DNA from: a virus
Length of the DNA: 64,000 nucleotides
Direction: 5' to 3' (one strand)
IMG/VR virus record: IMGVR_UViG_3300022848_000013
Location: 16,835-80,834 of that record
Below, in pieces: positions 1-64,000 of this stretch. Position 1 is the first letter of the stretch; the number at the start of each line of letters is the position of its first letter. A program made the translations under genes and the position numbers. The notes below the pieces were generated by a model. That model had not been told where the DNA came from. It saw only the letters and a list, made by a program, of their open reading frames with translations, and searched no databases.

Positions 1-422
1 AGATCGAAGAATCTGCTATCTAGTTGAGCCTCAACGTGATTCGTTGCTGGACAAGAGACCTTGTTTTTTTCAATGATTGCTCGCAGAACCCGTGCCTTCT
101 TGTGTTGCCCTGCTTTTTCAAACTCCTTTACTTGCCATTCTCTGCGCTTATTCTTCGCAAGACTGCCATTGGCAATGCCACTAGATTGTTTCGCGGCACA
201 CTGAATTGCTCTCGCAGAAAGCCAAGTTTGAACGTTCGTAATCTCGCCGCTAGGCATCTGTTGTACTTGCTTCCCATCGTTCAGCTCGTGCCAAAACCGC
301 CCCACGAATTCTGTCACGACGCGTGCATATTCGTCTAGGAATTCAGCAACCTTTTCGCTTTTATGAGCGTTAGCGAATTTAAGCGTTAGCCGAGACGAAC
401 GGATGTTGCGTTTTTTCTTCAT
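1..422 (-). CDS. TnpB-like (IS605 OrfB-type) nuclease, N-terminal part
   Basis: An open frame starts at ATG 422 on the minus strand and runs off the left edge (140 codons). The product is basic, starts MKKKRNIRSS, and has a motif of the type YARVVTEFVGRFW followed by LSARAIQCAAKQ. This is the pattern at the start of TnpB/IS605-type RNA-guided nucleases carried by phages. The RuvC active-site motifs would lie beyond the window, so activity cannot be judged. The end of the gene, where a guide RNA would be encoded, is also outside. Identification is from the N-terminal pattern only; another basic transposase-like protein is possible. Confidence 0.55.
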   Translation of the reverse strand, partial: MKKKRNIRSSRLTLKFANAHKSEKVAEFLDEYARVVTEFVGRFWHELNDGKQVQQMPSGEITNVQTWLSARAIQCAAKQSSGIANGSLAKNKRREWQVKEFEKAGQHKKARVLRAIIEKNKVSCPATNHVEAQLDSRFFD

Positions 423-587
423 GGACTTCTAATAATTACACTTAAATCTCAGTTATTCCACATTTTTTCACGAAAAGTGAAGCTGCTGAACGATACCGAG
501 AAGAAGTAAAAAAAAATGAACCAATATATAAGTTTCCATATATGTTATATTACCAGTTTTTCGGAAATTGTCAATGACTATTTAAAA
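423..587. other. AT-rich intergenic stretch
   Basis: About 165 bases between the TnpB-like start and the next small gene. It contains the leader of the leftmost gene. I see no convincing hairpin, tRNA or open frame. Confidence 0.4.
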
Positions 588-746
588 TTATCGCAACCCC
601 ATCAGGTGTATAAATTCCATCAATTTAAAATTCCGTATGGTGCGTAGGGCTTTATTATAATCTTCGATTGTAAGAGTTAGATATCTATTACCGTATTGGT
701 CGTACATACCATTTTCATCTGGCTTAATTTGTTCTAGTTCGTTCAT
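588..746 (-). CDS. small hypothetical protein, 52 aa
   Basis: A 52-codon frame from ATG 746 to TAA 588. It starts MNELEQIKPDENG and has a plausible mixed composition ending with an amphipathic segment. The start lies in an AATAATATG context, the same kind of start context used by many genes here, and no Shine-Dalgarno is seen. It lies 10 bp downstream of the next minus-strand gene's stop, so both are probably co-transcribed. Function unknown. Confidence 0.5.
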   Translation of the reverse strand: MNELEQIKPDENGMYDQYGNRYLTLTIEDYNKALRTIRNFKLMEFIHLMGLR

Positions 747-756
747 ATTATTATAT

Positions 757-1191
757 TTAGTCTTTCAAACTTCGTGATTTTTGTTTGCATTGGTTTATTC
801 CTTTGGTTGATAAAATCGTGATATGAAAATATGCAAATCCATCGGTTTTTTTCAAGATCCCTAGATCCTTGGCAATAGTCTCGCACTCGGTCGAAAAAAT
901 ATTTAACCAGAAGTTCAAGAATCCCTTTTCAAACCCACCATAATTACCCGAAACGTCATAGTCAAACCAAATCTCTTTACCGTTCAATTTTTTATATTTC
1001 GAACAGTTGGTTCCTTTATGGTGTTTCGGGTTACAGATGCCTATGTGTGCCCCGTAACGAGGCGTCTGGTTCTTGATAGTGTCCCAATGAGCCTTGTTGA
1101 AAAGGGCGCGATAGTATCGACAAAAATCAAGATCGGTTGTGATCTTGATAAAGTCTTTTCCCACTAAAAATTTTCCCTTTGCTCTTAACAT
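757..1191 (-). CDS. conserved-type phage hypothetical protein, 144 aa
   Basis: Soluble 144-residue protein without signal peptide or membrane segment. It contains the segment YGAHIGICNPKHH near residue 47 and FHITILSTK near residue 125. Two His-x-(G/T)-(I/V) motifs about 80 residues apart are reminiscent of the 2H phosphoesterase/RNA-ligase fold, but the first motif is not canonical, so this is only a suggestion. It sits upstream of a 52-aa gene in the same direction. No function is assigned. Confidence 0.65.
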   Translation of the reverse strand: MLRAKGKFLVGKDFIKITTDLDFCRYYRALFNKAHWDTIKNQTPRYGAHIGICNPKHHKGTNCSKYKKLNGKEIWFDYDVSGNYGGFEKGFLNFWLNIFSTECETIAKDLGILKKTDGFAYFHITILSTKGINQCKQKSRSLKD

Positions 1192-1234
1192 TCCCGAAAT
1201 ATATATAAACCATGTAGGTTAGTCAAGAAAATCA

Positions 1235-1792
1235 TCATTTTGATTTATAATATTTAGAAAACTTTTTAATCGGGCATTTACAAAATACATTCAAACTACA
1301 GTCATCACAATCGCGATTTTTTAGAAAAATATCAGGACGGATGCAATTTGATTTGGTTTCTTTTTCACAGGCCTCTCGATTTTTTGATAGATCGATTATT
1401 ACGGTCTTTTTATGGAGATCAATTACTGGTAAATTTTTCCGAATTTCATCGGCCCTTATATCCATCTCTTCGCGAGTCATAATATTTACAATTTTAGGTA
1501 AATAAACTTCGTTTTCCTTTTTCTCTTTTTTAACAATTTCTTTAATTCGATCCTTTTCGAATTTAACACACATTTTACAATTTGTGGTAGTCAGGATGGT
1601 TGAGATGTTAGAACCAATCAGAAGTTTCTTAACCTTTTGGGGCGACATACTAGCCCTCTGCATTTTACACTCACAACAATAAATTTCTATGTATGGGAGT
1701 TTTCCATGGCTTTCATAAAATGAAAGCCATTTCTTCATATCCTCAAATTGTTTAGGTTTTGGTAGTTTGAGTTTTTTCTTGGTATGTTTCAT
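1235..1792 (-). CDS. cysteine-rich hypothetical protein, 185 aa
   Basis: Start chosen at ATG 1792 (MKHTKKK) rather than the upstream in-frame ATG 1816, because a late-promoter-like box (GATAAATACT, 1796-1805) overlaps the longer version. The protein is lysine-rich and has Cys pairs near residues 38-41 (CCEC), 71-74 (CKMC) and a C-terminal cluster CDDCSLNVFCKC, consistent with zinc or Fe-S binding. The middle is charged and probably helical. Family not recognised. Confidence 0.65.
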   Translation of the reverse strand: MKHTKKKLKLPKPKQFEDMKKWLSFYESHGKLPYIEIYCCECKMQRASMSPQKVKKLLIGSNISTILTTTNCKMCVKFEKDRIKEIVKKEKKENEVYLPKIVNIMTREEMDIRADEIRKNLPVIDLHKKTVIIDLSKNREACEKETKSNCIRPDIFLKNRDCDDCSLNVFCKCPIKKFSKYYKSK

Positions 1793-1795
1793 GAC

Positions 1796-1805
1796 AGTAT
1801 TTATC
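1796..1805 (-). promoter_or_regulatory. late-promoter-like box
   Basis: The minus strand reads GATAAATACT, ending 3 nt before the ATG at 1792. The same ten bases occur upstream of the prohead protease gene (60111-60120). It resembles the T4 late promoter -10 element TATAAATA. If it acts as a -10 box, the transcript would be almost leaderless. Confidence 0.5.
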
Positions 1806-1875
1806 AACATTAACACCAGATTCGAAAAATATCAAGTCCATTTATCAGATTTTTATAAATTCTCCCACCACCACA

Positions 1876-1930
1876 GAGGTTGAATATTGGTGTAATGAAA
1901 ACACCTCTACTGCTCTGGGTCCGAAAGAGC
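1876..1930 (-). ncRNA. double-hairpin RNA motif, copy 1
   Basis: The minus strand forms GCTCT/AGAGC around a loop containing CGGA, a short linker, then GGTGT-TTTCATT-ACACC. A related element is at 57986-58037 (TTGT/ACAA around CGGAAGA, then AGTGT-TTTTATT-ACACT). Both lie just downstream of a minus-strand gene and upstream of the next late-type gene. A 3'-end or processing element, or a terminator, is likely; a cis-regulatory leader is the alternative. Confidence 0.45.
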
Positions 1931-1965
1931 AAATTTCTGTTTTTCTCTGCGATCATTCATCAGAA

Positions 1966-2442
1966 TTATTTATAATTAAGTAGTTCCATTTTTAAAAAAT
2001 TTTGAATATTTCTTCTACTATCTTCTGATATAATATTATATTCGATGTTATGGAAATCGAAAAAATCTTTGAATCCACTACATTTAGAATATTCTTCGAG
2101 ATAAAAAACTCTCTTAATTTGCATGGCTCCTATCGTTTGACAGCATTTTATACAAGGAGATATGGTTATATATAAATCTCGACATTCCCCTATTTTAATA
2201 AGGGAACATACATTAGATTCAGCATGAATGAATAACTCAGCCTTTTTATGTCTGTTTTTTTCTAGAAACATCCATTCAGGTATTTTTTTATTAGGTGACA
2301 GCCCATTATAACCAGTAGCAATTATTCTATTGCTATAATCCATGGCACAAGCCCCAACTTTCGTATGCGGATCTTCGCTTCTTGCTTTTGATGTAAGTGC
2401 CAACAATCCACCATATTCTATAAATGATAATCTATTTTTCAT
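1966..2442 (-). CDS. deoxycytidylate (dCMP) deaminase-like protein
   Basis: 158 aa with the zinc-dependent cytidine/deoxycytidylate deaminase signature: HTKVGACAMD near residue 25, the catalytic HAES motif (residues 73-76) and the zinc-ligand motif SPCIKCC (about 94-100). T4-type phages use such an enzyme to convert dCMP to dUMP for dTTP synthesis, in the cytoplasm. The start is supported by a GGAGAAA sequence about 10 nt upstream, one of the few clear ribosome-binding sites in the window. Length fits the family. The exact substrate is inferred from family and context. Confidence 0.85.
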   Translation of the reverse strand: MKNRLSFIEYGGLLALTSKARSEDPHTKVGACAMDYSNRIIATGYNGLSPNKKIPEWMFLEKNRHKKAELFIHAESNVCSLIKIGECRDLYITISPCIKCCQTIGAMQIKRVFYLEEYSKCSGFKDFFDFHNIEYNIISEDSRRNIQNFLKMELLNYK

Positions 2443-2470
2443 ATTAATATTTTCTCCATATCCAAATAGG

Positions 2471-2767
2471 TTATACGTGGCTGACTGGTAGTGGCGCGTG
2501 ATTTGGATCGGGCAACTTGGTCTGGTTGTCGGCGTCGTGACCTACTGTTTCTGGAGAAGGATACTTTAATCTACCAAAAATCGGCTGATGATACGGACTG
2601 TCATATCGACCGATTAAGCATCCTTGGTATGCTGAGTGCGAAGAAACAGAAAAATCCGAACAGAGCGATCCAGGGAACTCCCGTCCCTGCTGGACTTCTG
2701 TCATGGGAGATGCGTTATTTTTGGTTTCTTGGCTGCTGTTTTGCATATCTTGGTCTTTCGGTTTCAT
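2471..2767 (-). CDS. small hypothetical protein, 98 aa
   Basis: Minus-strand frame between the deaminase and the vWA-protein gene, starting MKPKDQDMQN with GAGG upstream of the ATG. It is hydrophilic, rich in Ser, Pro, Gln and His, with no membrane segment, and probably disordered. An overlapping plus-strand frame (2491-2799) exists, but direction and spacing favour this one. The local base composition is more GC-rich than the neighbours. Function unknown. Confidence 0.45.
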   Translation of the reverse strand: MKPKDQDMQNSSQETKNNASPMTEVQQGREFPGSLCSDFSVSSHSAYQGCLIGRYDSPYHQPIFGRLKYPSPETVGHDADNQTKLPDPNHAPLPVSHV

Positions 2768-2804
2768 CGGGATACCTCATCTTGGGCGTAAGAATCTAAA
2801 TTAG

Positions 2805-4244
2805 TTAAATTGTTACTTGATTGTATCGTTCTGCATTTATGGTTTCCAACATGACATCCAGCGGAGAGATAGTGTTACCCGAAAGCAACGTCTTCAAGAT
2901 AGATGGCGAACACCCGCTTACGAGACATGTTCCCTTATCATCCTTGGTGATCGGTGACTGACTGTTTCGGGCATTGACATTCCAGAACACCAAGTTTGGT
3001 TGCACATATCCTGCTGCTTCATACTTGAGACGGGTAGCCTCATAGTTTGTAACAGACTGTCCACGACAAGCCATATCGAATTCCATATCCGAAACAATGT
3101 AGAGGGTATCAGGCATATCTTCCTGCGGAACATCATTCCGCATTCCTGTAGTAAGAATCAGATCGAACGTTGCTTGCAAGTTAGTAGACATATCCCAATC
3201 CGCCCTTTCAAGGTTCTGAACCTTCTCTCGAATATTGTTTCCAACAACAGATTGAAGTGTTGGGGTTTCGGAGAACGTGAAGAACTTGTTGGCAAAGGCA
3301 CCCTTGTTCTTTTCGGCAAAATAAATTGCCAAAGAGATAGAGACTGCCATTGGTCTGCCAGTCATGCTACCGCTCACATCCGCAATAACGATTCCGTTGT
3401 GCTTGTTCTCTCCGATATAATCAGGTAGAGCATCCCAAAGGACATCCAAAGTATCACTCTTATCACATCGATTCAGAATCTTTTCAACAATTTCGTAAGG
3501 ATACAATGTAGATGCATTGATCTTAGTTTCACCCTTCTTAACTGCCGCCAAAAAGTTTTCATAACGTTCCTTATCGTGCTTACGGAAGGCATCTTTATAG
3601 GTCAAAGATGCCTTCGAAGGAACATGAGAATATTCGATCTGGTCCCACTTGTTTGCACAAAGAAGAGGCTCAACAACCTTTGTCTTCTCACGCATATGAG
3701 AAAGAGTTTGACGGTATTCCTTAGATGATAGTCCAAGGTGCTTACGCAAAATCGTAGCAAGTCGTCTAGTTGACTTAGAAGAAGTATTTTCCGAACAAGA
3801 CCATTTGAAGATTAGAGAGTTCGTCTCGAACCCCTTGTTCCACTCATTACCCCAAAATTCTAGAGCCTTGTCCCAAGACTTGGTTCCTTCCAAGAAAAAA
3901 AGATCATCATATCGACCATAGAACACGATGTTTTCTAGATTATTTACGACAATAGTTGGATACTCATTGCCCAACCACTTGATGATTGTTCGGAAAGTCT
4001 TACGCTCGCCCATTCCCCCTCGGGCGTCACGGAAATAAAACATGGTTTTTAGAGCCAGTTCTTGATCTTCGGCAAATGCCTTAGAAAACAAGGAAATAAC
4101 ATCTTCATCAGAACGAGAACGCATAGCACCACCTAGACCAAAGAAATCCAATAGATTACTCAAAGTAGACTTGTGAGTAAAGGCACCATTCTCGGTTAGA
4201 GTGAAATTTTGGTTCTTTTCGATAGAGTTGATTAGTGAGTTCAT
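2805..4244 (-). CDS. DUF2828/TROVE-like protein with C-terminal vWA domain (Ro60-like architecture)
   Basis: 479 aa from ATG 4244 (MNSLINSIEK). A longer frame to 4319 would include a repeated leader element and is rejected. The N-terminal half has family hallmarks: NGAFTH, LLDFFGLGGAMR, FRDARGGMGERKTFR, and NASTLYPYEIV before the second domain. The C-terminal part is a von Willebrand A domain with an intact MIDAS start, DVSGSM, and YIVSDMEFD. The layout, a helical repeat ring plus vWA, matches the DUF2828 family and resembles Ro60/Rsr proteins, which bind Y RNAs and misfolded RNAs. RNA binding here is inferred, not shown. Its leader carries two copies of an element also found at the head of a tRNA-array segment (12173-12236). 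Confidence 0.8.
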   Translation of the reverse strand: MNSLINSIEKNQNFTLTENGAFTHKSTLSNLLDFFGLGGAMRSRSDEDVISLFSKAFAEDQELALKTMFYFRDARGGMGERKTFRTIIKWLGNEYPTIVVNNLENIVFYGRYDDLFFLEGTKSWDKALEFWGNEWNKGFETNSLIFKWSCSENTSSKSTRRLATILRKHLGLSSKEYRQTLSHMREKTKVVEPLLCANKWDQIEYSHVPSKASLTYKDAFRKHDKERYENFLAAVKKGETKINASTLYPYEIVEKILNRCDKSDTLDVLWDALPDYIGENKHNGIVIADVSGSMTGRPMAVSISLAIYFAEKNKGAFANKFFTFSETPTLQSVVGNNIREKVQNLERADWDMSTNLQATFDLILTTGMRNDVPQEDMPDTLYIVSDMEFDMACRGQSVTNYEATRLKYEAAGYVQPNLVFWNVNARNSQSPITKDDKGTCLVSGCSPSILKTLLSGNTISPLDVMLETINAERYNQVTI

Positions 4245-4278
4245 ATTTTTATTTGGTCTTGATTGGTCTTGATTGGTC

Positions 4279-4412
4279 AAGATGCTGGTTTTTTCATTAA
4301 GATAAGTTGATTGCTGCAAGCACCTTTATATTGTTATGTTATAGATTTTTATTAAATTGTCAAGATGCGTTTTTTCCATTTTGATTGCTGTCTGCATCTT
4401 TATTGATTGATA
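4279..4412 (-). promoter_or_regulatory. tandem leader element, two copies (third copy at 12173)
   Basis: Two diverged copies (4279-4330 and 4362-4412) share, on the plus strand, AGATGC-GTTTTTT, a spacer of variable length, then TTGATTGCTG, 2-4 nt and GCA(C/T)CTT. Read on the minus strand, AGCAATCAA is flanked by complementary AGGTGC/AAGATGC and GCATCTT blocks. Both copies lie directly upstream of the DUF2828/vWA gene. The element may be an operator, promoter or structured leader. Confidence 0.5.
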
Positions 4413-4444
4413 TTTATCATACCAGTTTTTTTGATTAAGTCAAA

Positions 4445-5176
4445 TTATTTAATCTGTTTAAATTCATCGATATCTAAGCACCGATAAACTCTATTATTAT
4501 GAGAATCGAAAACGTAATGACTTTGATGATAGTGACCGAAATAATGAGACTGACATTCTGATAAATCAGACATGTGCTGAACCAGTTCCATTTCGTGAAT
4601 CAATTCACCTAATAGATCACCACCCTGCATGGCCTCTACACCGTGATAGTGCATAACCATAGAGTTTGTCTCGGCTTTAGATAATCCACAGTTTGTAGGG
4701 CCAATGTGCGTCATTAAGATATCAACCTTCTCGATTCGTTCAGGTTCAAAGACCACTTCTTCGTTTTCCCACCAAGATTTACCAATAATTCGTTCAGATC
4801 GGTCGATAGAGATACCACCACCGATTATCTGAATACGTTTGTCATTAATATCGTATATTGAATAATCCGGTGAAAAATAAACTCTTTCACCAAATTCTCG
4901 ATTAGCCCAATGATTTTGATGGAAAAATATGGGATTACTATGGTTCCCTCGACAAATTATTAAATAAGAATTGATTTTGGTCATATATTCATATAATTTA
5001 CGTATTAGATGTCTTTCTTTAATGGGATGGTGGAACCCTTCACCCGCATCACCACAATGTAGAAAGACACAATCTTGAAAGTCTTCTGGGATTTTTTTTT
5101 CGAAAAGATTAACCAGTTTTAATGAATGTGTATCTCCGATAAGAATAATCGATATATTTTTGAAAGTCGTTCTCAT
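4445..5176 (-). CDS. calcineurin-like metallophosphoesterase
   Basis: 243 aa with all core motifs of the binuclear metallophosphoesterase fold in order: GDTHS (residues 14-18), CGDAGEG, RGNHSNP, MTHIGP and GHYHQS near the C-terminus. Such phage enzymes act on nucleotides, nucleic-acid ends or phosphoproteins; the substrate is not predictable here. A second, unrelated-length member is at 21297-21980. Soluble, no signal peptide. The start lies in a TATATAATATG-like context without a Shine-Dalgarno. Confidence 0.85.
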   Translation of the reverse strand: MRTTFKNISIILIGDTHSLKLVNLFEKKIPEDFQDCVFLHCGDAGEGFHHPIKERHLIRKLYEYMTKINSYLIICRGNHSNPIFFHQNHWANREFGERVYFSPDYSIYDINDKRIQIIGGGISIDRSERIIGKSWWENEEVVFEPERIEKVDILMTHIGPTNCGLSKAETNSMVMHYHGVEAMQGGDLLGELIHEMELVQHMSDLSECQSHYFGHYHQSHYVFDSHNNRVYRCLDIDEFKQIK

Positions 5177-5320
5177 ATTATATATCTATATCAGAATTGT
5201 AAACAATGTCGAGAACTTTCTTTTTTAAAATAATTTTTCTCAGATTTTCTATCTAAAAACACCGTAGAATCTTTATATAACCAATCTAAAAATTTCTTGG
5301 ATCTCAATTCTCCACACAAT
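5177..5320. other. intergenic stretch
   Basis: About 145 AT-rich bases containing the leader of the phosphoesterase gene and the 3' side of the HNH gene. No convincing feature is seen. Confidence 0.3.
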
Positions 5321-5947
5321 TTAAAACTTCAAAAACATGTTCCAATCCACACAAATTGCCGATTTGATCAAAATATGTGCTGGAACTGGTTTCGGTTTAT
5401 TAAGTTGGTATTTAGGAATAATACCAAACTCTTCGGGTGTTCTATCAGCCTTTTTTCTATTTAATTCTGGGGACGAAATAGCCAAATTCTCCCAAGTGTT
5501 TTCACCACCACGACTTCTTGGGTGCATATGCTCTATGGTAGCACTTTTATAAGGAACCACGTCACCCGTCCATATACACTTTCCTCCATAATGGTTATAG
5601 ATATTTCTCTTTGTTGCTCGGAACGTCTTGACGGGCATTTTATTATAATTAGAACCCACAATGATAACCGTAGGAAGTCTGACATCCAAAGAAACCGTTC
5701 GGATAGAATCTTCATCGAATTCTCTAGGTGATAAGGTAGCCCATTCTTTCCAAGACAAAGGAATAACCTCGGTTGGGGCAGAAAAATCAAAATTTCCTTG
5801 ATCATCTTTCATATATTCGATCTTTAGTGCCTTTTTAGGGTATTTAGATGAGTTCATATCTTCAAGTGCATCCTTTACCGTTGTATGTCCTATTGGTTTC
5901 CAAGATTTGTTCAATACTAAGACATGTATGTTTAATGCTTTGCTCAT
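5321..5947 (-). CDS. HNH endonuclease
   Basis: 208 aa. The C-terminal half has an HNH core: GGKCIWTG (one Cys of a zinc site), ATIEHMHPRSRGGENTWENL (His and Asn of the beta-beta-alpha-metal site), then LNRKKADR. The N-terminal half (VLVLNKSWKPIGHTTVKDAL) is the conserved leader of a widespread bacterial and phage HNH family. It may be a homing nuclease or a nuclease acting on host or competing DNA. It stands alone with its own leader and diverges from the PAS-protein gene at 6004. Confidence 0.8.
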   Translation of the reverse strand: MSKALNIHVLVLNKSWKPIGHTTVKDALEDMNSSKYPKKALKIEYMKDDQGNFDFSAPTEVIPLSWKEWATLSPREFDEDSIRTVSLDVRLPTVIIVGSNYNKMPVKTFRATKRNIYNHYGGKCIWTGDVVPYKSATIEHMHPRSRGGENTWENLAISSPELNRKKADRTPEEFGIIPKYQLNKPKPVPAHILIKSAICVDWNMFLKF

Positions 5948-5989
5948 AATTAGCCAATTATAATATCCTACGAAAAAATGTCAAGAAAT

Positions 5990-6003
5990 AAGTAAGTATT
6001 TCC
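5990..6003 (+). promoter_or_regulatory. late-promoter-like box before PAS gene
   Basis: The sequence ATAAGTAAGTATT lies immediately before the GTG start at 6004. It matches the recurrent (A/G)TAA(A/G)TA boxes of the window. Confidence 0.35.
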
Positions 6004-6915
6004 GTGCGAGAAAATTTAGAGGAATTATTAACGAAAGTAGAACTTCGTCAGAATGACTTGGAAAAATTATCTCAAAATTTAATAAAAGTAGAAAATCAAT
6101 TATCACTGTTATTTTCGGCGTCTCCTGATATGATCGTATTTGTTAACCGAGATGGTGAAATTTTGAGATTGTCACAATCAACCGGAAAAATTCTGGGATA
6201 TACAAACGATGAAATGATAGGTAAAAAAGTATGGGAGTTCATTCATCCTGATGATGTTCAAAAGACCGAAATTGTATGGTCATCTATTTTAGAAGGAAAT
6301 GACATACAATTTGATCGTCTAAATCATTTTATCAATCGATGGAAGAAGAAAAATGGTGAATATGCAAAGTTAGCATGGAGATTTTCGGTCCATGATTTTA
6401 ACCATGATAACACCGTAGGAGTTGCTACGGATGTCACCGATTTTAATTTCGACAATTTTTTTAATACTTCTCTTATCCAAAAAGCCGTTGCTCTGACCAG
6501 AGACGGTATCATTATTACCGAAGCATCATCTCCTGAACATAATATCTTATATGTTAATGAATCTTTTTGTAGAATTTCTGGTTATAGCTCAAAAGAATTA
6601 GTCGGTCAAAATAGATCAATTTTACAAGGTGGTGATGTAGATCAAGAAGCTCTTAACACAATGAATAAAGCATTTGAAACCGGAGATGGTTGTGATGTTT
6701 TATTGAAAAATTTAACAAAAGAAAGTGTTGTATATTACAACCATCTAATACTTTCCCCCATATTAGAAGGTAATCATGTTATTAACTACATCGGAATATC
6801 TAAAGATGTCACCGAAATGGTTGATAACAATATTTATATATGGGACCGAACCTCTCCAAGAGGATTTGGTAGAACCCCATTTCGTAATCTAACTCGTTCA
6901 AATACCGCAGTCTAA
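6004..6915 (+). CDS. tandem PAS-domain sensor protein, second domain LOV-like without the photoactive Cys
   Basis: 303 aa, GTG start at 6004. Residues 1-35 form a probable coiled coil. PAS 1 spans about 35-140 (ILGYTNDEMIGKKVWEFIHPDD, ending VATDVTDF). PAS 2 spans about 155-275 (ILYVNESFCRISGYSSKELVG, ending IGISKDVTEM). In PAS 2 the segment GQNRSILQGGDVDQ aligns with the LOV consensus GRNCRFLQ, but Arg replaces the flavin-binding Cys, so light chemistry of the usual kind is not expected. No kinase or output domain follows. The next gene, 6 bp downstream, is a coiled-coil membrane protein and may be its partner. Horizontal acquisition from a bacterial sensor is likely. Confidence 0.85.
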   Translation: MRENLEELLTKVELRQNDLEKLSQNLIKVENQLSLLFSASPDMIVFVNRDGEILRLSQSTGKILGYTNDEMIGKKVWEFIHPDDVQKTEIVWSSILEGNDIQFDRLNHFINRWKKKNGEYAKLAWRFSVHDFNHDNTVGVATDVTDFNFDNFFNTSLIQKAVALTRDGIIITEASSPEHNILYVNESFCRISGYSSKELVGQNRSILQGGDVDQEALNTMNKAFETGDGCDVLLKNLTKESVVYYNHLILSPILEGNHVINYIGISKDVTEMVDNNIYIWDRTSPRGFGRTPFRNLTRSNTAV

Positions 6916-6921
6916 AATATA

Positions 6922-7320
6922 ATGGTTGACGATATTATCAAAACCCAAGAATATGTTGAACGTGGGTGGAGAGACCATTCTATGATGGTTTTAACCAACG
7001 TTGCTGATCATACTAAACTCATCCGTGAAATGATGACTGATTCGTCCAATTCTCAACGAGAATTGGCAGTAAATTTAGCACTAGATTCTGTATGGAAAGA
7101 AACGTTCACCAAGAATTTAAAATCAATAGAAGATGATATAAAAATCATTCAAGATGAATTAAGAAATAGGACTTCGCGAATAGATACCCTCGAAAATGAT
7201 GATGTTGTTGAAAAGGTGTCTAATTTACGAGTTAAAGGAATATGGATCGCATTAGGAGGTGTATTAATAATTGTTGTTGATATTGCCTTCAAGTTATGGG
7301 ATTCTCTTTTTAAAGGTTAA
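6922..7320 (+). CDS. coiled-coil protein with C-terminal membrane anchor
   Basis: 132 aa. Residues 1-100 are charged and helical with heptad-like spacing (SIEDDIKIIQDELRNRTSRI). A single hydrophobic segment near residues 107-125 (IWIALGGVLIIVVDIAF) follows, then a short lysine-containing tail, so it is a tail-anchored membrane protein. It starts 6 bp after the PAS protein's stop in the same direction, which suggests a two-gene unit sensing something at or near the membrane. Its end overlaps the stop of the opposing gene at 7317. Function not recognised. Confidence 0.7.
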   Translation: MVDDIIKTQEYVERGWRDHSMMVLTNVADHTKLIREMMTDSSNSQRELAVNLALDSVWKETFTKNLKSIEDDIKIIQDELRNRTSRIDTLENDDVVEKVSNLRVKGIWIALGGVLIIVVDIAFKLWDSLFKG

Positions 7321-8003
7321 ATATCTTCGGAATAGTTTCGAATCTCTAGATCTTTAATCTTCAAAAGTTTGGCTTTTTTATCTAGTGACATATCCCACTC
7401 ATCTCGATAGTTGCGATGAAGTTGTTTCCATCCATCGTTCTGTTCCATGAAATTATTTAGGCGAAACAATTCAGATTCATAATCATCTTCTCGGGTTTTT
7501 ATTTCGGTGATATATGCTGCCTTATATTTCCATTCGAGCATGTGTGCAGAAACTTGTGGGAAATAATATTTATAAATAACATTCTTACTACCATAAGAAA
7601 TGGTCTTTCTTTTAACCTTAAACCATTTACGTTCAAAGGATGGGTTAAATCCGGATTTATCAAACTTTTCCTGAGTCAAGGGTCGTAGTAATTGTCCTTC
7701 GACATAATAAGACAGCGCATCTGGACCATAAGATATAATTTCACTAGATGTTCGATAACTCTTTCCGTCGTTCTTTTTACCCAAAACCCAATGATTACAG
7801 GCATCGACAACTTGTTGAACCTGTTCACCGATAGAAGAACGAAGAACATCTTTACGAACTTGGAAGAATCTCCAGTGCCCAACGAAAATCTTATTTTCGA
7901 GAGGTTTGTAAGGTGCTTTTCGAATAAGATCATACAATTCGCTGATCCGTTCATTCACACGATGGAATTGTTTGAATTTCGATTCTTTTTTATTGAGTAA
8001 CAT
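7317..8003 (-). CDS. hypothetical protein, 228 aa
   Basis: Start chosen at ATG 8003 (MLLNKKESKF) because the upstream extension to 8081 has no start signal and reads through AT-rich leader. The protein is basic and aromatic-rich (VGHWRFFQVRKDVLRSS, YYFPQVSAHMLEWKYKAAY), with no membrane segment and a charged helical C-terminus. Its stop overlaps the convergent gene ending at 7320 by 4 bp. Family not recognised. Confidence 0.65.
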   Translation of the reverse strand: MLLNKKESKFKQFHRVNERISELYDLIRKAPYKPLENKIFVGHWRFFQVRKDVLRSSIGEQVQQVVDACNHWVLGKKNDGKSYRTSSEIISYGPDALSYYVEGQLLRPLTQEKFDKSGFNPSFERKWFKVKRKTISYGSKNVIYKYYFPQVSAHMLEWKYKAAYITEIKTREDDYESELFRLNNFMEQNDGWKQLHRNYRDEWDMSLDKKAKLLKIKDLEIRNYSEDI

Positions 8004-8102
8004 AATTTTATTAGATGTGCTATGGGTTTTCCTCTTAGTTATGCACGTATAATGGTATATATTTGGGGATCTGTCAAACAAATTTTAGAACATTTTGAAA
8101 AT

Positions 8103-8194
8103 TGGCGGATAGTGAGAGAATTGAACTCTCGCTGGCCTTTCGACCAGACCAGTTTTCCAAACTGGCGCAACAAACCAACATTTGCCTACCCTCC
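8103..8194 (-). tRNA. tRNA-Ser(GGA)
   Basis: Acceptor GGAGGGT/ACTATCC (one mismatch), D arm GCAA/TTGC, anticodon stem CCAGT/ACTGG with loop TTGGAAA, long variable arm CTGGTCGAAAGGCCAG, T arm GAGAG-TTCAATT-CTCTC, G73 and encoded CCA. A normal class II serine tRNA. Confidence 0.9.
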
Positions 8195-8199
8195 ATATG

Positions 8200-8288
8200 C
8201 GGAACGCCAGAGGATCGAACTCTGACCACCCTTTCGAGTGGATAAATTTAGCAAACTTACGCAGCAAGCCAATATCTGCCTACGTTCC
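8200..8288 (-). tRNA. tRNA-Ser(GCT)
   Basis: Acceptor GGAACG/CGTTCC, anticodon loop TTGCTAA in stem TAAGT/ATTTA, long variable arm CCACTCGAAAGGGTGG, T loop TTCGATC, G73. The 3' end reads GCAT, so CCA is not encoded. It follows the preceding tRNA-Ser with a 5-nt gap. Confidence 0.88.
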
Positions 8289-8294
8289 AAAATA

Positions 8295-8726
8295 TCAATA
8301 AACAAATTGTTCAAAAAGGTCAGCACTAGAATTCCTCCCAACATCTCCCACTGGCAAAACGAGAATCGGTTTACATTTAGAATGAAGATTCAAATCAATA
8401 CATACCTGAATCATATCATCATAATGAATTTCGATTCCTAATTCATTAATAATCTCACTTTTAGGATTGTGATGGGTGCAATGGATATGATCAATCGGGA
8501 CCATTAAGTCATGATCTCGGATAAAATGAATCATTTCTAATTTACCCACCAATTTACGAAATGATACGATATGGACGTTATCACCCTTGGCAATATGTTC
8601 CGACATCACCTTACTAATCTTCTCGTTGAGGTCGATTACATAGTTGTTACCAGCCCAAACCAATGAGTCCCCAGAGGTTCTGCGAGGGATAGCCAAACAA
8701 TCATCAAAATCGAATGAAATTTTCAT
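8295..8726 (-). CDS. HAD-superfamily phosphatase-like protein
   Basis: 143 aa beginning MKISFDFDDCL, the DxD nucleophile motif of HAD hydrolases (Asp 6 and Asp 8). HIVSFRK near residue 51 supplies the motif II Ser, and VGDVGRNSSADLF near the C-terminus resembles the motif IV acidic region. Small phage HAD proteins include nucleotidases and polynucleotide 3'-phosphatases. Substrate unknown. It starts 2 bp after the stop of the 8729 gene, so the two are probably translationally coupled. Confidence 0.75.
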   Translation of the reverse strand: MKISFDFDDCLAIPRRTSGDSLVWAGNNYVIDLNEKISKVMSEHIAKGDNVHIVSFRKLVGKLEMIHFIRDHDLMVPIDHIHCTHHNPKSEIINELGIEIHYDDMIQVCIDLNLHSKCKPILVLPVGDVGRNSSADLFEQFVY

Positions 8727-8728
8727 AA

Positions 8729-9082
8729 TTATACAGAAGGACTAATTAAACTTCTTGCGTATTCCCCCGCGACCTGACGGACTGCCAATTTAACTAAAAA
8801 TATGGAAAGTTCTTCCTCTGATAATTTTTTAATCTCATTAATATATTTGCGCTCACGTTCATCGGTCGGAGGTTTGATAAAATGAGATTTTAGCAAATGA
8901 ATATCTCCATGCCCAATTTGAAGAGTTAGATCGACAGGTTTTTGGTAATTGGTGCGTGTTTCTTCCGCCAGTTCCACGGCAAATGAATTATCAAATAAAC
9001 GGTTCGCAGCTTTGCAGTGTTTTTTGAGAGCTTCGTCTGGATCGCCCAACCGAGAACCGGCTAATGTTTTTTCCTTTTTCAT
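8729..9082 (-). CDS. hypothetical protein, 117 aa
   Basis: Charged soluble protein starting MKKEKTLAGSRLGDPDEALK, with a helical C-terminal half (KLSEEELSIFLVKLAVRQV). Starts in an AAATAATATG context without a Shine-Dalgarno. It is coupled to the HAD-like gene downstream. Family not recognised. Confidence 0.6.
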   Translation of the reverse strand: MKKEKTLAGSRLGDPDEALKKHCKAANRLFDNSFAVELAEETRTNYQKPVDLTLQIGHGDIHLLKSHFIKPPTDERERKYINEIKKLSEEELSIFLVKLAVRQVAGEYARSLISPSV

Positions 9083-9112
9083 ATTATTTATTGTTTGTAT
9101 GCCTCGACATTA

Positions 9113-9598
9113 TCAATCTTTTATAGATTTGTCAAGTATCCATTCTGGAGTTTCTCGCTTTTTCCAATTAAAAAGATGCTTCTTACCAACTCGATAATAA
9201 TTTCGATAATCTTCAATGTGATTTTTAGTTTCTGGGATCAAATCCTTGAAGGTGCCGAAGCACCTTGGCACAGCGGTCATTTCAACATTTTCAATTTGTG
9301 GATCGTTTTGCCGATACCAATCAAGGACGCCTTCACCTTTATGGATCTTTCCGTACCGATATGTATATTCCTCACATAGAGCCTGACAGTGCTCTATAGA
9401 CCATTTAAAGTTAGATTTGGATGCCCGACACCACTTTGTCATTGGATGATTGGTGTGAGTCCATTTATAAGGTGCCGTGCCTTTGGGATATGCAGATGAC
9501 AAACATTGATTTATTTCGGTAATAATTTTAACTACATGGCGATCTACATAATATTTTGCAGCTTCTTTAGGATCAGAGGATAGATGAAATATGTTCAT
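9113..9598 (-). CDS. conserved phage hypothetical protein, 161 aa
   Basis: Begins MNIFHLSSDPKEAAKYYVDR followed by HVVKIITEINQ, then THTNHPMTKWCRAS and ALCEEYTYRYGKIHKGE. I recognise this combination as a family common in large phages (leader like NPxxCAxxHxDKHVVK), but it has no established activity that I can name. The conserved His and Asp residues could bind metal. Stand-alone gene between a 117-aa gene and tRNA-Leu. Confidence 0.7.
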   Translation of the reverse strand: MNIFHLSSDPKEAAKYYVDRHVVKIITEINQCLSSAYPKGTAPYKWTHTNHPMTKWCRASKSNFKWSIEHCQALCEEYTYRYGKIHKGEGVLDWYRQNDPQIENVEMTAVPRCFGTFKDLIPETKNHIEDYRNYYRVGKKHLFNWKKRETPEWILDKSIKD

Positions 9599-9701
9599 TG
9601 GTAACTTTTACTTTACCACACATGTTATATATATGTCAACTATCTATTTGAGAACCATCAATTGTCGCATTTTTTTCACTACATAATGCCTTTATCTAGG
9701 G

Positions 9702-9792
9702 TGGGCGTGGTGGGGATCGAACCCACGATGTTTAACCACTTGGGTCATCGATTTTAAGTCGATGGTGTTTCAGCCAGCTTCACCACACGCCC
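9702..9792 (-). tRNA. tRNA-Leu(TAA)
   Basis: Acceptor GGGCGTG/CACGCCC, D arm with GG, anticodon stem ATCGA/TCGAT with loop CTTAAAA, long variable arm, T loop TTCGATC, A73. Class II leucine tRNA reading UUA/UUG. Confidence 0.9.
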
Positions 9793-9797
9793 ATATT

Positions 9798-10169
9798 CTA
9801 AAATTTTCTTTCTTTCAGGTCATATTCAGAAGCAATGGCCCAACCATCTTGAACAAATAATCGAATCCAAAGATAATAACTAACGTCGGATGTTAGGGTT
9901 GATAATCCGACATCCCAATAATCATGATTTTTGGGATATTCTTGAGGAAGGAAAGACATGTCCTTATAAATAAAACTATACAATGTGTGATCATAATTCA
10001 ACCCCATTTGTAAAATTTCTTCTACGGTTTTATCCGTCTTTTGTCGTGCCACAGATTTTGAACAATCTAATTGATCTACCTTAGTATCATAAGACGCCAT
10101 TAGACAGTCTCTTAGGACCATTTCGGTTTGAGATTCTGGTAAAATGATTTGTATAGGTCTATGATTCAT
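9798..10169 (-). CDS. hypothetical protein, 123 aa
   Basis: Soluble, starts MNHRPIQIILPESQTEM; the middle is acidic and the C-terminal half aromatic (YWDVGLSTLTSDVSYYLWIRLF). Start context GTTAATATTATG, no Shine-Dalgarno. Lies 4 bp downstream of the 10174 gene's stop. Family not recognised. Confidence 0.6.
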   Translation of the reverse strand: MNHRPIQIILPESQTEMVLRDCLMASYDTKVDQLDCSKSVARQKTDKTVEEILQMGLNYDHTLYSFIYKDMSFLPQEYPKNHDYWDVGLSTLTSDVSYYLWIRLFVQDGWAIASEYDLKERKF

Positions 10170-10173
10170 AATA

Positions 10174-10554
10174 TTAACTCAGACATGGGACGAACTCTAC
10201 CCAATTTTCAATAAATTCTTGAAATGCCGCTTCATCTCTTTCTACCTTTTCTCTCCAATCTTGAAAGTGGGTTTTAGTAATTTTATGTCTATAATTATAA
10301 CCGTGGCACTCGCATCGAGGCACGAATTCGTCCAAACCCGAAAAATCTAATCGAAGTGCGCTCTTGGCCGCACCGATACTCGGCCAGATGGTTTTCTTTG
10401 ATTTGGTGGTGATAAATTGTTGATTAGATAGTAATCTCACCCGAACCGGAGTGCTCCGTTTTTTAAGAATTTTTTCTTTTCGTTTCATAAACTCCAAGGA
10501 CCACCATTCGAGAACTTCTACATCTTCTATCGGTATATTCAGTTTTATGTTCAT
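10174..10554 (-). CDS. hypothetical protein, 126 aa
   Basis: Basic N-terminal half (MKRKEKILKKRSTPVRVRLL), a Cys/His group CECHGYNYRHK near residue 83, and an acidic C-terminus. Possibly nucleic-acid binding, but no family is recognised. It is the last protein gene before the dense RNA array. Confidence 0.6.
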   Translation of the reverse strand: MNIKLNIPIEDVEVLEWWSLEFMKRKEKILKKRSTPVRVRLLSNQQFITTKSKKTIWPSIGAAKSALRLDFSGLDEFVPRCECHGYNYRHKITKTHFQDWREKVERDEAAFQEFIENWVEFVPCLS

Positions 10555-10596
10555 CTCCCCAATATAAACATGTTTAGAGGATTGTCAACAAATAAA

Positions 10597-10675
10597 TGGT
10601 GCAATAGGAGAATTTCGAAATCTCATGTGTCCTTTAACCTTTCTACGGCTCCGCAAGCCGAGGGTTTACTATTGC
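10597..10675 (-). tRNA. tRNA-Arg(GCG), atypical: no normal D arm
   Basis: Acceptor GCAATAG/CTATTGC, A73 and CCA are perfect, and the T loop is TTCGAAA. The only anticodon-type hairpin is CGGC-TTGCGGA-GCCG, giving GCG. It starts only about 9 nt after the acceptor, with AACC before it pairing with GGTT after it. A 20-nt segment then leads to the T arm. Overall length is normal. The tRNA-Arg at 16207 has the same layout with compensatory changes. Confidence 0.6.
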
Positions 10676-10714
10676 ATATTTAAACCATATGAAACTACTT
10701 ATTATTTAAAAAAG

Positions 10715-10874
10715 TTTTACCAGCTACGGGGAATATCAGCAAAGCAGGTGAGTGAGAATTTCATCTGGACTCTTTATTGATCCCGAGTGCCCAATCGTCC
10801 TTGGTCTCCTTTCTCAAAGGGAGATTTCATGATCAGGTGCGTATAGCGTGTGTACTGCTATACGGCTGGCAAAA
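10715..10874 (-). ncRNA. structured RNA with complementary ends
   Basis: The ends TTTTGCCAGC and GCTGGTAAAA pair (10 bp with one G-U). Inside are CGTATAGC/GCTATACG (8 bp), TCTCC/GGAGA and GGAC/GTCC hairpins. It lies between tRNA-Arg and tRNA-Glu. No tRNA fold or known family recognised. Confidence 0.55.
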
Positions 10875-10875
10875 T

Positions 10876-10949
10876 TGGCGATCCGTGCGAGAATCAAACT
10901 CGCGATAAAACACTGAGAATGTTTTGTGTTATCATTACACTAATGGATC
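10876..10949 (-). tRNA. tRNA-Glu(CTC)
   Basis: Acceptor GATCCAT/ACGGATC (one mismatch), D stem GTGT/ACAC, anticodon stem AAACA/TGTTT with loop TTCTCAG, T arm GCGAG-TTTGATT-CTCGC, G73, CCA encoded. Confidence 0.82.
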
Positions 10950-10965
10950 GAAATTAAAAATGCAC

Positions 10966-11064
10966 CCTCTCAAACGTCTAGTCTTTTTTAATCACGGTCT
11001 CGATAACCGCTTTTTATTTAACCCATCTAGGCCATACCCCAATGTTTGTCTCGTTTTGTGAGAG
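10966..11064 (-). ncRNA. structured RNA with paired ends
   Basis: The 5' CTCTCACAAAACG pairs with the 3' CGTTTGAGAG, with a small bulge. An internal hairpin GCGGT-TATCGAG-ACCGT is clear. No tRNA fold is recognised. Confidence 0.4.
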
Positions 11065-11072
11065 AAATTGTA

Positions 11073-11140
11073 TGCTGCGAACCTTGGACTCGAACCAAGA
11101 CTATACCTGATTCGGGGTGACTACCATTCCCTAGTTCGAA
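11073..11140 (-). tRNA. tRNA-like RNA, anticodon not assignable
   Basis: T arm CTTGG-TTCGAGT-CCAAG and a near-complete acceptor (TTCGAAC/GTTCGCA) are clear, and a D-like arm GGG-CCC contains GG. The segment that should hold the anticodon arm is about 4 nt too short and has no regular stem. Probably a shortened or degraded tRNA. Confidence 0.4.
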
Positions 11141-11148
11141 TTAAAAAA

Positions 11149-11412
11149 TTTTTCTTGTTATGTGCATATTACGCCAAAAGAGAATCAGACCTTACCATTT
11201 ACGGGGTATCCTTTTACTTCCACGGTTAGACGAAATCCAACATGAACGTCAATATCTAACTTTGACACGCTCATGTTATCACAGACACCCATAAAATATG
11301 GACCGTTGATATCGGAGACTCGCGTTTCGCTCTACTCTTTAAAGGTAATTGTCATAGACAATCAGAATTTATCATTCGTTGCTGCTTCTAAGCCAACCTC
11401 TAACAAGAAAAA
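11149..11412 (-). ncRNA. structured RNA containing a 23S rRNA GTPase-centre-like (L11-binding) segment
   Basis: About 264 nt whose ends are perfectly complementary (TTTTTCTTGTTA and TAACAAGAAAAA, 12 bp). Near the 5' end is GTTGGCTTAGAAGCAGC (11381-11397), identical to E. coli 23S nucleotides 1059-1075 and including A1067. After an insertion with two small hairpins comes TTTAAAGAGT (11334-11343), as in helix 44 of many bacteria. A hairpin GAG-UAGA-GCG-AAA-CGC-GAGU-CUC follows, whose internal loop has tandem A-G mismatches. It then has other hairpins, including AACATGA/TCATGTT. It starts right after the CCA of tRNA-Ser(TGA), so RNase-P/Z-type processing could release it. The 23S match is recalled from memory; function is inferred. 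Confidence 0.75.
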
Positions 11413-11500
11413 TGGCGGATCATAATCGCATCGAACGATTAGCCTTTTAGAGCTACTACTATTTTCAAAATAGTTTGAGGAGCCTACCTCAGTATGATCC
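11413..11500 (-). tRNA. tRNA-Ser(TGA)
   Basis: Acceptor GGATCAT/ATGATCC, anticodon stem ACTAT/ATAGT with loop TTTGAAA, long variable arm TAGCTCTAAAAGGCTA, T loop TTCGATG, G73 and CCA. Class II serine tRNA directly abutting the 23S-like RNA. Confidence 0.9.
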
Positions 11501-11542
11501 ATATAATTTTTTCGGGCGGTTAAAGCCCCATTTAAATTATAT
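11501..11542 (-). ncRNA. 42-nt hairpin RNA between array elements
   Basis: ATATAATTT and AAATTATAT pair end to end; inside GGGGC and GCCC pair. It is the spacer between two larger elements and may be a processing signal. Confidence 0.4.
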
Positions 11543-11546
11543 GAAA

Positions 11547-11721
11547 GAGAGAACCAAGGTGTCTTTCGCGTAACACTCCACGACTAGTTCTTGCTGTATC
11601 AAAGCCCTGTTTTCACACATGGCTTGGTTAGGATCATCCTTCGATCAATTCAATGATCTACTGTGGTATGACCCAGACCCCGATATACTATATGCAGGGT
11701 ATTTAGTTTTTTGGTTCTCTC
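11547..11721 (-). ncRNA. structured RNA with 11-bp complementary ends
   Basis: GAGAGAACCAA at one end and TTGGTTCTCTC at the other are perfectly complementary over 175 nt. The interior has short hairpins and no tRNA fold. It does not resemble a known RNA that I can name. Confidence 0.55.
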
Positions 11722-11739
11722 AATCAAATTCAAAATTAA

Positions 11740-11811
11740 TTCTTCGATAGGGTTAGAACCTACATCTCTTGTATACTATCACAAGGCTCTGGGGCATTGA
11801 GCTACGAAGAA
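11740..11811 (-). tRNA. tRNA-like RNA with 8-nt anticodon loop
   Basis: Acceptor TTCTTCG/CGAAGAA is perfect; D stem GCTC/GAGC, but the D loop AATGCCCCA lacks the GG pair; anticodon stem CTTGT/ACAAG encloses eight bases (GATAGTAT); T loop TTCTAAC is altered. CCA is not encoded. Decoding specificity cannot be assigned. Confidence 0.5.
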
Positions 11812-11823
11812 ATTTAATAAAAA

Positions 11824-11898
11824 TGGTCCCCATCACGGTGATTCTCCGCGCCAAAGTCCCCACGGACTTCGTTCTATTATGTTAAACTATCAAGGGAT
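11824..11898 (-). tRNA. tRNA-like RNA, degenerate
   Basis: Ends in ACCA, has a D-type arm GTTT/GAAC and an anticodon-type hairpin AAGTC/GACTT with GTGGG in its loop. The acceptor pairs only partly and the T arm loop is AGAATCA. If functional it could be Pro(GGG)-like, but this is uncertain. Confidence 0.3.
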
Positions 11899-11908
11899 TT
11901 AAAATTAA

Positions 11909-12047
11909 TTGAGCATCTACAGACCGTTCTGTATATCCATCCCCAAGGGACAAATTGGAGCCACAGGCGCGGAGACCTCTCGGCAATCTCCAACTCTTAG
12001 ACATTTCTGAACAAGTGTGTTGGCCATCATTCTCACTTAACACTCAA
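11909..12047 (-). ncRNA. structured RNA, about 140 nt
   Basis: The ends TTGAG and CTCAA pair; a strong internal hairpin GGAGAT/GTCTCC and several GC-rich segments follow. No tRNA fold is recognised and I could not match it to a known family. Confidence 0.4.
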
Positions 12048-12076
12048 ATTTAATGGTAGGTGTTCCCTACCTGATG

Positions 12077-12165
12077 CACTGCAACTAGGATTCGAACCTA
12101 GATACCTCTTTCGAGGAATACGCGAAGTTAACAGCTTCGTCCCTTACCAGTTAGGGTATCGCAGT
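12077..12165 (-). tRNA. tRNA-Asn(GTT) with class II-type variable arm
   Basis: Acceptor ACTGCGA/TTGCAGT, D arm CCCTAACTGGTAAGGG, anticodon stem CGAAG/CTTCG with loop CTGTTAA, and T arm CTAGG-TTCGAAT-CCTAG. Between anticodon and T arms lies a 21-nt variable arm (ATTCCTC-GAAA-GAGGTAT). G73, 3' GCA. The loop is the canonical Asn loop, but a long variable arm is normally found only in Ser, Leu and Tyr tRNAs. Confidence 0.8.
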
Positions 12166-12172
12166 AAAAACT

Positions 12173-12236
12173 AGATGCAGTTTTTTGTGTTTAATATACA
12201 ATTTTTTGATTGCTGTATGCACCTAAATTCTGAAAA
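12173..12236 (-). promoter_or_regulatory. third copy of the element found upstream of the Ro-like gene
   Basis: Plus strand AGATGCAGTTTTTT, spacer, TTGATTGCTG, TATGCACCT. It matches the copies at 4279-4330 and 4362-4412. Read on the minus strand it lies immediately 5' of the Asn-like tRNA, at the head of the RNA block that contains the 23S-like RNA. It may be a shared promoter or operator. Confidence 0.5.
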
Positions 12237-12286
12237 TAAACTTGCACTTTAGGTGGATTTCTACCCCGTTTAGTGTAAGTAGTTAT

Positions 12287-13153
12287 ATGAATATTATATC
12301 CGATATAGCAAAATTAAAAAGTCATGATCTCGTTGAGTTAAAATGTGAAAGATGCGAAAAACAATTCTTTTCCAAAAAACGAATTGTATTGGATAAAAGG
12401 AGAATTTTGAAATCTAAAAATCATATGCTTTTCTGTTCTCGGGGATGTTTAGAAATACACTCTGGTAATCGAATTTTATGCAAATGTGCCCAATGTGATA
12501 AAGATGTATGTAAACCATTAAAAGATTTTAAGAAATCCTCTAATCATTTTTGCACATCTTCGTGTGCTGCGAAATTTAATATTCCACGAAGGGAATCTAT
12601 ATGGACCCCTGAATTGAGGAATAAAATGTCGGCTTATGCGAAAAAGAATTACACACAACCTATACATATTAAAACAGGAACTTATAAAACATGTCTGATA
12701 TGTGATAAAGAATTTTACTGCTCACCGTCAAGCAGTCAAAGAAAATTTTGTAGTTTACCGTGTTCATATAAAAATCCTAATCTCGGTGGATATAGAGAAA
12801 ATTCCACCCGACTACATCGTTGTTTTTATAATGGTATCAAAATGGATTCGGGTTCCGAAGCGCAATTTGCCGAACTTTTGGATGATAATAATATCAAATG
12901 GTCTAAAAACACAACTACATTCTTTCATTACATTTACCGAGGGAAAAATAAGAAATATTATCCAGATTTTTATCTCGAAGATTTGAAGTTGTGGGTGGAA
13001 ATTAAAGGAAAATTTTATATCGAGGATTGGTTGCCTAATAAAATCCAATCTGTGAAAGATGATAATCAGAAAATCATTCTTATTGATTCGGATCATTTGA
13101 AACATAAAGAAGAAATTTTGAGAAGAATATCAACAGAATCTTCGCGTATTTAA
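12287..13153 (+). CDS. free-standing homing endonuclease: zinc fingers plus PD-(D/E)XK/Vsr-like nuclease
   Basis: 288 aa from ATG 12287. An upstream ATG at 12242 is in frame but overlaps the array leader. The N-terminal two thirds contain repeated CxxC-type zinc motifs (CERCEKQF, CSRGCLEIH, CAQCDKDVC, CTSSCAAKF, CLICDKEF, CSLPCSY). The C-terminal part has SGSEAQFAELLDDNNIKW and YYPDFYLEDLKLWVEIKGKF, which supplies the Asp and Glu-x-Lys of a Vsr/PD-(D/E)XK active site. It lies on the plus strand inside a minus-strand RNA array, typical for a mobile homing nuclease. Confidence 0.8.
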   Translation: MNIISDIAKLKSHDLVELKCERCEKQFFSKKRIVLDKRRILKSKNHMLFCSRGCLEIHSGNRILCKCAQCDKDVCKPLKDFKKSSNHFCTSSCAAKFNIPRRESIWTPELRNKMSAYAKKNYTQPIHIKTGTYKTCLICDKEFYCSPSSSQRKFCSLPCSYKNPNLGGYRENSTRLHRCFYNGIKMDSGSEAQFAELLDDNNIKWSKNTTTFFHYIYRGKNKKYYPDFYLEDLKLWVEIKGKFYIEDWLPNKIQSVKDDNQKIILIDSDHLKHKEEILRRISTESSRI

Positions 13154-13156
13154 AGG

Positions 13157-13230
13157 CGGAACCAAAGGGACTCGAACCCTCAAATCATCTCCGTGACAGG
13201 GAGGCGCATTTTCCAGCTTGCTATGATTCC
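13157..13230 (-). tRNA. tRNA-Asp(GTC), copy 1
   Basis: Acceptor GGAATCA/TGGTTCC, D arm with GG, anticodon loop CTGTCAC in stem CTCC/GGAG, T arm GAGGG-TTCGAGT-CCCTT, G73. Only CC follows, so CCA is incomplete. Confidence 0.87.
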
Positions 13231-13232
13231 AG

Positions 13233-13314
13233 AAATTGGAGATCAAGTTGGGACTTTTACCCCTATCTTCACACACTCCCGTCTCAACAAGTGCATCAGT
13301 TTTCTTTTACGTAA
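13233..13314 (-). ncRNA. array spacer RNA linked to tRNA-Asp, copy 1
   Basis: Shares its boundaries (TTACGTAAAAGAAAA at the 5' end, CAATTT at the 3' end) and an internal GGGGTAAAAGTCCC hairpin with the element at 13395-13486. Each copy is followed by a tRNA-Asp, so a unit of spacer RNA plus tRNA was duplicated. Confidence 0.5.
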
Positions 13315-13315
13315 A

Positions 13316-13392
13316 TGGCGGAACCGATGGGACTCGAACCCACACGTAGCTTCCTTGACAGGGAAGTGAATTTTCCAGCTTTCTACGATTCC
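13316..13392 (-). tRNA. tRNA-Asp(GTC), copy 2
   Basis: Acceptor GGAATCG/CGGTTCC, anticodon stem CTTCC/GGAAG with loop CTGTCAA, T arm GTGGG-TTCGAGT-CCCAT, G73, CCA encoded. A diverged duplicate of the tRNA at 13157. Confidence 0.9.
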
Positions 13393-13394
13393 AT

Positions 13395-13486
13395 AAATTG
13401 TCCCTATATACGGACTTTTACCGTTCGATAATGTTTCACATCTTGTTGCCCTATAAGGAAAGGCCATCGAATTTTCTTTTACGTAA
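13395..13486 (-). ncRNA. array spacer RNA linked to tRNA-Asp, copy 2
   Basis: Same conserved ends as 13233-13314. TTCGAT/ATCGAA encloses GCC/GGC and ATGT-GAA-ACAT hairpins and is followed by CGG-TAAAAG-TCCG. The terminal hairpin is the part best conserved with copy 1. Confidence 0.5.
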
Positions 13487-13489
13487 AAA

Positions 13490-13564
13490 TGGTGGGCGTA
13501 GCAGGACTTGAACCTACACTTGGAGAGGACTTTGCCTGATATACATTTCATCTCCCATACGCTA
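13490..13564 (-). tRNA. tRNA-like RNA without regular D/anticodon arms
   Basis: The 3' half is regular (T arm GTAGG-TTCAAGT-CCTGC, acceptor TACGC, ACCA), but the 5' half gives only five acceptor pairs. One long hairpin, GGAGA/TCTCC, replaces separate D and anticodon arms. Isotype not assignable. Confidence 0.4.
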
Positions 13565-13567
13565 AAT

Positions 13568-13642
13568 TGGTGATCTGCCTCCGAATCGAACGGAGTCATG
13601 GAAGGATGTAAACCTTCGGCCTTCCCACTTGGCGAGCAGACC
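13568..13642 (-). tRNA. tRNA-Val(TAC)
   Basis: Acceptor GGTCTGC/GCAGATC, D arm GCC/GGC, anticodon stem GAAGG/CCTTC with loop TTTACAT, T arm CTCCG-TTCGATT-CGGAG, A73 and CCA. Confidence 0.92.
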
Positions 13643-13648
13643 ATAAAA

Positions 13649-13876
13649 TTATTTGTTTTTTTGTGACCATTCGTAAATATACCGAATACCATCATAGATA
13701 AAATAAAAACCAAAAAAGATGATCGGGATAAGAATGATAGCGGCCAATAATTGCCACCCAAAGGTGTAAAAAGCTACCGCAACAATAAACAACAACATAA
13801 ACAAAAACAGACACCAAAATATAAGGTCGATCATTTCAAATATAAAACTCACCAAGTTTGCAATAATTTTCTTCAT
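13649..13876 (-). CDS. small membrane protein, 75 aa
   Basis: Two long hydrophobic segments (about residues 10-38 and 42-62) with aromatic residues and a charged C-terminus, EWSQKNK. Starts MKKII in a usual AT-rich context. It sits between tRNA-Val and tRNA-Cys in the same direction. Function unknown; a membrane-active accessory protein is possible. Hydrophobic frames arise easily in AT-rich DNA, hence moderate confidence. Confidence 0.5.
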   Translation of the reverse strand: MKKIIANLVSFIFEMIDLIFWCLFLFMLLFIVAVAFYTFGWQLLAAIILIPIIFFGFYFIYDGIRYIYEWSQKNK

Positions 13877-13918
13877 AGGGTGAAGATATCAAAATTTCAG
13901 ATATTGTCAATTAAAAAG

Positions 13919-13994
13919 TGGAGTCATCTCTCGGTATCGAACCGAGCAACAAACCTTTTGCAGAGGTTGGGGTTCACCTGCTCCCTCAGAGGAC
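13919..13994 (-). tRNA. tRNA-Cys(GCA)
   Basis: Acceptor GTCCTCT/AGATGAC (one mismatch), D arm GGG/CCC, anticodon stem AACCT/AGGTT with loop CTGCAAA, T loop TTCGATA, T73, CCA encoded. Confidence 0.87.
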
Positions 13995-14002
13995 TAAAAT
14001 TC

Positions 14003-14141
14003 TTTAAACATGGTGGGATTTGGACCCACTCCTGCATTTGGAGGATTCATCTCTAAGAATAATGGATTTCGCATCACTAGTAGATGTTCCAGAGTTCTTT
14101 CGATAATGCTGCGTCATTTACATTTCCGCCTCATGTTTAAA
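14003..14141 (-). ncRNA. structured RNA with perfect 10-bp complementary ends
   Basis: TTTAAACATG and CATGTTTAAA flank about 120 nt. Inside are CATC-TACTAGT-GATG, CTCC-AAATGCA-GGAG and a T-arm-like GTGGG-TCCAAAT-CCCAC next to the closing helix. It could be a tRNA-derived RNA or a highly diverged tRNA with an insertion. Confidence 0.5.
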
Positions 14142-14143
14142 AT

Positions 14144-14218
14144 TGGAGCGGGTGGGGAGGGACGATCTCCCATCTGGGCATAGGCAATGCCCCATAATAG
14201 CCGTTATACGACACCCGC
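14144..14218 (-). tRNA. tRNA-Gly(GCC) with unusual T loop
   Basis: Acceptor GCGGGTG/CACCCGC, anticodon stem GGGCA/TGCCC with loop TTGCCTA, T stem GGGAG/CTCCC but loop ATCGTCC in place of TTCRANY. T73, CCA encoded. Confidence 0.82.
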
Positions 14219-14223
14219 TTAAA

Positions 14224-14297
14224 TGGTGGAGCATATGATAATCGAAATCATAGACAAGAATTTTGCAAGAATTCTCCGCTGACCACAGCTATGCCCC
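14224..14297 (-). tRNA. tRNA-Ala(TGC)
   Basis: Acceptor GGGGCAT/ATGCTCC, short D arm GCT/AGC, anticodon stem GAATT/AATTC with loop CTTGCAA, T arm ATGAT-TTCGATT-ATCAT, A73, CCA. Confidence 0.88.
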
Positions 14298-14333
14298 ATA
14301 AAATTTTTCCATGCTCTAATTCGAGCGGAATAA

Positions 14334-14411
14334 TGGCCGCTAAGATCTGATTCGAACAGATTCCCTCATTTTTTCAGAATGTCGTGCGAGTTCCAACTAC
14401 ACCACTTAGCG
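14334..14411 (-). tRNA. tRNA-Phe(GAA)
   Basis: Acceptor CGCTAAG/CTTAGCG, D stem GTG/CAC, anticodon stem CATT/AATG with loop CTGAAAA, T loop TTCGAAT, G73, CCA. Confidence 0.88.
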
Positions 14412-14423
14412 TTTTTAAATTAT

Positions 14424-14497
14424 CGACTGAACCAGTTTTCTTTGAATCGCCACCACCTTCCGGCAAATCCCTTAGATGGGGAGGACTCTATCAGTCA
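14424..14497 (-). tRNA. tRNA-like RNA, possibly Arg(TCT)-derived
   Basis: Ends GACTGA/TTCAGTC pair and a hairpin CTCCC-CATCTAA-GGGAT resembles an Arg(TCT) anticodon arm with U33 replaced by A. The T arm is not recognisable. Probably degenerate. Confidence 0.3.
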
Positions 14498-14501
14498 AAA
14501 T

Positions 14502-14581
14502 TGGTATCCCGCGAGGATTAGCAGCCCTCATTATTTTTCCTTGGAAGGGAAACGCCATTAAGCTATTTAGGCGAGCGAGAC
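14502..14581 (-). tRNA. tRNA-Gly(TCC) with unusual T loop
   Basis: Acceptor GTCTCGC/GCGGGAT (first pair G-U), D stem GCC/GGC, anticodon stem TTTCC/GGAAA with loop CTTCCAA, T stem GAGGG/TCCTC with loop CTGCTAA, A73, CCA. Confidence 0.8.
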
Positions 14582-14582
14582 A

Positions 14583-14796
14583 TATAAATGGTTAAGAGAC
14601 AACTCTGTGATCAAATTTCTCAAAAGACTCCCCGAATTACGCATACATTTAGAGGCGCGGGGAGTATGATAAATTGAACTGTTTAAGGTTTATCCTCTTT
14701 CGCAAACAGGGTTGCGTCATTTGATTATCACAAATAATAACGATTCGGTGAGGTAGACATTTATGAAGTCCGTCTTGTTTCCAATTCCCATCCAGA
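14583..14796 (-). ncRNA. structured RNA region between tRNA-Gly and tRNA-Leu
   Basis: About 210 nt with a strong hairpin (ACTCCCC/GGGGAGT), CGCAA/TTGCG, AGAC/GTCT and long-range TGTGAT/ATCACA pairing. CTGTTT may pair with AAACAG as a pseudoknot. No family recognised. Confidence 0.4.
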
Positions 14797-14798
14797 CT

Positions 14799-14883
14799 TG
14801 GTGCGAACGGAGGGACTTGAACCCACACTCCTTGCGGAACCAGATCCTAAATCTGGCGCGTCTGCCGATTTCGCCACGCTCGC
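14799..14883 (-). tRNA. tRNA-Leu(TAG)
   Basis: Acceptor GCGAGCG/CGTTCGC, anticodon stem CCAGA/TCTGG with loop TTTAGGA, long variable arm, T loop TTCAAGT, A73, CCA. Class II leucine tRNA. Confidence 0.92.
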
Positions 14884-15101
14884 ATAAATACAACATTTCA
14901 AAGCAAGTTGCCAGCTTTCACCATAGCTTCCACCATAGAGTTTGCAATCTATTTAGCGTTTTATCGCAACTGCATAACTCAGAAAAGGTGCGGGGTTGTT
15001 GCACTTAGTCAACTATCATATACCGCGCAGAAAGTTTACGAAACAAAAAGGATTTCACGAACGTTCTTTACAGGTGGAATCGAACTAATCCCAAAGTCAT
15101 A
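14884..15101 (-). other. array segment without a resolvable tRNA
   Basis: About 218 nt. Next to tRNA-Pro is a T-arm-like TGGGATTAG-TTCGATTCCA segment without a matching 5' half, so a tRNA remnant may be present. The rest holds short hairpins only. Confidence 0.3.
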
Positions 15102-15181
15102 TGGTCGGAAATCGGGCCATCGAATCCCGCTGAATATCGTGATCCCAAATCACGCGACCACGCCAAGCAGTCCCATTTCCG
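15102..15181 (-). tRNA. tRNA-Pro(TGG)
   Basis: Acceptor CGGAAAT/ATTTCCG, D stem GAC/GTC with GG in the loop, anticodon stem CGTGA/TCACG with loop TTTGGGA, T loop TTCGATG, A73, CCA. Confidence 0.9.
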
Positions 15182-15191
15182 TTAAAATGTA

Positions 15192-15266
15192 TGGTAGGAG
15201 ATACGGCGTCTGAATCCGTTATCTGGACTTATGAAATCCGAAGTTTACCGCATAACTTAATCTCCC
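15192..15266 (-). tRNA. tRNA-Met(CAT)
   Basis: Acceptor GGGAGAT/ATCTCCT, D stem AGTT/AACT with GG, anticodon stem GGAT/GTCC with loop TTCATAA, T loop TTCAGAC, A73, CCA. Could also be an Ile tRNA if C34 is lysidinylated. Confidence 0.82.
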
Positions 15267-15353
15267 ATTTTTAAATTGGCACTAGTCTTTCCTAGATGTC
15301 AACAGAATCGTTTTGTAGCTATTCTGAAATTAAAATTTAAATAGTAGCAAAAA

Positions 15354-15455
15354 TGGTAGCGGGGGCGGCGTTCGAATCCGATGAAAGGGCTTATTCAGTA
15401 ATCACATCATGATTACTGAATGAGACCCCCGAGTTACCACCTTCTCTACCCTGCG
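15354..15455 (-). tRNA. initiator-type tRNA-Met(CAT) with a 27-nt hairpin inside the anticodon loop
   Basis: Initiator marks: unpaired C1-U72, D arm GAG-AAGGTGGTAA-CTC as in tRNA-fMet, and a GGG-rich anticodon stem. The loop reads CTCA, then 27 nt (15394-15420), then TAA. Removing the 27 nt restores GGGT-CTCATAA-GCCC, the canonical initiator loop. The insert is self-complementary: 11 bp (TTCAGTAATCA/TGATTACTGAA) around TGATG. T loop TTCGAAC, A73, CCA encoded. It is unknown whether the insert is removed. Confidence 0.8.
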
Positions 15456-15626
15456 ATTAAAATGTTTCAAATATTTTCTATAAAATTTGTTAAATTCTGG
15501 ATTATCAGACACATTTAAGATCAACGCTTTGTAGCCTCTTTTCTCGCAAAAATATCGCAAGGCGGTGTTTTTTTCTTCGAAAAACCTCGTGTAGTTATTT
15601 AACGTTTCACCATGCTTCCATATCAT
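15402..15626 (-). CDS. possible small protein overlapping the initiator tRNA
   Basis: 74-codon frame starting MIWKHGETLNNY with a lysine- and aromatic-rich body. The last third reads through the 5' half of the tRNA and its inserted hairpin and stops within it. The first 55 residues look plausible as coding. It may be a real gene whose end was overrun by the tRNA, or chance. Confidence 0.25.
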   Translation of the reverse strand: MIWKHGETLNNYTRFFEEKNTALRYFCEKRGYKALILNVSDNPEFNKFYRKYLKHFNRRVEKVVTRGSHSVIMM

Positions 15627-15652
15627 TTTTACTTCTACGACTACTCAACAAA

Positions 15653-15729
15653 TGGTAGCGAGTCCTAGGAATCGAACCTAGCTCTCAAGCTTATGAAACT
15701 TGAATGGTCAACCAGACCACCTGACCGCA
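15653..15729 (-). tRNA. tRNA-Met or tRNA-Ile2(CAT)
   Basis: Anticodon stem CAAGT/GCTTG with loop TTCATAA, D stem GGT/ACC with GG, T arm CTAGG-TTCGATT-CCTAG, ACCA end. The acceptor pairs only with a bulge (GCGGTC against GACTCGC), so the molecule is irregular. Confidence 0.7.
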
Positions 15730-15735
15730 ATAAAT

Positions 15736-15887
15736 TGGTGCATCCAGTGGGATTCGAACCTTCTGTGTTTATTGTCGTAACACTTCCTCATGAGGTCGTG
15801 AAACTATATTAGACTTTTTAATTGTGCGTTCCTTGGGGTCTTTCACAGATCATGATCTGATCGAACCTTGCAGCACCGTCTCGTTAA
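15736..15887 (-). ncRNA. tRNA-ended structured RNA, unresolved
   Basis: Ends in TGGATGCACCA with a T-loop TTCGAAT, but no matching 5' acceptor is at the normal distance. Upstream are CCTCATGAGG, CAGATCATGATCTG and GTGTT/AACAC hairpins and a second GGTTCGA. It may be a tRNA with an insertion or two fused remnants. Confidence 0.35.
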
Positions 15888-15892
15888 AAATG

Positions 15893-15932
15893 TTTTGGTG
15901 GGCGAAGAGTTGTGTTCGCCTACGCACCAAAA
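15893..15932. terminator. long GC-rich hairpin between tRNA genes
   Basis: TTTTGGTG and CACCAAAA (8 bp), continuing as GGCGAA/TTCGCC, form a 40-nt hairpin. The symmetrical T and A ends would allow it to act as a terminator or processing signal on either strand. Confidence 0.5.
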
Positions 15933-15938
15933 AATGTT

Positions 15939-16016
15939 TGGTCCTCCGTGCTGGCGTCGATCCAGCTACCTCGCTCTTATAAAGAGCTTGCTCTGCCAAT
16001 CGTGAGCTAACGGAGG
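15939..16016 (-). tRNA. tRNA-Ile(TAT)
   Basis: Acceptor CCTCCGT/ACGGAGG, D arm GCTC/GAGC with GG, anticodon stem GCTC/GAGC with loop TTTATAA, T arm GCTGG-ATCGACG-CCAGC, A73, CCA. Confidence 0.85.
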
Positions 16017-16029
16017 TTAGAAAATTATG

Positions 16030-16100
16030 TCTCTATAGCTGGAATCGAACCAACGAAGAGCCTTTATCAAAGGCTTATTATACCATTTAATTATACAGAG
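16030..16100 (-). tRNA. tRNA-Ile(GAT)
   Basis: Acceptor CTCTGTA/TATAGAG, D stem ATTA/TAAT with GG, anticodon stem AGCCT/AGGCT with loop TTGATAA, T arm GTTGG-TTCGATT-CCAGC, A73. CCA not encoded. Confidence 0.9.
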
Positions 16101-16206
16101 GTTGAAAATACATCCGATCAGTTTCGCGAGACTCTACATGGTAGTAATCATTGGTCGCATGAACCTTCAAACGTGCAGGCTTTATCGTTTAGATAAATTA
16201 TTCAAA
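16101..16206 (-). other. array spacer, no resolved RNA
   Basis: About 105 nt with a clear TTTATC-TAAAC-GATAAA hairpin and an ACCA end near 16142, but no assignable tRNA. Confidence 0.3.
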
Positions 16207-16285
16207 TGGTGCGTCGGGGGAATTTCGAAATCCCATGCGTCCTTTACCGTTTCAATCGGTTCGAAGCCGAAGCGGATACCAACGC
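16207..16285 (-). tRNA. tRNA-Arg(TCG), atypical: no normal D arm
   Basis: Acceptor GCGTTGG/CCGACGC, A73 and CCA; anticodon-type hairpin TCGG-CTTCGAA-CCGA only 8 nt after the acceptor; flanking CCG/CGG pair. A 20-nt segment, TAAAGGACGCAT at its end, leads to the T arm (loop TTCGAAA). Same layout as 10597-10675 with covarying stems. Confidence 0.6.
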
Positions 16286-16289
16286 GAAA

Positions 16290-16374
16290 TGGTGGGTGAT
16301 CAGGAAATCGAATCCTGCGATCATTACGAGCGGGGTTTACAATCCCGACTGCCTCCTTAACAGTTTAATCACCC
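16290..16374 (-). tRNA. tRNA-Tyr(GTA)
   Basis: Acceptor GGGTGAT/ATCACCC, anticodon stem CGGG/CCCG with loop TTGTAAA, long variable arm, T arm CAGGA-TTCGATT-TCCTG, A73, CCA. Regular class II tyrosine tRNA. Confidence 0.9.
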
Positions 16375-16388
16375 AAAAATCTAAAATG

Positions 16389-16459
16389 CTCCCCGTCGTG
16401 GAATCGAACCACGCCTGTCTGGGCCAAAACCAGATGTGCAACCGATACACCTACAGGGA
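16389..16459 (-). tRNA. tRNA-Gln(TTG)
   Basis: Acceptor TCCCTGT/ACGGGGA, D stem GTG/CAC with GG, anticodon stem TCTGG/CCAGA with loop TTTTGGC, T loop TTCGATT, G73. The 3' end reads GCAT, so CCA is not encoded. Confidence 0.9.
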
Positions 16460-16727
16460 ATAATACTAAAATTTTCTAAGCGATAGAGTTAGATATCTAC
16501 ATCCAAAAATTAGACTTGGCTTTTGAGATCAATGGTATATTTCATTACTCTCCCATCTACGGGGAATCTAAATTGTTAAATATTCAAAGAAATGATACGC
16601 GAAAATCAAAAAATGTTTCGAGGATGGTATAGAATTGTGTGTTATAAACACTACCGAACAGATGAAATTCACTGAATTGTCGTCATTAAAATATTTCCAA
16701 ATTATCCAAGATAAGATTAATGAAAAA
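16460..16727 (-). ncRNA. structured array segment, about 270 nt
   Basis: Contains a long stem GTAT-ATTTC/GAAAT-ATAC enclosing TTCCC-CGTAGAT-GGGAG. The CCCCGTA motif also occurs in the RNAs at 10715 and 11149. GTGTT-TATA-ACAC is another hairpin. No tRNA is resolvable. Confidence 0.4.
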
Positions 16728-16804
16728 TGGTGTGGTATATGATATTCGAAATCATCCTGTCTCTTTCACAAAGAGAAGTGCGAAACCACTACACTAATAC
16801 CACC
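16728..16804 (-). tRNA. tRNA-His(GTG)
   Basis: Acceptor GTGGTAT/ATACCAC with an extra 5' G (G-1, the His identity element), D stem GTG/CAC, anticodon stem TCTCT/AGAGA with loop TTGTGAA, T arm ATGAT-TTCGAAT-ATCAT, A73, CCA. Confidence 0.92.
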
Positions 16805-16887
16805 ATAAAAACATTCAACCCGTATGCACACATACGGATAGTTTCTAGAAACTAATAACTACACATTGTTAAGGCAAAGTATCGAAA

Positions 16888-16974
16888 TGGCATGGCTGAC
16901 GGGAATCGAACCCGCTTCCCATAAGGGACACTGCTTGAAAGGCAGGTCAGACTCTCCGACTTCTGCGCAACCAC
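16888..16974 (-). tRNA. tRNA with Glu anticodon (TTC) and class II-type variable arm
   Basis: Acceptor GTGGTTG/CAGCCAT, D stem CAGA/TCTG, anticodon stem CTGC/GCAG with loop CTTTCAA, a 14-nt variable arm TCCC-TTAT-GGGA, T arm GCGGG-TTCGATT-CCCGT, G73, CCA. A normal Glu tRNA has a short variable loop; the architecture is serine-like. Confidence 0.8.
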
Positions 16975-16991
16975 ATATAAAGTTTTTGAAA

Positions 16992-17087
16992 TGGCATGGA
17001 TATAAGAAATCGAATCTTATCGTAGTCATTTCTTCCGATTTGACACAAAGGATTTGGAGTCCTTCCGGCTACCTTAGCCTTATCCAT
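16992..17087 (-). tRNA. tRNA with Trp anticodon (CCA) and extended variable arm
   Basis: Acceptor ATGGATA/TATCCAT, short D arm GGCT/AGCC, anticodon stem AAGGA/TCCTT with loop CTCCAAA, a 27-nt variable region with GTCA/TGAC stem and GGAA loop, T loop TTCGATT, G73, CCA. A long variable arm is unusual for Trp. Confidence 0.8.
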
Positions 17088-17113
17088 ATATAAATGTAAA
17101 CGATCATTATCAA

Positions 17114-17192
17114 TGGTGGCGCAGACAGGAGTCGAACCTGTTATCCCAAAGCTTATGAGACTTGGATTATTATTCCGTTTCACTCCCGCGAC
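17114..17192 (-). tRNA. tRNA-Met(CAT), additional copy
   Basis: Acceptor GTCGCGG/CTGCGCC (one mismatch), anticodon hairpin around loop CTCATAA, T arm CAGG-TTCGACT-CCTG, A73, CCA. The D arm is AT-rich and weak. Confidence 0.72.
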
Positions 17193-17200
17193 AAATTGTA

Positions 17201-17224
17201 TGGAGCCAAGACGGGGAATCGGGG
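17201..17224 (-). pseudogene. 3' remnant of a tRNA cut by the HNH gene
   Basis: On the minus strand GATTCCCCGTCTTGGCTCCA looks like the 3' half of a T arm, an acceptor strand and CCA. The 5' part is missing: the region upstream is the HNH gene on the other strand. Confidence 0.45.
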
Positions 17225-17235
17225 TAAGTATTAGT

Positions 17236-17943
17236 ATGAAGATGCTCGTACCAAATATTTCAGATGTTGTTCGCGGCTCAAAAGTTCCATGCGAATGCTT
17301 AAATTGTAAGAAACCTTTTTTCGTTAGTATATCACTAGCACGAAGGGGATTGAAAGGGACAAAAAGGGTCGATTTTTGTTCCGTAGAGTGTTCACGACGA
17401 GCGAAGACTCTCACCAAGTCTATTATTTGTAAAAATTGCGGAGAAAGTCGGATTATCCAAAATAGCCAAATTGGTGATAATAATTTCTGTTCAAGGTCTT
17501 GTTCGGCAACTTTCAACAACCATTTAAGAAAAATTACTAACACTAAAACAAAAAATTGTGAGAATTGCAAAGACTCATTTTCTTTCATCGAGAGGGAAAA
17601 TCCAAGAAAATTTTGTTCGCAGATTTGCACAAGAAAATATAAACAACAAGAGTTGATTAGTAATTGGAAAGATGGGTCCATCAATGGGTGGACGGGAAAG
17701 ACTATCCGAATTAAAGTATTCGTAAGAAGATATCTTTTTGATAAATATGAAAACAAATGTTGTAAATGTGGTTGGAGTCAAATTAACCCAACTAGCAAAT
17801 CTATTCCTTTGGAGGTCAACCATATTGACGGTGATGCTTTGAATTGTTCTGAGGATAACCTTGAACTAATTTGTCCAAATTGTCATAGTTTGACTCCAAA
17901 CTTTAGGAGACTTAACAAGAGTGGCAAACGCAATCGATCATGA
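17236..17943 (+). CDS. HNH homing endonuclease with zinc-finger N-terminus
   Basis: 235 aa from ATG 17236 (MKMLVPNISD); the longer frame from 17113 reads antisense through tRNA-Met and is rejected. Several CxxC units (CLNCKKPF, CSVECSRR, CKNCGESR, CSRSCSATF, CENCKDSF, CSQICTRKY) precede an HNH core: CCKCGWSQ, PLEVNHIDGDALNCSEDNLELICPNCH. It is on the plus strand inside the minus-strand array, next to a truncated tRNA, and its stop overlaps tRNA-Thr by one base. Typical free-standing homing nuclease. Confidence 0.85.
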   Translation: MKMLVPNISDVVRGSKVPCECLNCKKPFFVSISLARRGLKGTKRVDFCSVECSRRAKTLTKSIICKNCGESRIIQNSQIGDNNFCSRSCSATFNNHLRKITNTKTKNCENCKDSFSFIERENPRKFCSQICTRKYKQQELISNWKDGSINGWTGKTIRIKVFVRRYLFDKYENKCCKCGWSQINPTSKSIPLEVNHIDGDALNCSEDNLELICPNCHSLTPNFRRLNKSGKRNRS

Positions 17944-18016
17944 GCTTCCTGTCGGTGTCGAACCGACTTCCCCTCATTACAAGTGAGGAATTCTAGCCAG
18001 CGTGAACTAAGGAAGC
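17943..18016 (-). tRNA. tRNA-Thr(TGT)
   Basis: Acceptor GCTTCCT/AGGAAGC, D stem GTTC/GAAT with GG, anticodon stem CCTCA/TGAGG with loop CTTGTAA, T arm GTCGG-TTCGACA-CCGAC, T73. CCA is not encoded (TCA). Confidence 0.9.
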
Positions 18017-18023
18017 GTAAAAA

Positions 18024-18056
18024 GTCGGCTTCTGGTTTACCAGATTACGCGAGCCG
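18024..18056 (-). ncRNA. repeated nested hairpin, copy 1
   Basis: CGGCT/AGCCG enclosing TCTGG-TAAA-CCAGA. The 22-base core is identical to the copy at 18259-18290, while the 5' strand loop differs, so the structure is conserved. Confidence 0.5.
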
Positions 18057-18258
18057 TTCGCAAGTTTCAAATTTACAAGTCCTAGCAACATTTTGATCGC
18101 GATTTTTGTTGTTGCTTCAACGGATTGTCAGACCTATTTCTGACCTATCAGATTCTCCGTCAGAGTCGATGTTTATTCCAGCCACCTACATACTAATCGA
18201 CGAACTCTGTAGGTAAAAAAACAGGTGCAATCGGCCACTATGCGACCACGGCAAAAAT
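18057..18258 (-). ncRNA. structured array segment
   Basis: About 200 nt with nested pairings: ACGGA/TCCGT enclosing TCTGA-TAGG-TCAGA; AGCAACA/TGTTGCT; ACCTACA/TGTAGGT overlapping CAGAG/CTCTG, which suggests a pseudoknot. No tRNA is recognised. Confidence 0.4.
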
Positions 18259-18290
18259 GTCGGCTTCTGGTTTACCAGATCATCGGGCCG
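18259..18290 (-). ncRNA. repeated nested hairpin, copy 2
   Basis: CGGC/GCCG enclosing TCTGG-TAAA-CCAGA, as in copy 1 at 18024. It is close to tRNA-Arg(TCT). Confidence 0.5.
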
Positions 18291-18307
18291 AAACGATATT
18301 TAACATT

Positions 18308-18380
18308 TGGTATCCCTAGAAGGAGTCGAACCTTCCCTAGTTGCTTAGAAGGCATCTGTCCAGAATCCGCTGGCAGGGAT
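18308..18380 (-). tRNA. tRNA-Arg(TCT)
   Basis: Acceptor ATCCCTG/TAGGGAT, D arm CCAG-CGGATT-CTGG, anticodon stem GATGC/GCAAC (one mismatch) with loop CTTCTAA, T arm GAAGG-TTCGACT-CCTTC, A73, CCA. This Arg tRNA has a D arm, unlike the GCG and TCG ones. Confidence 0.83.
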
Positions 18381-18387
18381 ATTTTAA

Positions 18388-18972
18388 TTATAGAATTTTT
18401 CTACTCCATCCACCATGACCTAAGAAAGAATTTTGTGGTTTATTGATCTTAAACCCCAACTTCTTTGATTTAAACTTCTTACGGGCTGTTTTGATTAGGT
18501 CTCTTATGTCCAAGTAAGTTCTAAATGTTACCATAACCCCACGAAGAGATTCGAAGGAATGCACATTCTTCTTAAAGAGACTCGACATCTTTTTCTTCGA
18601 ATTTATCGGTAAACCATTCATTTTTGAGATGAATAAATCATCTATCTCGAATTTAGTCTTCATCATTGAAATAAGTGAACGTATCTTTTTCACGCTACGG
18701 CACTTAGTTAAGAGATGCCAGCTATGAATCTTATTATGACAAGGGCGACAGATTCCGATTAAATCGGTCTCCAAATTCTCGAACGGAATACGGTCATATG
18801 TTATGTGGTGAACATCATGTGAAACGGTCACATCACAAATTCGACATACTTCATCCCTTTCCAATACAATAAGCCTCTTCTTCTTCCAATCGGGAGATAC
18901 TAGATATTCGTTTCTATACTCATCCCTAGTATAGTGAATTGGATATGGATTTTTCATAAAATGTGCAGACAT
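18388..18972 (-). CDS. HNH endonuclease
   Basis: 194 aa; a second start at 18957 (MKNPYPIHYT) is also possible. The HNH core is CRICDVTVSHDVHHITYDRI followed by LIGICRPCHNKIH, giving a CxxC/CxxC zinc site and the His-His catalytic pair. The C-terminal half is very basic (KTARKKFKSKKLGFKINKP) and probably binds DNA. At the end of the RNA array on the same strand; likely a homing nuclease. Confidence 0.85.
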   Translation of the reverse strand: MSAHFMKNPYPIHYTRDEYRNEYLVSPDWKKKRLIVLERDEVCRICDVTVSHDVHHITYDRIPFENLETDLIGICRPCHNKIHSWHLLTKCRSVKKIRSLISMMKTKFEIDDLFISKMNGLPINSKKKMSSLFKKNVHSFESLRGVMVTFRTYLDIRDLIKTARKKFKSKKLGFKINKPQNSFLGHGGWSRKIL

Positions 18973-19374
18973 TTACATAGTCTGCTAATATAATAACCAT
19001 CTTAATGTTCATCAGTTTTTCAAGACATTTAGAACGATGGTTATTCTATAGTAGAAGTTGATGCTTCTACCCATAGATTATTACCACACAAGATCTTTTA
19101 GATCTCCTGTCAATTGGGGGCTATTCCTATTGGAACGAATCGGAAACCATTTTTCAATATGCTTTCGAGGCACAAGGTCCGATTTTCTTTATTATTGTTT
19201 TTTCGCCGTTCTTACCGCCACTAGAAGTGAACTAGGCTAACTAAGTCTTCTCAAAATGTTCTAAAAATTGTTTTTGTTGTTTTTCTTTCAACCCCTTTAC
19301 TGTCTCATATTTTTAAGAGATTGTCAAATTTTTTTTACTTTTTCTTTTTGTTTTCAGTTTTTGGTTCCTAAAAC
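18973..19374. other. non-coding region with one strong hairpin
   Basis: About 400 bases without a convincing gene; the 60-codon plus-strand frame at 19058-19240 has poor composition. A hairpin CTAT-GTAGAAG/CTTCTAC-ATAG is at about 19046-19076, and the last 60 bases are T-rich. Confidence 0.4.
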
Positions 19375-19399
19375 AAAAAAGGGAACCTTTTGGGTTCCC
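19375..19399 (-). terminator. rho-independent terminator (minus strand)
   Basis: Minus strand GGGAACC-CAAAA-GGTTCCC followed by TTTTTTG. Perfect 7-bp stem plus U tract; ends the small-gene operon running down from about 22.1 kb. Confidence 0.85.
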
Positions 19400-19436
19400 C
19401 GATTATTCGTCTACTATTAGATTATAATCAGGGATG

Positions 19437-19526
19437 TTACATAAAGAGCCATTCAGCGACACAATAACCTAAACGACCTATAATCGGTTGCGGTTTATGC
19501 ATTGTTGTGTTTGATCTTAACTTCAT
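19437..19526 (-). CDS. very small protein, 29 aa
   Basis: ATG 19526 to TAA 19437, beginning MKLRSNTTMHK and ending CVAEWLFM. AGAGAAGGA lies about 10 nt upstream of the ATG, a good ribosome-binding site. A late-type ATAAGTAAATA box lies about 30 nt upstream. It is directly followed by the terminator at 19375. Basic N-terminus, hydrophobic C-terminus; function unknown. Confidence 0.5.
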   Translation of the reverse strand: MKLRSNTTMHKPQPIIGRLGYCVAEWLFM

Positions 19527-19571
19527 CTTATATGTCCTTCTCTATTTACTTATACTTGAGTGTATCATTTT

Positions 19572-19895
19572 TCAACTCTTTTTAATCAACATCTGAACAA
19601 TATCTGGATGATCTACCAAAAATTGAGCCACTTCATCTTTAGCTGCTTCAACATAATGAATATGACTTTTCAAAATATCCGGTCGGTTTTGATACATCGT
19701 TTGAAATTTCATTGCCGTGGTCATTGCCGACACAACAGCAATTACCGAAATAAACTCTTGAAGATTATTAGAAACAATATCAAAAATGTTAGACCCCTGT
19801 TCCAATCCGGTTTTAAGGATCTTACCAACATTAGAAACGAGTCCCTCGTTAAAAACGGAGGACTCGTAAATTGTTCCTAGATCATCTGTGTTCAT
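19572..19895 (-). CDS. hypothetical protein, 107 aa
   Basis: Starts MNTDDLGTIYESSVFNEGLV. It is mostly helical with a moderately hydrophobic centre (FISVIAVVSAMTTAM, residues 48-62) that might insert in a membrane, then an amphipathic C-terminus ending LIKKS. Not recognised. Confidence 0.6.
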   Translation of the reverse strand: MNTDDLGTIYESSVFNEGLVSNVGKILKTGLEQGSNIFDIVSNNLQEFISVIAVVSAMTTAMKFQTMYQNRPDILKSHIHYVEAAKDEVAQFLVDHPDIVQMLIKKS

Positions 19896-19981
19896 TAACG
19901 ATTACTTATCATTGTGTCGTATCGTCGTCAATAATTTCTTTATCATCATCCTAGATTACCTTATTCTAGGATGGTTTGGTT
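19896..19981. other. short intergenic segment
   Basis: 86 bases with a CTAGATTACCTTATTCTAG hairpin; no gene seen. Confidence 0.35.
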
Positions 19982-20413
19982 TTAGTGATTATCGTTATTA
20001 ATAATTAGTTCGCTAGTAGGTGAAAACAAAAATCTTTCTAGATCGGATTTGCTCTGAAATGCTTCGAGAGCGGTTCCCACCGATTGGTGGTCGATGTAGG
20101 TATAGTTTTTATTAGATTCGCAACCAACGGTGAAGTCGAATACTACATCACCACAATGATATGCATCTTTAAGAATCTCGACTAACCAATTTTTAAGATT
20201 TTCGTTTCCGGTTTCCATTGCATCAACAGCAACGTAACAAATTTTGCTATAAATATCGGTAAAACTTTTATATCCCCAACCATATTCACCACTTTCGATT
20301 ACAAAAGGTTCTCCATTATAATCTATCTTTGGCATTTCGATATTCGTCCCAATTGTGAGAGAATGGCTCGATGAACTATTTGTTTCGAATGTGCTGGTTC
20401 TAATTGTTTTCAT
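19982..20413 (-). CDS. conserved phage hypothetical protein (ETNSSSSHSL family), 143 aa
   Basis: N-terminus MKTIRTSTFETNSSSSHSLT is a pattern I recognise from hypothetical proteins of several large phages and some bacteria. The rest is acidic and aromatic with single Cys residues (ICYVAVDAME, YHCGDVVFDFTVGC). No known catalytic motif. Start ATG 20413 follows ATCAAA, with no Shine-Dalgarno. Confidence 0.7.
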   Translation of the reverse strand: MKTIRTSTFETNSSSSHSLTIGTNIEMPKIDYNGEPFVIESGEYGWGYKSFTDIYSKICYVAVDAMETGNENLKNWLVEILKDAYHCGDVVFDFTVGCESNKNYTYIDHQSVGTALEAFQSKSDLERFLFSPTSELIINNDNH

Positions 20414-20526
20414 TTTGATAAATTATCAGATTTTATAGGTTATGTCAACTTATTTTATTGGTGTTGATATTTGTGTGGAAGTGTGAACATGTTTGAAGTT
20501 TTTCAGATCTTTTGATAAATGTCAAT

Positions 20527-20790
20527 TTATTTTTTATATCGTTTGAACAAATGATTAAAAAAATTATCACCCGAAAGATCATCATAATCCTTTTTAGATG
20601 ATTGGGGTGATGGGTCTTCAATTGCAGATTCAACACCAGCTTTATAGGCATAGTCGAATGTTCGTTAGAAGAACTGTCTCAAACCCTTTTGGGTAAAGGT
20701 AATTTGGGCATCTGGTTGAATGAACTTCGGGTTTTTCTCCAGATAAATTACCCATAAGGTTTCGCGGTTTTTCATGTTTGAATTATTCAT
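20527..20790 (-). pseudogene. small conserved-type protein interrupted by an in-frame TAA
   Basis: ATG 20790 opens a frame that stops at TAA 20665-20667 after 41 codons, just after KGLRQFF. Without that stop the same frame continues RTFDYAYKAGVESAIEDPS... for 46 more codons to TAA 20527. Both parts look coding, and the junction resembles an F-D-x-T-F stretch in related proteins. It may be a nonsense mutation, a sequencing error, or readthrough/recoding. Confidence 0.55.
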
Positions 20791-20811
20791 AATTTTAAAA
20801 ATATGTCAAGG

Positions 20812-21012
20812 TTATTGATAATATTTTTCATCTAATATCATAGATTTCTTAGAAGCATAATCTCCCAGACCGTTAAAATATCCAGAAAGTCTTTCGTTTT
20901 CTGCTGGATGGATATTCCCATAAATTTCACCATCTCGATACATTGATTCAATTTCGGAATATGGTATCAATGCATATCCAAAAAAGTTTAATAATTTATT
21001 TATAGTTTTCAT
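20812..21012 (-). CDS. hypothetical protein, 66 aa
   Basis: Start chosen at ATG 21012 (MKTINKLLNFFGY), since the extension to 21033 overlaps the upstream gene's end. A short amphipathic N-terminus, then an acidic region with several Tyr residues (GYFNGLGDYASKKS). It immediately follows the lipoprotein gene. Function unknown. Confidence 0.6.
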   Translation of the reverse strand: MKTINKLLNFFGYALIPYSEIESMYRDGEIYGNIHPAENERLSGYFNGLGDYASKKSMILDEKYYQ

Positions 21013-21013
21013 T

Positions 21014-21286
21014 TTAAAATTCCATTCCAACATTAACCGTTCCGTTCATTTTCATCATACGTTGATAGATATCATAACCTGTTTCGACCGATCCTCCCAC
21101 AAACACCGAATTTTTTTTAGATTTAAATTCATATATTTGTAGGCGATATTCGGTTCCCATCCTAGTATAAAGAGTCTTCGATGATTTCTGTTGGTAATCA
21201 GTATCACCATAAAATCGAGATGTCGATTTAGGAGTCGAACATCCCATAACGATAAATGCACATAAAATCGAGATAATAAATTTCAT
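21014..21286 (-). CDS. small lipoprotein, 90 aa
   Basis: N-terminal signal MKFIISILCAFIVMGCS ends in a lipobox-like VMGC with Cys at residue 16, so the mature protein would be lipid-anchored in a bacterial envelope. The mature part is basic and strand-rich (YRLQIYEFKSKKNSVFVGGS). Phage lipoproteins of this type include superinfection-exclusion proteins and outer-membrane spanins; neither is established here. Confidence 0.7.
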   Translation of the reverse strand: MKFIISILCAFIVMGCSTPKSTSRFYGDTDYQQKSSKTLYTRMGTEYRLQIYEFKSKKNSVFVGGSVETGYDIYQRMMKMNGTVNVGMEF

Positions 21287-21296
21287 TTATTAATAA

Positions 21297-21980
21297 TCAA
21301 TGATGATCTATTTTTTTATCCATTTTTTTGTCCATTATTACTTTGATATCATCAAATGACACAGGACCGCCAAAATTTTCGATACCTACATCTAACCGAG
21401 AAGAGTTGAGATATTCTGGTTGACTTTCGACATCGACACCGTGGCTGTGTCCACTGAGATGCCACACAGAACCTTTGTGAGAATCTATCCATATGCGATG
21501 AGCAAAATGCGAACAAAATATATATTGGGAGTTTTTTTCGGTTTTAATTTTAGCCAGAAGATTATTACCATAAAACGTTATCTTGTCTTGATAGGTAATG
21601 GGATACATTTCGGTAGTAAGATCACATTCACCAATTTTTTCTTTCAGGGAGATTCGATATATTTCTTTGACATAACTATTATGATTTCCCCATAAAAAAT
21701 GGATGTGTCCGTTCAGAGAAAATAGAATTTCCTGTCCTCTTTTAAAGGCATCATTTCCGGCCCCAACCAAAAAATCCCCCAAATGTATCACGTTATCTTG
21801 TGGTGATACGATATCATTCCATCGATTTTTTATCGCAATATCGTGCTCAGATATGTTGGAGAATCCTCGTTTTCCTAAAATAAAATCTCGATCATGGCAA
21901 AAATGGGTGTCAGACACAAAGAATGTTTTTACGTCTTTGTTGTGGTTAAATGTAAATTTATTAAACATATCACCGATCAT
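21297..21980 (-). CDS. calcineurin-like metallophosphoesterase
   Basis: 227 aa with SDTHFCHD (about residue 23), HLGDF (66), WGNHN (95), SHFAHRIW (160) and SGHSHG (175): the complete metal-binding set of a small phage/bacterial phosphoesterase family (YfcE/MJ0936-like). The start at 21980 overlaps the end of the upstream 48-aa gene; a second Met at position 5 is possible. Substrate unknown. Confidence 0.85.
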   Translation of the reverse strand: MIGDMFNKFTFNHNKDVKTFFVSDTHFCHDRDFILGKRGFSNISEHDIAIKNRWNDIVSPQDNVIHLGDFLVGAGNDAFKRGQEILFSLNGHIHFLWGNHNSYVKEIYRISLKEKIGECDLTTEMYPITYQDKITFYGNNLLAKIKTEKNSQYIFCSHFAHRIWIDSHKGSVWHLSGHSHGVDVESQPEYLNSSRLDVGIENFGGPVSFDDIKVIMDKKMDKKIDHH

Positions 21981-22116
21981 ATTTCGTTTTTATTGATTTG
22001 TCAACCTTCTTTTTACTTGGCCATGAAATTTCATCATGATTCTTACCATATTTGGTTTGGTTGACTTTTCTAGGATAATCACCCTTTCCAGCGGAATGTT
22101 TTCTATTATCAGACAT
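21970..22116 (-). CDS. small conserved phage protein, 48 aa
   Basis: ATG 22116 to TGA 21970. It starts MSDNRKHSAGKGDYPRKVNQ and has KYGKNHDEISW in the middle. This RKHSAGKGD...KYG.N.D.I.W pattern is familiar from short T4-like phage proteins. Basic, possibly nucleic-acid binding. Overlaps the phosphoesterase start by 11 bp, so the two are likely coupled. Confidence 0.7.
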   Translation of the reverse strand: MSDNRKHSAGKGDYPRKVNQTKYGKNHDEISWPSKKKVDKSIKTKYDR

Positions 22117-22175
22117 ATTCTATAATTTATCATATTTTTCTTGATATTCAACAAAAATCATATTAAATATAATAT

Positions 22176-22484
22176 ATGCAAATAGAAATTGTCTACAATG
22201 TCACAAATTTCACAGATCCTCTAAACCTAGAAAATTTGACCGTTCTCAGAAACCAAGCCGTAACAATTTTTGGTAAAGGTGGTTTGAATATTGCTGATGT
22301 TGTCGATTGTCGATTCGAAGAGCGTATCTACGAAGATCGATCCGACTGGGTGTTTGTTCTCGAACTAGATTTCAACAATATAAGGTTTTTGGAAAAGATT
22401 GAACTTCAATCTATTGCAGAATTTCGTACGGTTTCGGAAATTACCGAAACTCTGAAGAACGAATGGGATTCTAGATACCAGTAA
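22176..22484 (+). CDS. hypothetical protein, 102 aa
   Basis: First gene of the plus-strand block. Starts MQIEIVYNVTNFTDPLNL, acidic, alpha/beta-like composition, no membrane segment. The start is preceded by TTAAATATAATAT. The end overlaps the convergent 22471 gene by 14 bp. Not recognised. Confidence 0.6.
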   Translation: MQIEIVYNVTNFTDPLNLENLTVLRNQAVTIFGKGGLNIADVVDCRFEERIYEDRSDWVFVLELDFNNIRFLEKIELQSIAEFRTVSEITETLKNEWDSRYQ

Positions 22485-22737
22485 TAACACCCAAAACTTT
22501 CAGGTTTCTCTTTTCGAAACCAAGTCTATCGGCCAATTCTTTATATATGATCATTGCTTCTTCAATTTCTTGGTCTATATCCTCATCTACTTCCATTAAA
22601 TCGGAGTCTTGATTTACAGAAGATTTTTCGCGCAATAATTCCAAATTGGTATTTGATTCAGAAATTCGTTCTTTGATCCATTTAAAAGAGTTGAGAGCCA
22701 TTTCTTTCTGTTCTTCGATATTTTTCTTCATTTCCAC
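22471..22737 (-). CDS. coiled-coil hypothetical protein, 88 aa
   Basis: Highly charged helical protein (NIEEQKEMALNSFKWIKER; DEDIDQEIEEAMIIYKELA), no Cys. Likely a coiled coil. Starts at 22737 or 22731. Convergent with the 22176 gene. Function unknown. Confidence 0.6.
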   Translation of the reverse strand: MEMKKNIEEQKEMALNSFKWIKERISESNTNLELLREKSSVNQDSDLMEVDEDIDQEIEEAMIIYKELADRLGFEKRNLKVLGVITGI

Positions 22738-22764
22738 AAAATAGCAGATTTTTCGTAGTAATCA

Positions 22765-22775
22765 AGTAAATATTT
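22765..22775 (+). promoter_or_regulatory. late-promoter-like box
   Basis: AGTAAATATTT ends 2 nt before the ATG at 22778; similar boxes precede 51136 (minus) and 53458. Confidence 0.4.
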
Positions 22776-22777
22776 CT

Positions 22778-23467
22778 ATGCAGTCTCTCAACGATAAACT
22801 TTGGAATGGTATAAAGTTACAACCAGAAATTAAAGAAAAGCTATTATTTATAGCTAGACGGATTGTATCAGACCTAAAAATCAATGTCAAGGTAAAACAT
22901 GTTTTATTTACTGGATCATTGGCATCTTTTGTTTGGAGATCGAGTAGCGATATTGATTTACACATCATCGTAGATCCTGTTGGTTCTTATGAAGATGTTG
23001 CCACGGAATATTTGAACATGTATTCTAAACTTTTCAACAGCCATCATTCCATTTTCATTCGTGGGTATCTATTGGAACTTAATATTAAGATGGAAGAAAA
23101 ACTTTTGGATAATAAAGGTGTATATGACATTTTAACCGATACATGGATTCAAGAACCTTCAATGCCTAGTAATATCGTATCGGGTAGTGATAAGATCAAA
23201 GATATCGTATTAGATTATCAGGACCGAATTGATGAATTAATTTCTCTAAATTTATCACTAGACGAAGGAACCATACTTCGAAGAGAAATTAAAGAAATGA
23301 GAACTCGGGGGTTGGCAGACTCTGGAGAATATTCCATAGGGAATTTAGTATTTAAAGAATTGCGGCATAGTGGGTATCTCGGTAAATTATATGATACTTT
23401 GAGAAATAAAGAAGATGAATTTCTTTCATTTGAAAATTTCGGTGCATTTTTTAATAGAATATTATAA
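22778..23467 (+). CDS. nucleotidyltransferase-fold protein
   Basis: 229 aa. FTGSLASFVWRSSSDIDLHII (residues 45-65) fits the pol-beta-type nucleotidyltransferase signature GS-x(9-12)-DxD. A third acidic residue may be the Glu of LLELNIKME. The C-terminal half is helical. Phage proteins of this type include tRNA/RNA-end-modifying or antitoxin-like enzymes; the substrate is unknown. With a large tRNA array in the genome a role in tRNA metabolism is possible but unproven. Translationally coupled with 23467 (TAATG). Confidence 0.75.
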   Translation: MQSLNDKLWNGIKLQPEIKEKLLFIARRIVSDLKINVKVKHVLFTGSLASFVWRSSSDIDLHIIVDPVGSYEDVATEYLNMYSKLFNSHHSIFIRGYLLELNIKMEEKLLDNKGVYDILTDTWIQEPSMPSNIVSGSDKIKDIVLDYQDRIDELISLNLSLDEGTILRREIKEMRTRGLADSGEYSIGNLVFKELRHSGYLGKLYDTLRNKEDEFLSFENFGAFFNRIL

Positions 23468-24657
23468 TGGATTATCTCAAGCAATTTTCTAAAGGAAATA
23501 GATCATTCTCTGGGAATTTTCCTATATTATCGAAAATATCAGATTGTTCCGTTGGTTATGTTGATATAGTCCAACCGATCCCCCGAGAATCGTTTTCGTG
23601 TGCATTAGTAGGACTTCTCGAATCACCGGGAGAATCTACGTCTTTTTATGATGGTTATACAATAGAGGTAAGATATTCTAACAACTCTGGGCCTTGTCAA
23701 GGTGGACATTCATGTAACGCTGCTAGATTTAGATTATTAGGAAATGGTGTTTTAATAGGTGTGGCAGACCTTAATAATGATCCTGGTGGCGGTGATAGAG
23801 ACACATCATTAACCATTAATAGTGAATTAGCTAGACAAATTAGAGAATCTTCACCTAATAACAATATTTTACAATTATCTTTAGTATGTGATATACGACC
23901 TGATGAAAATGGGGGTTGGGGTCTAGGAAAGTGTCACGAAAACGTTACATGGATTAGAGTTTATTCTGAAAATGACCCATTCAATTATTTATATGACGGA
24001 TGTCCTATTGGTAATTTTTTAGAACTTTATCCACAAAGTGATACACAATCATATATTAAGATATATTATGAGTCTTTAGATGGAAAAATTATAGAATGTT
24101 ATAGACCACCAATCGCGGGTTGCACAAACCCATATAGAGAAAATTATAACCCCAACGCAGAGATCCTTGATGATTCATGCGGAGATTCAATTTTACATAT
24201 TATAGATTTAAATTATGATATTAGCGATATAATAAAATCTGATAATGGATTCTCCTACCATAACAATTCAAGTATTTCATCGAATATCAAACAAATTATT
24301 TATAGTGGTAACGGTACTTTCAGAAGTTCTAATTCAAGTACTTCATCGAATATCAAACAAATTATTTATAGTGGTAACGGTACTTTCAGAAGTTCTAATT
24401 CACAAACCGAGAATAGTTTAGGGTCAATATTTCAAAGTTCAGACGGTATAATAATATCCAATAATTCTTCACCTTCCATGAATTTGAAGAATATTACACA
24501 AAGTTCAGACGGTATAATAATATCCAATAATTCTTCACCTTCCATGAATTTGAAGAATATTACACAAAGTTTATACGGTATAATAATATCCAATAATTCT
24601 TCACCTTCCATGAATTTGGAGAATATTACACAAAGTTTATACGGAACGATTCGTTAA
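23467..24657 (+). CDS. virion or adhesin-like protein with C-terminal 22-residue repeats
   Basis: 396 aa. Residues 1-220 hold several Cys residues (GPCQGGHSCNAARF, IAGCTNPYRENYNP, DDSCGD), compatible with disulfide or metal-stabilised folds. From residue 267 on there are two copies of a SSNIKQIIYSGNGTFRSSNS-type unit and about 3.3 copies of GIIISNNSSPSMNLKNITQS. Each unit is 22 residues and probably builds a beta-solenoid. The context, before a run of giant structural genes, suggests a tail fibre or decoration protein. Confidence 0.65.
   Translation: MDYLKQFSKGNRSFSGNFPILSKISDCSVGYVDIVQPIPRESFSCALVGLLESPGESTSFYDGYTIEVRYSNNSGPCQGGHSCNAARFRLLGNGVLIGVADLNNDPGGGDRDTSLTINSELARQIRESSPNNNILQLSLVCDIRPDENGGWGLGKCHENVTWIRVYSENDPFNYLYDGCPIGNFLELYPQSDTQSYIKIYYESLDGKIIECYRPPIAGCTNPYRENYNPNAEILDDSCGDSILHIIDLNYDISDIIKSDNGFSYHNNSSISSNIKQIIYSGNGTFRSSNSSTSSNIKQIIYSGNGTFRSSNSQTENSLGSIFQSSDGIIISNNSSPSMNLKNITQSSDGIIISNNSSPSMNLKNITQSLYGIIISNNSSPSMNLENITQSLYGTIR
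24265..24396 (+). repeat. tandem repeat, 2 x 66 bp
   Basis: Two copies of a 66-bp unit starting AATTCAAGTA(T/C)TTCATCG, differing by a single base, encode the first 22-residue repeats of the adhesin-like protein. Confidence 0.9.
24436..24655 (+). repeat. tandem repeat, 3.3 x 66 bp
   Basis: A second 66-bp unit beginning AGTTCAGACGGTATAATAAT is repeated three full times plus a part, nearly identical, encoding 22-residue beta-type repeats. Confidence 0.9.
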
Positions 24658-24680
24658 TAATTGGTAAATGATCAAAACAT

Positions 24681-24692
24681 TTATAAGTAATT
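24681..24692 (+). promoter_or_regulatory. late-promoter-like box
   Basis: TTATAAGTAATT, ending 3 nt before ATG 24696; the same ATAAGTAATT is upstream of 46050 and 62105 on the minus strand. Confidence 0.5.
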
Positions 24693-24695
24693 AAC

Positions 24696-25505
24696 ATGAT
24701 TATATACCCAAACACACAGTCGAATTTATTGAGCGGTAATTTCGATTTCTCATCAATGTTGATAAAGGGTGTTTTAACTCAAGATTACCAATATAATGTA
24801 AATGTTCTTTCAGATATTACGAATATTCATTCAATGAGTTTTACTCTTTCTAGTGTTGCGATAACTATTGATATTGGTGTGGCATCATCCTCTAAATCAA
24901 TATCTTTAACATCTTCCGATTGTTTTTTCCCCGATGTTACTGGTGGTATTTCTGGATCAACCACATATTTCTATTTATATAAAGATACTGGTAATCCATC
25001 AACAAGTCCGATATTATTCTCACATAGTATCGGAAACTTTACAGGATACGGTGAAGTTTTTTACGCCTTTAATAATAAAAAAATATTTTATTTACGGGAT
25101 ACTGATGATTATTATGGAACGAATAGATTCTTATATAGAACAGCTAGTGATAAGATGTTGAGAGGGTTACTCGGAAATTTACAAACAGTGTCCCTTAAAG
25201 TTGGTTTTCTTAAAAACACTCACACACCAAACATCGAGAAAGAATTTCTTTCGGATGTTTCATCTGATGTTGTCACACAAGGACCAATTATCAATAAATA
25301 TATCAACTTAAATGTTTTAAAAACTGATACAGTAGTTTTCGGAGATTCTTTGATCACCGAAACTATTGGTGGGATTGTTGTATATATTGATAGTGGATCT
25401 CCAAGCACATCACCGCTTTTATGTTTTTATAAATTTTCGGATCTTTATATTCTTAATAAAAAACCAACGGTGGGTTTTTACCAAAATATAATACTTTCTT
25501 TGTAA
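24696..25505 (+). CDS. hypothetical virion-type protein, 269 aa
   Basis: Ser/Thr-, Asn- and Tyr-rich beta-type sequence (TSSDCFFPDVTGGISGSTTYFY) with an internal repeat: YLYKDTGNPSTSPILFS recurs as VYIDSGSPSTSPLLCF. No membrane segment, no catalytic motif. It has its own late-type box. Likely a tail or fibre component by context. Confidence 0.6.
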   Translation: MIIYPNTQSNLLSGNFDFSSMLIKGVLTQDYQYNVNVLSDITNIHSMSFTLSSVAITIDIGVASSSKSISLTSSDCFFPDVTGGISGSTTYFYLYKDTGNPSTSPILFSHSIGNFTGYGEVFYAFNNKKIFYLRDTDDYYGTNRFLYRTASDKMLRGLLGNLQTVSLKVGFLKNTHTPNIEKEFLSDVSSDVVTQGPIINKYINLNVLKTDTVVFGDSLITETIGGIVVYIDSGSPSTSPLLCFYKFSDLYILNKKPTVGFYQNIILSL

Positions 25506-25518
25506 GAAGGTTTCTTAG

Positions 25519-25530
25519 TTATAAGTATTA
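25519..25530 (+). promoter_or_regulatory. late-promoter-like box
   Basis: TTATAAGTATTA, 10 nt before ATG 25540. Confidence 0.45.
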
Positions 25531-25539
25531 TCATAGAAG

Positions 25540-28500
25540 ATGATAGATTTAAATACCAACAACCCATATACCTATAAAGAATGGGTTTATCGTCAAAATA
25601 TCGACATTTCGGATACAGATCATCCAAAATATGTAGAATATTTAAAATCGTGGTATGCAAACAAGAAATTAATATATCCAGAAACCAAGAAAACTATCAA
25701 AGATGAATATGTTCAACTTTTAAAAGATCTTTCGTTTCTATTCAGCGAATCTGAAGAAAATAGATTTCTTCGCGATGTGGATTTTGAAAACAAAGACGAG
25801 GTTATCTATGCTATACCATTCTTTGCCAAAAAATTAAAAGAAATTTCAAAGGTTCTGATCAACAAAAGAGAATCTACCAAGAATGCAAAATTGAAATATA
25901 ACATGGTCGGTTCTAACAAGGGGTTAGAGACATTGTTATATGATTACGTTCTCAGAAGTTTTACTAAAAAAGATGGGAACATTACCCAAATTCCGGCATC
26001 TGAATTATTGAATATTCTTCCACAATTATCAGCGGTTAAAAATGACTTTTATATCGAGGTTGAGGAATTACATGACCCGACTCTTTATCAAGATTCTGAC
26101 CCAACTATTGATATTGGTGTATATCAAAAAATATCCGAGGTCCTTGGGGAAATCCCTCTAGAAACTTTAACGGTTGATGAACTATCTAAAGTATTAGCAT
26201 CTAGATTGATTCCTAGACTAGCAAATTCAAATCTTTCTAAATTGATTGGTAAATATATCGAATCAGATATTAAAAATTCTACAAACGTTTCTCAATTACT
26301 TGTCGAGACATCAAAAAGATATTTAGGTGAGCCTATATACGGATTGACTGCTGTTAGATTGTCAGAAACTAATAATTTTGATATGGGTTTAGATATTGAC
26401 CTGACCGTTGGTAATAACTGGTTTCTATGGCCTAGTGGTAACATAATTACAAACGATTATACATTTTCTAATGTATATGCTCCTATTAAAATTAACGATT
26501 CTTTATTTTTCGCATCTAGCGCAAAGGCCGGAACAACTTATGAAGAATCTGATTTAATTTTTACCGAAAAGAATGGTAGCGTTGAGGGTGCTTGGTTGTT
26601 GAGCGATCAATTGGACGATGTTTCTGATGTAATGTCTATTACCATAATGGGTGGAGAATCGAAAGAATTTAGATTCCCGTTCGCAGGGTTTAAATTGAAA
26701 ACCAAAGGATCGTCATGGGATGGGTTTTCCATCAACGATTCATTTCTACCAGATTTTTATGATTTGGATAATAGTCAACGCGAACAAATTTTAACAACAT
26801 ATTTTACAGAAACCATTCCGCAGTCGGCTTCTACTGATATTACTCTTAATAGAACAAGTTTGGTTGATATGGGAGCATTTGCCGGAAATTTATACACTAA
26901 CAGTGATACGATAGTAAAAAAGTCATCGGCCTCGCAAACAAGTCCAGTGTACTCCGAAGATTTATTAGGTCCAATCGAATCGGCATTTTTATATAAACCA
27001 TTAAAAACCGATTTACCAATATCGGTAGGAATTTCGTATGTTTATTGGCCTTATATGGTGTATGTACCCGATGAAGAGTTTCCGATAACCATAAAGGATG
27101 ATGTTTGTGCTCCCATTAATCTCAATGAGGTCGATTCTCGGTCTTCTATAGGGGCTGTGGCTGGTTTATCTTTCAATGACTCAGATGTCATCTATAAACT
27201 GAATAGTAGGACTTTAGAGCCAATGGAGGCAGCATTTTTACAAACATCTTTAACCGATGAATTGGATCTGACTATTGACAATATTGCAGTCTATGAAAAT
27301 GAGGCAGTAAGATGTTCCAAATATATATCAGGCCCGATCCAAGGAGCACTATCTTTAAAAATTAATCCACTTGAGAAGGTTTCTTTTATTTGGACCGATG
27401 TTGATACCTATGCAGATGATGTCTTTAAATTCTATAAACATTCTGATGATTGTCCTTATGGTAAGATTTCTAATGATTATTACACCGACCAAAGTTTTAT
27501 CAATTTAAAAAAATCATTAGCCAAGAACAACTACAAAAACTGTTCTTGTAAGTCGGTTTATTTTTCTCCTATCGGTCACGAAGGAGAATCTATATTTGAA
27601 TACAACGGAATGGCTGATATTCTGTTTCACGATCCTGATGGTGTTGGTGAAGATTTTGCCCTCAATAGTTGGAAAGATACCCGAAACTTAACCGTAAAAA
27701 ATAGTCCACAATTCTCATTCTATAAAATAACTTCAGGGGATTCTAAGGTTGGTTGGGGTGATGGGTTTTGGAAAACCGGTAATGGTCAACGAATGGTCCT
27801 TAAAACCGGGAAGCGTTATACGTACTATAGATCATCACAACGACGAGATAATACAACTGATGATCCGGCACCATATTTTGTGGTTAAGTACCCCTACAAA
27901 AAAATTGTTGGGTTATGTTATCCGGGTAAAAGCGATATAGTCATTCTTTGGGATATTTCCAAAACACAAGAAAATGTTTTTGGCAATGCTAAGGATGTTG
28001 TAAAGTTATTGGCCAAAAAATTAATAGCATATTCCGTAGGGTCAACCACCAAAGTATCGATTATTGCATTCGATAATGATACAATTGTTGTTGGATATTT
28101 AAGTAAAGATTCCGATGTGTTGAATTTCTATATAAATCAAGTTTCCATCAAATCTATTTATCCGGATTACGCCACAAACATTAAAGGTGCCCTAGAAATG
28201 GCTTACTATATCTTAACCACCCCCATACCCACAGGATCTGATGAATATGCAGATTTCTCAAAATTATGTAAGTCCTTAGCATCAACCATTATAAATAGTG
28301 GTTCATCTGCAAAATCTTTCAACGTGCCTAGACCGGACGCATCTAAAAAAATATTAATAATCAGTGATGGTTCAGATTCGTACGAACCTTCTGGTGTAAT
28401 CGAATATGCAAATTTCGTAAAATCTATGGGTGTGGAAATCCATTCCGTAGACTTTGGTGAATTGGCTAATTTAAATAATCTTATGGAAGAAATTTCCACA

Positions 28501-30063
28501 GATTCTATTCAAACATATTTTAACCTACAACGATATATGATATATGGCGATGGAGATATAAACTCTTTCGTTGAACACATATCAAGAAAAATTAATGGAT
28601 GTAGACCTATATCACCAAGATGGATGAAGGCGGTTCGCGATGCAAATGGCAACTGGTCCGGAAATGGTGAAGTTAGTGATTTGATAATAAGAGCGGGTGA
28701 TTTCTTATCATATGTCCATCAAGACGTTGTTACATATAGAGGATTCGATAGTTATTCAGATTTCACAAACATTGCTATAAATTTCACAACTAATTTTAAA
28801 TTGGATGGGTGGGATTACACAACCAATACATTCTCATTAACATCCATAGGTCTGAATTTTGGGGCTAAACCTTTCTGGGGTGAAGCATATTCCGATAAAA
28901 CCATTGAAAATCGATTCAATAAAGAAACTAATATATTTGGTGGACATATTAGATATTTTGAAGAATATACCCCAATAACTCAACCAAATGTATCTCCGAT
29001 GATTTTGGAGAACGATTCTCTAATAACATATAATCGAAAAGATTTATATAAATTTTCATGGGATCAACCTTTAGATTTTGTTATCACAACTAAGGTAAAT
29101 CGATGGAAAAAATTAGAATTCATAACCAATACTTCCAATTTATCAGAAATTTTAAAGAATGGAACCATAGATCGGGTTTCAATACCAACTTTTGAGGACA
29201 GTGATTTGGTTCTAGAAGGATACTCACAATTTAAACCTGCTAAATATAATTACTACGCTCGAAAACCTTTTAAATATTCTCAACCCCTATATTATAGTAA
29301 TCGAGATGTTAATAGTTTTGTTACATTCTTAACGGGTTATTATATCGACCCAACCAACCCATATAATAATTTAACAAACGTCCATTTTCCAACAATCGCG
29401 ATTGAAGAATTTCCAAAAAATTGTATCACCGAAAAATCTGTAGGTCATTATCTATTACCAGAAAATTTGGGAACATCTCATTATCTTGGTAGAGGGTACA
29501 CTTATAAAATAACCAGTTCACAACTAACCATTGTTGATGGATTATCCGCCGAAAGATTATATTATGATTTGAACAAATATGGAAACCGTAATCGAGGATT
29601 AACCAAAAACGATCAGGTCACCATTTCGGAATTGGATGAATTAGATAATCGATGGATATCTGAGTCATATTTCAACAACAATAGGGCCGGAATCATTAAA
29701 AACCCACAAAGGATTCAAAAATTGCTTCCTTACCAGACTGATTACGAAAACAAAGGTAAAAATTACTTCGGCCTTTCTAGACAAGGAGACGATTTACAAT
29801 TATGGCATCCAGCCGATCCTGCAAAATGGAACGATCCTTCTTATAATCTAACTCTTAGAAATGAACTAACAGTCGAAGTTCTACTAGAGAAAATTAAAAC
29901 ATTCTTGGTAAATAGAGGTGTTTTGGTTCAGTGGAAAAGTGATATATACGGAAACGAATTTGGTGTGTATAAAGGTGATAATATTGATGATACCAACTTC
30001 ATAAAAACCGAAGAAATGTTAAACTTATTAACAGAACTGTTAGAATACATGACAATAGAATAA
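25540..30063 (+). CDS. giant virion protein with von Willebrand A domain, 1507 aa
   Basis: Largest plus-strand gene. The N-terminal 130 residues resemble a structural attachment module (NPYTYKEWVYRQNI; LLKDLSFLFSESEENRFLRD). The middle is beta-rich with repeated YVYWPYMVYVP-like stretches and a Cys pair NCSCKSVYF. Around residues 790-1010 is a vWA fold: SDIVILWDISKTQENVFGNA as the metal site, STTKVSIIAFDNDTI, YATNIKGAL and KILIISDGSDSYEPSGV. The MIDAS Ser-x-Ser is changed (DISKT). vWA domains mediate protein-protein adhesion, so binding a partner or receptor is likely. Starts and stops are clear, and the next gene begins 1 base after. Confidence 0.75.
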   Translation: MIDLNTNNPYTYKEWVYRQNIDISDTDHPKYVEYLKSWYANKKLIYPETKKTIKDEYVQLLKDLSFLFSESEENRFLRDVDFENKDEVIYAIPFFAKKLKEISKVLINKRESTKNAKLKYNMVGSNKGLETLLYDYVLRSFTKKDGNITQIPASELLNILPQLSAVKNDFYIEVEELHDPTLYQDSDPTIDIGVYQKISEVLGEIPLETLTVDELSKVLASRLIPRLANSNLSKLIGKYIESDIKNSTNVSQLLVETSKRYLGEPIYGLTAVRLSETNNFDMGLDIDLTVGNNWFLWPSGNIITNDYTFSNVYAPIKINDSLFFASSAKAGTTYEESDLIFTEKNGSVEGAWLLSDQLDDVSDVMSITIMGGESKEFRFPFAGFKLKTKGSSWDGFSINDSFLPDFYDLDNSQREQILTTYFTETIPQSASTDITLNRTSLVDMGAFAGNLYTNSDTIVKKSSASQTSPVYSEDLLGPIESAFLYKPLKTDLPISVGISYVYWPYMVYVPDEEFPITIKDDVCAPINLNEVDSRSSIGAVAGLSFNDSDVIYKLNSRTLEPMEAAFLQTSLTDELDLTIDNIAVYENEAVRCSKYISGPIQGALSLKINPLEKVSFIWTDVDTYADDVFKFYKHSDDCPYGKISNDYYTDQSFINLKKSLAKNNYKNCSCKSVYFSPIGHEGESIFEYNGMADILFHDPDGVGEDFALNSWKDTRNLTVKNSPQFSFYKITSGDSKVGWGDGFWKTGNGQRMVLKTGKRYTYYRSSQRRDNTTDDPAPYFVVKYPYKKIVGLCYPGKSDIVILWDISKTQENVFGNAKDVVKLLAKKLIAYSVGSTTKVSIIAFDNDTIVVGYLSKDSDVLNFYINQVSIKSIYPDYATNIKGALEMAYYILTTPIPTGSDEYADFSKLCKSLASTIINSGSSAKSFNVPRPDASKKILIISDGSDSYEPSGVIEYANFVKSMGVEIHSVDFGELANLNNLMEEISTDSIQTYFNLQRYMIYGDGDINSFVEHISRKINGCRPISPRWMKAVRDANGNWSGNGEVSDLIIRAGDFLSYVHQDVVTYRGFDSYSDFTNIAINFTTNFKLDGWDYTTNTFSLTSIGLNFGAKPFWGEAYSDKTIENRFNKETNIFGGHIRYFEEYTPITQPNVSPMILENDSLITYNRKDLYKFSWDQPLDFVITTKVNRWKKLEFITNTSNLSEILKNGTIDRVSIPTFEDSDLVLEGYSQFKPAKYNYYARKPFKYSQPLYYSNRDVNSFVTFLTGYYIDPTNPYNNLTNVHFPTIAIEEFPKNCITEKSVGHYLLPENLGTSHYLGRGYTYKITSSQLTIVDGLSAERLYYDLNKYGNRNRGLTKNDQVTISELDELDNRWISESYFNNNRAGIIKNPQRIQKLLPYQTDYENKGKNYFGLSRQGDDLQLWHPADPAKWNDPSYNLTLRNELTVEVLLEKIKTFLVNRGVLVQWKSDIYGNEFGVYKGDNIDDTNFIKTEEMLNLLTELLEYMTIE

Positions 30064-30064
30064 T

Positions 30065-30739
30065 ATGACAATATACGAAAAACAAAACAATATAGGAGAA
30101 TCTTGGTATAGATCTTCGGATGGTAAAATATTATCATGTAACATAGCCCTATCAAGTTTTGGGATAAAATACCGAAATATTGATTATGATTTGTATTCCA
30201 ATATAACCGACAACCACATCAAGGATTTAGATGTTATTCAAGATGTTTTATTGGTAAAAACAATCAGTGCATTTTTTATCGATAAATTCTACATCAACGA
30301 TGATAATATTCCTGTTCCTATTTTAAATTATAACAATTCTCATACAATACCGAAGAATTGTAGTTTGGATTATTGGTTCGACGAACCGACCCAAAAAATA
30401 TACACTTTTTTTGGAGGAATGTCTGCACTCGATAATAAATTCAATTTTGAGATTTATGAATTTGATATTTTGAACAACCTATATGACAAAAAACGTCATT
30501 TAGCATTCGATATCGTATCAGAGCCTATTACTACCGTGGATGGCCTAAAGGTCTGCTATAATCAAGATACTACTAATTTTAATATAAGTTTGGTATTTAG
30601 CACATCGAGCCTGAGTGATGTAAATTTGTTATCGTGGAATGTGAAAACCAAAAATACGATGATACTTGATAGTTTAAACTTGGTTTTGCCTAACCAACCA
30701 TTAATCACATCTCGAATCACCAATGTTTTATATATTTAA
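30065..30739 (+). CDS. hypothetical virion-type protein, 224 aa
   Basis: Directly follows the 1507-aa gene. Asn-, Tyr- and Asp-rich beta-type composition (DYDLYSNITDNHIKDLDV), with repeated aromatic strands and no motif. Likely a partner of the neighbouring tail proteins. Confidence 0.6.
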   Translation: MTIYEKQNNIGESWYRSSDGKILSCNIALSSFGIKYRNIDYDLYSNITDNHIKDLDVIQDVLLVKTISAFFIDKFYINDDNIPVPILNYNNSHTIPKNCSLDYWFDEPTQKIYTFFGGMSALDNKFNFEIYEFDILNNLYDKKRHLAFDIVSEPITTVDGLKVCYNQDTTNFNISLVFSTSSLSDVNLLSWNVKTKNTMILDSLNLVLPNQPLITSRITNVLYI

Positions 30740-30753
30740 AATCACATTGGCCC

Positions 30754-30761
30754 TATAAATA
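30754..30761 (+). promoter_or_regulatory. perfect T4-type late box TATAAATA
   Basis: TATAAATA is 5 nt upstream of the GTG at 30767. It is the closest match to the T4 late -10 element in the window. Confidence 0.55.
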
Positions 30762-30766
30762 GTTAA

Positions 30767-33700
30767 GTGATCGTTTCATCATATAATTCATTTTCGTCGG
30801 TAAACCTAGAATTTTTCAAATTTTCACCTGTATCTCAGGAGTCCAATTTGGAATGTACTAGTGTTTGTTTAGATAATGGTTTAAAATTGTCTATATATAA
30901 CGTTCTGTCAGGTGCCAAAGATTTCTCATTCAATAATAAAAGTGGATTGTTGTTAAGTAGTCTCCGATCCAATTCAGAGATTTTTGAATCATCTGATGTC
31001 ATATCAAAGTTAAATTTTTCAAATATGGATTCGCCCATAACAACATCTAATAATTTTGTTATTTCCACATCATCGAATAATCTACACTTCACCAACAAAA
31101 CTGTAGCGGATATCCCAGATACATTAACATTTTTAAAGGTTTCTGATTATTTACATATAAAAAATAACAGGAACTTTTATCTAACACATAACCCAACAGA
31201 TGATACATTATCATTTATCCCAAAAATAATATCAGATTCAAATTTACAAAAATTTGATTATAATTTAAATGATAATTTACTATATCTTTATCCATATGGT
31301 TACAATCGGTCTAAAATCGTAGTTTCTACAAATCCTCTATCAGTTAGTTCTTATAACTACAATACATTCTCATCAAACTCGTCATTATACATTTTAAAAA
31401 TGTATGCATTTACAGATGCTTTAAACAACTATGGATTGTTAGAAACCTCGGTTGTCACGTATGAAAACAACCCTATCACATCAACCGAATCTCTGAAACG
31501 AATAGACGACCTAGAATATAAACAAAATTATCTGGTTATTTTTCCCTACGAATATAAAACTGATAATGGATACCCTTTATATATCAACGGTCTTAAAAAC
31601 TACCAAACGCCCGAATATGCCTATAGTAAAGGGTCTGAGACATATCTAAACAACTCATCCACCCGAAGAGATTACGATAAGATTTTTACTGGTAGTAATC
31701 AATATGGCGGAAATGATAATGTTTTTTTGGGCTACCGAGGAAAGACTGCCGAACAAATTTTCGACCCAAATAAAAATACAAAATTTTTCTATCCATTCAA
31801 TGCACCGAGAATATATATCGGGGATTCTGGGTTAATCGAAGATGGTGCCAAAAGCGGTGAAATACCATTTGATTCTGATAAAGTTTTTGTTAATAATATA
31901 GACTATTCCGAATTCTTGGCAACATCATCAACCATCAAGAAATTTGATGGAACATGGGCATGTTCTTGGTTGAGTGGCAATCATTTAGGCGATTCTATTT
32001 GGATGGATAGGTTTTATAATTCTGCGTATTACACATTAGATCAAGCTATATCGGCTGGAAATGTTGTCTACAATCCAAAACATAGAAATATATCCACTAA
32101 TATGTGGGATGATATATCTACCATGTATTTCGAACCGGGAATTCGATATTCATATATGAGAATTGGTCAGTACGATGTGGATGACTATATAAAAAGTTTT
32201 GATTTTGACCCATCGATGGAACTTGGTGGAAAAATATTACATATTAAAAAATGGAATTCTGATCCTCTTCTCGATGAGACTCCGTATAAACACGATGGGT
32301 TAGTATTCTACAATAATTTTGATAACTTCAAAGGGGATTATTGGGTTATGGATGGTGAAAACCATGCAGTATTTTCGTCTGATAATATTCTATTAAACGA
32401 TACCGAATTCACAACGAGTCTTTGGGTTAATGTAGATGATTGGTCTGATATACAAGGTGAACAAATTTTCGGAAATTATTACAACGGTGGATATGGATTT
32501 GTTAATAGTTCTGCATACCCATCACCACTGTTCACCATAGTTGAAAACACCGCAGGAAAAATATCTACATATAATTACCGAATGTTAGAAATTGATGAGG
32601 TGATGTTTGAACCTCTTGATGATCAAGAAAATAGAATTATACAAAAATTGCCTAATTTCGATTATTGGGTTTTTGATTGTATTAATTTGATAGGTAGACG
32701 ATATGACATTGAAGGAAAACTTTTGGATGTTATACCAACCTCTGACATATCACCCACATTGAGTACCATTACACAAGTAAAAATAGATTCCGCCCAGAGT
32801 TTGTATTTATATGATAAAGACAATCATAATATATTGGTTCTGGATAGTGATGGAAATTACACAAATACAAGATCTATAACCGGAAATTCTTTCCAGATTG
32901 ATTTGAATGATAATTTAATTGATTGTTATGGATCATTTGCTGATATAGATAGTTCTAATAATCTATGGGAAATTGTTGGTGGAAATCTATATAAGAATAA
33001 ACAGATATATGGTAATGTAGGACTTGTTCAAGAAATATTATTTGATGCTCTAGACAATCTATGGATTTTACATGGGCAAGATACGGTTTCAAAATTAAAT
33101 ACTTCTATTGATGCATTCACCTTTAGTTTAAGAATAGGGACTCGATCATCTTTACCAGAAGATCCGTGCGTATTGGCAAGTATTCCTGATAAATTCAGAA
33201 CGATAGACTTCTTGAAAGTTCCTAATGGAAAAATTTCCGAAGATTTGGCGGTCATTGTTGATAATTTTGATAATGAAATTTACATAATCAATCAAAATGG
33301 TGATATGTTATCTAAAATGAATTTGCGAGATGGAAAAGATTCTGGCGATTTTAAATACTATGCCGAAGGAGATTTTACCGGATACCAATATCTCAGAAAA
33401 TATGGCTACTCCGATAAATCATTGGCATGGAAATTCAAAATTTCCAAGTTGGATGGAACCGATAATAGAAATATAACATTGAAGCACACAGCGAAAAATT
33501 TATACAAAGGTTGGCACATGTTTACCTTTGCATTCGATACTCTTAAAGGTGAAGCAAGTTATTACATAGATAGTATATTGGTGGACTCTGTAAAATTTGA
33601 TAAATATATATATAAATTAGCTTTTTCTTATAGATCTCCGCTTCTGTTGGGTGCCAATACGGTTAAAAATAAAATATTGAATGATGTGATCAGAATTAAC

Positions 33701-34039
33701 AATTCATATAAATTTATAGGTAAGGTTTCGGATCTACGTATATATTCTAAGGCACTTACATCTAACCAGATTAGAGCATTATACTTCACATTTCCATATT
33801 CGGTAAAACCTATCCCATTACATTGGAACATGCCAACGGGTGAGAGGAATTTCATCGAATGTGTTGATAAGTGGTACAAGATGCAACTTACTGGTTTGAA
33901 AAGTAGACACTTCAACATAAATATTCATAATATGGAAGTTGACAACTCTTTAAAATTAATTATCGAGGAATCGTTAAAAAATGTTGTTAAGAAAATCATC
34001 CCATCTTATAGTGGGTTGAATAAAATAGAATGGGTATAA
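30767..34039 (+). CDS. giant virion protein with LamG-like lectin domains, 1090 aa
   Basis: GTG start at 30767 beside a late box. The N-terminal half is beta-rich. The central and C-terminal parts contain a concanavalin/LamG jelly roll: TEFTTSLWVNVDDWSDIQGEQIFGN, then a beta-propeller-like insert with ILVLDSDGNY repeats, then WHMFTFAFDTLKGEASYYID, RSPLLLGANT and GKVSDLRIYSKALTSNQIRALY. LamG domains bind glycans, so a receptor-binding or fibre role is likely. Similar GDFTGYQYLRKYG / GDWSGFRWINKYG segments occur in the 46073 gene. Confidence 0.75.
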   Translation: MIVSSYNSFSSVNLEFFKFSPVSQESNLECTSVCLDNGLKLSIYNVLSGAKDFSFNNKSGLLLSSLRSNSEIFESSDVISKLNFSNMDSPITTSNNFVISTSSNNLHFTNKTVADIPDTLTFLKVSDYLHIKNNRNFYLTHNPTDDTLSFIPKIISDSNLQKFDYNLNDNLLYLYPYGYNRSKIVVSTNPLSVSSYNYNTFSSNSSLYILKMYAFTDALNNYGLLETSVVTYENNPITSTESLKRIDDLEYKQNYLVIFPYEYKTDNGYPLYINGLKNYQTPEYAYSKGSETYLNNSSTRRDYDKIFTGSNQYGGNDNVFLGYRGKTAEQIFDPNKNTKFFYPFNAPRIYIGDSGLIEDGAKSGEIPFDSDKVFVNNIDYSEFLATSSTIKKFDGTWACSWLSGNHLGDSIWMDRFYNSAYYTLDQAISAGNVVYNPKHRNISTNMWDDISTMYFEPGIRYSYMRIGQYDVDDYIKSFDFDPSMELGGKILHIKKWNSDPLLDETPYKHDGLVFYNNFDNFKGDYWVMDGENHAVFSSDNILLNDTEFTTSLWVNVDDWSDIQGEQIFGNYYNGGYGFVNSSAYPSPLFTIVENTAGKISTYNYRMLEIDEVMFEPLDDQENRIIQKLPNFDYWVFDCINLIGRRYDIEGKLLDVIPTSDISPTLSTITQVKIDSAQSLYLYDKDNHNILVLDSDGNYTNTRSITGNSFQIDLNDNLIDCYGSFADIDSSNNLWEIVGGNLYKNKQIYGNVGLVQEILFDALDNLWILHGQDTVSKLNTSIDAFTFSLRIGTRSSLPEDPCVLASIPDKFRTIDFLKVPNGKISEDLAVIVDNFDNEIYIINQNGDMLSKMNLRDGKDSGDFKYYAEGDFTGYQYLRKYGYSDKSLAWKFKISKLDGTDNRNITLKHTAKNLYKGWHMFTFAFDTLKGEASYYIDSILVDSVKFDKYIYKLAFSYRSPLLLGANTVKNKILNDVIRINNSYKFIGKVSDLRIYSKALTSNQIRALYFTFPYSVKPIPLHWNMPTGERNFIECVDKWYKMQLTGLKSRHFNINIHNMEVDNSLKLIIEESLKNVVKKIIPSYSGLNKIEWV

Positions 34040-34040
34040 T

Positions 34041-34829
34041 ATGTCAAAATTAACCGATTTTAATATATCCGCAAACGATGCATGTTCAAATGTTTATCTA
34101 ATAGATGAAAATTTATGTCTGGGTGATTCGTATCAAATAATGAATGCGAATTTCTCTGGATTGTCTTCTAGTTTACTAAATTTAGAAACATATGCCAACG
34201 ATTTTTATAACATATATACCACGTTTACGGTAAATAGCGCAAATATTTTAAAAGCCTTCGATAATATCCACACTTTAAGTGCTAGTTGGAATAGTGCGTA
34301 TTCCACGGTAGAGTCTACAAGTTCTTATTGGCAAACTCCCTTAGAAATTATATATCCGAAATTAATTGTTATGGATGATTGGTATTCTTATACAAACAAC
34401 TACGAAACGGTTGTTATCAAAAATTGGTTAGATTATGTTTTCCCACCCACGGATTTCTACATGAATCAAAAACTAGTTGTTTGTATTAACCTATTCAAAA
34501 ATGTGAATTTCGACTTTAAATTCCAGAGAAGTTATTATGAAAGCTGTTATATCTACAGTTCTCGTGGTATAAGCTGTGGTAGATGCAATATAGGTCAGGT
34601 GAAATGTAATCACCCGGATGCTGATGGTAAAAAAGATATACCAAGTTGCAACCTATGTAACAATTGCGATGTGAGAGGTGAGAGTAAATCAGGATCGGTA
34701 ACATGTAGATCGTTAGGGGGACAGACGACCTTGAATCTGAATTATAGTAGATATATGTCCGATGGGTTTATACCTAGAAACATAAAAGTAGAATATATAA
34801 ATATTAACAATGTCTGGACATTAATATGA
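34041..34829 (+). CDS. virion-type paralog 1 with cysteine-rich tail, 262 aa
   Basis: First of three tandem related genes. N-terminal helical region with the shared signature SASWNSAYSTVESTSSYWQTP then YPKL. Near residues 172-225 is a Cys-rich segment (CGRCNIGQVKC, CNLCNNC) with about 10 Cys that may bind zinc or form disulfides. It ends four bases into the next gene (ATGA-type overlap). Confidence 0.65.
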   Translation: MSKLTDFNISANDACSNVYLIDENLCLGDSYQIMNANFSGLSSSLLNLETYANDFYNIYTTFTVNSANILKAFDNIHTLSASWNSAYSTVESTSSYWQTPLEIIYPKLIVMDDWYSYTNNYETVVIKNWLDYVFPPTDFYMNQKLVVCINLFKNVNFDFKFQRSYYESCYIYSSRGISCGRCNIGQVKCNHPDADGKKDIPSCNLCNNCDVRGESKSGSVTCRSLGGQTTLNLNYSRYMSDGFIPRNIKVEYININNVWTLI

Positions 34830-35596
34830 ATTTAACATTATCACCTATTATAAACACCGAAGATATTGGTAATACTCTATCATCTATAAATCTATCATTT
34901 AAGGGGTTGGATGCTTTCACATATGGTCTGCACGTAAGTGCCTATAATTTATTTGAACCTTTGATGGAATTCTATGTAACCCATAAAGATAGATTCAAAT
35001 CATTAATAACAACCACGCAGACTTATAGTGCTAATTGGGAAACTATGAGAACATTGGTATCCACCAATAGCGCAAAGTGGATCAAACCTATAGTTTTTAT
35101 CCACCCAACGGTTTATAGGTATCCGATAGCATTGAGCACTTTAAATATAATTGTTAGTTCTTTCAATGATCTATATCCTATTTTACCAGATCCAACCATT
35201 GCTCCTAACCATATAGAAAATCAAAGAGCTATAATATACTACTACACAAATACAATCAAAGATGTGGTTAATGATAGTTTCGTACAAAACTCTAACGAAG
35301 TTGCCGGATGCTATTCACAAGACAGTGCTACGGGGTGCGTAAGGTGTCAAAACCGTGTAGGTAGGGGTTCGACATCGTGCAGAGGACAACAACAGTCATG
35401 CGGTGGTTGTGCTGGTGGGGCATGTCAATCATGTGCAACAGTGTCATGTAGATATCCAGAAACGAATACAAATTCAACAAATCGATATATACAGGCAACG
35501 ATCAATAGTCGTTTTCAAGATGTATATGAACGAGAATTAAAAGGTATGATGTATACTGTTAAAGATTGTTCTTGGACGTTCGAAAGGAATTTATAA
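34826..35596 (+). CDS. virion-type paralog 2 with cysteine-rich tail, 256 aa
   Basis: Related to the preceding gene: TQTYSANWETMRTLVSTNSAKWIKP then HPTVY. The Cys-rich stretch near residues 160-208 (CVRCQNRVGRG; SCGGCAGGACQSCATVSC) has about 11 Cys. Overlaps paralog 1 by 4 bp and is followed 1 base later by paralog 3. Confidence 0.65.
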   Translation: MNLTLSPIINTEDIGNTLSSINLSFKGLDAFTYGLHVSAYNLFEPLMEFYVTHKDRFKSLITTTQTYSANWETMRTLVSTNSAKWIKPIVFIHPTVYRYPIALSTLNIIVSSFNDLYPILPDPTIAPNHIENQRAIIYYYTNTIKDVVNDSFVQNSNEVAGCYSQDSATGCVRCQNRVGRGSTSCRGQQQSCGGCAGGACQSCATVSCRYPETNTNSTNRYIQATINSRFQDVYERELKGMMYTVKDCSWTFERNL

Positions 35597-35597
35597 A

Positions 35598-36215
35598 ATG
35601 AATTATACCTATGAAATATTAGATTACGAATGTGTCGGTGACTCGTTAGGAAAATATAACTACAATTTTATCAATCTAGATGATAAACTTTGTGGCGTAT
35701 CATCTATATTCTTTTTAGATAATCCTAACATATATAAAGAATTTAACGATTTTTTAAATATATCAGAATCTTTGATTAATATAGGAAATGTTTACAATGA
35801 TGTATCTGGTTATAAGGAAGCATTTACAGCAGTCACTCTTTTGAGTTCTTATTGGAATACTCCTGAAATAACGGTCCAATATCCTATAAATTTTGTTTCG
35901 GATTCTAATGTATCTCTAAAAAATTATTATTTAGATACTATTGCCGATCAAAATCTTTCTTTGATCGCCCAGACGTATATAAATGCAAATTTTCCGGTTT
36001 CTGAATATCTACCTAAGTCTATAGTCAATATATCGTTTCTGTTATATAGTAGCAGTGGGGAATTTATTTCTACTGTAGATGGCCCTTATCAGGATTATCC
36101 ACGATCACAGTATTGGATCGTGGATTTTACAAAAAATGATGTATATATTGTAAAAAGTAAAAATTTCAAATTTGAGATGGTTTCTGATGTTTGGGTAAAT
36201 ACAGAAATATTATGA
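35598..36215 (+). CDS. virion-type paralog 3 without the cysteine cluster, 205 aa
   Basis: Same N-terminal pattern (TAVTLLSSYWNTPEITVQYPINF) but the C-terminal region lacks the Cys cluster; a short SGEFISTVDGPYQDYPRS loop lies there instead. The stop overlaps the next start (ATGA). Confidence 0.6.
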   Translation: MNYTYEILDYECVGDSLGKYNYNFINLDDKLCGVSSIFFLDNPNIYKEFNDFLNISESLINIGNVYNDVSGYKEAFTAVTLLSSYWNTPEITVQYPINFVSDSNVSLKNYYLDTIADQNLSLIAQTYINANFPVSEYLPKSIVNISFLLYSSSGEFISTVDGPYQDYPRSQYWIVDFTKNDVYIVKSKNFKFEMVSDVWVNTEIL

Positions 36216-36640
36216 TAGCAATTTTCAACGATGGTGATGTTTTTTTAGGGTATTGTGAGGTTGTTCCTCCACACATCAAAAAAATAAAAGATTTGGGGAA
36301 TGAATTCGATCCCATGACATCATTTTGGGATGGTGACTTCCTTTCTGGTTGTGTAAGACCTCTCAAAGCCAAGAAATTGAATGCTTTTCATATCGAGGAA
36401 GAATTTGTTGATAAAATGAAGGCTCTATATTCTAATGAGATCAGCCATATTCTGTGCATCAAACAAATTCATAAAATATCTGAAAAATTAGAATGTTTTG
36501 ATGATAATTTCAAAAATATGTGTGATGATATCATGCCTCTTATTGATTATTACGACAACTTGGTTAAGTCTTTAAAGGAAGAAAATAATATAGAAACGAA
36601 AGAAGAAATTTATGAGAAACATAAAGCTGTATTTAAGTAA
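36212..36640 (+). CDS. hypothetical protein, 142 aa
   Basis: Start at ATG 36212 (MIAIFNDGDVFLGY) overlapping the previous stop; an in-frame ATG at 36191 lies in the upstream gene. N-terminal alpha/beta (DGDFLSGCVRPLK), C-terminal acidic helix. It overlaps the next gene by 29 bp. Could be a tail-assembly or chaperone-type protein; no motif. Confidence 0.6.
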   Translation: MIAIFNDGDVFLGYCEVVPPHIKKIKDLGNEFDPMTSFWDGDFLSGCVRPLKAKKLNAFHIEEEFVDKMKALYSNEISHILCIKQIHKISEKLECFDDNFKNMCDDIMPLIDYYDNLVKSLKEENNIETKEEIYEKHKAVFK

Positions 36641-37019
36641 GACAAAAGGTTTTAACCCTGTGTTAAAATTTCGATATGGTTATGGTCTGGGTGACTTCAT
36701 AGCTGCTACATTACATTCAAAATTTATCGGGCCTATAACATATCTCATAACAGGTAACCTAGAACCGTGTCAAACATGTAGCAATCGAAGAATGGCCTTG
36801 AATATTCTAATCCCTATCCCCTTCTGGAGAATTTTCTTTAAAACACATGACGATCTAGAAACATCATTGAATGCTGATTATAAGAAACATGGGATCATCC
36901 TACATAAAGAGGGTGAAGAACCCAAATCAGATAATGAGCCAATCGTAGAGCCACCAATGAAGGTAGAGACCATCACGACCATGGAAGAACTTATAAAAAA
37001 GCCTTATTACAATTTATGA
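36612..37019 (+). CDS. conserved-type phage protein, 135 aa
   Basis: Contains FRYGYGLGDFIAATLHSKF and LEPCQTCSNRRMALN, a CxxC motif followed by a short hydrophobic stretch (ILIPIPFWRIFF). The tail is acidic and Pro-rich. I recognise the GYGLGDFIAA.LH / CxxCxxRR combination from phage structural operons but cannot name a function. Confidence 0.6.
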   Translation: MRNIKLYLSKTKGFNPVLKFRYGYGLGDFIAATLHSKFIGPITYLITGNLEPCQTCSNRRMALNILIPIPFWRIFFKTHDDLETSLNADYKKHGIILHKEGEEPKSDNEPIVEPPMKVETITTMEELIKKPYYNL

Positions 37020-37591
37020 ATGATATAGAAATAGTAGTGGTAAAATTACCCGAAGATGAAAATTGTCTACAGACCGTATACAATTTTTGTGAACACCTGA
37101 ATAGTATTTTATCAGGTATACGGTTGTGTCATGTATTCACCAACAACTACAGCACCCACACAATTTACGGTGCTCTTTACGGTGCTCTATCAAACGACTT
37201 TGACTCTTTAATGGAAGAAGTGGTCGGACTATACAAATCCGATAAAAGCTTGGTTTTTCCTGAAAATTCCATTGTGGTACCTGTGGTAGATTGTGAATCG
37301 GATTGTTATGATTCCTTTAAGCTTATTGTTAATGAATTGTATTCAATTCTAACACTAAACGACTTTACCGACTTTGTTGATAATGCCCCTAAGAATGGTA
37401 TCAATAACAAACTGGAAGAGATATTCTCGGAGATCAATAAGGCCGACTATCTCCTGTCGATGGCTACATCTAAACCCTCAGACGAGCCTAAAATTCTAGA
37501 AGAACCGGAAGTAAGTAATTTGGACTCTGAGACTCAAACATATATAGCAGGCGGTCAGTTACCCCAAACATTCGAGATCCCACAAGTTTAA
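37016..37591 (+). CDS. hypothetical protein, 191 aa
   Basis: Starts in an ATGA overlap with the previous gene. Acidic, helical, no known motif; C-terminal 35 residues are Glu/Pro-rich (SKPSDEPKILEEPEVSN). Its last about 100 bp overlap the end of the convergent minus-strand gene 37488-38009. Confidence 0.55.
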   Translation: MNDIEIVVVKLPEDENCLQTVYNFCEHLNSILSGIRLCHVFTNNYSTHTIYGALYGALSNDFDSLMEEVVGLYKSDKSLVFPENSIVVPVVDCESDCYDSFKLIVNELYSILTLNDFTDFVDNAPKNGINNKLEEIFSEINKADYLLSMATSKPSDEPKILEEPEVSNLDSETQTYIAGGQLPQTFEIPQV

Positions 37592-38009
37592 AGTTTGTAG
37601 AATCCCCTAATATGGTTTCTAGACTTGGTAGTGTTAGACTAATTGTGAAGTTTACTTCCTCTGGGGTTGATATTCCTATTTCGTAGAACTGTATCTTGAT
37701 ATTGTAAATTTTTTGAGCCGTATCATCAAAGAAGTATGAGGTTGTTAGTAACTTGTTTCTAGGATCACCCGATTCATCTAAGATGAAAGTTCCTGTTGGT
37801 TGATCTAGTAGGGGTATAAGTTCCTCGGTTGACTGTAGATCATTACCAAAATCACATTCGATTTTCCATATTTTATTTAATGGTGTGAACCCAGATGTAC
37901 ATAGTGTCAGAGACAATGGGGAATACGAAGATATCGTAGAACCATCTGTTGAGTTATCTACCTGTATGGTCTGAGAATTAATCATTACATTTTTGTTAAA
38001 ATTAGCCAT
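37488..38009 (-). CDS. hypothetical virion-type protein, 173 aa
   Basis: Starts MANFNKNVMINSQTIQ with GGAGG directly before the ATG. Beta-rich (SYSPLSLTLCTSGFTPLNKI; EVNFTISLTLPSLETILG), probably an Ig-like fibre or baseplate accessory fold. The C-terminal 35 codons overlap the convergent gene; they may be read through or real. Confidence 0.6.
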   Translation of the reverse strand: MANFNKNVMINSQTIQVDNSTDGSTISSYSPLSLTLCTSGFTPLNKIWKIECDFGNDLQSTEELIPLLDQPTGTFILDESGDPRNKLLTTSYFFDDTAQKIYNIKIQFYEIGISTPEEVNFTISLTLPSLETILGDSTNFKLVGSRMFGVTDRLLYMFESQSPNYLLPVLLEF

Positions 38010-38130
38010 CCTCCAAAACGGTCAGGGAAATGGCCCCAGTCGCTGGCTCGAATCTCGCAAATCGCAATTCAGGGGATGCGGATGCGGTGGCGATTGCGGC
38101 CAGAAGACAGAGTGTGATGAGGTGTTTCAT
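38002..38130 (-). CDS. very small secreted or membrane peptide, 42 aa
   Basis: ATG 38130 to TAA 38002. Starts MKHLITLCLLAAIATASAS, a good signal peptide, followed by an acidic peptide. Its codons are GC-rich like the adjacent fibre tip and unlike the AT-rich genome, so both seem to come from the same donor. Overlaps the start of the 38009 gene by 8 bp. Confidence 0.5.
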   Translation of the reverse strand: MKHLITLCLLAAIATASASPELRFARFEPATGAISLTVLEDG

Positions 38131-38133
38131 AAT

Positions 38134-40320
38134 TTAGCGGCGAAATTCGATTTGGCCGTAAATGGAGTGGTTCTGCGCGTAATTGTCAGTCAACGATCCC
38201 CCTGATTTGTTGCCGACAATGATCCCGATGAATCCATACGATCCGACATTCGCCGCATTTGTTTGCCAGGCCTCTGGGATCGTCACCCAATCGCTCGTGA
38301 AGGCAAATGTGTTAGTAAATCCGCTATGAGTCGCGGCAAGGTCAACGAGAGTCCCGGTCAGCCCGCCAACGGTGTCGGGATAAGCGGTATTCCCGACACG
38401 GGTGCCGTGCAGCGTCTCTATCGTGTTCGTTGAGTTGATGCCCTGCGAACTAAATTTCACGTAAATTGGGAATGTGTCCGAAGTTGGGTTGGATGTGAAT
38501 CCCATTGAAACCCGCACTCGAAATTTTGTCATCTCAGCGGGAATAGACGCGGGCATACCGCTAGAAAAAGCATTATATCCACCCGGTACAAGCGACCACG
38601 ATGCATCGTCGGCTTTTGCTGCGGCCGAGTTTAGATTAATGCACCATTGGAAATAACTCCCGCGAGCGTCGAGAAGCTGCCGCGTCATAACGCTTGATCC
38701 ACTCGCCGCTGTTTGGTTTTCCGCCGTGACAGTCCCACCGATAACAAGATTTGCACTAAGCGTTGTGTTACCATCATTAGAGAAATGTGCAATATCGTAT
38801 AGTCCGGTAGATGCTTTAACCTTAACACCCTCAGATCCTAAACTTTGGATCGTGGTTGTTGATAGCATTGGTGTTCGTGTTCCTTGTCCGACAGCAAGTT
38901 CATTGTTTATATAGGCATTGTGTCCTACGTATAGTGAGCTAGATGCTGTTATAGTTTGATCAACATATAGGGAACTTAATGCACTAATGCTTCCGACAAC
39001 CGTTAGTGCCATATTTGGATTATCTGTTCCGATACCCACCCATCCCGGTTTTGTCGATTGACCCTCTACGTAAAGAGCAACCAATCCTGCATCATCATAG
39101 AAACGTGCAATAGGTTCATCTCCGGTCTGTGTGACTGTTAGTGCAGGACCCGTTCCGGTATTAGTGATAGACATCGCGCTAGTCACGGTTACGAACGTAT
39201 CGAGATATGAAATATTACCAAGTGTTGATAAGTTCCCAAAAATCGTCAAATTGGAGTCCAATTTAACTTCTTGGGTGATTCTAACATTGCCATCCAAAAC
39301 CGTGCTTCCTTTGACTTCCAGTGCCGATGTTGGTGTATTATTGTTGATACCAACCCAACCGTGCATAATATTTTTACCAAATGCTGTCGATAGGGGGATG
39401 TTTAAACTATATGATTCGATGCCAATTATTCCACCGTATGCCGAAATTGCTCGAATAGGGGAAGAAACTTCTAGACCGATTTTAAGACCTCTGGCCGAGA
39501 TAGCCTTATTTTCTGAAAATATATCAGCACCAACAAATCCAGAGTATGCCGAAATTGCTCTTATTGGTGATGCAACTTCTAAACCAATTAATGATCCGAA
39601 TGCTGAAATTGCTCGGGTTGTTGAGTATGATTCTACACCTATAGCGTTTCCGATGGCATAAATGGCCTTATTAGGCGATGTAACATGTAAACCAATGGTT
39701 CCACCATATGATGATATGGAAATGTTATTAGAGTATGATTCTACCCCTATTACATTACCATTGGCGGATATGGCTCTTACAGGAGAAGAAACTTCTAGAC
39801 CGATTTTAAGACCTCTGGCCGAGATAGCCTTATTTTCTGAAAATATATCAGCACCGATAAAATTAGAGTATGCTGAAAGTGCTCTTACAGGAGAAGAAAC
39901 TTCTAGACCGATTTTAAGACCTCTGGCTGAGATAGCCTTATTTTCTGAAAATATATCAGCACCGATAAATCCAGAGTATGCTGAAAGTGCTCTTACAGGT
40001 GATGCAACCGAAACTCCCAATTTTGGAGAATATGCCGATATTGCTAGATATTCTGAAAATACTTGTATACCATTCTGTGTACCTGTAACATAAAGCCCCT
40101 GTTTCCCACCAATAGCACAGACTGCCGTGTTATTGGAATAAAAATGTGCTGCATATGCCGAAAGCATTGCTACAGCCGATAATGACCCATTTAGGACGAA
40201 TTCCCCTAAGAATGGTTGGCTCTGACTTGCTATTGGGTCATGTCCAGCACTCGGGTTATTCGGGTTTGTATATGTGTGATGGTCAACTCTGTGCCATCGA
40301 TTATGAAAACGATTACTAAT
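38134..40320 (-). CDS. tail fibre with long LSAY/ISA-type repeats and a GC-rich tip
   Basis: The open frame extends to 40320 (728 codons), but no ATG, GTG or TTG occurs in the first 51 codons. Those codons look coding (NRWHRVDHHTYTNPNN; PFLGEFVLNGSLSAVA). ATT 40320, preceded by GAAGAGAG, is a possible start; otherwise ATG 40167. Residues 60-330 contain repeated units (LSAYSxFIGADIFSENKAISARGLKIGLEVSSPVR). After about residue 540 the codons become GC-rich, encoding the tip (LDARGSYFQWCINLNSAAAK ... ENHSIYGQIEFRR type end). A fibre built from repeats with an exchanged receptor-binding tip is typical. Confidence 0.7.
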   Translation of the reverse strand: MSNRFHNRWHRVDHHTYTNPNNPSAGHDPIASQSQPFLGEFVLNGSLSAVAMLSAYAAHFYSNNTAVCAIGGKQGLYVTGTQNGIQVFSEYLAISAYSPKLGVSVASPVRALSAYSGFIGADIFSENKAISARGLKIGLEVSSPVRALSAYSNFIGADIFSENKAISARGLKIGLEVSSPVRAISANGNVIGVESYSNNISISSYGGTIGLHVTSPNKAIYAIGNAIGVESYSTTRAISAFGSLIGLEVASPIRAISAYSGFVGADIFSENKAISARGLKIGLEVSSPIRAISAYGGIIGIESYSLNIPLSTAFGKNIMHGWVGINNNTPTSALEVKGSTVLDGNVRITQEVKLDSNLTIFGNLSTLGNISYLDTFVTVTSAMSITNTGTGPALTVTQTGDEPIARFYDDAGLVALYVEGQSTKPGWVGIGTDNPNMALTVVGSISALSSLYVDQTITASSSLYVGHNAYINNELAVGQGTRTPMLSTTTIQSLGSEGVKVKASTGLYDIAHFSNDGNTTLSANLVIGGTVTAENQTAASGSSVMTRQLLDARGSYFQWCINLNSAAAKADDASWSLVPGGYNAFSSGMPASIPAEMTKFRVRVSMGFTSNPTSDTFPIYVKFSSQGINSTNTIETLHGTRVGNTAYPDTVGGLTGTLVDLAATHSGFTNTFAFTSDWVTIPEAWQTNAANVGSYGFIGIIVGNKSGGSLTDNYAQNHSIYGQIEFRR
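39430..40000 (-). repeat. tandem repeats in the tail fibre
   Basis: Four or more near-identical blocks of about 120 bp, for example GAAGAAACTTCTAGACCGAT and GCCTTATTTTCTGAAAATAT recurring, encode the LSAY...FSENKAISARG repeats. Confidence 0.85.
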
Positions 40321-40407
40321 ATATGTCTCTCTTCAAGCCAATTATAATGTTACCATTATAAAGAACCAAACTTTACGAAAGCGCAGTTACTATTTTGGAG
40401 TGATTTT

Positions 40408-40418
40408 AAATATTTATC
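40408..40418 (-). promoter_or_regulatory. late-promoter-like box for the tail fibre
   Basis: Minus strand GATAAATATTT about 90 nt upstream of the possible ATT start and the nearest box to this gene. Confidence 0.4.
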
Positions 40419-40467
40419 ATATTAGATGTTTTTTGATGAATATATTTTTAACTTTGGAATTAACCAA

Positions 40468-43400
40468 TTACATTAAAGGTGATATAACACTATTACAACA
40501 TCCAGATTTTGCATCTTTCCATGCCTTTGTCGGTGCATAACTGACCCCGAAAGATGTTTTTAGTTCAGCATATGTAATTGGATTGATATTGCACAATTTG
40601 ATAACTGGCAACGATAGGTTGTAACAACTCATAGCCTTCCACGACCAACAAAATATATTTTGACACCCATTGTCTGTTGCCGAGTTGATTGTTTTTATGT
40701 TTAAGAATTGTCTCAACAATTCTATTGCATCATAAATTTTTTCAAGTTCTCGATTAAACACTTGGGGTATATGCAACTCATTTACCCCAACTCTAACATT
40801 TTCGATCTCAACATCATTCGAAAACACAGGTCTTTCTGATACCTTTACCGGATATTTGGCATAATAAGTAACCGACCCTACAGATGTAGTCTCTGTTGCT
40901 AAAACCATTTTAGATTCGATAGAATTTCTAAATTTTTTTACATTTTGAACGGTTCGTTGAAACGATCTATTATAGTTAACATCAGATGCAAATTCGTCAG
41001 ATATTAACAACTGTTTATCAAGATTCCATGTCGATACATCTATATCATTACCAATTTTAAAGATGCTAACAAGGTCCACCCATTTTAACATATATTTTGG
41101 ATAAACACTAAACATATTTCTACCATCACCGATAACTGTTCTTATAGTTCCTGTTGGTATATTGGTGATTCCGATGTAAACACCCGACGAAGAAAATTTA
41201 TATACACCAGTTGGTGTTGAGACGTAGAAAAATTCACCAATATTATCAAATGATAAATCTGATATATCGGTCCCTGTTATATTAGATATGTTTATAACAT
41301 CAAAAACCTCATCTGGTGTATCTAATATATATACAGAACCACTCTTGGTTGCTACATACAATAAACCGTTGGGGTGAACATCAAAAGTTTCGATCTGATC
41401 AGACGAAAACATATCAACATAAAAGGTATCAACCCATGTCAATTCTCCTGTGAATTTTTTGATACAGTAGTTGTTATAATCCAGAACATATACATAATTC
41501 CCTCTATACACAATTTTATCAGGATTATTAAATCTATTTGTGCTCTTTTTATCACCAAATCCGCCAATATCTAAGGTATCAAAAATGTAAGAGTATTCGG
41601 AAATTTCTAAATCGACCTTGTGGATTTTATTATTTAGATTATCAGATATATATAAAACCGTTCCATCAGAATTGGATGAAATATTTTTTAGATTTTTGAA
41701 ATTGGATCTAAAAATGTCATAATTTATAAAACTAACCTCTTGTGGATTTTTACCCGAACGAAAATATTTCAAGTCACCATCGTCGATTACGGCATAATCA
41801 CCGTTCGAACGTATTTCAGAAAAATCTTGTATATTTTTAAAATATGTTTTTCCGATTGATACTGCATAATCAAAATTTGCATAAATATCTAAATTGTAAT
41901 CTAGTGTGTGCCACTGAACACCTTCGGATTGGTTATACACATCGGTTCCCAACCATCCAAAGATATTTGATGGTGATTCGGTGTTGATAGTTTTCGAATT
42001 ATTTTTTAGATAATCTAGATTATTTTGTAATCGGGTGATTGCGGAATTGAAAATATCAACATTACCAAATTCGTTGGGTTGGATATATACCTGATCTAGT
42101 GTATATGGTAAACTTAAAATATTTTCGTCTAAAAATCTAATATCATCTTGGTTAAATTCGACCCATTCGTTTAATATAGTTATCGGTTGGTTATTTACAT
42201 AAACAATTTTGGAACCGTCTGTATATATTGAACTAATAGTTATATTGTAAGATCCTTCAATCAAATACTTATGAGAAATCGAATCACCCAAATTGAAAAG
42301 ATTTTCACCAGAACCATCACCAAAATCTAAATTATAATTCTGTATGGAACCCGAATCTATTAGGTAATAATTTTCAATTTCTACATTAATGGCATTACCA
42401 GTTAAAGAATAGTAGTCAGAAACATATATATTGGCTTTATCGGAAGTTGTATATGCAAAAAATGTTTCTATATGATTAGATGACACGTTTTCATATATCG
42501 ATGACCATAATGCCTTTGGTTTATTATATGAAGGATAGTTCGCAAATGTCGTCTCTGGAATAGTCTTAATAATATTAGCAGAAGCTGTTAAATATAGGGT
42601 ATTTAGAGATTTATCACTAATATATAATGGATTAAATGGATCACCAATATATAAAGAGAATGGAACAACGACGCCATTTTGAGCAGGAACCGTTGCTTCG
42701 GATACCCAATACGTTGACGAAAGTTTGTAGGTTATAGTCCCACCAATTGGCTGTGTAGGACTCTCAAATGGGTTAGTGCTAATTGCTTGTTGAATCGTGA
42801 TGTATCGATTGGTTGATACATCTAAACTAGTTACAGTGGCCGAAAAAGAAAATGTACAAGAAGTGTAAGGAACAATTTTGGGAGATACTTGAAATTGTTG
42901 AGAATTTCCAATGGTTATAGGCGTTGTCTTGGCAGTGAGGTTAAAGTTGTTGGTGAATAATCCATTAACACCAGATGCTTTGTAGAAAATACCATTTGTC
43001 TCTGGAAATTCTAAACCAAATGCCGTTAAAGATATTGATAGACCGTCCGCAGATTTTAGATCGGTACTATAAGGAATCAATGCTAATGATATTGATGATG
43101 TTTTATTCCCAATGGAATAATTGTATTTGTCAAATCCATGGGTCTTGTTAGCAGATAACCAAAAACCATACGTATTGTCGGTAGTATTTTGATAAGATGT
43201 TGGTGCCAAAGAATTTGTGTAATTCGATGCATCCGAAATTGTTAGATTTCTACCAGAATTCCAGAAAAACTCTGGATATACATTGAATACCAACGGATTA
43301 TTAAATTCGGCCAATGGAATTGTATATATAGTAAATGTTTTAGAAATATTGTGTGGGTTTATCCATCCAGGTGCGATACAATTCAATGCACTTAGAGTTA

Positions 43401-46050
43401 CATATGTAACTCTTGCTCCGGTGATATTGTGGTACATCGTGGGCGTTCCACTCAAAGAAGATAGGGTTACAAGACTATCCTTAACATTCCAAACCAACTG
43501 AGCATTAGTATTGGGTTGTTGTATATCATTATTAGCAACAAATTTATATTTAGATGTAATATCTAATGGTCTGGTCATTACATCACTAGTTTTTGTGAAT
43601 GCAATTGGAGAACTGGTGATGTTTGGGTAATATGTGTAAAAATCTGCCGAAATCACCGACGAATCTGGAAAAGAATCAACATCGAAGAAATATTCTCCGG
43701 TTATGGGTTTACTGGCAGTAAAACATGATAAAGTATATTTAACCCTATGATTTACCGGATAGAAATTATCGGTAACGGGTTTAACGAATACCTCAATAGC
43801 ACTTAAATTGTTGGATATACCAAAATCACCATATTCAAATCTATTACCGTTGAATAATAAGATGGAACTTATGGGTTGATTGATTGGGTTACTTACATTA
43901 TCATATTCCCATGTCCAGAACATCGTTAGATCGTTTGGTATCGGGTATATGTTATTACCATACGGGATTCCTGCGGAAAGTGAGATATTTCTAACAGTGT
44001 CGAGATTGTTTAAACTTTTTATAGGATTTATGAAAAATTTACCTTCTCGGAAAATATCAAACACCGAAGATGTGGATGATAATAAAGATACTTCGTTATA
44101 TTTTTGAGATGACAATTTAGTAATTGCCGTGGTTGGACCGTAACCAGACAACATAATGCTCCATGTGTCGGAACCGAATAATACTGCGCTATTAGCTGGC
44201 AATAATGTATAGGTGTTATCTTGGTTTATAGTGTATATTTGAAACGCTCTATTGGTTGGCTCATATGACCAGCTAATATACGATCCCGATAGATCCCTCA
44301 GTGGAAAATCACTTAAACTGGTTAAGTGCCCGACGGTAGTTTTCATGTAATCCGATCCCTCTTCAATTAAATTTTGGAAAATTTTAACATTTGGAACAAT
44401 TTCATTACTCACCCCATTAGCAAGGACGACTTTGGTTCTATAATAAGAATCTAAGAATCCGGCATATGTTGATAAATGAGATGTTAAGCTGATGTTAATC
44501 TCTCCCAATGGAGAATTTGGATAAAAAATTCTTAATCGAGAACCTTCGTTGGCAGGAACCCATTGTGGATTGGTTATGCTATAAGGAGTTTCGCTATTAC
44601 CATAATAACATGATAGATATGGGACGAATTCGTCGTATACATCGAAAAACTCAAATTTGATCATATCAGATTGTCCATATGATTCTAAATCGAGATTCAT
44701 TAGCCCAAATTCCGACATAAGATAAGTTGAAAGGACTACTGTATCACTAGTGATGCTGACAATTTTAGATGATAGGTCGAATAATAACGAACTTTCTTCG
44801 GTAAATTTAGAGAAATTTATATTATCCGCAAATTTGAGATTGTAAGAATAATGATGTGGTGGGTGCGTTGTCTCCCAGACTGTTGTGTCTGCTCCAATCG
44901 ATGACGCAGATGCCGACATGAAAATATTAGGAATATTTGCATTTGTAAAACTCGCGATAGTAGAATTCACCGTTTCTAGAGTGTTTCTGAACACCGGAGA
45001 GTCTGATATATATTTTACGCCCAAATGAGTCGCATTTACCCCCGACACGTTCAGTATAGGATCGCGAGTGTCGATGTAAAAATTTGCATAATATTTGAAA
45101 TTTGTCGAATCTACATCTATAATAGAACTCAACATACAATTTTGACTAGCATTAATAGGCAAATTCGAATTAGCTGCTGATTGGAGCATGTAAAATGATT
45201 GAATCTGTGGCGATGCTGTTAAATCCGTGAAAAATAATGAAGAATCGAAATCATAATATCTACGATCATTTTTAAAAATAACCGGATCACCTATTGTTTC
45301 GTAAGTTCCATCCAAATCATAATACCCATGAATGTTTGTGAGACTGACGGAATCCATTTTAATCTTAGAACCGTTAGATTCTAACATACTATTATGATAA
45401 ATCGGATTATAATCGTATGTATAGTTAATTACGGGACGACTCGAAAACTTTTGAACCGCCGATAGGCTATATGATAAAAAAACACTTTGGGATAGTGGTA
45501 TTTCTACTTTATTATCAAAGTTTTCAAAATACTTTTGGTTGATGTCTAAGGCACATACCGATAATCCGTTAGTTGTGAAGTATAAAGGAGTTGCGCTCAA
45601 CAATATAGCAGATGTTTTCAACGACCATCCTGCTACTGTTTTTGCTACGCTAATAGGTTTTAGAAATAATCGCGTGGGGTAAAGAACATATCCGATCAAC
45701 CTTTCACCCGGATCTAGGTTTATGTAAAATATGTTAACAATTCTACCATTGAATATTTTTCGAATTGATGTTGGTGACCAATATAAAGTGTCACCCGTCG
45801 ATATGTCTAATTTAAACTTATAATCTATCGGTGAAAATGTCGTATTTACGCTTCCGTAATTATAATCGGTGAAATTATTATCTAATTTTCCAAACTGGTG
45901 ACCGATGTTTTGAGGAGATAGAAATTTATTTTGATACGGAACAATCCCTAACAATGGATCGAATATATTATGATCCAATTTAATAGAATATTGTTCATTT
46001 GGCCAATTTCCTATCTGTTTAATTGTATATGCTTGTTCAGACGGTCCCAT
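40468..46050 (-). CDS. giant virion protein with PKD and beta-propeller regions, 1860 aa
   Basis: Largest gene. The N-terminal 1250 residues are beta-rich with many SLSAY/TLS stretches, probably multiple Ig-like or fibre domains. A PKD-like domain (YNLDFGDGSGENLFNLGDSI, YLIEGSYNITISS) lies near residues 1240-1290. An NHL/SMP-30-like propeller (LYISDNLNNKIHKVDLE; FNNPDKIVYRGNYVYVLDYNN; FDVHPNGLLYVATKSG) spans about 1440-1600. The C-terminal 150 residues include several Cys. It is preceded by an AATAAGTAATT box. Probably a tail-surface or fibre protein related to the 46073 gene. Confidence 0.75.
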   Translation of the reverse strand: MGPSEQAYTIKQIGNWPNEQYSIKLDHNIFDPLLGIVPYQNKFLSPQNIGHQFGKLDNNFTDYNYGSVNTTFSPIDYKFKLDISTGDTLYWSPTSIRKIFNGRIVNIFYINLDPGERLIGYVLYPTRLFLKPISVAKTVAGWSLKTSAILLSATPLYFTTNGLSVCALDINQKYFENFDNKVEIPLSQSVFLSYSLSAVQKFSSRPVINYTYDYNPIYHNSMLESNGSKIKMDSVSLTNIHGYYDLDGTYETIGDPVIFKNDRRYYDFDSSLFFTDLTASPQIQSFYMLQSAANSNLPINASQNCMLSSIIDVDSTNFKYYANFYIDTRDPILNVSGVNATHLGVKYISDSPVFRNTLETVNSTIASFTNANIPNIFMSASASSIGADTTVWETTHPPHHYSYNLKFADNINFSKFTEESSLLFDLSSKIVSITSDTVVLSTYLMSEFGLMNLDLESYGQSDMIKFEFFDVYDEFVPYLSCYYGNSETPYSITNPQWVPANEGSRLRIFYPNSPLGEINISLTSHLSTYAGFLDSYYRTKVVLANGVSNEIVPNVKIFQNLIEEGSDYMKTTVGHLTSLSDFPLRDLSGSYISWSYEPTNRAFQIYTINQDNTYTLLPANSAVLFGSDTWSIMLSGYGPTTAITKLSSQKYNEVSLLSSTSSVFDIFREGKFFINPIKSLNNLDTVRNISLSAGIPYGNNIYPIPNDLTMFWTWEYDNVSNPINQPISSILLFNGNRFEYGDFGISNNLSAIEVFVKPVTDNFYPVNHRVKYTLSCFTASKPITGEYFFDVDSFPDSSVISADFYTYYPNITSSPIAFTKTSDVMTRPLDITSKYKFVANNDIQQPNTNAQLVWNVKDSLVTLSSLSGTPTMYHNITGARVTYVTLSALNCIAPGWINPHNISKTFTIYTIPLAEFNNPLVFNVYPEFFWNSGRNLTISDASNYTNSLAPTSYQNTTDNTYGFWLSANKTHGFDKYNYSIGNKTSSISLALIPYSTDLKSADGLSISLTAFGLEFPETNGIFYKASGVNGLFTNNFNLTAKTTPITIGNSQQFQVSPKIVPYTSCTFSFSATVTSLDVSTNRYITIQQAISTNPFESPTQPIGGTITYKLSSTYWVSEATVPAQNGVVVPFSLYIGDPFNPLYISDKSLNTLYLTASANIIKTIPETTFANYPSYNKPKALWSSIYENVSSNHIETFFAYTTSDKANIYVSDYYSLTGNAINVEIENYYLIDSGSIQNYNLDFGDGSGENLFNLGDSISHKYLIEGSYNITISSIYTDGSKIVYVNNQPITILNEWVEFNQDDIRFLDENILSLPYTLDQVYIQPNEFGNVDIFNSAITRLQNNLDYLKNNSKTINTESPSNIFGWLGTDVYNQSEGVQWHTLDYNLDIYANFDYAVSIGKTYFKNIQDFSEIRSNGDYAVIDDGDLKYFRSGKNPQEVSFINYDIFRSNFKNLKNISSNSDGTVLYISDNLNNKIHKVDLEISEYSYIFDTLDIGGFGDKKSTNRFNNPDKIVYRGNYVYVLDYNNYCIKKFTGELTWVDTFYVDMFSSDQIETFDVHPNGLLYVATKSGSVYILDTPDEVFDVINISNITGTDISDLSFDNIGEFFYVSTPTGVYKFSSSGVYIGITNIPTGTIRTVIGDGRNMFSVYPKYMLKWVDLVSIFKIGNDIDVSTWNLDKQLLISDEFASDVNYNRSFQRTVQNVKKFRNSIESKMVLATETTSVGSVTYYAKYPVKVSERPVFSNDVEIENVRVGVNELHIPQVFNRELEKIYDAIELLRQFLNIKTINSATDNGCQNIFCWSWKAMSCYNLSLPVIKLCNINPITYAELKTSFGVSYAPTKAWKDAKSGCCNSVISPLM

Positions 46051-46059
46051 TTGTTATAT

Positions 46060-46070
46060 AATTACTTATT
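46060..46070 (-). promoter_or_regulatory. late-promoter-like box
   Basis: Minus strand AATAAGTAATT, 9 nt upstream of ATG 46050. Confidence 0.5.
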
Positions 46071-46072
46071 TG

Positions 46073-49000
46073 TTAGGATAGATAATCCAGTCCCTTAAAC
46101 AAATGATAAGACAACATAGTTTCCAAAATACCCTGATCACCTAACCATTTAGGACCAACCGATGATAATACGGGTGATATATTGGTGTTGGGATTATTCC
46201 AGTCTATAATATTACTAGTATAACTTTGATTTTTCCAACAATCAATTGCCGGAAAAAATTCGTAACTACCCCTCCAATAATCGGCATCTAGTCCTATGGA
46301 TGTTGCTAATAATTGGATGCTATAAACAGTGTCACCATATATCGGACCAGTTGGTAATACGCGATACTGATTTAGGGGTTTAGTTTTGAGAATCATCAAG
46401 TCACCCGCAGTAACCATATAAGTTGTCGTGTTGATGGGATCTGAATTTCTAATCAATTTTGGAATATCCAATTCTAGATCTGTTAGAGATCCCCATAAAA
46501 TGCTTTCATTGATGCTTGCCAAATCAATCAATCTTTTGATATTGCTTGGATAATTCAATCGAAAATCATCTGTGTTAATATCGACCAAACCGGAAAGATC
46601 ATATAAAGAATCTACGTTGCATGTATCAATATCAGTTTTGTTGTATAAGAAATTTGCAATTCGTTCGTAAGAATTTAGCCCCAGTCCATCTAGATCATCG
46701 GATTTACCAAATATACTAGTTAAGAAATCGTCGAATAAAAATTCGCCATTGTTCAACGTAGGGATGAATGCCATAGATTTCATATAGCCAGCCATATCAA
46801 AATCTTCATTGATTTTAAAAACCGAATATGGATTATCGTTATAATAATTTAATGATATAGATTCTCCAGCAACCTTGACGGATGATGTGCTGTTAAAATA
46901 TGACAATTTCTCTGCACCATATTTATTGATCCATCTAAACCCAGACCAGTCACCCTGAGCTTGTAAAGATTTGCCAATAGGGTTGTATTCGGTGTAGGTT
47001 GGTCCGAAGGACTCTCCAATATAATAACCCATACCTTGGGGGTTTATGGTGAATCTATCCTTATATTCAGAAGTTATTTGGTCTAAGACATATATTTGAT
47101 TTTCGATGCTATTAATAACGTATACAAATCCACGATAATCTGTACAAATACCGTTAAATACCGTGTCGTCGGTATTTTTATTTTTATCGAACCAATAATC
47201 AGGAGTATATGGATATACATCACGAGAAGAAAGATTTATAACCGTGAAGGATGAGTTTTGATTATCAATTTTACCCACTTTATCATAATCGAAAGTAAAC
47301 CAAAAATTCTGTTGAGCATCGATAGTTGCGTGGTTGGGTTGTCGGATTCCTCCAAAAGAACTTAAAAGAGTCCCGTTAGAATTTCTCTTTTCAACTTTTC
47401 CAAAATCTCCCCAAATTAAGTCACTGTGCAATGTCCAAACGTTATCATATTTATCGCAAACAACTTCTTGTGGACATGCGCAAGTTGGAAAGCTGATTGT
47501 GTTTAGCAATGCGCCCAGTTTAGAATATTTGATAAGGAATCCACTAGCAAAATACGAATAGGTAACCCATACATTATCATCAAAATCACTATCGATTCCG
47601 GTAGGCTCTATGAAATTATTATCGCCCGACTCATTAGGGGATGAATTGTTCACTTGTGTATCGGAAAACCAAATCGGATTGATGTTAGGAGGTATGGCAT
47701 AGCCAGTTTGTGATAATGGGGTTACGGCGAATAGAAAGTTTCCTATACTGTCAAATTTTAAGGTAGAAACTGTATCGTATAAAGTAACCCATATATTTTT
47801 ATCGCTATCCAGAACCATAGATGCTGGTGATACTTGTTTATCGACCAACCACCCAAGATTGTTTTTTGATACGACATCGTTTAGGTTGATAGAGCACAAC
47901 ATGTCCCCATGTGTAGAGTATTTGTAGATGTAATTTTTCTCAGAATCTGCCGCCCAAACATGATAATCAGGGAATGGGGTCACTGCCATGCTATAAACGC
48001 CGTGGAAGCCTGTTACGGCCATAGAAAGGTTAGTATAATCAGATGATTCGACTACTGGTATGTCAAACGCGAACGTCTGTGCCTTATTCATGTTTAACCC
48101 AGATACAGCCGATAGGTTAGCCTGATAGAAATATTGAGCGGTGTGTAATGTTTTTGATTCTGGATTGGAAACCCATAAAATAGGATATACATATAAACTA
48201 CTCAATGTAGGTATTGGAATATCTGCTGATGCCGTGATGAAACAATTTGTTCCTGATAATGAATTAGTATCAAATTGTCCTTTATAATAACCCGGAATTT
48301 TATACCTAGTGGCATCATATAAATTTAAACTAGTATCGGATGGTGTAAAGACTGTATTGATATTAGAAACTTGAACAATTATAGGAATTTTTATATCAAT
48401 AATCGGAATATCTTTGATAAAATATTCCAGTGGTCGATATAATTGAGATGCACCATTTCCATCAATCCACTCATCGGTGAAATCCTTAGATGGTATAGAA
48501 TTAACAATTACCGGGGTATGAACATCAACCCATTTTGGGTTGACATGGTAAGATATTCCATTCTCGGTAATTTTAAGTTTTTCCGGAGGCCGTGGTTGAA
48601 TGTTGTATGGGAATATCGCAACACTATTACTATTTGAATACCCATAAACAGACAATCCGGTTTTTACATAATCATCCTTGGTAGGAACTTTATCAGATCG
48701 AAGTGTGGCTATAAGAGTTGTGAACTGATCCTTTGCTATAGACAAATCAAAATTGTATATATCATCAATAAAGTAAAATTCTGCCGATCCAGAAACACCA
48801 ACAACCGTACCATCAGAAACTTGGTTACCATAATCATCAATTTTTAAAATTGTGTCGGTTGTTTTAATGCTATCTATGATGTTTCCAGCAAGATCTAAAA
48901 ATCTCCATTCTGGTCGTAAAAACCCCCACTTAGATTCTATCTCTTGATGTTTGTATGATCTAGAAAACATTGTTGACAGATCGATAAAATGATCTTCCGT

Positions 49001-49345
49001 GGTTTTTGATGTAATGTTGATTTTGAAAGGATATCGGTTATAATGACCAGCGAATGCTGGTGGTGGAACAAAATCAAACCGGATAGACTCATCTATATAT
49101 GGGTTGATTTGGATTGTTTTTGTTGCCGATACGATTCCTGTATTAGTATATACAAAAACTATCGGGTTATAAACTCCCTCATGTTGATATCTATGACTCG
49201 CCGAAAATCCTGTGAACCATTTACCATCATCAAAAATATAATTGACGGATAATACAGCACTCAAAGGAGTAGGAGATACGGAGAAGAAAAATTCGGTTGC
49301 CTTCTCATAACCCCTTACTTTGTCTATATTGAAATTAATATCCAT
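46073..49345 (-). CDS. giant virion protein with PKD and beta-propeller regions, 1090 aa
   Basis: N-terminal PKD-like domain (VNYIFDDGKWFTGFSASHRY, QHEGVYNPIVFV). From residue 430 to 800 there are NHL-type propeller blades (WAADSEKNYIYKYSTHGDML; VWVTYSYFASGFLIKYSKLG; NVWTLHSDLIW; GFVYVINSIENQIYVLD). The C-terminal 250 residues include DWSGFRWINKYGAEKLSYF, similar to the 30767 protein. It starts 3 bp downstream of the gp6-like gene's stop. A baseplate-attached fibre-type protein is likely. Confidence 0.75.
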   Translation of the reverse strand: MDINFNIDKVRGYEKATEFFFSVSPTPLSAVLSVNYIFDDGKWFTGFSASHRYQHEGVYNPIVFVYTNTGIVSATKTIQINPYIDESIRFDFVPPPAFAGHYNRYPFKINITSKTTEDHFIDLSTMFSRSYKHQEIESKWGFLRPEWRFLDLAGNIIDSIKTTDTILKIDDYGNQVSDGTVVGVSGSAEFYFIDDIYNFDLSIAKDQFTTLIATLRSDKVPTKDDYVKTGLSVYGYSNSNSVAIFPYNIQPRPPEKLKITENGISYHVNPKWVDVHTPVIVNSIPSKDFTDEWIDGNGASQLYRPLEYFIKDIPIIDIKIPIIVQVSNINTVFTPSDTSLNLYDATRYKIPGYYKGQFDTNSLSGTNCFITASADIPIPTLSSLYVYPILWVSNPESKTLHTAQYFYQANLSAVSGLNMNKAQTFAFDIPVVESSDYTNLSMAVTGFHGVYSMAVTPFPDYHVWAADSEKNYIYKYSTHGDMLCSINLNDVVSKNNLGWLVDKQVSPASMVLDSDKNIWVTLYDTVSTLKFDSIGNFLFAVTPLSQTGYAIPPNINPIWFSDTQVNNSSPNESGDNNFIEPTGIDSDFDDNVWVTYSYFASGFLIKYSKLGALLNTISFPTCACPQEVVCDKYDNVWTLHSDLIWGDFGKVEKRNSNGTLLSSFGGIRQPNHATIDAQQNFWFTFDYDKVGKIDNQNSSFTVINLSSRDVYPYTPDYWFDKNKNTDDTVFNGICTDYRGFVYVINSIENQIYVLDQITSEYKDRFTINPQGMGYYIGESFGPTYTEYNPIGKSLQAQGDWSGFRWINKYGAEKLSYFNSTSSVKVAGESISLNYYNDNPYSVFKINEDFDMAGYMKSMAFIPTLNNGEFLFDDFLTSIFGKSDDLDGLGLNSYERIANFLYNKTDIDTCNVDSLYDLSGLVDINTDDFRLNYPSNIKRLIDLASINESILWGSLTDLELDIPKLIRNSDPINTTTYMVTAGDLMILKTKPLNQYRVLPTGPIYGDTVYSIQLLATSIGLDADYWRGSYEFFPAIDCWKNQSYTSNIIDWNNPNTNISPVLSSVGPKWLGDQGILETMLSYHLFKGLDYLS

Positions 49346-49348
49346 CGA

Positions 49349-51136
49349 TTAAAATTCAGATGATTTAATGAATCCGGTATTTTCAACAACATTAATACGA
49401 TCTGATATATTATCAATATCATTAAAAATAGGAAATTGGAATAATTCCAAGTTTACATTTTGACTATAAGTTTTGGCATCTAATTCTGGGTATACAGAAT
49501 TCCATATCATAAATGATATACCGTCAATTTGAACATCGGAGTCGGTTCTGGTTGTTTTGATAGATTCAACACCATCTATATTTAAAAGAGTTGAATTTAA
49601 TTCGTATATATTTATTTTCTGACCCAAAGTGTTTCCAGAGCGAGAAAAAAATGTTTTAAAGGTTTTTACAATGTCTGATTGAATAGCAGATGATGCTCGT
49701 CGTGTGTTATTTTTTTTATATACATATATCTTAGTATTGCCTAAATCGGTTACAGATGTTTTGGTTGTCGGTAGATAAAAATCAATATACATGTATACCG
49801 GATCGGCTGGAACAACGTTAGATGTTAAAATTTTAATACCATCCAAAGAATTTAATATAATAGATTTCTGACTGGTTGTTAAATATTCCAGATTTGTATT
49901 TTTAGGAACCATATAAATATATACATTGTTGAAATTACAACTTGTTGCAAAGTTTATTTGGTTATATAAAATCGATTTTTCTAACTGTGGAGTATCTAAC
50001 CCAATATCGTATAGATATTTGATATGCGATTCTAAATATTCGTTATTATTCAACACTTGCAAATCTGTTAAAATGTTAGAAAAATTATTCCTAATATATG
50101 TGTCGAAATCGGAGGAAGTGACTAATCTGTTTTGGGTTCTGAACACTTTTGGGGCATTTTTTCTAATACTGTCAACACTTTCTTCTTCGGTGTAATCGGA
50201 TGATGTGAATTCATTATCCAATATCACATATCTCAAAGAATCGTTAGATAGATATGTCCCAAAATTAGTTTTTGTGTCATCGAGCACATTAGAAAAACTA
50301 TTTGTGTTGTATGCAATTAAATAACTATCCAACAAAGAGTTCGGTCCGATGTTGCTAGAGTTTATATTTATTTTAAGATACACGATATACACCAAATCAT
50401 TAGTGTTAATCCTTTTTCCGTTGATGTCATCGCCAAATTTGATTTCGTAATTTTTATTTTGATTATATCGAACTTCGTAACATTTATCCGAAGTTGTTTT
50501 GGTAAATAATTCATTAACTCTTTCCCACTTGCTCCAGTTTGTTGAGTTTTCAGGTTTTACATAAACATCTATACCAAAATGATCTACGGCATTATCATTT
50601 GTTGAAATATAAACAACCTCGTTATCAACTCCGGTTGCTGTATATATCGGATATTCCGTGTAAAGTCCTTGTTTTAATACATGTTTATTATCTAAATCAG
50701 TTATGGATTCTTCGCCATTTAATACCTTTGTGAATGACACATCTTCCGTGAAAGAAAATGGTGTATTACCTACTAACATGTAGGTGTATCTAGGAATTGT
50801 GTAATTTCCACTATTTAAAGTGTTAGTTGTTATTTTTATAGGAGCACTTTGTCCAACCTTTCCGATTGGTTTATAGTTCAACACTTTTATAATTCTGTTC
50901 ATGTTTTCATATAACTGTGCTTCTGAAAACATACTCTCGGATGAGGTTTTGTTTAGGTAATATAAAAGTGTTGAATATGAATATGAAATCACATCAATCA
51001 GTGCAGAAAGATTGGACCCTTGATAATTTTGATCGGTAAATACACCGTCTTTATTCAATCTATCAACTATAACATCTCTAAGACTCGTACCATCAAATGT
51101 TAAATATGAATTTTTGTTTAATAAATTATCAGCCAT
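49349..51136 (-). CDS. 6: baseplate wedge protein, T4 gp6-like
   Basis: 595 aa. The N-terminal segment (LSALIDVISYSYSTLLYYLN, MFSEAQLYENMNRIIKVLNY) and the mixed alpha/beta core match the gp6 baseplate-J family. The gene lies next to gp25, as in T4-like genomes. In T4, gp6 dimers form the inner ring of the baseplate wedge. The start context is GTAAATATTTATATGG, with a late-type box directly at the ATG. Confidence 0.88.
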   Translation of the reverse strand: MADNLLNKNSYLTFDGTSLRDVIVDRLNKDGVFTDQNYQGSNLSALIDVISYSYSTLLYYLNKTSSESMFSEAQLYENMNRIIKVLNYKPIGKVGQSAPIKITTNTLNSGNYTIPRYTYMLVGNTPFSFTEDVSFTKVLNGEESITDLDNKHVLKQGLYTEYPIYTATGVDNEVVYISTNDNAVDHFGIDVYVKPENSTNWSKWERVNELFTKTTSDKCYEVRYNQNKNYEIKFGDDINGKRINTNDLVYIVYLKININSSNIGPNSLLDSYLIAYNTNSFSNVLDDTKTNFGTYLSNDSLRYVILDNEFTSSDYTEEESVDSIRKNAPKVFRTQNRLVTSSDFDTYIRNNFSNILTDLQVLNNNEYLESHIKYLYDIGLDTPQLEKSILYNQINFATSCNFNNVYIYMVPKNTNLEYLTTSQKSIILNSLDGIKILTSNVVPADPVYMYIDFYLPTTKTSVTDLGNTKIYVYKKNNTRRASSAIQSDIVKTFKTFFSRSGNTLGQKINIYELNSTLLNIDGVESIKTTRTDSDVQIDGISFMIWNSVYPELDAKTYSQNVNLELFQFPIFNDIDNISDRINVVENTGFIKSSEF

Positions 51137-51150
51137 ATAAATATTTACCC

Positions 51151-51657
51151 TTAGACAATAATTTGTCCGTTATTAGTTACCGATAAATTCACCACATGTT
51201 TAGTTTTAAGTTTTAAAAAGCGGTAGTGGACCAGTATATCATAACGATTATCATCTGGTTTTGGTCTAACTTGCACCTTGTCAACCCCAATACGAGGTTC
51301 GAACATCTGTAAATTTGTGAGGATCGTATTTCCTATTACATTAGCAACAAAATCATCAACACGTTCAAATAAAAACTGATCTAGTGACGACCCAAACTCG
51401 GGAGTTAGCAATTTTTGACCTTTTCGAGTATTAAATATATTTCTAATTGAGTTTTTAATGGCGTCATAATCGTTATCAACCTTTATATCACCAGAAGATT
51501 TTGGATGTGCGCCCATACCAACATTTTTTTGTAGTTCTAAATCTAGATGAATATCTGTGTATACGTGGGCGTCTTTAGTGGTCCCAGTAATTACAGTTTC
51601 TCTGGTTTTATTGACCTCTCTAGGCTTTGTAATTGTGTTTAATCGAATTGTTGCCAT
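51151..51657 (-). CDS. 25: baseplate wedge protein, T4 gp25-like (GPW/gp25 family)
   Basis: 168 aa from ATG 51657 (MATIRLNTITK); the longer frame to 51684 would overlap the divergent promoter. The core NSIRNIFNTRKGQKLLTPEFGSSLDQFLFE is the conserved gp25/GPW lysozyme-like fold, followed by ILTNLQMFEPRIGVDKVQVRP. Gp25 is a wedge and sheath-initiator component. It diverges from the 51685 gene. Confidence 0.9.
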   Translation of the reverse strand: MATIRLNTITKPREVNKTRETVITGTTKDAHVYTDIHLDLELQKNVGMGAHPKSSGDIKVDNDYDAIKNSIRNIFNTRKGQKLLTPEFGSSLDQFLFERVDDFVANVIGNTILTNLQMFEPRIGVDKVQVRPKPDDNRYDILVHYRFLKLKTKHVVNLSVTNNGQIIV

Positions 51658-51659
51658 GC

Positions 51660-51682
51660 TTGTATAAGTATTTATTACAAAC
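51660..51682. promoter_or_regulatory. divergent late-promoter-like region
   Basis: GTATAAGTATTTATTACAAA reads as a box in both directions: ATAAATACTTATA on the minus strand towards gp25 and GTATAAGTATTTA on the plus strand towards 51685. Confidence 0.5.
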
Positions 51683-51684
51683 AT

Positions 51685-52257
51685 ATGATTAATAAGTTCA
51701 ATAAATTTAATTCGGTTTACGAATCGGCTTTGGGGAAAATCGTCAAAGAAGAAAACGCCATAGATTCGAAAGTTTATTCGAATGGGTTGAAAATCGGTTC
51801 TAATATCCGTCTAAAACCTAGTTTTTTCTCAAAATCTGAAAGTATCGAGAATATCCCATCCGAACAGTTGGATAGATTAAAGGTTTTAAACAATACAAAG
51901 TTTGAAAAAGGTGTTCAGCATTTTTTCAAAGTCCGAACAGATAATAGAACCACTGTTGGTCCTAATGTTAAAAGCGCGAACGATCTAAACTCTAATAACA
52001 AGGAATTTGGTGTTATTTCGGTTGCTTATAAAGATGATCCATCATATAAATTTATGCTTTCGGGTAACGATCTTCGTCATATCGAAATTATCGATTTTGG
52101 AAACGATCTTCCGCCGATATTGAGTCCTGAAAATCCTTATTCTTACCCAGACTCTGAAAGAGGGAAACCAACCCCTGTAAATGATACTCAATTTGTTGGT
52201 CTAGGAAATTCTCCGACGACTCGATCTCTGCCTACTAAGAACACCAAGCTCCGATAA
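51685..52257 (+). CDS. hypothetical protein, 190 aa
   Basis: Starts MINKFNKFNSVYESALGKIV, a short helical N-terminus as in several T4-like head-associated or internal phage proteins. The rest is charged and probably strand-rich (GSNIRLKPSFFSKSESIEN), with a Pro/Ser-rich tail. Plus-strand gene between baseplate and clamp-loader genes. Its stop lies 3 bp before the convergent clamp-loader stop. Not recognised. Confidence 0.6.
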   Translation: MINKFNKFNSVYESALGKIVKEENAIDSKVYSNGLKIGSNIRLKPSFFSKSESIENIPSEQLDRLKVLNNTKFEKGVQHFFKVRTDNRTTVGPNVKSANDLNSNNKEFGVISVAYKDDPSYKFMLSGNDLRHIEIIDFGNDLPPILSPENPYSYPDSERGKPTPVNDTQFVGLGNSPTTRSLPTKNTKLR

Positions 52258-52259
52258 GA

Positions 52260-53186
52260 TCATTTCAAAATTTTCTCTGCACTGATAAGAAAGCAGTAAA
52301 AGTTGATTTCATGGTCAATTACGAAATTGTCTCGATAGGTAAACTCACCCAATTCCAATAATAGTTCTTTTTTCTTGGCATCTGCGATGGGATCATCGTA
52401 AATGATGTTAAAAAGAGATTTATATAGGTTTTGATAATCCGAATTAAACTCAGATTCGCCTTGGATTATGCATTTTCGGAGTTTTAACACACTATCACAT
52501 GTTTTGAGTTGTGTCCATAGAATTTTTGTAAAATTATCGGCTATATCTCCTTTTACCAGAACCAATTTTCCTGTCACTGATGACATTTGAAGATCGTTGA
52601 TGGTTCTTCGCATATCGGGGAATCTATCCTTGACAAAATTGATCAGTTCCGGTAGATTATCACCAATATCGATGTTTTCCTCTTTTAATATCTTAATACA
52701 TCGTTGAATACACCCCTTTAAATCTGGTTTTAGATTGAAAATGATGCATCTGGACCTGATGGGTTCGATGATTTTTGAAAATTGGTTTGCGGTGAGGATA
52801 AAACGAGTCGTTTCATTATATTCCTCCATCACACTTCGAAGTCCTCGCATCGCTGTTGGTGACATACCATCACATTCGTCGAGTAAAATCACTTTTCTTT
52901 GTCCATCAAATGACCTCGTTTGAGCAAATGTCATAACCTTAGTCCGAATGGCATCAATACCACTCTCATCACTAGCATTGATATATAGCGATTGGCATCC
53001 CAAAACTGCCTTTATGAGCACTTTGGCTGTTGTAGTCTTTCCTATCCCCGCTCTACCATGAAAAAGCAAATGTGGGATATCCGTGGATAGTCTTTCTAGA
53101 TGGGTTCTAACATCATCAGTCAGAACAATTTCATCAATTTTAGTCGGTCTCCACTTTTCAACCCAAAGTTTATCATAATGATTCAT
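52260..53186 (-). CDS. 44: sliding-clamp loader ATPase, T4 gp44-like
   Basis: 308 aa AAA+ protein: WRPTKIDEIV N-terminal signature, Walker A GRAGIGKTT (residues 44-52), Walker B VILLDECDG, sensor 1 ILTANQFSK and the arginine-finger SRC motif (IRSRCIIF). Loads the DNA polymerase clamp at primer junctions. No late box upstream, consistent with early or middle expression. It is the only clear replication gene in the window, here inside the structural region. Confidence 0.92.
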   Translation of the reverse strand: MNHYDKLWVEKWRPTKIDEIVLTDDVRTHLERLSTDIPHLLFHGRAGIGKTTTAKVLIKAVLGCQSLYINASDESGIDAIRTKVMTFAQTRSFDGQRKVILLDECDGMSPTAMRGLRSVMEEYNETTRFILTANQFSKIIEPIRSRCIIFNLKPDLKGCIQRCIKILKEENIDIGDNLPELINFVKDRFPDMRRTINDLQMSSVTGKLVLVKGDIADNFTKILWTQLKTCDSVLKLRKCIIQGESEFNSDYQNLYKSLFNIIYDDPIADAKKKELLLELGEFTYRDNFVIDHEINFYCFLISAEKILK

Positions 53187-53205
53187 TGGATGAATGTATC
53201 ATATA

Positions 53206-53370
53206 TTAACCATTTATCAAGTCTTTTCCCGCAAATTGTGGGGGAACCATGTTTTGCTCATTTGTCTGTGTTCTAACACCGCTATTTTGAGCCAACCAAT
53301 TTAAAAGAGATTGAACATGTTCTGTAGATATCTGATATTGGCCGTAGCCTTGTATAATTACCGTTGTCAT
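53206..53370 (-). CDS. small hypothetical protein, 54 aa
   Basis: Starts MTTVIIQGYGQYQISTEHVQ; C-terminal NMVPPQFAGKDLING. Start at ATG 53370, with GATAAATAGT ending 7 nt upstream. The conserved-looking GYGQYQI followed by LLNWLAQNSG suggests a real small virion or assembly protein. Function unknown. Confidence 0.6.
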   Translation of the reverse strand: MTTVIIQGYGQYQISTEHVQSLLNWLAQNSGVRTQTNEQNMVPPQFAGKDLING

Positions 53371-53440
53371 ATTAAAACTATTTATCAACTATTTTCAAAT
53401 ATCAATAAAATATATCTAAAGGTGATAAATGTATAGTATA

Positions 53441-53452
53441 AGATAAATATTT
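53441..53452 (+). promoter_or_regulatory. late-promoter-like box
   Basis: AGATAAATATTT lies 6 nt upstream of ATG 53458. Confidence 0.5.
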
Positions 53453-53457
53453 AATAT

Positions 53458-53946
53458 ATGCAAGAAAATTCCGAAATTGATGATATTGTAGCTGAATTAA
53501 AGGCTGGTGCTGCCCCTTCGCATGAGTTTCCTACAAAAATTACAATACCCGAATTAACCGATGAGAATGTTGGTGTGTATATTTACACCAGATCCGCCGA
53601 AATGATCGAATTAGGTATGGCATCGATACGAAGTATGCAGACATTGATAGCCACAGCAGCAGATCCTAAAGAAATTAGCGCATATGCTCAACTTATATCA
53701 ACCATTTCCAAATCGATAGATAATTTAAATAAGATTTATCTGCAAGAGAAACAATCTAAAAACAACATCGAGATGAAAAAAATTGAAGCAGAAGGTCGTA
53801 ACAAGAACCCACTTCTTGGAAATTCGGTGGGTCAACAAAACAACCAAATATTTGTAGGTTCTAGAGACGATGCGATAAAAATGATGAACGGTCCTAAAAA
53901 AATCGAGTTAGAAGATAATGATATTATCGAAGCTAATGTTGGATAA
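53458..53946 (+). CDS. 16: small terminase subunit, T4 gp16-like
   Basis: 162 aa, the usual gp16 length (T4 gp16 is 164). The helical core (SAEMIELGMASIRSMQTLIA, ATAADPKEISAYAQLISTIS, KSIDNLNKIYLQEK) and the following NNQIFVGSRDDAIKMMNG correspond to the T4 gp16 layout with its NIQNATVFMGSP tail. Small terminase binds phage DNA ends and regulates gp17; the large subunit is not in this window. It lies alone on the plus strand with a late box. Confidence 0.75.
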   Translation: MQENSEIDDIVAELKAGAAPSHEFPTKITIPELTDENVGVYIYTRSAEMIELGMASIRSMQTLIATAADPKEISAYAQLISTISKSIDNLNKIYLQEKQSKNNIEMKKIEAEGRNKNPLLGNSVGQQNNQIFVGSRDDAIKMMNGPKKIELEDNDIIEANVG

Positions 53947-53953
53947 CAATCTT

Positions 53954-55405
53954 TTAAATTGGAAATATTTTCTCGAATTTAAGATGTCCACAATCCCATA
54001 TTCTATCGAGTCCGTTCAATTGCATATTCTCCCATTCGGTTAAAGTTTCATCATATATTTTTAATTTATTTTTGATGATATCTTTTCGATAGCCGTATCT
54101 ATGTTTTCGTTCGTTTCCAATAATATACCAATATCCCGGTAAGGTCGATCCAATAGATTGAAATCCCATATTGATATATACGTTACCTTTAGACCATCGC
54201 TTATCAGCATAAGTTATGATTTTTTTGGGTGATCTTGTTCTTTCAAAGAATTTTAACATTTTCGATGCGGCACCAATGATTGAGAAATTAGAAACCGAAC
54301 AAAATCTTACCAATTCCCATTCATTTTCTGTTTGATTGTAACCGAGAGCTATCCGTTTGGGTGAAAAAGTCATAACCGATACTAAACGATTTTTATAAAA
54401 AAGGCCAATGAATACATTCGATTTATCATTCCCCTGTATATGATATTTTTGTAAAAATTTATTTTTGACATCTTTAGATATTTCCTTAATGATACATTTT
54501 CTGGCATAAATTTTTCTTGTGAAGTGACCTAAAATATTTTTAAGTCTCGTTTTCACAATTTTTTGTTTATTCACCCATTCATCTTCAAATATATGGATTA
54601 ACCGATAACCTAGATTTTCTGCTAATTTAGATTTTTGATAATGGTAAAATTTGGATTTTTTTCCAGACATTTCCGAGTGCCAATACAAACCATCTAATTC
54701 AATTGCGATATTCTTATCTGGGATTACAACATCCAATTCCATCGGTTTTATGATTTCTCTATCTTGCTCTATTATATTATGTTCGTATTTTTTTATATAC
54801 TGGATTAATTCGTTTTCGATTATAGACTGTCCCTTAGTTTCGATTTTTGGTAAACATACGAAGCATCTCGGAATTTTTCCATCATCCAAATCACTAGTAA
54901 ATTCGTTATTACATATAGAACATTTAAATGGATATTTGTTCTGCACCCCATCGTAATCGGTTATATCAAAAAGGGGAATTATCGATTTTAATCGATCTGA
55001 GTTTTTCAATTTCGTATAAAATTTATCTAACAACTTTCTTTTAATAGTCTCTTTAACATGTGGTCGAGATTTTTTCACCCCTTCCGAAATTTTCTTCCTA
55101 ATTTCTATATTTTTTGATGGATTATCGGTTCCATATTTATCAATAAAATTTTCTTTCGTTCTTTGTTGGATTTCTAGATTTTGAGCAGCATATCGAACAC
55201 CATATTTTTTAAGATTCGTTTCTTCCTTTTTAATTTTTATTTCACATGATTTGGATGGATTATCTACACCATAACGTGATATATATGCCATTTTCTTCTT
55301 ATCTTGAACTTCTTTGGATCGGTTCGAATGTCCTAAAATATATGTATTTTTGTGATTTTTTAGGGGTTCACCACAACCACATTTACAATATTTATTTTCG
55401 TTCAT
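53954..55405 (-). CDS. homing endonuclease, EDxHD/Vsr-like, 483 aa
   Basis: Zinc-type N-terminus (CKCGCGEPLKNH), followed by repeated segments of the type RYGVDNPSKSCEIK / KYGTDNPSKNIEIR (NUMOD-like DNA-binding repeats, about residues 40-120), a CxxC pair (CSICNNEF, CFVCLPK) and a catalytic segment AIELDGLYWHSE near residue 235 typical of the EDxHD nuclease family. The C-terminal 200 residues carry another domain (YADKRWSKGNVYINMGFQ; GYWYIIGNERKHRYGYRK). Free-standing homing nuclease between gp16-like and capsid genes. Confidence 0.8.
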   Translation of the reverse strand: MNENKYCKCGCGEPLKNHKNTYILGHSNRSKEVQDKKKMAYISRYGVDNPSKSCEIKIKKEETNLKKYGVRYAAQNLEIQQRTKENFIDKYGTDNPSKNIEIRKKISEGVKKSRPHVKETIKRKLLDKFYTKLKNSDRLKSIIPLFDITDYDGVQNKYPFKCSICNNEFTSDLDDGKIPRCFVCLPKIETKGQSIIENELIQYIKKYEHNIIEQDREIIKPMELDVVIPDKNIAIELDGLYWHSEMSGKKSKFYHYQKSKLAENLGYRLIHIFEDEWVNKQKIVKTRLKNILGHFTRKIYARKCIIKEISKDVKNKFLQKYHIQGNDKSNVFIGLFYKNRLVSVMTFSPKRIALGYNQTENEWELVRFCSVSNFSIIGAASKMLKFFERTRSPKKIITYADKRWSKGNVYINMGFQSIGSTLPGYWYIIGNERKHRYGYRKDIIKNKLKIYDETLTEWENMQLNGLDRIWDCGHLKFEKIFPI

Positions 55406-55458
55406 TTAATATAATTAACACTGTCGGTGTCGTAAATCAAATTTATTTTTTAAAATGA

Positions 55459-55490
55459 GAAAGCCCACTACCTTACGATAGTGGGCTTTC
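55459..55490 (-). terminator. terminator of the capsid operon
   Basis: GAAAGCCCACTA and TAGTGGGCTTTC form a perfect 12-bp hairpin with an 8-base loop. On the minus strand it is followed by TCATTTTAAAAAATAAA. It sits just after the major capsid protein stop (55518), as expected for the end of the late head operon. Confidence 0.85.
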
Positions 55491-55517
55491 TGGGACTTTA
55501 TTCGTTCTTGTCTAAGC

Positions 55518-56948
55518 TTAGAGGTATACTCTTCCAGATGATGCCGAGAATTCTTGGCCGAGGCCGCGAACAAGGATCACATGATAGAACAAGGATGCTC
55601 CGAAGATATAATCAACAACACCATATCGAGTCATAAGACCAACCCTTGGGCTGAAATCATTAGGACCGATGGTTCGTTGAATCATTACGGGAATATAAGG
55701 ACAATAAACTATGCCAGTGTCGTAATATTCTGCACCTTTGTAACCTAGTAAAGCGTATTCAAGAGCAGCGTCTCTCGCTCCGGATAGGAACTGGGCGTCA
55801 GTTCTGGTGTCGCGGTAGACTGTGAAGCGGCCTCCGAGATTACCAACCTTGGCAATGCCAGTAGGTTGTGTATTCACGTTACCATTCACACTCATCCACT
55901 GAAACTCAGGCAACATTTCCAAAATCGCACAAACTCTAGGAGTTGCGATGATGAAGTTAGCAGCACCACGCCTGTTACGGATCGCGATACGGTTTGCTTC
56001 AACAATGATCTTGGAATAGAAGTCTCGGTTTCTCTCTCCGAGCCAACGTGCGTCAGCCGAAGCAGCATACCAGAAGCTATAACCATTTCCTGCACCTGCT
56101 GTGAGGGCTACTTGGATCATTCTGATAACCATTTCACGGTCGATTTCGGCCTGTAACTCATACGACATTGCGTTGGTGAGTTCAGAATCGATATCGAGAC
56201 CGTTCATGTTCTTCAAGTCCTGCTCTAGTTCAACAGACCAACGCGCTGCAAGGCGGCGGGTGCCAGCTTCGACAGCGGTTTTGCTGAATTCGACGGTTAC
56301 TTGAGGAATATTACCAGTTAGCTCAAACTGACTTAGGATCGCAGCAACACCTTGATCGGATTCGAGGATATTGAAATTCGCGTTTCCTGTTAGGGCTTGC
56401 GAGCTTGTGCCAGTAAAGCGTGTATCTAAGTCTTGATAGCCTAGTTCTTTTCCATCGGCACCGGATCTTTCGATTCCTGCGCCGTAGGTGGTTTTGCCAT
56501 TGGCATAACCATCGATGCCATTGGCACCTAAACTATCAGCCTCATAGCGGTAACGGAGAGCGAATGCGAGTCCGACTGGACCACTCATTGGCTGAACACC
56601 GACAATCTCATTGGTAATCAACTCTGGGAACGTACGTCGAACCATTGGTATTAATACCTTTGGTAGACGAGCATCGCCCGTAGCATAATTATCGCCAGAA
56701 AATGCGCCAGCAGTTCCTTGGTGAGATCCGAAGACTCCACCAGTTGCGGCTGAATTACCAGCCTCCTGCAAACACCATTTTTCTTGGTTTTCCATGAGAA
56801 TAGCTGTATTTAGGCGGGTGTGTTCGTTGGAAATAGGACTAACTTTGTCAGAACTATGATCGAGAACAGGTTCCCACTTTTCTACAAGCTGTTGTGCGCG
56901 TGAACGGTCAATAAAGCCGGTTGCGGGTTTTACATTTTTAATACTCAT
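55518..56948 (-). CDS. 23: major capsid protein, T4 gp23-like
   Basis: 476 aa. Typical gp23 start (VEKWEPVLDH), NTAILMENQEKWC and RTFPELITNEIVGVQPMSGP, GLAFALRYRYE, and the C-terminal YVVDYIFGASLFYHVILVRGL-type end. In T4 gp23 is cleaved by the gp21 protease behind a propeptide; here TRLNTAILMENQEKW would follow the cleavage region. The base composition is more balanced than the neighbours, as usual for a highly expressed gene. GAAAGTAATAATATG precedes the start. Confidence 0.95.
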   Translation of the reverse strand: MSIKNVKPATGFIDRSRAQQLVEKWEPVLDHSSDKVSPISNEHTRLNTAILMENQEKWCLQEAGNSAATGGVFGSHQGTAGAFSGDNYATGDARLPKVLIPMVRRTFPELITNEIVGVQPMSGPVGLAFALRYRYEADSLGANGIDGYANGKTTYGAGIERSGADGKELGYQDLDTRFTGTSSQALTGNANFNILESDQGVAAILSQFELTGNIPQVTVEFSKTAVEAGTRRLAARWSVELEQDLKNMNGLDIDSELTNAMSYELQAEIDREMVIRMIQVALTAGAGNGYSFWYAASADARWLGERNRDFYSKIIVEANRIAIRNRRGAANFIIATPRVCAILEMLPEFQWMSVNGNVNTQPTGIAKVGNLGGRFTVYRDTRTDAQFLSGARDAALEYALLGYKGAEYYDTGIVYCPYIPVMIQRTIGPNDFSPRVGLMTRYGVVDYIFGASLFYHVILVRGLGQEFSASSGRVYL

Positions 56949-56990
56949 ATTATTACTTTCTTTCTATGGGATACAAAATTGGTGGACGTA

Positions 56991-57884
56991 TTATTTAGTA
57001 ATACGTTCCAATTCACTCAGATATCCGCTAACAGGACTGTTTGCCCCATTAGTTTTAACGACTCCTTCAGAAACAAGCTGTGTGGGTTTAGCATCACGAC
57101 TGATAGCAGTCTTGGTTGCAGCAACCGCTGACTTCTGTGTTTCTTCCTGTTCGCCGTTTTCGAACATCTCAACAACATAATTGAAATTTTCTCTGATGTA
57201 TGTTACATCCTTATCTTCGAGAAGTTTAATGATAAATTCTTTTTTAGCAGATGCCATTCCTTTAGTTTTACCTTCAAGGATCATTGCAGTCTTAACTTTG
57301 CCTAACTCACGATGTAGTTTAGCATTTTGGTCGTTGGCCTCGCTCAACAAACCAGCCATCTTGTCAAGTTTGTTCTTTCCCAACTTAACAACCGACTTAA
57401 CATTCTCTTGAACCATTTCCGGATCAAAAGAAACCAATTTACGGATATCATTCAATTGCTTGCGAGCGTGTGTGTTTTTAACCGCTTCTTGGATTTGTGT
57501 GTAAGGAATTTTCTTTTCCAAATACATGGAAATAAATTTATCGAGATCGCAAATGATCTTATTCGAGAAAGTAGATGCTTTCTCGTCGATTGACTTCTTA
57601 TAGAAGTTAATGATATTACCAAGTTTCTTGGTGTGTGACTCTGTAATAGCTTTAACAACAATTTTTAACTTATCACAATGATCGGTGTCCGATTTTTCTA
57701 AAATATGGTTCAATTTAGCAGCATGATCTTCATCTTGCTCGAACAAAGCCTTTTCAACGGCCAAAGAAACTCTAGCATCGGACTTTTCTTTAACTGCTGA
57801 GTCAAATGCTTCTGCGATTGCAGAAGCAGTTTCTTCGGTAATTAGATTTGGATCTAAATTTTTGAGAAGTTTTTTGAGTTCCAT
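56991..57884 (-). CDS. 22: prohead scaffold core protein, T4 gp22-like
   Basis: 297 aa, almost entirely helical and charged (EKSDARVSLAVEKALFEQDE; DKLKIVVKAITESHTKK), no Cys-rich or hydrophobic segments. Position between protease and major capsid protein and composition match gp22. In T4 it forms the scaffold core and is degraded by gp21. ATAAGTATAAGTAATT box upstream at 57897-57911. Confidence 0.88.
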   Translation of the reverse strand: MELKKLLKNLDPNLITEETASAIAEAFDSAVKEKSDARVSLAVEKALFEQDEDHAAKLNHILEKSDTDHCDKLKIVVKAITESHTKKLGNIINFYKKSIDEKASTFSNKIICDLDKFISMYLEKKIPYTQIQEAVKNTHARKQLNDIRKLVSFDPEMVQENVKSVVKLGKNKLDKMAGLLSEANDQNAKLHRELGKVKTAMILEGKTKGMASAKKEFIIKLLEDKDVTYIRENFNYVVEMFENGEQEETQKSAVAATKTAISRDAKPTQLVSEGVVKTNGANSPVSGYLSELERITK

Positions 57885-57896
57885 ATTATTTTGTGT

Positions 57897-57911
57897 AATT
57901 ACTTATACTTA
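57897..57911 (-). promoter_or_regulatory. late-promoter-like box
   Basis: Minus strand ATAAGTATAAGTAATT, a double version of the box, about 13 nt before ATG 57884. Confidence 0.5.
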
Positions 57912-57985
57912 TTCATCAACAGTTTGTGTTTTTTTCGAATAATAATTTAATTTGTTCGATTTTTTAAATTCTGTTCTGCTCATAA

Positions 57986-58037
57986 GGGTTGTAGGTTAGT
58001 GTAATAAAAACACTGCGATTGTTCTTCCGACAACACG
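57986..58037 (-). ncRNA. double-hairpin RNA motif, copy 2
   Basis: TTGT/ACAA around CGGAAGA, linker, AGTGT-TTTTATT-ACACT and a downstream AACC tail, related to 1876-1930. It lies immediately 3' of the 58042 frame and upstream of the scaffold late box. Confidence 0.45.
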
Positions 58038-58041
58038 AAAA

Positions 58042-58327
58042 TTAATAACCTTCTTCGATGCCATCTAACCCGTCTGCAAATATTGCAGTGTCCGGGAGAT
58101 CTGCTGATGATAATCCTATTTTCTTATTAAGAATGATATCGATAATTTTAACGGCAACATTTCTTGGATCGTTTAGACTTACCACAACCATCGGTTTCTT
58201 TAACAGCCTTGTTAACCTTAACCTTAACCTTTTCGGTGAGAATAGCATCAAGGTTTTTGTCGGCATCCGAATATTTGTTCTCGCAAACATTCATAATGAG
58301 TTTGGAATATAATGATTTAAGATTCAT
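58042..58327 (-). CDS. small prohead-cluster protein read in two frames (+1 shift or split gene)
   Basis: ATG 58327 opens a 59-codon frame (MNLKSLYSKLIMNVCENKYS, then EKVKVKVNKAVKET) that ends at 58148 with an unlikely tail DGCGKSKRSKKCCR. The frame one base further holds MVVVSLNDPRNVAVKIIDI, then GLSSADLPDTAIFADGLDG, ending at 58042 (ATG 58191). The two halves look like one protein joined by a +1 shift near AAAGAAACCGATGG. In T4 the genes 67 and 68 occupy this region. Sequencing error, two overlapping genes or programmed shift are all possible. Confidence 0.5.
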
Positions 58328-58335
58328 AATAATAA

Positions 58336-60096
58336 TTAGAGTTTCTTGATTGCATTAATGAAATTAATGACTTGTTCTTTAAGGAATTCTTGTTGAGCCT
58401 TCTTGGGAAGTTTGGAAATACTCTTTTCAAAATCAGCATAAACTGGTTCGAATAAACCGGATTCACCAACAAGCCATTTCTTAGATTCTAAGATACCATT
58501 AACAAAGGCAGTTGGAACCGAGGGGTCAGCCACAACATCAACGGCAACCAGATGGATTTCCGAAACCATTGATTTACCACCCTTTTCGTCGAGCCGTCCA
58601 AGTGCTCTAGAAGATACACCCAACTTAACACCATCCATAATAAGTGACTTAACAATATTACCCATAGGAGTAGAAAGAATCTTAGATTTTCCTAAAAATA
58701 TATTACCATCTTGTTTAAGTTCGGTAACAACATGGCAAACCCGTTCTAGGTTAACCGTTGCTGAATTTCCAGTCCAAAAGGACTTTCCGTTATCCATGCA
58801 ATAAAAATTTCCATGTTTTACTGTGACACAATAAACTCTCCCTGAAAAATCATCCACTGGTGTTATTTTTAAAAATCGAGAATCTAAATGGATATTATTA
58901 GTGCTTGATATATTTAATTGATACAATATAGATTTATTTTCTGCCTTTATCAAACGACCCGCAAAGTAATAATCCGATTCTGCTTCAATCTCTCTAATAT
59001 TTCCACAACCGCCCGATTTGAATAAAATTTCATTCAAATCTAATATAAGCTGTTCTGATGTTGAAAACACATTTCGAAAATCGTATCCATCACAATTTCC
59101 AAATCGACCATCTCCTAAATTAAACCAATATACCAATTCGTCCAATAATGTAGAATCTAAATTTTTAAATTCTTTTGCGATTTTTTTATTATAACATGTT
59201 GTGCCAAAATTATTTTTAAGATATTCGGCTAATCGATAATCTAACAATTTAAAAATTGATGTGCCGCTATCGGTGATAGTTTCAGACCATTTCATTTCAT
59301 CTGGAAATTCCGAAAGCATCTCTCTTATTTTTATAACAATGTCTGATTTCTTTTGAGTTATTCCCACAATCGTTTTTTCCGATTTTACAGTCCACCCCTC
59401 AGATAACCAAATTCCTAAAAATTTAACAAATGTTTCATATTTAATATAAGAATCGGTTTCTGGATTTATATTATATCTACCAACGTCCTTAATATTTTTT
59501 AACCCTTCTAATTTAAATAATTCGGGGGTTTCAGAAACCCAATTTCCTTGCTTTGGTATAGTCGAGTGGTTATATTTATTTCGATTATTATATAATTCCT
59601 CGGCTGTGACGAAAGATGGTTTATTATATCGATCATAAACTAAAAATCTATGATTTGGAGTTACCTTTGTATCAATATTTCTACCTTTAATATGGTATAA
59701 TTTACCAGTATATGCGTCATCTATCTTTTTATCGATCTGATGTAATTCAATTTCGCGTGTATCTGGATTTAGAGAATAAACCATCTCTTCATTATCAATA
59801 TCTTTCAAAAATTTCCAACCATCTCCCGTCAGAATTTTAGCTGTTTCAAGATGACAGTTCGGATGTTCAAGCTCACCAGTAGCTCGATTATTTTTAATCA
59901 TTTCCGTATTATATCTATCAACTTCTTTTACCATCTCTTCCAATGGATAAATTCTATTATTTCTATTAGCCAAATCAGCCATTAAAAATGGTCCTTGAAT
60001 ATGCATTGTCGAAGGCGTATTTCGATTTTTTTCTTCGATGAGATATTTTACATCGTAATTAGGTTGTTCGACTATAAGTTGAAAAGCATTTTCCAT
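58336..60096 (-). CDS. 21: prohead protease, T4 gp21-like, with an in-frame intein
   Basis: 586 codons. The two extein parts, residues 1-80 (IQGPFLMADLANRNNRIYPL ... ATGELEHPN) and 445-586 (SATVNLERVCH ... GVSSRALGRLDEKGG ... VDVVADPSVPTAFVNG), join into the conserved GELEHPN-SATVNLERVCH sequence of the gp21 serine protease, with His and Ser near the join. The mature protein would be 222 aa, the expected size (T4 gp21 is 212). It matures the capsid by cutting scaffold and capsid proteins. GATAAATACT box at 60111-60120. Confidence 0.92.
   Translation of the reverse strand: MENAFQLIVEQPNYDVKYLIEEKNRNTPSTMHIQGPFLMADLANRNNRIYPLEEMVKEVDRYNTEMIKNNRATGELEHPNCHLETAKILTGDGWKFLKDIDNEEMVYSLNPDTREIELHQIDKKIDDAYTGKLYHIKGRNIDTKVTPNHRFLVYDRYNKPSFVTAEELYNNRNKYNHSTIPKQGNWVSETPELFKLEGLKNIKDVGRYNINPETDSYIKYETFVKFLGIWLSEGWTVKSEKTIVGITQKKSDIVIKIREMLSEFPDEMKWSETITDSGTSIFKLLDYRLAEYLKNNFGTTCYNKKIAKEFKNLDSTLLDELVYWFNLGDGRFGNCDGYDFRNVFSTSEQLILDLNEILFKSGGCGNIREIEAESDYYFAGRLIKAENKSILYQLNISSTNNIHLDSRFLKITPVDDFSGRVYCVTVKHGNFYCMDNGKSFWTGNSATVNLERVCHVVTELKQDGNIFLGKSKILSTPMGNIVKSLIMDGVKLGVSSRALGRLDEKGGKSMVSEIHLVAVDVVADPSVPTAFVNGILESKKWLVGESGLFEPVYADFEKSISKLPKKAQQEFLKEQVINFINAIKKL
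58765..59856 (-). mobile_element. intein with LAGLIDADG homing endonuclease domain in gp21
   Basis: 364 codons. Starts with Cys (CHLETAKILTGDGWKFLKDI, block A), then VTPNHRFLVYD (block B with the TxxH motif). Endonuclease motifs KFLGIWLSEG and WFNLGDGRFG resemble LAGLIDADG helices. Block F is VYCVTVKHGNFYCMDNGK and the end is FWTGN before Ser. The penultimate residue is Gly instead of His, seen in some phage inteins. The intein is inserted exactly in the conserved protease core between N80 and S445. Confidence 0.9.
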
Positions 60097-60110
60097 GTGT
60101 ATTGTTATAA

Positions 60111-60120
60111 AGTATTTATC
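60111..60120 (-). promoter_or_regulatory. late-promoter-like box
   Basis: Minus strand GATAAATACT, identical to 1796-1805, 14 nt before ATG 60096 of the protease. Confidence 0.5.
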
Positions 60121-60160
60121 ATATATGTTTACAATATCTAATATTTGTGAGATATTATTA

Positions 60161-60170
60161 ATAAGTAATA
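60161..60170 (+). promoter_or_regulatory. late-promoter-like box
   Basis: ATAAGTAATA, 2 nt before ATG 60173. Confidence 0.45.
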
Positions 60171-60172
60171 TT

Positions 60173-60592
60173 ATGAAAGACGACGATAGCCTTATTTTAG
60201 AATCACTTTATATCAAAGTTAATGAATATTACCATGATGATGGTGGTAATGCATCTAATCCTTATACAGTAACGATTGAGGATCAGGCTATGGTTGTGAT
60301 CAACGGTGACGAATACTATGGTATCGGTGATGTTGAAGTATCTTGGGAATCAACTCCTGAACAAAAACAAACTTATACAGATCCGGGTATACCAGCTAGT
60401 GTCGAAATTTTGGATTTCGATTTTGATGAAAATTTCAGAATTGTTAAAGTTGATGAAGTTTCTGGTAACGAAATTCCTATTACACCTGAAATGGTTGGTG
60501 AGCATGTATATATTCGTTTATTAAGAGCACTTAAAGCCGAAGCCGAGGCTTATGCATCCAACAAGACTGAACAATACGTTCAATCTGTTTAA
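60173..60592 (+). CDS. hypothetical protein, 139 aa
   Basis: Start at ATG 60173 (MKDDDSLILESLY) next to a late-type box, not at the longer 60095 frame. Very acidic (EILDFDFDENFRIVKVDE) with beta character and a helical Ala-rich end (LKAEAEAYASNKTEQY). Its stop overlaps the stop of the convergent gp4-like gene. Probably a virion-associated protein. Confidence 0.65.
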   Translation: MKDDDSLILESLYIKVNEYYHDDGGNASNPYTVTIEDQAMVVINGDEYYGIGDVEVSWESTPEQKQTYTDPGIPASVEILDFDFDENFRIVKVDEVSGNEIPITPEMVGEHVYIRLLRALKAEAEAYASNKTEQYVQSV

Positions 60593-61044
60593 ACTGTTAA
60601 ATGTTTATCGGTTAAAATGATAAATTTATAACCTTTTTGTTTGGCATACTGTTCAGCAGCTTGCCATTTGGCATTATTGACTGCCCATGTATAACTTTCA
60701 TACATAATAGTCTTCTTGGCCTTACGTGGTGTAATGATCGGTGCCATAGTTTGTCTTTCGGGCTTAACTTCGATCAAAAATTTTTGGTTAGATCCATCGG
60801 TTCTACGCATTTCACACACTAAATCTATAAAATACCGATGTATTTTACCGTCTGGTCCTTGATATGGAACCACTACGCTTTCCGAACCCCAGGTTAACAC
60901 GTTAGAATTATTATCCATCCACCTAAATGCCTTTATTTCCAAACCTGATCGGTAAATTATGGGGATAGACCCCTTATATTTTTCAGGATGTTGAGCATTA
61001 TAAATCCCTTGTTTATATTTGGGATTTTTTCTAAGATTTTTCAT
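60589..61044 (-). CDS. 4: head-completion protein, T4 gp4-like (TnsA/Holliday-type nuclease fold)
   Basis: 151 aa, the gp4 length. Matches the family order: HPEKYKGSIPIIYRSGLEIK, AFRWMDNNSNVLTWGSE, HRYFIDLVCEM, LIEVKPERQT and AVNNAKWQAAEQYAKQKGYK. The D...E-x-K triad (Asp in FIDLV, Glu and Lys in IEVKP) is the nuclease-like core. In T4 gp4 (with gp50 and gp65) completes filled heads. The start overlaps the degraded endonuclease frame ending at 61041. Confidence 0.9.
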   Translation of the reverse strand: MKNLRKNPKYKQGIYNAQHPEKYKGSIPIIYRSGLEIKAFRWMDNNSNVLTWGSESVVVPYQGPDGKIHRYFIDLVCEMRRTDGSNQKFLIEVKPERQTMAPIITPRKAKKTIMYESYTWAVNNAKWQAAEQYAKQKGYKFIILTDKHLTV

Positions 61045-61248
61045 TTGAGTAAATTATTTTTATCAACAATTACTAATAGATTATATCCAGCGTCTCTAGT
61101 TTTTTTTAAATTTTTTATTATTTAAGTATCTATTTAGGTTGAGTGTATATTTTGATTTAATTTCTATAACGGTATTTAACATTTTAACATAAAAATCGGG
61201 ATAATAATGTTTGTGTTTTACTTCTGTATCACATCCGCTTAAAATCAT
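61041..61248 (-). pseudogene. remnant of a Vsr/PD-(D/E)XK homing endonuclease
   Basis: ATG 61248 opens MILSGCDTEVKHKHYYPDFY, then TVIEIKSKYTLNLN, the catalytic C-terminal part of a Vsr-like nuclease as in the 12287 protein. At an A8 run near 61101-61110 the frame ends (stop at 61096). The next frame continues KTRDAGYNLLVIVDKNNLLK to 61041, the usual end of this family. So it is a 5'-truncated copy with a frameshift. It overlaps both neighbouring genes by a few bases. Confidence 0.6.
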
Positions 61249-62105
61249 GCACAGAAAAATCTAGGTGGTTCAGCATCATAACCGCTGGTTATCATTTGAG
61301 CTTCTAATGCTTCCTTTTCTTTGATACCTTGTTGGAAAATATCACTATAATTGACTTGTTGACCACCAAATAAAATTGTTCCCGTATATTTTCCACGAAT
61401 ATATCCAATATTTTCTTTGACAAGTGCCATTGTATATTTCCAAACCCACAATTGAGGGACAATTTCTTTAATAGGTTTAAGAATTTTACACCCAACCACC
61501 CCAAAATAAGGATTTCCACTTTGACTGGGTTCTGGTATAACTCTTAGTACTTGTTCTTCTGGATAAAATCTAATATATGGTGTCATACCTAACAATTTTT
61601 CACGAGTATCCAACCAAGATTTAAGCATGTGCCATGTGACAAGATCATATCCCATATTACCCAACAGATGACCGAAATACGCTTGTTGTGCAATAGTGTT
61701 TTCGATTGTGAACAAAGTATTGACACCTGAGTTGTTACCTTGTTCGAACGAATGGACTTCGACAACTTTGCGATATTCGTTCATATCATAATCCCACCCA
61801 GAACTCAATTGGGTAGTCCCGGTCTGCATTAAATTAGGCGTTATATTGATTAGTTTACCAATTTCCAGTCCATATCCTCTTTGATATAGATCTGATCGAA
61901 ATATTAAGAATTCCTCGGTTAATCCAGCGAATTTGGTGAAAAATTCACACGCCATATCGATACATTCATAGATCTGTTCATTTGCGGCTTCTACATCAAT
62001 CATAGGTTCTCCTAAAGATCGTCTAACACGTTGAGCTAACAGTTCATAGCTAGTAATCCTTGGTGAGAACGTTGTTGATCCAAAATTGGTTGGTAATACA
62101 GACAT
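61245..62105 (-). CDS. 13: neck protein, T4 gp13-like
   Basis: 286 aa. YELLAQRVRRSLGEPMIDVE, then EQIYECIDMACEFFTKF and C-terminal LWVWKYTMALVKENIGYIRG, GTILFGGQQVNYSDIFQQGI, KEKEALEAQM correspond to the gp13 pattern (RRLGAPxINVELTxDQI; WxKDYATALAKExNGQ; EEARLEKEAL). Gp13 forms the neck with gp14 after head filling. The position beside the portal fits. ATAAGTAATT box upstream. Confidence 0.8.
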   Translation of the reverse strand: MSVLPTNFGSTTFSPRITSYELLAQRVRRSLGEPMIDVEAANEQIYECIDMACEFFTKFAGLTEEFLIFRSDLYQRGYGLEIGKLINITPNLMQTGTTQLSSGWDYDMNEYRKVVEVHSFEQGNNSGVNTLFTIENTIAQQAYFGHLLGNMGYDLVTWHMLKSWLDTREKLLGMTPYIRFYPEEQVLRVIPEPSQSGNPYFGVVGCKILKPIKEIVPQLWVWKYTMALVKENIGYIRGKYTGTILFGGQQVNYSDIFQQGIKEKEALEAQMITSGYDAEPPRFFCA

Positions 62106-62112
62106 ATTAATA

Positions 62113-62121
62113 ATTACTTAT
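62113..62121 (-). promoter_or_regulatory. late-promoter-like box
   Basis: Minus strand ATAAGTAAT, about 8 nt before ATG 62105. Confidence 0.45.
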
Positions 62122-62125
62122 GATG

Positions 62126-64000
62126 TTATAGATCTTCTTCAGGATCTTCTTCATCATTTTCTAATGGTTCGGTCCCTACCGGAAAATTTCCACCTTCTAC
62201 TGGTACGTCACCGGGAGCACCAAATTCGGGAATTGCTGATCCCATCTCGGAACCCGCGCCCGTTCCATCAGGAGGAACACCCATTCCACCACCTTCTGGG
62301 CCTCCACCACCTTCTAATCCTTCTTGGGCATCAGCCATTGCCTCTAAATGATCTCTCCAATTTGGCCCCATTTGACCAATTTGCATCAATTCCCATTGTA
62401 GGGCAGCATCTTTACGCAACCATGCCATATTTTCAGAAATCTTATCATCGGTAAGACCAAGATAATATCTCTGTGCAAAGGTTTTCGAGATTGATTCGTT
62501 TTGAGCCATGTTCGAGAAATTGTTATATTTCAAATCAAACAATTGTTGCTGTCTTATTGCAAAATAACTAGATGGTGGTGTAAATTCTAAATCAAAATTA
62601 GATTCATGTAGTCCGTATTCTTTCCACCAATCTCTAAGTTTTAAATGAGTGACAAATGACGCTTTAAATCCTTGAGCAAATGCTCGTTGAATTCTAATGA
62701 TAAATTTGGCAAATCTAAGCTCTTCTCGCAAGATTTCTGCGCCATCGCTAAAACTTTGCTCTGGGTTTAGTCTGCTAGTAGGAACTTTTAAAGATTGATA
62801 AAGTTTTTTAACGAAATATTGCAAGTCGGCTAGTTCGCCTAATGATCCACCACCCGGAAGTGACTCAACGTTAGACCCATCTTCACCTTTTCTTCGAGCA
62901 AACCAATAATCATCCAACATGGACATAGGTTCGTATACATTAGACGCACCGGGAGACTGGCTCGACCCGTCATAAGATTTTCTATTCCTATACTGATGCA
63001 TCATCTGTTTAATATATGCTTCTGCCTTTGCTGGTGGCAATGTTCCAACGTCGATAGTGAATTTCAATCGTTCTGGTGCTCTAACCATTCGATAAATGAT
63101 AATAGCATCTTCGATGAGTGAAACTTGCTTGTAGGCTCTACGACAATTCTCTAAAAATGGAATTCTGATTGTAAAATCTTCATTCCATATACCAGAATGG
63201 ATATATGTAATTTGTTTTCCTTCTAACGTTAAGATCTGTTGTTGTAAAGAATTAACCGGATTGGTATTCTTCATGTTCGGTGGAACATTTGGATTGGATT
63301 GAATATCAACAGGCTTTTGAAATAAGAAATTTTGAATTACCGTGTTTTGAACATTGTCATATACTGGATTGATAAGATCTCCGGGAACTGTTATTGCACC
63401 AACAATGCCAAGATTGGTTTTTTCTTCATGAATAACATTTTCAAAGAAGACTTCTCCCTCAGTAAGCCAATTTCTACAGTAAGCCCAACCCTTTCTTTGG
63501 ATTTCAAAAATATTAATGAATCGATAGAATTCTTTTTCGATCTCTGAGCGTTCTTCGGACTCTATCTTGTTAAAATTGTTAAACTTGATTGAAATAGCTC
63601 GTCCATTATCATCAATATTAACAAAGTCATCGCAAATTTCATCCAAACAATCAGAAACTTCTGCAAATGCGGCCATTCTTCGATATTCCGATAACCTACG
63701 TGGTTTATCGGTGTCCAAAGCGGCGTAAATATACTGATGATATCCTTTATCGGTATTAAATGCACTAGGAGAGAATTGATCCTGCCAAGACTGATCCATA
63801 TAAGGACCAGTGATGACAGATTGCCTCATTATTTTGGCTTCACGATTCTTAGTTAATCTACTAAATAACTCATATTTTGGATTATTTTCATCAACGTCCT
63901 GAACAATCTCAGCATAAGGCAATTTTTGTAGTAAACTTGAGACGAACCCTCTACCTTGATCTGTTTTTCCGCCAGCCTGTGAAAATGCGTTTGATGCCAT
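62126..64000 (-). CDS. 20: portal vertex protein, T4 gp20-like
   Basis: 624 aa, starting exactly at the right edge (ATG 64000). Contains the gp20 landmarks: MRQSVITGPYMDQSWQDQFS, EYRRMAAFAEVSDCLDEICD (the conserved MA...EVSxAVxEIxD region), GWAYCRNWLTEGEVFFENVI, LIEDAIIIYRMVRAPERLKF, then DVGTLPPAKAEAYIKQMMHQ, DYWFARRKGEDGSNVESLPG and LNPEQSFSDGAEILREELRF. The C-terminus is Gly/Glu-rich and disordered. The portal dodecamer is the DNA entry point and connects to the neck. The genes downstream follow in T4-like order. Confidence 0.95.
   Translation of the reverse strand: MASNAFSQAGGKTDQGRGFVSSLLQKLPYAEIVQDVDENNPKYELFSRLTKNREAKIMRQSVITGPYMDQSWQDQFSPSAFNTDKGYHQYIYAALDTDKPRRLSEYRRMAAFAEVSDCLDEICDDFVNIDDNGRAISIKFNNFNKIESEERSEIEKEFYRFINIFEIQRKGWAYCRNWLTEGEVFFENVIHEEKTNLGIVGAITVPGDLINPVYDNVQNTVIQNFLFQKPVDIQSNPNVPPNMKNTNPVNSLQQQILTLEGKQITYIHSGIWNEDFTIRIPFLENCRRAYKQVSLIEDAIIIYRMVRAPERLKFTIDVGTLPPAKAEAYIKQMMHQYRNRKSYDGSSQSPGASNVYEPMSMLDDYWFARRKGEDGSNVESLPGGGSLGELADLQYFVKKLYQSLKVPTSRLNPEQSFSDGAEILREELRFAKFIIRIQRAFAQGFKASFVTHLKLRDWWKEYGLHESNFDLEFTPPSSYFAIRQQQLFDLKYNNFSNMAQNESISKTFAQRYYLGLTDDKISENMAWLRKDAALQWELMQIGQMGPNWRDHLEAMADAQEGLEGGGGPEGGGMGVPPDGTGAGSEMGSAIPEFGAPGDVPVEGGNFPVGTEPLENDEEDPEEDL

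Follow-up and report, generated by a model that had tools for sequence, protein, structure and literature searches.

The 58-nt L11-binding domain of bacterial 23S rRNA, the GTPase-associated center (GAC), has long served, in isolated form, as a model for studies of RNA folding and of antibiotics. To our knowledge, no RNA outside ribosomal RNA carries this domain. GOLLD and ROOL are structured phage RNAs often located near tRNA islands, and the available part of the source describes no rRNA domain in them (PMC12286853). The stable RNAs C and D of phage T4 are annotated beside its tRNA cluster. Leaders of ribosomal protein mRNAs, for instance the uL1 site on the L11-L1 mRNA, contain a ribosomal protein site copied outside rRNA, according to the part of the source available (PMC10931766). 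Such leaders lie in ribosomal protein mRNAs, whereas the RNA reported here stands among tRNAs or other phage genes. Phage pseudo-ToxI acts by mimicry of a host RNA, as far as the part of the source available describes it (PMC3475682); it mimics an antitoxin RNA, while the present RNA copies rRNA. Many large bacterial viruses carry a GAC-bearing RNA, often among tRNA genes, and our analysis suggests that it is a decoy capturing a host ribosomal protein. It shares with the GAC of 23S rRNA both hairpins, the U1060-A1088 interaction, the 1082-1086 pair and a closing helix. In contrast to the ribosomal domain, it lies outside 23S rRNA, is split by inserts, has a closing helix of free sequence, carries A1101 and has a looser tip.

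Architecture of the RNA unit

The window, the 64,000-nt stretch of DNA analyzed, belongs to a virus record of 80,834 bases with T4-like genes. Its portal gene matches Portal_T4 (E 8.9e-100), and a major head protein, a head maturation protease and a baseplate wedge protein are also encoded. ARAGORN called 22 tRNA genes between 8.1 and 18.0 kb, all on the minus strand. One of them, tRNA-Ser(TGA) (11413-11500, minus strand), is located directly upstream of the RNA unit (11149-11412, minus strand), which starts at the base following the encoded CCA (11413-11415), as first reported. A tRNA with unassigned anticodon was found at 11739-11811 (minus strand) by ARAGORN and Rfam. Downstream of the unit, at about 11070-11140 (minus strand), a stretch looks tRNA-like by eye, with the T-arm GGTTCGAGTCC; it has no ARAGORN call and no Rfam support.

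The initial annotation described a 23S hairpin in a phage RNA inside the tRNA array. The L11-binding domain is indeed present there; rather than one hairpin alone, it comprises the complete domain, which inserts divide. The 17-mer GTTGGCTTAGAAGCAGC (11381-11397, minus strand) and the second 23S match TTTAAAGAGT (11334-11343, minus strand) were located as claimed. A chance origin had been called very unlikely, and by arithmetic the 17-mer is expected about 1e-5 times in 64 kb on both strands. Both halves of the domain lie on the minus strand of 11149-11412 and correspond to E. coli positions 1051-1075, 1079-1090 and 1091-1108. The closing helix P1 (11401-11412 with 11149-11160, minus strand) is perfect as described, with 12 of 12 standard pairs; position 1055 lies at 11401 and 1104 at 11160, and its outer part replaces helix 42. 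The 5′ strand, the loop and part of the 3′ strand of helix 43 follow at 11381-11399 (1057-1075), with A1067 at 11389. A second insert of 35 nt (11346-11380) replaces 1076-1078, and some other members have an insert at the same site. The rest of helix 43, the 1082-1086 pair, A1088 (at 11336) and the 5′ strand of helix 44 occupy 11334-11345 (1079-1090). The main insert of 158 nt (11176-11333) lies inside helix 44, between 1090 and a family-specific G before 1091. The helix 44 hairpin GGCGTAATATGCAC (11162-11175, minus strand; 1091-1102) had been overlooked; it includes the preceding family-specific G, A1095 at 11170 and an extra U at 11166 in the loop.

The features of the L11-binding fold are found together in the window: the helix 43 hairpin with U1060 and the conserved loop, the U1060-A1088 and 1082-1086 interactions, and the helix 44 hairpin GC-GUAAYA-GC with A1095, here with one extra U. 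Forty of 55 compared positions equal the E. coli/Salmonella 23S rRNA. Of the 42 positions that do not vary among 26 distinct genuine 23S sequences, 41 are comparable and 35 are kept. The six differing positions (1054, 1055, 1101, 1104, 1105 and 1108) are all helical, and in the window each is part of a standard pair. The longest ATG/GTG/TTG frame overlapping the unit on the RNA strand has 46 aa. Folding of the window RNA gave an energy slightly better than that of shuffled sequences, but the difference is weak (z -1.47). The unit is not a 23S gene, as inserts interrupt the domain and the rest of 23S rRNA is missing, Rfam finding no LSU rRNA in the window.

Within the main insert, P4 (11330-11333 with 11179-11182) forms the base helix; it is indicated by pairs and changes and is also family-wide. 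The region 11225-11277 contains a helix (11267-11277 with 11239-11249) and a possible pseudoknot (11255-11260 with 11225-11230), one of whose six pairs is compensatory. In three members (L019, L022, L028) the lower helix of this region is partly broken. A recurrent insert motif, GATACCCCGTAAATGGTAAGGTC, lies at 11188-11210 (minus strand); it may be the hairpin with an A-G rich internal loop noted in the initial annotation.

Recurrence and covariation

Scans of IMG/VR contigs found the 17-mer in at least 119 stretches and the 3′ motif TTTGGCGTAAYAGCACACY in at least 120. In the 213 loci examined, the two motifs lay within 500 nt of each other at 167 places (138 distinct). The split form was seen at 164 of these places, near-identical contigs included, versus three true 23S rRNAs (L101, L106, L208). 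The record of L208 (MZ092003.1, Paenibacillus phage Pd_22F) has an uninterrupted true 23S GAC and thus holds rRNA sequence. In the same 213 loci, 23 further matches to the 5′ motif lacked the 3′ motif; several are truncated where the locus stops, several are chance-like, and two (L088, L121) copy the window sequence with its extra U. A looser pass over 229 loci gave 196 places, 162 distinct and 140 after thinning of similar inserts. A 40-nt query matched 49 phage records, many of them with plain 23S rRNA.

An anchor alignment comprised 107 of the 140 thinned members; it left out one tandem and 32 members whose linker differed or which had a second insert. U1060-A1088 is present in 107/107. Positions 1082-1086 form standard pairs in 101/107 (TA 56, CG 31, AT 14); in the 23S sample the pair is TA in 26/26, hence invariant there and covarying in the phages. 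Covariation among the 107 members was further found in the closing helix P1, in 1057-1081 and 1058-1080 and in P4 at the insert base, whose first three pairs form in 107/107, 105/107 and 95/107. A second alignment, A1, contained 40 members, eight of them whole and the other 32 trimmed of their insert, and excluded the window and 23S rRNA. Its paired cells amounted to 91.5% versus 69.9% after shuffling (0/500), its double-change cells to 215 versus 75 (0/500; slid structures or partners reached at most 64) and its covariation score to 0.541 versus 0.138 (0/500). Pairs changed on both sides were hardly more frequent than in shuffled alignments (13 versus 11.2; 38/500), and further pair types were no more frequent (43 versus 45.5; 467/500).

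The covariance model R1 was built from 40 members without the window or 23S rRNA. With filters off, it detected the window copy significantly (11152-11409, minus strand; 31 bits, E 4.5e-6; next match 11.3 bits), as the initial annotation had anticipated for a model of the domain. In the whole-record R1 search (G000), no more than two weak fragments of the window element were recovered (E 0.06 and 0.28). In the Salmonella 23S gene, R1 found only the GAC, with 54.9 bits. Whole-record searches with R1 confirmed the RNA in nine named phages (E<=4.9e-14), namely XacN1, pf16, Aeromonas 4_4572, Astolliot, UNO-G1W1, GAP32, CBB, pEa_SNUABM_12 and Milchi, so that the expected conservation in other phages was borne out. 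The RNA is annotated in none of these nine records; UNO-G1W1 and Milchi have a hypothetical protein annotated on the opposite strand at the RNA locus. KVP40 gave an R1 match only at E 0.04, and short matches only were seen in Kaldavass, BF, more SNUABM phages, XbC2 and XaC1. R1 found no match in the whole records of T4, Atu_ph07 and phage G. The T4 RNAs C and D were rejected as relatives, since T4 has no R1 match and their sequence is not GAC-like.

Across 84,980 genomes of bacteria and archaea, 16 stretches carried the 3′ motif. Thirteen of these 16 loci match R1 at E<=2e-10, five of which (L217, L220, L225, L226, L227) belonged to the R1 training set. The R1 match in L229, a Propionibacterium MAG, stands away from the searched 3′ motif; it is short (3172-3267, 96 nt; 48.3 bits). 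Seven genomes were checked for a terminase-family match on the RNA-bearing contig; four have one, in one case a weak match (E 9e-6). The 909,734-base 'plasmid' record of Pseudomonas sp. FeN3W (L212) carries the RNA among 12 called tRNAs (R1 match, E 8e-13) and may be a phage-like element. A 378,387-base contig binned as Clostridia (L217) has the RNA within an array of 25 called tRNAs together with a weak terminase match, and may be a huge phage that was binned with bacteria. Possible degenerate second copies were seen beside the main RNA in L206 (2659-2982; 18.1 bits) and L213 (2660-2983; 14.4 bits). L188 has matches at 5537-5785 and 5077-5153 (minus strand; 41.2 and 23.3 bits), possibly including a degenerate second copy.

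Rfam 15 has no family for this RNA. A search of 11100-11550 with its models, those for LSU rRNA, GOLLD and ROOL included, gave nothing at E<=10; the same search also missed tRNA-Ser, and weak relatives could escape it. A match to the LSU model, as an RNA copying the 23S domain might have given, was thus not obtained for the window copy. At curated scores only tRNAs were found in the window and nine other loci. On the XacN1 copy the LSU model gave a sub-threshold match at the GAC (19.2 bits versus a cut-off of 50; E 4e-4). A literature search covering titles and the starts of abstracts, with preprints and most subscription papers outside its scope, found no such RNA described. The main text of the XacN1 paper, as far as available, contains none of the terms rRNA, Rfam, ncRNA and noncoding (PMC5852040).

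Divergence from the ribosomal domain

The yardstick for 23S rRNA consisted of 26 distinct sequences, mainly from two phyla (61 loci, 31 distinct, five dropped for linker length). As a control for search bias, each half was judged on members retrieved through the other half: 63 members retrieved with the 3′ motif served for the 5′ half, and 69 retrieved with the 17-mer for the 3′ half. Both motifs still had to match loosely in these members (up to three and four mismatches). Positions 1059, 1060, 1064, 1066, 1071, 1072 and 1074 are kept in 63/63, and A1095 in 68/69. The tip is looser: A1067 is kept in 44/63, G1068 in 49/63, A1070 in 47/63 and A1096 in 50/69, that is in 70-78%, versus 26/26 for each in 23S rRNA. 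U1061A occurs in 24/63 phage members versus 0/26 in 23S rRNA. This exchange stabilizes the isolated domain. A1101, which pairs with U1090, is present in 105/107 phage members versus 0/26. The held fold, the looser tip, U1061A and A1101 together indicate an RNA that has drifted towards a free-standing form.

The insert domain in helix 44 varies widely across members, with about 60-380 nt between the two search motifs. CACCCCGTAA is present in 12/139 inserts, and CACCCCGTAAATGGTAAGG or CACCCCGGAAACGGTAAGG recurs near the 3′ end of many, including the window (11188-11210, minus strand). The insert may add a second function. A mimic of the 23S sarcin-ricin loop in the insert was considered and dropped. 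AGTACGAGAGGAA occurs with 0-1 mismatches in 3/139 inserts (L087, L196 and L025, with 0, 0 and 1 mismatch) and with two in one, and shuffled sets contain 0.9 at up to two mismatches. The same letters also result from a bulged-G motif that is common and has a GAGA loop, and sarcin-ricin-loop mimicry is therefore not claimed. No 23S 9-mer was found in more than 4/139 inserts.

tRNA context

In the examined flanks of 139 members, 788/788 ARAGORN tRNAs were on the strand of the RNA, and the strand calling was checked. At least one tRNA was called in 98/139 members, and 41/139 had none in the examined stretch. The RNA ends within 30 nt of a tRNA in 48/139 members versus 117/5369 random placements in the same loci. 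The XacN1 copy is located between a 2′-5′ RNA ligase and a hypothetical gene. Release of the RNA by tRNA processing is likely. In the loci checked the neighbors are not ribosomal protein genes, which argues against a ribosomal protein leader. The L11 gene (PF00298) is absent from 15 records (11 with the RNA, plus T4, KVP40, Atu_ph07 and G) and present in 14/14 control genomes, so that a uL11 partner would be that of the host. The ribosomal L12 family was detected in 1/11 records, as a 28-residue match in a 195-aa frame of UNO-G1W1 (96300-96383; L323), a phage that has the RNA.

Proposed function and alternatives

It is proposed, with about an even chance of being right, that a stand-alone RNA, probably originating from tRNA operons, folds as the GAC and captures the host protein uL11. 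The RNA would share transcription and processing with the tRNA operon and would come free beside tRNA ends. It refolds E. coli 1051-1108 on its own scaffold, in which a closing helix of free sequence replaces helix 42 and helix 44 houses a variable domain. Free host uL11 would be bound mainly via its C-terminal RNA-binding domain and would be kept from new 50S subunits, or parked on the phage RNA. The likely payoff would be a weaker (p)ppGpp response, because ribosomes without uL11 do not activate RelA, and an altered handling of factors in infected cells. Loss of L11 or of its N-terminus from the ribosome leaves RelA inactive, according to the part of the source available (PMC4974054). Least certain in the proposal is what capture would do to RelA and factors; as host ribosomes already contain uL11, the effect of capture may be small.

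The best surviving alternative, rather unlikely in our estimate, is a ribonucleoprotein scaffold, in which the GAC fold is borrowed for a phage protein or for uL11 in a structural role and the insert carries the actual activity. The inserts are long, diverse and structured, and large phage RNAs near tRNAs with unexplained roles exist in GOLLD and ROOL, as the available part of the source indicates (PMC12286853). Against it, the GAC is the shared and most conserved part, while the inserts differ widely.

A decoy role towards RelA, towards translational GTPases or towards a toxin or enzyme of the host that attacks the GAC, with A1067 and A1095 at the tip as false target, has a low probability. 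We know of no defense that targets the GAC. The retention of A1095, and of the tip in most members, leaves room for a factor or toxin partner, and phage RNA mimicry in counter-defense has a precedent in pseudo-ToxI, judging from the part of the source available (PMC3475682). The initial annotation had likewise suggested mimicry of the factor-binding face. The four looser positions, 1067, 1068, 1070 and 1096, argue against this; a loose tip with held fold positions fits the capture of uL11 better than titration of GTPases.

Assembly of the RNA into ribosomes in trans, or in place of their GAC, also raised initially, would account for the complete domain and is highly improbable. From the architecture, the closing helix is free in sequence, nothing of helix 42 is kept, which makes uL10 binding and assembly unlikely, and the inserts lie inside helix 44. 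True 23S rRNA does occur in virus records. Contaminating or chimeric 23S reads, named at the outset as a possible source, are refuted for the family by the predominance of split places, the same split architecture in isolate phage genomes, the compensatory changes and A1101, which the 23S sample lacks, and the phage genes in the window.

Implications

Capture of uL11 is therefore retained as the preferred reading. More tentatively, and with less confidence than the capture itself, the widespread phage RNA class may be a uL11 sponge that draws the protein off new ribosomes and shifts infected cells to a RelA-blind, relaxed translation. If uL11 is bound, phages would have a purely RNA-based route to change ribosome composition and the stringent response, and one unexplained RNA of phage tRNA arrays would gain a testable role. 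The isolated GAC would gain a free-standing relative from nature that comes in many variants. With a curated model, the GAC-bearing RNA would be annotated in phages already sequenced.
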